Assembly: GCA_015067375.1 (NCBI GenBank)
Contig: SVMQ01000045.1
Location: 1 to 11,007, forward strand
Direction of reading: 5' to 3'
Origin: Oscillospiraceae bacterium
GTDB lineage: Bacteria; Bacillota; Clostridia; Oscillospirales; Ruminococcaceae
DNA length: 11,007 nucleotides
Part shown: in pieces, positions 1 through 11,007 of the stretch
Position numbering within the stretch: the stretch's first letter is position 1
Layout: each line of letters starts with the position of its first letter
Program-made: the position numbers and the translations under genes
Notes under the pieces: model-generated
What the model saw: the letters and a program-made list of their open reading frames with translations, nothing else
Databases searched by the model: none
What the model was told of the DNA's origin: nothing

Positions 1-1370
1 TTGTCAAGGATGTGTTCGTCACAGCGCATATCCTCCTGCCAGCCGCCAAGCTGTGTAAGCGAAAGCAGCTTCGGTGCGGCGGCGATGAGCGCGGAATTGA
101 GCTGCTCCTCATCTGTTTCAAGGAAGAAGTCAACGCCGCGGAGAAAGTCCCTTGCGGCAAGCAGCACCAGCGGTATATTATCGTAGCGGTACAAGCACAG
201 GTGCTTCATAAGCTCGTACATCAGGCGGCGCGCCGCGCCGAATGCGCCGCATTTGCCGTACAGCGCGTTTACGATAAGCTCGTTGCGCAGGTTGTAGTAG
301 TCCAGCACGAAGCTCTTTTTGCGGTCGAAAGCCTCGTGGCGCACTGCAATGCCGTTCATGGTGATTATCTCAGTGCCGCGCGGCTTTCTCATGCCGTATT
401 CCACGTCGTCGAACTTTATGAAGAACGGGTAGGGCAGACCGTTGTCGGTGACGGACAGCGGCATAAGCAGCGTCCACCAGCCGCCGTACTGCACATCGGG
501 GTTCGTGAGGTTGTCGAAAAGCGCCTGCGGTGAGCGTATGTCGAGGTCGTGCTTGTGTACTTCGGCTTCTTTGCCGTTCCATTCCGCGCCAAGCTCGAAC
601 TGTCGCCACGGCGCGTCGAGCGGTATCATCGCGGCGCTGAACCAGCTGTTTCGGTAGTCCTCTTTCAGCAGGCTCACGAATACGGTCATCTGTTCCAGCG
701 TTTCGGGATGGAACTCCACATCGTCGTCCATCAGTATGACGTGCGTGAAGCCGCCCTCTTTCGCCTCTATCAGACCTCTTGTGAAGCCGCCGCTGCCGCC
801 GTAGTTCTTGTTTTGAAGCACGGTGATGAAGCCGTCGGACAGTCCCTCGCGGTCGAGGGTGTTGCCGTTGTCCGAGAAGAACACCCTGTCGATGCAGGTG
901 AAGTCAAACGCGCGCAGGCGCTCGATATTGCGCAGGACGTATTCCTCGCGCCTGAACGTGCAAACGGCGATGCATACGCTTATGTCGCGCGGAGTGCAGT
1001 CGGCGCTGTAGGCCGCGCTGCGGATAAGGCAGTCGTCGTGCGCGGTGACTTCGGCGTAGATATAGCCTGCTTGGGGAAGCTGTGCAAGCTCGGCGCTTAC
1101 GGTGCAGCCGCTGCTTTTCGCGATGCAGGAATGCTCTGTGCCGTCAAAGCACATCAGCCTTGCGCTGACGCTGCCGCTTGCTTCGGCGGTGAAGCTGACG
1201 CGGTCGGCAACGGTATATTGCAGATATTTCGAGTAGCAGAAGCTGTTGTAGTATGTGCCGAAGCTGACTGTTTCGCCGCTTTTCAGTGAGATAGCGCCGC
1301 TGCACACTGCACCGCCGCTGAAATACAGCTCGGTATCGCGGTCGGGTATTATCATCTGTTGAAGTACCAT
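1..1370 (-). CDS. GlfT2-like galactofuranosyltransferase (GT2), C-terminus cut by window edge
   Basis: A continuous reading frame of 456 codons starts at ATG 1370 and runs off the left edge without a stop. AAAGGAG lies 10 nt upstream of the ATG. Residues about 1-125 form a beta-rich N-terminal domain like the one preceding the catalytic domain in mycobacterial GlfT2. The GT-A domain begins near residue 130 (ISVCIAVCTFRRE). Visible motifs are the metal-binding MDDDVEF (DDD 215-217), FDDVEYGMR (320-328), which corresponds to the (W/F)DDxEYG catalytic-base motif of the GlfT2 family, and RHE (344-346), in place of the family's conserved WHE/H motif. Mycobacterial GlfT2 is about 640 residues, so roughly 180 may be missing. 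The family transfers galactofuranose from UDP-Galf onto a growing glycan at the cytoplasmic membrane face. The gene lies 20 nt after glf, which supplies that donor. The Galf specificity is inferred from motifs plus neighbour; another furanose or pyranose donor is possible. Confidence 0.88.
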   Translation of the reverse strand, partial: MVLQQMIIPDRDTELYFSGGAVCSGAISLKSGETVSFGTYYNSFCYSKYLQYTVADRVSFTAEASGSVSARLMCFDGTEHSCIAKSSGCTVSAELAQLPQAGYIYAEVTAHDDCLIRSAAYSADCTPRDISVCIAVCTFRREEYVLRNIERLRAFDFTCIDRVFFSDNGNTLDREGLSDGFITVLQNKNYGGSGGFTRGLIEAKEGGFTHVILMDDDVEFHPETLEQMTVFVSLLKEDYRNSWFSAAMIPLDAPWRQFELGAEWNGKEAEVHKHDLDIRSPQALFDNLTNPDVQYGGWWTLLMPLSVTDNGLPYPFFIKFDDVEYGMRKPRGTEIITMNGIAVRHEAFDRKKSFVLDYYNLRNELIVNALYGKCGAFGAARRLMYELMKHLCLYRYDNIPLVLLAARDFLRGVDFFLETDEEQLNSALIAAAPKLLSLTQLGGWQEDMRCDEHILD

Positions 1371-1390
1371 TCGGCGTTATCTCCTTTTGT

Positions 1391-2479
1391 TCAGATTTCC
1401 GCACGCGCCGTATCGAGCGCCGCGCGGATGACCTTGTCCATATCGTAGTATCTGTATTGTCCCAGTCTGCCGCCGAAAATCACATCGGGGCGCGACTTTG
1501 CAAGCTCCGTATACTGCCCGTACAGCGCGCTGTTGCGCTCGTCGTTGACGGGGTAGTAAGGCTCTGTGCCTCTTTGCCACTCCGCGGAGTATTCGCGGCT
1601 TATCACGGTCTTTGGCTGAGTGCCGAATTCGAAGTGCTTATGCTCGATTATGCGAGTGTAGGGGACGTCTGCCGCGGTGTAGTTAACGACGGCGTTGCCC
1701 TGATAGTTATCGGTGTCCAAGACCTCGCTCTCAAAGCGCACGGAGCGGTATTGAAGCTCGCCCAGCGCATAGCCGAAGAATTCGTCGATGCAGCCGCAGT
1801 ACACTGTTTTTGCGGCGGATATCTCGTGCTTTATGTCGGCGTATTCGGTGTTTAGGCGCACTTCTATCCCATCCAGCAGCCGTTCAAATATCGCTGTGTA
1901 GCCGCCGACGGGGATGCCCTGATAGCGGTCGGAGAAATAGTTGTTGTCATAGGTGAAGCGAAGCGGCAGCCGCCTGATTATGAATGAGGGAAGCTCATTG
2001 CAGGGTCTGCCCCACTGCTTTTCGGTGTAGCCCTTTACAAGCTTTTCATAGACATCCGTGCCGACGAGCGAGAGCGCCTGCTCTTCAAGATTTTTCGGCT
2101 CGGAGATACCGAGCTGTGCTATCTGCGCGGCTATCTTTTCCTTAGCCTCGGCAGGAGTTTTTATGCCCCACATTCTGCTGAAAGTATTCATGTTGAAGGG
2201 CAGGTTGTACAGCTCGTCGCCGTATACCGCGACGGGGGAGTTTACGAAATTGTTGAACTGCGCGAAGCGGTTGATGTACGCCCATACCTCCTCGTCTGAG
2301 GTGTGGAAGATATGTGCGCCGTACTTGTGTACGTTGATGCCCTCGACGCGCTCGGTGTAGCAGTTTCCGCCGATGTGCGGACGCTTGTCGATAACAAGGC
2401 ACTTTTTGCCGCGGTCGGTCATCTCACGCGCAAATACCGCGCCGAAAAGACCCGCGCCGACGATTAGATAGTCGTACAT
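1391..2479 (-). CDS. glf: UDP-galactopyranose mutase
   Basis: This is a flavoenzyme that interconverts UDP-galactopyranose and UDP-galactofuranose in the cytoplasm, supplying the Galf donor. The 362-residue protein is full length for the bacterial family (about 365-390). The N-terminus is an FAD-binding Rossmann motif, VGAGLFGAVFAREM, with the acidic end of strand 2 at VIDKRPHIGGNCY. Family hallmarks follow: HKYGAHIFHTSDEEVW, WGRPCNELPSFIIRRLPLRFTY, and near the C-terminus PYYPVNDERNSALY and FGGRLGQYRYYDMDKV, which include the flavin and substrate arginines and tyrosines. AGGAGG sits 8 nt before the ATG, inside the 3' end of the preceding gene. Only 2 nt separate the two genes, so they are probably translationally coupled. 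The next gene downstream is the GlfT2-like transferase that would use the product. Confidence 0.97.
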   Translation of the reverse strand: MYDYLIVGAGLFGAVFAREMTDRGKKCLVIDKRPHIGGNCYTERVEGINVHKYGAHIFHTSDEEVWAYINRFAQFNNFVNSPVAVYGDELYNLPFNMNTFSRMWGIKTPAEAKEKIAAQIAQLGISEPKNLEEQALSLVGTDVYEKLVKGYTEKQWGRPCNELPSFIIRRLPLRFTYDNNYFSDRYQGIPVGGYTAIFERLLDGIEVRLNTEYADIKHEISAAKTVYCGCIDEFFGYALGELQYRSVRFESEVLDTDNYQGNAVVNYTAADVPYTRIIEHKHFEFGTQPKTVISREYSAEWQRGTEPYYPVNDERNSALYGQYTELAKSRPDVIFGGRLGQYRYYDMDKVIRAALDTARAEI

Positions 2480-2481
2480 CC

Positions 2482-3324
2482 CTATTTCCTCCTAAGCTTT
2501 TTGGCAAGCCGCTTTGCAATAAATCTACGTCTGCTCTCGGGCGGAAGCAGCGCACAGCCTATGCGCTTTTTTCTGCTGCACTGCAAGTCGAGGCGCGGCA
2601 CCTCCGCGACGCGTGCGCCGTTGCTGCGGCAGTATGACGCGAAGATGCCTGTGAATAATTCTCCGAGATAGCCGTCCGTCCTGTCTGACTGAAAATCTCC
2701 GTGCAGGGTCTTGCGCCTGTCAAATTCGGCGAGTACAGGGAAGAGTATGCTGCAGTATTCGTGGAAATATCCGCGGCTCATGATGAACATATTGCAGAAG
2801 TGCTGACGGCGCTGCGCGAGGTATTCCTCTGCGGTCTTTGCAAGCTGCGGCGCCTGCTGTGCGAGTATCTCGGTAAACAGCCGCAGGTCGTCCTCGTAGT
2901 GGTGTATAGAGGTGATGTAGTGTTCGCGCGCGGACAGTCCCATGTCCTCGCTGCGCGGCAGGATGATGTCGTGGGCGGATATGAGAGTGCGCCAGTATTC
3001 CTCGTCGCCAAGAAGCCTTGTGCGCTGTGCTTCATTCAGCTGTCCCAGTGCGAGATAGGGGCGTTTCGTGCAGCCCTGTGTGCCGAAGAAGCGGCGGTAG
3101 TGGCAGAAGCCGTAGTAGTCCGCTTCGATGTTCTTCCATGCGTAGTAGTGCGCGGTAAGCTCACAGTATTGCCGATTGAGCGCGGATATGTTGTCGCCGC
3201 CGTCGTCGCGCACCGCGCCCTCGACGGGTGCGTTAAGTGCCGCGCCGCAAAGTATCGGCTTCCACAGCGGTGGGAGGATATCGTACTGCTTGTGACAGCA
3301 CATCAGCAGGCTGAGCTTTTCCAA
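2482..3324 (-). CDS. DUF4422 family glycosyltransferase-like protein
   Basis: A 280-residue soluble protein of the DUF4422 type found in capsule and teichoic-acid-like clusters. It shows the family's landmarks: an N-terminal strand leading to MCCHK (8-12), the signature YYGFCHYRRFFG (70-81), a DIILPR-type strand in the middle, FIMSRGYFHEYC, and GYLGELFTGIF near the C-terminus. DUF4422 proteins are regarded as GT-A-like glycosyltransferases, but no defined reaction can be read here. The C-terminal tail (RRRFIAKRLAKKLRRK) is strongly basic and may hold the protein at the inner membrane face; that is inference. The start is TTG at 3324, not ATG: AGAGG lies 7 nt upstream, and an in-frame TAG eight codons upstream rules out a much longer form. 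Met8 is the only nearby ATG alternative. The gene is 54 nt downstream of the transporter ATPase and nearly abuts glf. Confidence 0.9.
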   Translation of the reverse strand: MEKLSLLMCCHKQYDILPPLWKPILCGAALNAPVEGAVRDDGGDNISALNRQYCELTAHYYAWKNIEADYYGFCHYRRFFGTQGCTKRPYLALGQLNEAQRTRLLGDEEYWRTLISAHDIILPRSEDMGLSAREHYITSIHHYEDDLRLFTEILAQQAPQLAKTAEEYLAQRRQHFCNMFIMSRGYFHEYCSILFPVLAEFDRRKTLHGDFQSDRTDGYLGELFTGIFASYCRSNGARVAEVPRLDLQCSRKKRIGCALLPPESRRRFIAKRLAKKLRRK

Positions 3325-3329
3325 CGTTA

Positions 3330-3338
3330 CACCTCTTT
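3330..3338 (-). promoter_or_regulatory. Ribosome binding site deciding the TTG start at 3324
   Basis: On the minus strand the bases read AAAGAGGTG. The AGAGG core is 7 nt before TTG 3324. This spacing selects TTG over the internal ATG at codon 8, which would cut off the first beta strand (EKLSLL). Confidence 0.6.
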
Positions 3339-3347
3339 CATACAGCT

Positions 3348-3374
3348 AAGGCGGACAGGATGACTGACCGCCTT
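3348..3374. other. Intercistronic hairpin between ABC ATPase and DUF4422 genes
   Basis: AAGGCGG (3348-3354) pairs with CCGCCTT (3368-3374). After one A-A mismatch, CAG (3356-3358) pairs with CTG (3364-3366) around a 5-nt loop. On the minus (operon) strand the hairpin begins 4 nt after the ATPase stop but is followed by AGCTGTATG with no T run, so it is not a standard terminator for the operon. On the plus strand it is followed by TTTTGTTT and would look like an intrinsic terminator of antisense transcription. It may instead protect or define the 3' end of a processed upstream mRNA. Confidence 0.65.
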
Positions 3375-3378
3375 TTGT

Positions 3379-4140
3379 TTACTTCTTTTCGGGGAGCTTC
3401 TTTGTTTTCAGAAATTCCTCGTACATATCGCATATCTCGGCGGTATCTCCGAAAGCTATCTGCTTGCCGTGGTCGAGCCACAGAACTTTGTTGCACATCC
3501 TGCGTACCTGTGCGATGGAGTGCGATACCAGTATGGTGACCTTGCCTTTTTCGATTATCTCGCGCATCTTTGCTTCGCTCTTCTCGCGGAATGCGCCGTC
3601 GCCGACGGAAAGCACCTCGTCCAGTATCAGTATCTCAGGCTCCATCATGCTTGCAATGGAGAACGCGATGCGCGATTTCATGCCGCTTGAAAGCTGCTTG
3701 AACGGGCGCTGCTCAAACTCCTGAAGTTCGGAAAATGCGAGGATGTCGGGATATTTCTCATCCATGAATTTGCGCGTATAGCCAAGCATCGCGCCACGCA
3801 GGTATGCGTTTTCTTTCAGGTTCAGGTCGCCGTCAAAGCCGCTTCCGAGTTCAAGCAGGGCGGCGATCTTGCCGTTTACCTTTACGCTTCCGTTTGTGGG
3901 AACCATTATCTGTGTGATGGCTTTCAGCAGGGTAGATTTGCCTGCGCCGTTCGTGCCCACTATTCCCAGCATATCGCCCTGATACAGCGAGAACGAAACG
4001 CTATCCACCGCAACAAAGCTTTTGACCTGATAATTGCGTGTGAGCTTTTTCATTACGAACTCCTTGAGTCCGATATTGCGCAGGTCGCCTATGACGTATT
4101 TTATGGATACATTTTTGACTTCGATTATTGGCTTGCTCAT
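3379..4140 (-). CDS. Polysaccharide/teichoic-acid ABC exporter ATPase (Wzt/TagH type, short form)
   Basis: This is the ATP-hydrolysing subunit that powers export of a lipid-linked glycan by the adjacent permease. All nucleotide-binding elements are present in 253 residues: Walker A GTNGAGKST (62-70), the Wzt/TagH-style ELGSGFDGDLNLKEN Q-loop region (97-111), the signature LSSGMKSR (150-157), Walker B ILILDE with catalytic E175, the D-loop SVGD (178-181), and the switch His207 in VSHS. The segment before Walker A (NIGLKEFVMKKLTRNYQVK) matches the extended N-terminus of the O-antigen/teichoic-acid subfamily. The protein ends soon after the nucleotide-binding domain (TKKLPEKK). It therefore lacks the C-terminal carbohydrate-binding domain of E. 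coli O8/O9a-type Wzt. A GGGG-rich ribosome binding site precedes the ATG, and only 12 nt separate it from the permease gene. Substrate identity cannot be read from the sequence. Confidence 0.94.
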   Translation of the reverse strand: MSKPIIEVKNVSIKYVIGDLRNIGLKEFVMKKLTRNYQVKSFVAVDSVSFSLYQGDMLGIVGTNGAGKSTLLKAITQIMVPTNGSVKVNGKIAALLELGSGFDGDLNLKENAYLRGAMLGYTRKFMDEKYPDILAFSELQEFEQRPFKQLSSGMKSRIAFSIASMMEPEILILDEVLSVGDGAFREKSEAKMREIIEKGKVTILVSHSIAQVRRMCNKVLWLDHGKQIAFGDTAEICDMYEEFLKTKKLPEKK

Positions 4141-4152
4141 ATTCTACCCCTA

Positions 4153-4920
4153 TCAGATATAGTACAGGAACTTGTAGTTCTTCTTTTTGTAGATCAATGC
4201 TCCTATTGCCAGAGCGACAAGCGCATACGCTGCCGCCAGCAGATGGAAAGAAAGCTGAGGTATGTCGCCTTCAAGAATGATCTTTCTGAAATAACGTATA
4301 TACACATATATGGGGTTGAGATAGAACAGATACTGTGTCTGCTGTGAATAGGCGTCGATGGAATAGAATATCGCAGAAACATACATCAGCAGCATCGTGA
4401 ATACGTCGTAGAGGTACTTCATGTCCCTGAACATGATATACATTGCCGACAATATCAGTCCCATTCCGAGATTGAATACGACAAGACAGCCTATAGGATA
4501 GAGCAGAAGTATGAACTTCCATGTGAACGCAACACCGTCTATCGCGCAGAACAAGAACAGCATCAGCAGGTTTATTCCGAAGTTTATGAGGCTGGAAACG
4601 TTTATTGACAGCAGGAACATATATTTCGGAACGTTCACCTTGGAGAAGATGCCTGCATTGTTGTACAGCGCGGTCATGCCTGTGTTGGTGGACTCCCTGA
4701 AATAGCTGAACAGCAGGTTTCCGCAGAACAGGTAGATGATATAGTGATCCATGGTCCTGCCGAAGAACTTTGTGAATACCAGAGCCATTACGCCCAGCGT
4801 CATAAGCGGCCCTAGTACGCTCCACAGCATTCCCAGCACAGTGCGTTTATACTTTTTCGTGAAATCGCGCTTTACCAGCTCCTCAAAGAGAAAGCGGTTC
4901 TGTTTAAGTTTTTGTAGCAT
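4153..4920 (-). CDS. ABC-2 type polysaccharide export permease (Wzm/TagG type)
   Basis: The membrane-spanning subunit of the glycan exporter, 255 residues, the usual size for Wzm/TagG. The N-terminal amphipathic stretch FEELVKRDFTKKYKRT and the following LGMLWSVLGPLMTLG are the hallmark entry to the family. About six hydrophobic segments can be seen, roughly at residues 30-52, 60-78, 103-128, 135-160, 170-190 and 225-245, with the conserved NPIYVYIRYFR near 202-212. The tail KKKNYKFLYYI is basic and cytoplasmic. AAGGTG gives a ribosome binding site before the ATG. The gene lies 31 nt downstream of the PMT-like gene and 12 nt upstream of its ATPase partner. It moves undecaprenyl-linked glycan out of the cytoplasm; whether the product is capsule, teichoic-acid-like polymer or another wall glycan is not decided by the sequence. 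Confidence 0.94.
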   Translation of the reverse strand: MLQKLKQNRFLFEELVKRDFTKKYKRTVLGMLWSVLGPLMTLGVMALVFTKFFGRTMDHYIIYLFCGNLLFSYFRESTNTGMTALYNNAGIFSKVNVPKYMFLLSINVSSLINFGINLLMLFLFCAIDGVAFTWKFILLLYPIGCLVVFNLGMGLILSAMYIMFRDMKYLYDVFTMLLMYVSAIFYSIDAYSQQTQYLFYLNPIYVYIRYFRKIILEGDIPQLSFHLLAAAYALVALAIGALIYKKKNYKFLYYI

Positions 4921-4951
4921 TGTGTCACCTTATCCGGCTGGGTAGCCTGTT

Positions 4952-7057
4952 TTATCGGTCGTAGACTGTGATGTTAAGACCGTCGTCGCGCTTAACTTGT
5001 TTATAGCCTTCGGTGGCTTTTGCGATAAAATCGTTATCTGATGAGCTGTTTGCCCGATAGCTGCAGTATATGATCGTATTATACTGATCCAGGAATGAAT
5101 CATCCTTGATATTGGCTATACGAATAAAGTTTACGTCATCCCTGATGCCGCGTTTCGTCATGTAGAACTCATAGAAGCCTTCGGCTACATAAGAATTACC
5201 TGTCATCACAACGATGCAGTCGTCGTTATAAACATAATTGATCTGTTTGTATATCCATTCGGCACAGTCTCTGTAATAATGAACAGGCTTGAAATTAGCG
5301 CTGGTACTCTTTGTGTATGTCGATGGCAGAGTAACAGCAATAAGTACCGCCGCCACCATAGCGCCCGCATGAGCGCTGTGTTCCTTGAATGCCTGTCCAA
5401 CACAATATACAGCGTGCGCCTGTACCGCGAAAACACACGGTACAATAACGAAGAAATAACGCTCTATCCACAGTGTTGCGTTCGGCGAAAACTTTCCGTA
5501 TATGAACAACATTCCGAACATTACTATTATCAGCATAAGCGGTATTGCCGGCGCGATATCCTTGCGGTGCTCGTAGGTGTTGTTTTTGAGCTTTATTATT
5601 ATTGATGCAACAACGGTTATTGCTCCCGCATAGAACATCCATGTCAGTATTTCGTTATCGCTGCAGAAATAACTGATATAATCTATTATCCTTGATAATG
5701 ATGGCTGGTGCTGCCATGTGGCCTGATTGTTGCCTATGTGATTTCCTGTTATAAAACAGATCAGCCATGGGATATAGGCAACAAAAGGTATGATATAGGC
5801 GAAGACCACTTTTGCTTTTACCTGCTTGCTAAGCCACAGGAGAAGGTCTACGCTGAACATCGCAACACACAAGAATACGCCGAAATAATGCGTATAAGTA
5901 AGCGGTATCGTAACAGCACCCATTACAACAATATCACGCCATGTTGCGTCGTTGCCTTTTTTGATCCTCTTGATGGAATACAGCAGGTACAGAGAAGAAA
6001 ACAACAGTACGAATCCATAAGTGCGGTATTGCAGGCTGGCATTTGAGATCACTGCTGTTGATGTCGCCATCAGTACTGCACATAATACACCTGTGCTTTC
6101 GTTGCAGATCTCTTTGCCGACAAGTCCGATGAAATATATTGCACCGCAAACTGCAAGTGCAGATAACAGCAGAAGCCATCCTTGACCATAAGGAACTATG
6201 TTATACCATATATTGGCTATTACTCTGAAAAGGGGAGGTGTTGTTTCCGGCAGCATCAGTGTTTCGTACACGGATCTTCCGTTTCCGCTGAAAGATACCT
6301 GAAACATTTCGTCGAGCCAAAACGACTTGTCGTCAAACAAAGGTACACATATCAAAAGTGAGCTTGCTGCTATCACCGCGTAGATCATGTGATATCTGAA
6401 TCTGTGCAACTTGTTTTTCTCGTCGGCAAATGCAAACTGTATCGTCAGTATCACTGCAAACATTGCCGCCATATATACTGCGACATGAAGTCCGTACAGC
6501 ATAAGCGCACATATCTTTGTGCCCCTGCTGCTTTCAAATGATACATCGCCGCCCTCTTTGAAGCAGTCTATTACCGTTTGGTTTCCGTCAAGCTCTATCT
6601 CCACCATACCTTTCCATTTGTCCATGGAAAGGTTTATCGTTCTGTCAAGACCGACAGGCACTTTCAGAACGATCGATCTTGTCATGCCGTCAGGTTTTCT
6701 GGTATCCTCTTCGATACGCCACATATAGGACTCGCCGTACCACATCCATTTTCCTTCGACAGGTGGCTTGATCTTATATTGCTTGTTGTCAACGGTATAG
6801 TGATTTATTACTATTTCATCAGCGCTGGCTTCCGGATTGTGCTCTCCGAGAGCGGTAAATCTGACTTCTTCGTATAATACGCCCGTATGGTTGGCAAAAA
6901 TGCAGCTCAATAATATGGCGAAAACGCCGAAGATGCAGCCTATCAGCGATATCGCTTTCGGCAGCTCTTTTTTCAGCTTCTTAACGATAAATGCAGATGC
7001 TAATATCAGCGCAACTGCGATCACTGCCACTATGAAGCATTTGATAATGACCATCAT
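4952..7057 (-). CDS. GT-C / PMT (GT39)-like membrane glycosyltransferase with extracytoplasmic N-terminal domain
   Basis: First gene of the minus-strand operon; 701 residues from ATG 7057. The frame is open further, to an ATG at 7255, but that extension would cover the -35/-10 promoter at 7110-7138 and reads as non-protein-like, whereas AAAGGAG lies 10 nt before 7057. Layout: TM1 (3-25), a Lys-rich cytoplasmic loop, TM2 (35-55), a beta-rich soluble domain (56-181), TM3 (182-210), a basic loop, TM4 (222-241), then FWLDEMFQ (246-253) and TTPPLF (272-277). The acidic DE pair plus PPLF is the catalytic-loop pattern of PMT/ArnT-like GT-C enzymes, which use polyprenyl-phosphate sugars outside the membrane. 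Roughly nine more TM segments follow, then a soluble C-terminal domain of about 125 residues. Positive-inside reasoning places both the 56-181 domain and the DE loop outside. The likely role is side-chain sugar addition to the exported glycan; donor and acceptor are unknown. The gene is clearly AT-richer than the operon's distal genes. Confidence 0.88.
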   Translation of the reverse strand: MMVIIKCFIVAVIAVALILASAFIVKKLKKELPKAISLIGCIFGVFAILLSCIFANHTGVLYEEVRFTALGEHNPEASADEIVINHYTVDNKQYKIKPPVEGKWMWYGESYMWRIEEDTRKPDGMTRSIVLKVPVGLDRTINLSMDKWKGMVEIELDGNQTVIDCFKEGGDVSFESSRGTKICALMLYGLHVAVYMAAMFAVILTIQFAFADEKNKLHRFRYHMIYAVIAASSLLICVPLFDDKSFWLDEMFQVSFSGNGRSVYETLMLPETTPPLFRVIANIWYNIVPYGQGWLLLLSALAVCGAIYFIGLVGKEICNESTGVLCAVLMATSTAVISNASLQYRTYGFVLLFSSLYLLYSIKRIKKGNDATWRDIVVMGAVTIPLTYTHYFGVFLCVAMFSVDLLLWLSKQVKAKVVFAYIIPFVAYIPWLICFITGNHIGNNQATWQHQPSLSRIIDYISYFCSDNEILTWMFYAGAITVVASIIIKLKNNTYEHRKDIAPAIPLMLIIVMFGMLFIYGKFSPNATLWIERYFFVIVPCVFAVQAHAVYCVGQAFKEHSAHAGAMVAAVLIAVTLPSTYTKSTSANFKPVHYYRDCAEWIYKQINYVYNDDCIVVMTGNSYVAEGFYEFYMTKRGIRDDVNFIRIANIKDDSFLDQYNTIIYCSYRANSSSDNDFIAKATEGYKQVKRDDGLNITVYDR

Positions 7058-7067
7058 ACCTTGGGTT

Positions 7068-7074
7068 CTCCTTT
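7068..7074 (-). promoter_or_regulatory. Ribosome binding site fixing the start at 7057
   Basis: On the minus strand the bases read AAAGGAG, 10 nt before tandem ATG codons at 7057 and 7054. No comparable site precedes the in-frame ATG at 7255, so the shorter 701-residue protein is preferred. Confidence 0.7.
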
Positions 7075-7109
7075 GTCTTTCGTGATGTTGCAAAAATACA
7101 TACTCTATT

Positions 7110-7138
7110 ATTATATATCCATGTTGCGGAAAAGTCAA
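7110..7138 (-). promoter_or_regulatory. Housekeeping sigma (sigma70/SigA) promoter of the minus-strand glycan operon
   Basis: On the minus strand the -35 box is TTGACT (7138-7133) and the -10 box is a perfect TATAAT (7115-7110), separated by exactly 17 bp. Transcription would start near 7103, giving a leader of about 46 nt before ATG 7057. One ATGTTGC repeat (7121-7127) lies within the spacer, so a protein bound there could control access. Confidence 0.88.
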
Positions 7139-7236
7139 TATGTTGTTTTGATGAATATGTTGCGCTGAAACAACTGATACTTGATCAATGTGGCTATATC
7201 CTGTATTGCATAGCCTTGAACAGTTTGTGTATATGC
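7139..7236. promoter_or_regulatory. Divergent promoter interval with ATGTTGC repeats (possible operator)
   Basis: This 98-bp non-coding stretch lies between the two divergent -35 boxes. The heptamer ATGTTGC occurs at 7085-7091, 7121-7127 and 7157-7163, and the variant ATGTTGT at 7140-7146, so copies at 7121, 7140 and 7157 are spaced 19 and 17 bp apart. The interval also holds GTTG/CAAC (7159-7162 with 7171-7174) and the palindrome TTGATCAA (7181-7188). No convincing gene is present. A regulator binding here could act on both operons; no regulator gene is in the window. Confidence 0.4.
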
Positions 7237-7265
7237 TTGACAAAAGGCGTGTCACATTGTATAAT
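7237..7265 (+). promoter_or_regulatory. Perfect-consensus housekeeping promoter for the AsnB-like/methyltransferase operon
   Basis: TTGACA (7237-7242) and TATAAT (7260-7265) are separated by 17 bp, a perfect match to the sigma70/SigA consensus at every hexamer base. Transcription would start near 7272, about 35 nt before ATG 7307. The surrounding bases ATGCTTGACAAAA (7233-7245) recur exactly at the promoter before the right-hand glycosyltransferase. Confidence 0.92.
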
Positions 7266-7306
7266 CATAGTATCTGTATTATTTGTAAACGGAAAGGAAT
7301 ATTGGT

Positions 7307-9223
7307 ATGGGTATCGCTATCAAAAAGCTTGAAGCAAATGACATCTCATCATTCAACGAATTTCTTGAAACTGACCGAACTCAGCTTCCGAATTTAAAGC
7401 TTTCATCGCTCGTAGAGCCGCATGAGGATATCGCTGTCGTTGCAGGCAAGAGGGGCAGACGCTCGCTTGACGGATTTGCGCAGCGCTATAATTTTGTGGT
7501 GGGCGAGTATGGCGGAAATATCATCAGCCTTTCGCGCCATGAGCCTGTAAGGATGAGCGACAACAAAAGCTATATTTTTTCGGGATATGCTATATACAAC
7601 GGGAAGATGTTCATCGGCATGGATGAGATGGCGCAGGCAACGGATGATATCCGCCCTGTGAATGGCTGCTACGGCGAGTTCAACAGCTGCGTTATCGGCT
7701 ATGACAGCATACACCTTTCATCTGACTATTTTGGCATGATACCGTGGTTCTATTTCGATAACGACGAGGTGTTTGCCGCGTCCAACAACTATCATCTGCT
7801 TTTGCTTGTGCTGGCTGAGCTTGGGGTAAAGCTCTCTATGAACATCCCCAGAAGCAGAGTGAATGCCATTACTTCGGGCTACACCTACGGAAGCGCTTTT
7901 TCTGCGGATCTGGATGTAGCAGGATGCAGAATGAACCTGTCATACGAGGAGATCAGCTACTCCTCCGCTGACGGTGTACGGCTTGAACCTACTACTTTGT
8001 GGGATCTGGTGTCAGACAAGAACGAGTGGGACGAAGCGGTTTACGAGGATTGCATAAACAAAGCAAGGGACGAGCTGCTGACCAATTGCAGGGCGGTATT
8101 TGAGCATCCGAAATTCACAAAGATCGTTGTCGATGTGAGCGGCGGATTTGACAGCCGTGTCGTATTCGCCTGTGCCTGCAGTATGCCCGAAAGGCTGAAA
8201 AAGAAGCTCTATACCTACACTCGCCGCAGCGGAACAAAGGACGATGTTGAGATCGCAGCTGCTGTGACCAATATGTTTGATTTTCCGAAGCATAATTACG
8301 GCAACACTGATACCAGCAGTCTTTATGATGCTTCGGGTGATATCAATCTTGCGTCCGTATCCCGTAATCTTGGTATTTTTTCTGTCAATCCCTATTTGTA
8401 TACCGCAAAATATAATGACTATAAGACATTGGAGCTGACAGGCGGCATCGGTGATATCACGCTCGGATATCAGCGCATACGCGGAGAGGTTGACTTTTCG
8501 CTTGGCGACAAGCGCCTGATGGCACGTCTTGGCGGCTGCTATCTGCACAACAGCGTGGATGAGCTTCAGGGAGTATTCCGCGATCAGGAGAGGATCATTT
8601 TTAATACGCTGGACAAATACAGCTTCTGCGATTGTCTGTTCAAGAAGTTCCATATGCTCTACATTGATTTCAGAAACAGACTCAACTTCGGCTCGGGTCA
8701 CAATATTGAGAACAATAATATGCGTATTCCTATGGTCGCGTCGAAATATGCGCTCAAGGCAAAATGGATGCATTTCAACAGATTCACTGATAACCAGATA
8801 CCCGATGAGAAGGTGTCGTTTGACGTGCTGGCTGCTATCGATCCGATTTTTACAGTACTTCCGTTTGCAAGCAATAATGATAATGTTATTCCCAAGCCCG
8901 AAAGACTGTTAAAGCCGTATAGACTCAAGGTCGAGCCTGATTTCACCGTCCACCCGGGTCCTAAGGCTGAGAATGCGGAGGGACTTTACAAGAATAAGGC
9001 AGTTGAATATATGGACAATATCGACATTGCCGAGCAGATGCTTCTGCATATCTACGACTATTCCGCGGAGTATCAGCCTGTTTGTCTGGGACTTTACAAG
9101 GTGCTTCAGCTGTTCAGACAGCAGCCTGAGGACGCAACTTCGGGTCATGGCAGAGAAACTGTCAGAAAGATATACGATCTCTACTATCAGATAAGACTTG
9201 TCGAGGCTGCCTGCTCAAAATGA
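7307..9223 (+). CDS. Asparagine-synthetase-like PP-loop ATPase without the glutaminase cysteine
   Basis: A 638-residue protein preceded by AAAGGAA 7 nt before the ATG. Residues about 85-165 resemble the core of the class II glutamine amidotransferase domain (YAIYNGK, GEFNSCVIGYDSIHLSSDYFG, then VFAASN at 155-160). However, the chain begins M-G-I rather than the M-C-G of active enzymes, and about 80 unfamiliar residues precede the recognisable part, so glutamine hydrolysis is not expected. The synthetase half has the ATP-pyrophosphatase loop SGGFDSR (278-284), the strand YTYTRRSGTKDDVEIAAAV, and TGGIGDITLGY (378-388) where asparagine synthetases carry the GADE-type motif. NNMRIPMVASKYALKAKW further on matches the family's C-terminal helical region. 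The expected chemistry is adenylation of a carboxylate and attack by ammonia or an amine, possibly amidation of a sugar acid. Lasso-peptide and beta-lactam cyclases also descend from this fold, but no precursor peptide is nearby. The substrate is unknown. Confidence 0.82.
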   Translation: MGIAIKKLEANDISSFNEFLETDRTQLPNLKLSSLVEPHEDIAVVAGKRGRRSLDGFAQRYNFVVGEYGGNIISLSRHEPVRMSDNKSYIFSGYAIYNGKMFIGMDEMAQATDDIRPVNGCYGEFNSCVIGYDSIHLSSDYFGMIPWFYFDNDEVFAASNNYHLLLLVLAELGVKLSMNIPRSRVNAITSGYTYGSAFSADLDVAGCRMNLSYEEISYSSADGVRLEPTTLWDLVSDKNEWDEAVYEDCINKARDELLTNCRAVFEHPKFTKIVVDVSGGFDSRVVFACACSMPERLKKKLYTYTRRSGTKDDVEIAAAVTNMFDFPKHNYGNTDTSSLYDASGDINLASVSRNLGIFSVNPYLYTAKYNDYKTLELTGGIGDITLGYQRIRGEVDFSLGDKRLMARLGGCYLHNSVDELQGVFRDQERIIFNTLDKYSFCDCLFKKFHMLYIDFRNRLNFGSGHNIENNNMRIPMVASKYALKAKWMHFNRFTDNQIPDEKVSFDVLAAIDPIFTVLPFASNNDNVIPKPERLLKPYRLKVEPDFTVHPGPKAENAEGLYKNKAVEYMDNIDIAEQMLLHIYDYSAEYQPVCLGLYKVLQLFRQQPEDATSGHGRETVRKIYDLYYQIRLVEAACSK

Positions 9224-9240
9224 TCCTGAACATCCTGAAC
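9223..9240 (+). repeat. Tandem 9-bp direct repeat in intergenic spacer
   Basis: ATCCTGAAC occurs twice head to tail (9223-9231, 9232-9240), starting on the last base of the upstream stop codon and ending at the ribosome binding site GAAGGAG. It fills most of the 30-nt spacer. It is probably a small duplication that sets the gene spacing; no function can be shown. Confidence 0.6.
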
Positions 9241-9253
9241 GAAGGAGTAAAAG

Positions 9254-10318
9254 ATGGCTAATAAAGTCAAAGCATTTTTGAAAAGATTCTTACCGTCTTC
9301 TTCGAATACCTTTATGGGTGAGGTAGCTCAGTTAAAAGAACAGCTGCGGCGTATGCAGGAAGAAGAGCTGAAAGCTGTGAATGATCTGCGTTCGCTCGTC
9401 ATAGACATGACTTCAGACATTTCCGATCGCATTGAGATAATGCAGGGCGAGTTGTCGCAGGTCAAGGCGAGATCAGATTCCGCGATCGCTCAGATATCGC
9501 ATTTGGAGCGTGGCAGTGAAAGTGGCCGGCAATCGATCGCTCAGGCCGACAGAGAGATCATGGAGTCGGTCTGTGCGCTTGAAAAGCGGCTTGATGAGCT
9601 TTCTTCCGCGCTGAAGAGCGTCGGAACGAATGCCGAAAAGGGTGCGAGATCTGCTAGCGAGGCGGTGTGGGCGAATGTCTTTCACGATACCTGCATCAAC
9701 AGTGACTGGTTGGATGACAAAGCGTTTTCCCCGGGTCGATGGGCTGTCGGCTATCAGATGCTTTATGTGATGTATCGTATACTGGACGAGGTGCGCCCGA
9801 AGAATATACTGGAGTTAGGTCTGGGGCAATCCACGAAATTATGCGCCCAATACGCAGCGCATAACAGCGATGTGACGCATCAGGTCGTGGAGCATGATGA
9901 GGATTGGATAGGCTTTTTCAGAAGCAATTACAGCGCGAGTATGGCGAATACCGAGATAGTGATGCTTGACAGGGAGATGAAGCCATTCATCAACGACAGC
10001 GTTGTGCGGTGCTTTGCGGGGTTTGAAGAGAGATTTTCCGCTCAGAAGTTCGACCTTATCATCGTTGACGCTCCATACAGCGCGGATATGAAGAAGTTTG
10101 CGCGTGTCGATGTGCTTAGTATCATTCCGCAATGCCTGTGCGATGATTTTGTCATCATCATTGATGATGCACATCGAATCGGCGAAAAGCATACTATCGA
10201 GGAGATCGAACGTGTGCTTAAGGCTGCAAAGATAGATCATAAGATCGGTCGTTACCACGGAGATAAGGAATGCGATGTGATATGTTCGCGCTCGCTCAGC
10301 TTCCTTGCAACACTTTAA
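9254..10318 (+). CDS. Coiled-coil protein with C-terminal SAM-dependent methyltransferase-like domain
   Basis: A 354-residue protein with a strong start signal (GAAGGAG, 6-nt spacer). Residues 1-13 are basic and hydrophobic (KVKAFLKRFL) and could bind the membrane surface. Residues about 20-135 are charged and helical with regular spaced Leu/Ile/Val (L27, L31, M34; V42, L45, L48/V49; L109, L113, L116, L120), interpreted as a long coiled coil. The C-terminal domain has a class I methyltransferase-like pattern: NILELGLGQSTKL (184-196) as the SAM-binding glycine loop, the acidic VVEHDEDW (211-218), DLIIVDAPY (267-275), and IIIDDAHR (301-308). The expected role is methylation of a glycan hydroxyl or carboxyl, or binding of a related cofactor; the acceptor cannot be inferred. 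It sits 30 nt after the AsnB-like gene in the same transcript, which suggests sequential action on one substrate. No transmembrane segment or signal peptide is seen. Confidence 0.8.
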   Translation: MANKVKAFLKRFLPSSSNTFMGEVAQLKEQLRRMQEEELKAVNDLRSLVIDMTSDISDRIEIMQGELSQVKARSDSAIAQISHLERGSESGRQSIAQADREIMESVCALEKRLDELSSALKSVGTNAEKGARSASEAVWANVFHDTCINSDWLDDKAFSPGRWAVGYQMLYVMYRILDEVRPKNILELGLGQSTKLCAQYAAHNSDVTHQVVEHDEDWIGFFRSNYSASMANTEIVMLDREMKPFINDSVVRCFAGFEERFSAQKFDLIIVDAPYSADMKKFARVDVLSIIPQCLCDDFVIIIDDAHRIGEKHTIEEIERVLKAAKIDHKIGRYHGDKECDVICSRSLSFLATL

Positions 10319-10323
10319 TACAG

Positions 10324-10370
10324 CATTTCGGTCTGGTCGTATACTTCACTCAGACCGAATGTTTATTATT
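10324..10370 (+). terminator. Intrinsic terminator of the AsnB-like/methyltransferase operon
   Basis: TCGGTCTG (10328-10335) pairs perfectly with CAGACCGA (10351-10358). The stem is extended outward by CAT/ATG pairs with one bulged T. The loop is about 15 nt, and a T-rich but interrupted tract (TGTTTATTATT) follows. It begins a few bases after the stop codon of the preceding gene. Confidence 0.82.
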
Positions 10371-10384
10371 ATGACTTTAAATGC

Positions 10385-10413
10385 TTGACAAAAAGCTGAC
10401 AATGCTGTATACT
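10385..10413 (+). promoter_or_regulatory. Near-consensus housekeeping promoter for the right-edge glycosyltransferase
   Basis: TTGACA (10385-10390) and TATACT (10408-10413) are separated by 17 bp, directly after the preceding terminator. Transcription would begin near 10420, about 57 nt before ATG 10477. ATGCTTGACAAAA (10381-10393) is identical to 7233-7245. A second TATAAT at 10431-10436 has no usable -35 at 16-18 bp. Confidence 0.85.
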
Positions 10414-10425
10414 TGATAGATGGTG

Positions 10426-10439
10426 TATATTATAATATA
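10426..10439. repeat. 14-bp AT-only perfect palindrome in the leader
   Basis: TATATTATAATATA is its own reverse complement. It lies just downstream of the predicted transcription start and upstream of the ribosome binding site. It could be an operator half-site pair or simply AT-rich promoter DNA; an RNA hairpin made of it would be weak. Confidence 0.5.
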
Positions 10440-10476
10440 AGTATGACAAACGCGGCGTGGATATAAGGAAATCAGT

Positions 10477-11007
10477 ATGTTGAATGGTATAGTTATTTCA
10501 GTTGTAATTCCCATATACAATGCCGCCGGAAGTCTGGGGCGCTGTCTTGACTGCCTGCTGGCGCAGACGCACGAGGCGCTGGAGATAATCTGTGTGAACG
10601 ACGGCTCGACGGACGCCTCGGCTGATATACTCGAAGATCATGCGAAAAAAGACAGCAGGATCAGGGTCATCACACAGCGCAACAGCGGCGCAGGCGCTGC
10701 GCGAAATGCAGGCTTTGAAGCGGCAACAGGTAAATATGTGATTTTTCTTGACTCGGATGATATATTCGAGCCTGATATGCTGTATTCCATGGCGGAGCGT
10801 CTGGAGACGACGGGTGCGGACGCTGCTGTGTGCCTTTATGATGCGTTTGACAGCAGTACAGGAGAGCCTGTCATCAACTGCTGGATGCCGCCTGAGGAGC
10901 TGATGCAGCTGTCGGTGTTTTCTCCGACAGAAAGGAATGACTGCCTTTATCAGCTCGTGCAGGGCTGGCCCTGGGATAAAATGTTCCGTGCGGAGCATAT
11001 CCGAAAG
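10477..11007 (+). CDS. Family 2 glycosyltransferase, C-terminus cut by window edge
   Basis: The frame is open for 177 codons from ATG 10477 to the window end with no stop. AAGGAA lies 6 nt before the ATG. The N-terminal half is a classic GT-A inverting transferase: VISVVIPIYNAAGSL (6-20), the nucleotide-binding CVNDGSTDAS (39-48), RNSGAGAARNAGFEAATGKY (68-87), and the metal-binding DSDD (92-95) in IFLDSDDIFEPDM. GWPWDKMFR near the visible end matches the conserved W(D/N)K(L/M)(F/Y)R motif. It transfers a sugar from a nucleotide donor in the cytoplasm; the sugar and acceptor are not predictable. It has its own promoter and is separated from the upstream operon by a terminator, yet shares promoter bases with it. 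Its GC-rich codon use resembles glf and the GlfT2-like gene more than the PMT-like gene. Confidence 0.93.
   Translation, partial: MLNGIVISVVIPIYNAAGSLGRCLDCLLAQTHEALEIICVNDGSTDASADILEDHAKKDSRIRVITQRNSGAGAARNAGFEAATGKYVIFLDSDDIFEPDMLYSMAERLETTGADAAVCLYDAFDSSTGEPVINCWMPPEELMQLSVFSPTERNDCLYQLVQGWPWDKMFRAEHIRK

Follow-up and report, generated by a model that had tools for sequence, protein, structure and literature searches.

The window, by which we mean the whole stretch of DNA analysed here, covers positions 1-11007 of contig C148 (11,007 nucleotides) and comes from a parent genome that is 73.8% complete. The original prediction had placed an AsnB-like ORF and a methyltransferase ORF on its forward strand. 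Both were confirmed, the former at 7307-9223 (638 aa) and the latter, after a gap of 30 nt, at 9254-10318 (354 aa). The following features were assigned.

3-1370, minus strand: galactofuranosyltransferase-2-like GT2, truncated by the window edge (PF17994, 31 bits, above the cut-off of 26.1)
1391-2479, minus strand: UDP-galactopyranose mutase (TIGR00031, 429.9 bits, over cut-off)
2482-3324, minus strand: DUF4422 protein, glycosyltransferase-like by context
3379-4140, minus strand: Wzt-like ATPase, 253 aa
4153-4920, minus strand: Wzm-like permease
4952-7063, minus strand: PMT_2-like membrane protein, first gene of the divergent operon (weak match, 20.4 bits, below the cut-off of 26.1)
7237-7265, plus strand: promoter match TTGACA-17-TATAAT, 5' of the AsnB-like gene (12 of 12 consensus positions)
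7307-9223, plus strand: predicted AsnB-like amide synthetase, without glutaminase nucleophile
7424-7426, plus strand: codon of Glu40, the former Ntn nucleophile position (structural alignment and multiple sequence alignment)
8138-8158, plus strand: PP-loop SGGFDSR, residues 278-284 (invariant)
8438-8455, plus strand: TGGIGD, residues 378-383, GADE-type motif that has degenerated but retains its acid
9254-10318, plus strand: O-methyltransferase-fold protein with a long N-terminal helix
9302-9694, plus strand: predicted long helix, residues 17-147, probable coiled coil
9806-9826, plus strand: SAM motif ILELGLG, residues 185-191 (from the alignment)
10067-10168, plus strand: span with Asp272, Asp304 and Asp305, candidate metal ligands (from invariance and fold)
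10316-10368, plus strand: stem-loop 3' of the methyltransferase gene, candidate terminator but with no evident T run (z -4.72)
10385-10413, plus strand: further promoter TTGACA-17-TATACT, 5' of the GT2 gene (11 of 12 matches)
10477-11007, plus strand: GT2 glycosyltransferase, running on into contig C83 (Pfam and contig join)

The two genes had been predicted to share a promoter and a terminator. The promoter was found, as a consensus match only, in a region rich in promoters (14 found versus a shuffle mean of 6.5). The terminator was less clear: a strong stem follows the methyltransferase gene, but the terminator scan called no terminator-like site there. As predicted, the genes diverge from a glycan export operon, the Wzm/Wzt-type genes being on the opposite strand. 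The promoter scan located the divergent promoter of the membrane-protein operon at 7138-7110. A 767-aa version of the membrane gene with its start at 7255 was rejected, and the start at 7063 was preferred, because this promoter falls inside the longer version.

Fold and conserved residues of the AsnB-like protein

By structure comparison, the AsnB-like protein is predicted to have the AsnB/beta-lactam synthetase fold, with the overall two-domain arrangement present. No Pfam or NCBIfam model exceeded its cut-off (PF00733, 11.6 bits with a cut-off of 21; TIGR01536, 11.9 bits with a cut-off of 267.1), and hhalign of the AsnB-like alignment against E. coli AsnB alone gave a probability of 1.8. At least 59 homologues were detected when the 7994 candidates with the most words in common were scored, a procedure that may miss remoter relatives, and a profile search scoring the same 7994 candidates returned the identical 59 proteins; none with a tested function was found among them. 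The alignment used below (A1) has 55 rows, the window protein and 54 of the 59 homologues; five fragments (P0033, P0053, P0056, P0057 and P0058) were left out.

An intact PP-loop, a missing N-terminal cysteine and a replaced GADE-type motif had been proposed for this protein. The PP-loop SGGFDSR was identical in 55 of 55 rows, the window included, and no row had Cys at residue 2 (0/55). The nucleophilic cysteine of asparagine synthetase, GlmS and PurF is residue 1. When the model was structurally aligned with these enzymes, its residue 40 was the first to align, with their residue 1 or 2. The former Ntn nucleophile position is thus internal and preceded by an extension of 39 residues; it is occupied by Glu in 47 of the 55 rows and by Cys in one. 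The GADE-type motif is indeed altered, to TGxxG[E/D], but its acid is not lost: it is E in 35 rows and D in 20, and in the MAFFT alignment falls on the D of SGEGSDE in the E. coli enzyme. Beta-lactam and carbapenam-type synthetases use a catalytic Tyr-Glu dyad and a lysine. Acid 383 is kept in 55/55 rows and Lys502 in 54/55, at identities down to 32%, and we take these two to be candidate catalytic residues by analogy with those enzymes.

This conservation bears on the possibility that the protein is a non-catalytic or regulatory AsnB relic. Such a relic would be compatible with the lost glutaminase nucleophile and with the strong sequence drift reflected in the PF00733 score, but an unvarying PP-loop and acid, together with a lysine missing from a single row, are not what is expected of it. 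A dead relic was rejected on the invariant PP-loop, and we regard this whole reading as highly improbable. The invariant PP-loop and the predicted fold bear out the view of an adenylating AsnB-like fold that has no glutaminase nucleophile. The protein probably adenylates a carboxylate, and it is probably unable to hydrolyse glutamine. With the Ntn nucleophile lost, glutamine is probably not the source of ammonia; the missing glutaminase would therefore make free ammonia or another amine necessary.

Genomic context, uronate genes and the amine

Across overlapping genome samples the AsnB-like gene was rare. It was present in 3 of the 61 genomes of the relatives sample (two core, including the window's own genome, and one distant), 5/394 of the order sample (2 core, 3 distant), 2/396 of the family sample (1 distant) and 2/398 of the phylum sample (G000 and G621, one of them the query genome); the family of G621 had it in 2 of 10 genomes. 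Eight core loci were compared: the window and L007 to L013. Duplicates were counted once (L004 and L095 with L007, genome G013; L015 and L027 with L009, genome G315; L038 with L013, genome G621), as was L041 (G827), which has the same coordinates as L012. The records of these loci are assigned to Clostridia, Lachnospiraceae, Ruminiclostridium, Succinivibrionaceae, Selenomonadaceae, Peptococcaceae and Bacillota. For some of the several neighbour genes submitted to Pfam no family was returned.

Placement in glycan loci was upheld in seven of the eight core loci. The exception, L011, is surrounded by fumarase and flavoprotein genes and has no uronate enzyme. The expected exporter neighbourhood did not hold as a rule, a Wzm/Wzt exporter being within reach in just four core loci (the window, L008, L012 and L013). 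A UDP-glucose 6-dehydrogenase-type gene was found in six of the seven core loci outside the window, L011 being the one without it. The final 13 bases of the window recur unchanged as the opening 13 of contig C83, the GT2 gene joined across the two contigs has no internal stop, and its product aligns across the junction with a GT2 of L036 (43% over 298 residues). The join is thereby strongly indicated; it puts into the window's own cluster the dehydrogenase gene of C83, which lies on the same strand together with two genes for GT2-GT4 proteins.

With the window counted through this join, the dehydrogenase link holds in 7/8 core loci compared with 3/17 control loci (p 0.0017). It was 5/6 (p 0.009) if the closely similar L008, L012 and L013 were collapsed, 6/7 (p 0.004) if the window was left out, and 4/5 (p 0.02) if both were done, always against 3/17; all p values given here are indicative, the loci being small in number and some of them related. 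As controls we took 17 loci with a Wzt exporter, all from one genus, that of the window, and without an AsnB-like gene; they were obtained from 18 Wzt places, two of which are in L083. They are centred on Wzt, which only half of the core loci show, and do not match each core locus; several are cut by contig ends, and two of the three dehydrogenase-positive ones, L086 (6.7 kb) and L088 (3.9 kb), are short. As for the distant loci, L031 adjoins a UDP-glucose 6-dehydrogenase gene, genes for UDP-GlcNAc 2-epimerase and for a dehydrogenase of the UDP-ManNAc type occur in L028 (where the latter is partial) and in L029, the epimerase gene is present in L030 with no dehydrogenase in reach, and at L014 neither was seen. 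Core and distant loci together, with all misses counted, gave 10/13 against 3/17 (p 0.0017).

Because the AsnB-like family tracks UDP-glucose 6-dehydrogenase-type genes, the earlier idea that a sugar carboxylate is amidated has been strengthened; the idea that the two genes form a conserved pair has not (see below). We favour, with moderate confidence, the interpretation that the 638-aa protein is a glutaminase-less, ATP-dependent amide synthetase of the AsnB type that modifies the carboxylate of a uronic acid with ammonia or another amine. The substrate, amine and reaction that we infer would be as follows. The UDP-glucose 6-dehydrogenase-type enzyme of the cluster would make the uronate, most likely glucuronate; the AsnB-fold enzyme would adenylate the C6 carboxylate of the uronic-acid residue; and free ammonia or another small amine would attack the adenylated carboxylate to give the amide. 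Against a uronamide speak L011, where a uronate enzyme is absent, and the general abundance of UDP-uronate genes in glycan loci. Possibly the enzyme forms an ester instead, or its amide involves some other carboxylate.

The amine could be a D-amino acid (D-alanine or D-serine), which coupled to glucuronate would place an amino-acid amide on the polysaccharide. In L007, from the same genus, an Alr/VanT-type racemase gene stops 3 nt short of the long version of the AsnB-like ORF and 27 nt short of the aligned start. Its product scored 342 bits with the alanine racemase model TIGR00492 (cut-off 168) and 377 bits with the VanT serine racemase model (below the cut-off of 460), and among solved structures its best relative is the serine racemase 4ecl; genome G013 has three additional PF01168 genes. 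Known AsnB-fold enzymes devoid of glutaminase, the beta-lactam and carbapenam synthetases, use amines and not ammonia, which also counts in favour of this amine. On the other hand, the racemase occurs in only one of the eight core loci, and in control L084 a racemase-like gene (39%) is directly beside a dehydrogenase gene with no AsnB-like gene present, so that the two may be neighbours for other reasons. These two facts reduce the L007 racemase to a lead. No amino-acid-binding residue was identified in the AsnB-like protein either, and we consider a D-amino acid unlikely.

Irrespective of the amine, an amide synthetase for uronic acids would be of interest. Decorating uronic acids with amides changes the charge that a bacterial surface glycan carries; few coupling enzymes of this kind are known to us. 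The AsnB-like family has a candidate substrate that is clear from gene context, and it is small and conserved enough for direct testing.

The methyltransferase and its helix

The second protein had been described as a coiled coil of about 115 residues joined to a SAM-type fold. Structure comparison assigned its C-terminal part to the SAM-methyltransferases, with a metal-dependent O-methyltransferase fold of the COMT/MycF type, and the pocket residues were invariant. The match to the Pfam model Methyltransf_24 was below the cut-off (18.0 bits, cut-off 26.3); some homologues carry PF13578. In alignment A2 (59 rows: the window and 58 of the 120 listed out of 890 matches), D272, D304 and D305 were invariant in 59/59 rows among the matches listed; these are candidate metal ligands, as in COMT/MycF-type enzymes. 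Residues 17-147 are predicted to form a single helix. A coiled coil is no more than probable, because the hydrophobic periodicity peaks at 3.6 and not at the heptad value of 3.5.

The two genes were adjacent in the window only. In L013 the methyltransferase is located elsewhere in the locus and is fused to a GT2, in L012 a 61-residue piece of it lies at a contig edge elsewhere in the locus, and in five of the eight core loci no methyltransferase was seen. It was found in 1/43 genomes of the genus, in 4/398 of the phylum sample and, in a further sample, in 1/240, the centre genome itself. That amidase and methyltransferase are an obligate pair working on one sugar could be argued from the 30-nt gap and the single promoter, from the presence of both genes in L013 and of the fragment in L012, and from the phylum sample, where the two genomes that encode the AsnB-like protein (G000 and G621) encode the methyltransferase as well. 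This must be set against G013, which is 98% complete and of the same genus and has the AsnB-like gene without the methyltransferase, against G049 and G818, which have the methyltransferase without the AsnB-like gene (in G049 within a glycan locus with UDP-glucose 6-dehydrogenase), and against the five core loci mentioned. On these grounds the conserved two-gene pair of the original prediction was rejected, and we hold an obligate pair to be very unlikely. The two genes occupy the same kind of locus but are not bound to each other.

Under the favoured interpretation the methyltransferase would be an optional enzyme in its own right that tailors or caps the same glycan, which we likewise infer to be the target of methylation, and its long helix would hold a metal-dependent sugar O-methyltransferase fold near the glycosyltransferases. 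A docking-like motif, FLKRFLPSSSNTFMGEV, overlaps the start of the helix, and the tail of the GT2, encoded in C83, carries a motif of the same type, FKRILPPPTNTFNREI; the common element is of the LKR-LPPP-FNRE type.

An alternative that we entertain tentatively is that the methyltransferase is a chain terminator with a ruler, similar in principle to WbdD, in which O-methylation caps the chain and the length of the helix sets chain length. The catalytic part measures 217-219 residues in all 59 rows, whereas the part preceding it ranges from 65 to 279 residues (both among the matches listed), although wrong start sites may have added to the spread. The element shared with the GT2 tail, the GT2-helix-methyltransferase fusion in L013 (genome G621, another genus) and the exporter in the window would also suit such a function. 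Less compatible with it are the periodicity of 3.6, the weak amphipathicity of the first helix (405 of 5000 shuffles reached the observed value; 179 of 5000 for the GT2 tail) and the features in which the protein departs from WbdD, described below. If correct, a methyltransferase with a helix of variable length might represent chain-length control outside the Gram-negative O-antigen models. A more ambitious combination is doubtful: a new glutamine-free family of AsnB-fold ligases which, in anaerobes, would link amino acids (possibly D-Ala or D-Ser) as amides to the glucuronic acid of surface glycans, and would work beside a methyltransferase on a ruler whose docking element is common to the polymerising GT2.

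Comparison with known systems

A literature search found no description of the AsnB-like family, although one may exist. PDB sequence searches with either protein or a neighbour identified no clear relative, one of them giving weak matches to coiled-coil chains. Of the O-methyltransferases related by fold, COMT, MycF, NovP and SpnH share 8-16% identity with the window enzyme, which adds the long N-terminal helix with its docking-like motif. With WbdD-type terminators it has in common the methyltransferase, the long helix, the ABC-export locus and, in some members, fusion to a GT module. It differs in that the helix is N-terminal rather than C-terminal and in that neither a kinase domain nor, in the 253-aa Wzt, a carbohydrate-binding domain was found among the best 25 of 27 Pfam matches. 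Ruler-bearing chain terminators have been described (PMC11231755).

Amide formation on glucuronate has a precedent in Campylobacter. There the C-terminal amide ligase of Cj1438 links glucuronate to an amine once the sugar is part of the chain of an ABC-exported capsule, and yields ADP, a ligase chemistry unlike that of the AMP-forming AsnB type (PMC11800397).

Closer in the predicted outcome are WbpS and WbqG (eps_aminotran_1, TIGR03108), AsnB-type enzymes of glycan loci with a nucleotide-uronate dehydrogenase nearby, which amidate a uronic acid carboxylate. Uronamide formation of the AsnB type has precedents in H. pullorum and P. gingivalis, each with WbpS, and in Bordetella, whose b-Cool locus encodes a putative asparagine synthase. 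In the H. pullorum paper the sugar is written HexNAcAN in one results passage and HexNAcA in the discussion. TIGR03108 was absent from the four matches obtained up to E 1, and the partner of the core family is of the UDP-glucose 6-dehydrogenase type instead of a UDP-HexNAcA enzyme. WbpS presumably keeps the glutaminase nucleophile, which the window protein lacks.

In this last respect the protein resembles the beta-lactam and carbapenam synthetases, which have the AsnB fold without the Ntn nucleophile. These enzymes act intramolecularly on small metabolites. The present protein belongs to a glycan locus, is about 140 residues longer than their PDB chains and has the 39-residue N-terminal extension. 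To TsnB9, a hydroxyamidotransferase from natural-product biosynthesis, it showed 10-12% identity in the structure comparison. By the tests made, the AsnB-like protein would combine a WbpS-like outcome with an architecture like that of the beta-lactam synthetases, and is filed under neither.

Probable continuity of the locus across two contigs

The last 13 bases of the window (10995-11007) are identical to bases 1-13 of contig C83 of the same genome, and the reading frame of the GT2 glycosyltransferase carries on in frame from C148 into C83. The exact overlap and the uninterrupted frame indicate that the two contigs adjoin. The last of the same-strand genes on C83 is of the UDP-glucose 6-dehydrogenase type.

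Split and distant AsnB-like relatives

In the L013 assembly the AsnB-like gene (L013:9895-11830) is broken into two overlapping frames, by either a frameshift or an assembly error. Two very distant SGGFDSR proteins, 33% identical in sequence, are encoded by L011:3-1955 and L014:1252-3516; against the A1 profile of AsnB-like proteins they score 33 and 41 bits, respectively. One of them, from a Methanobrevibacter assembly, adjoins a Wzm/Wzt-like exporter. Larger relatives occur at L028:8440-12576 (ORF of 1378 aa) and L029:8564-11428 (954 aa), with a UDP-GlcNAc 2-epimerase and a UDP-ManNAc-type dehydrogenase nearby.

Fused and neighbouring genes

At L013:1391-3529 GT2, the docking-like motif, the long helix and the methyltransferase are fused in a single 712-aa protein. 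In the same-genus locus L007 the gene at 7218-8453, immediately before the AsnB-like one, is of the alanine/serine-racemase type. At 13377-15795 of L084, a control exporter locus without an AsnB-like gene, a racemase-like gene adjoins a UDP-glucose dehydrogenase-like gene. A neighbour gene encoding 382-468 aa, kept in both L007 (3792-4940) and L009 (8577-9983), matches XcbB/CpsF weakly, with 24-29 bits against a cut-off of 125.
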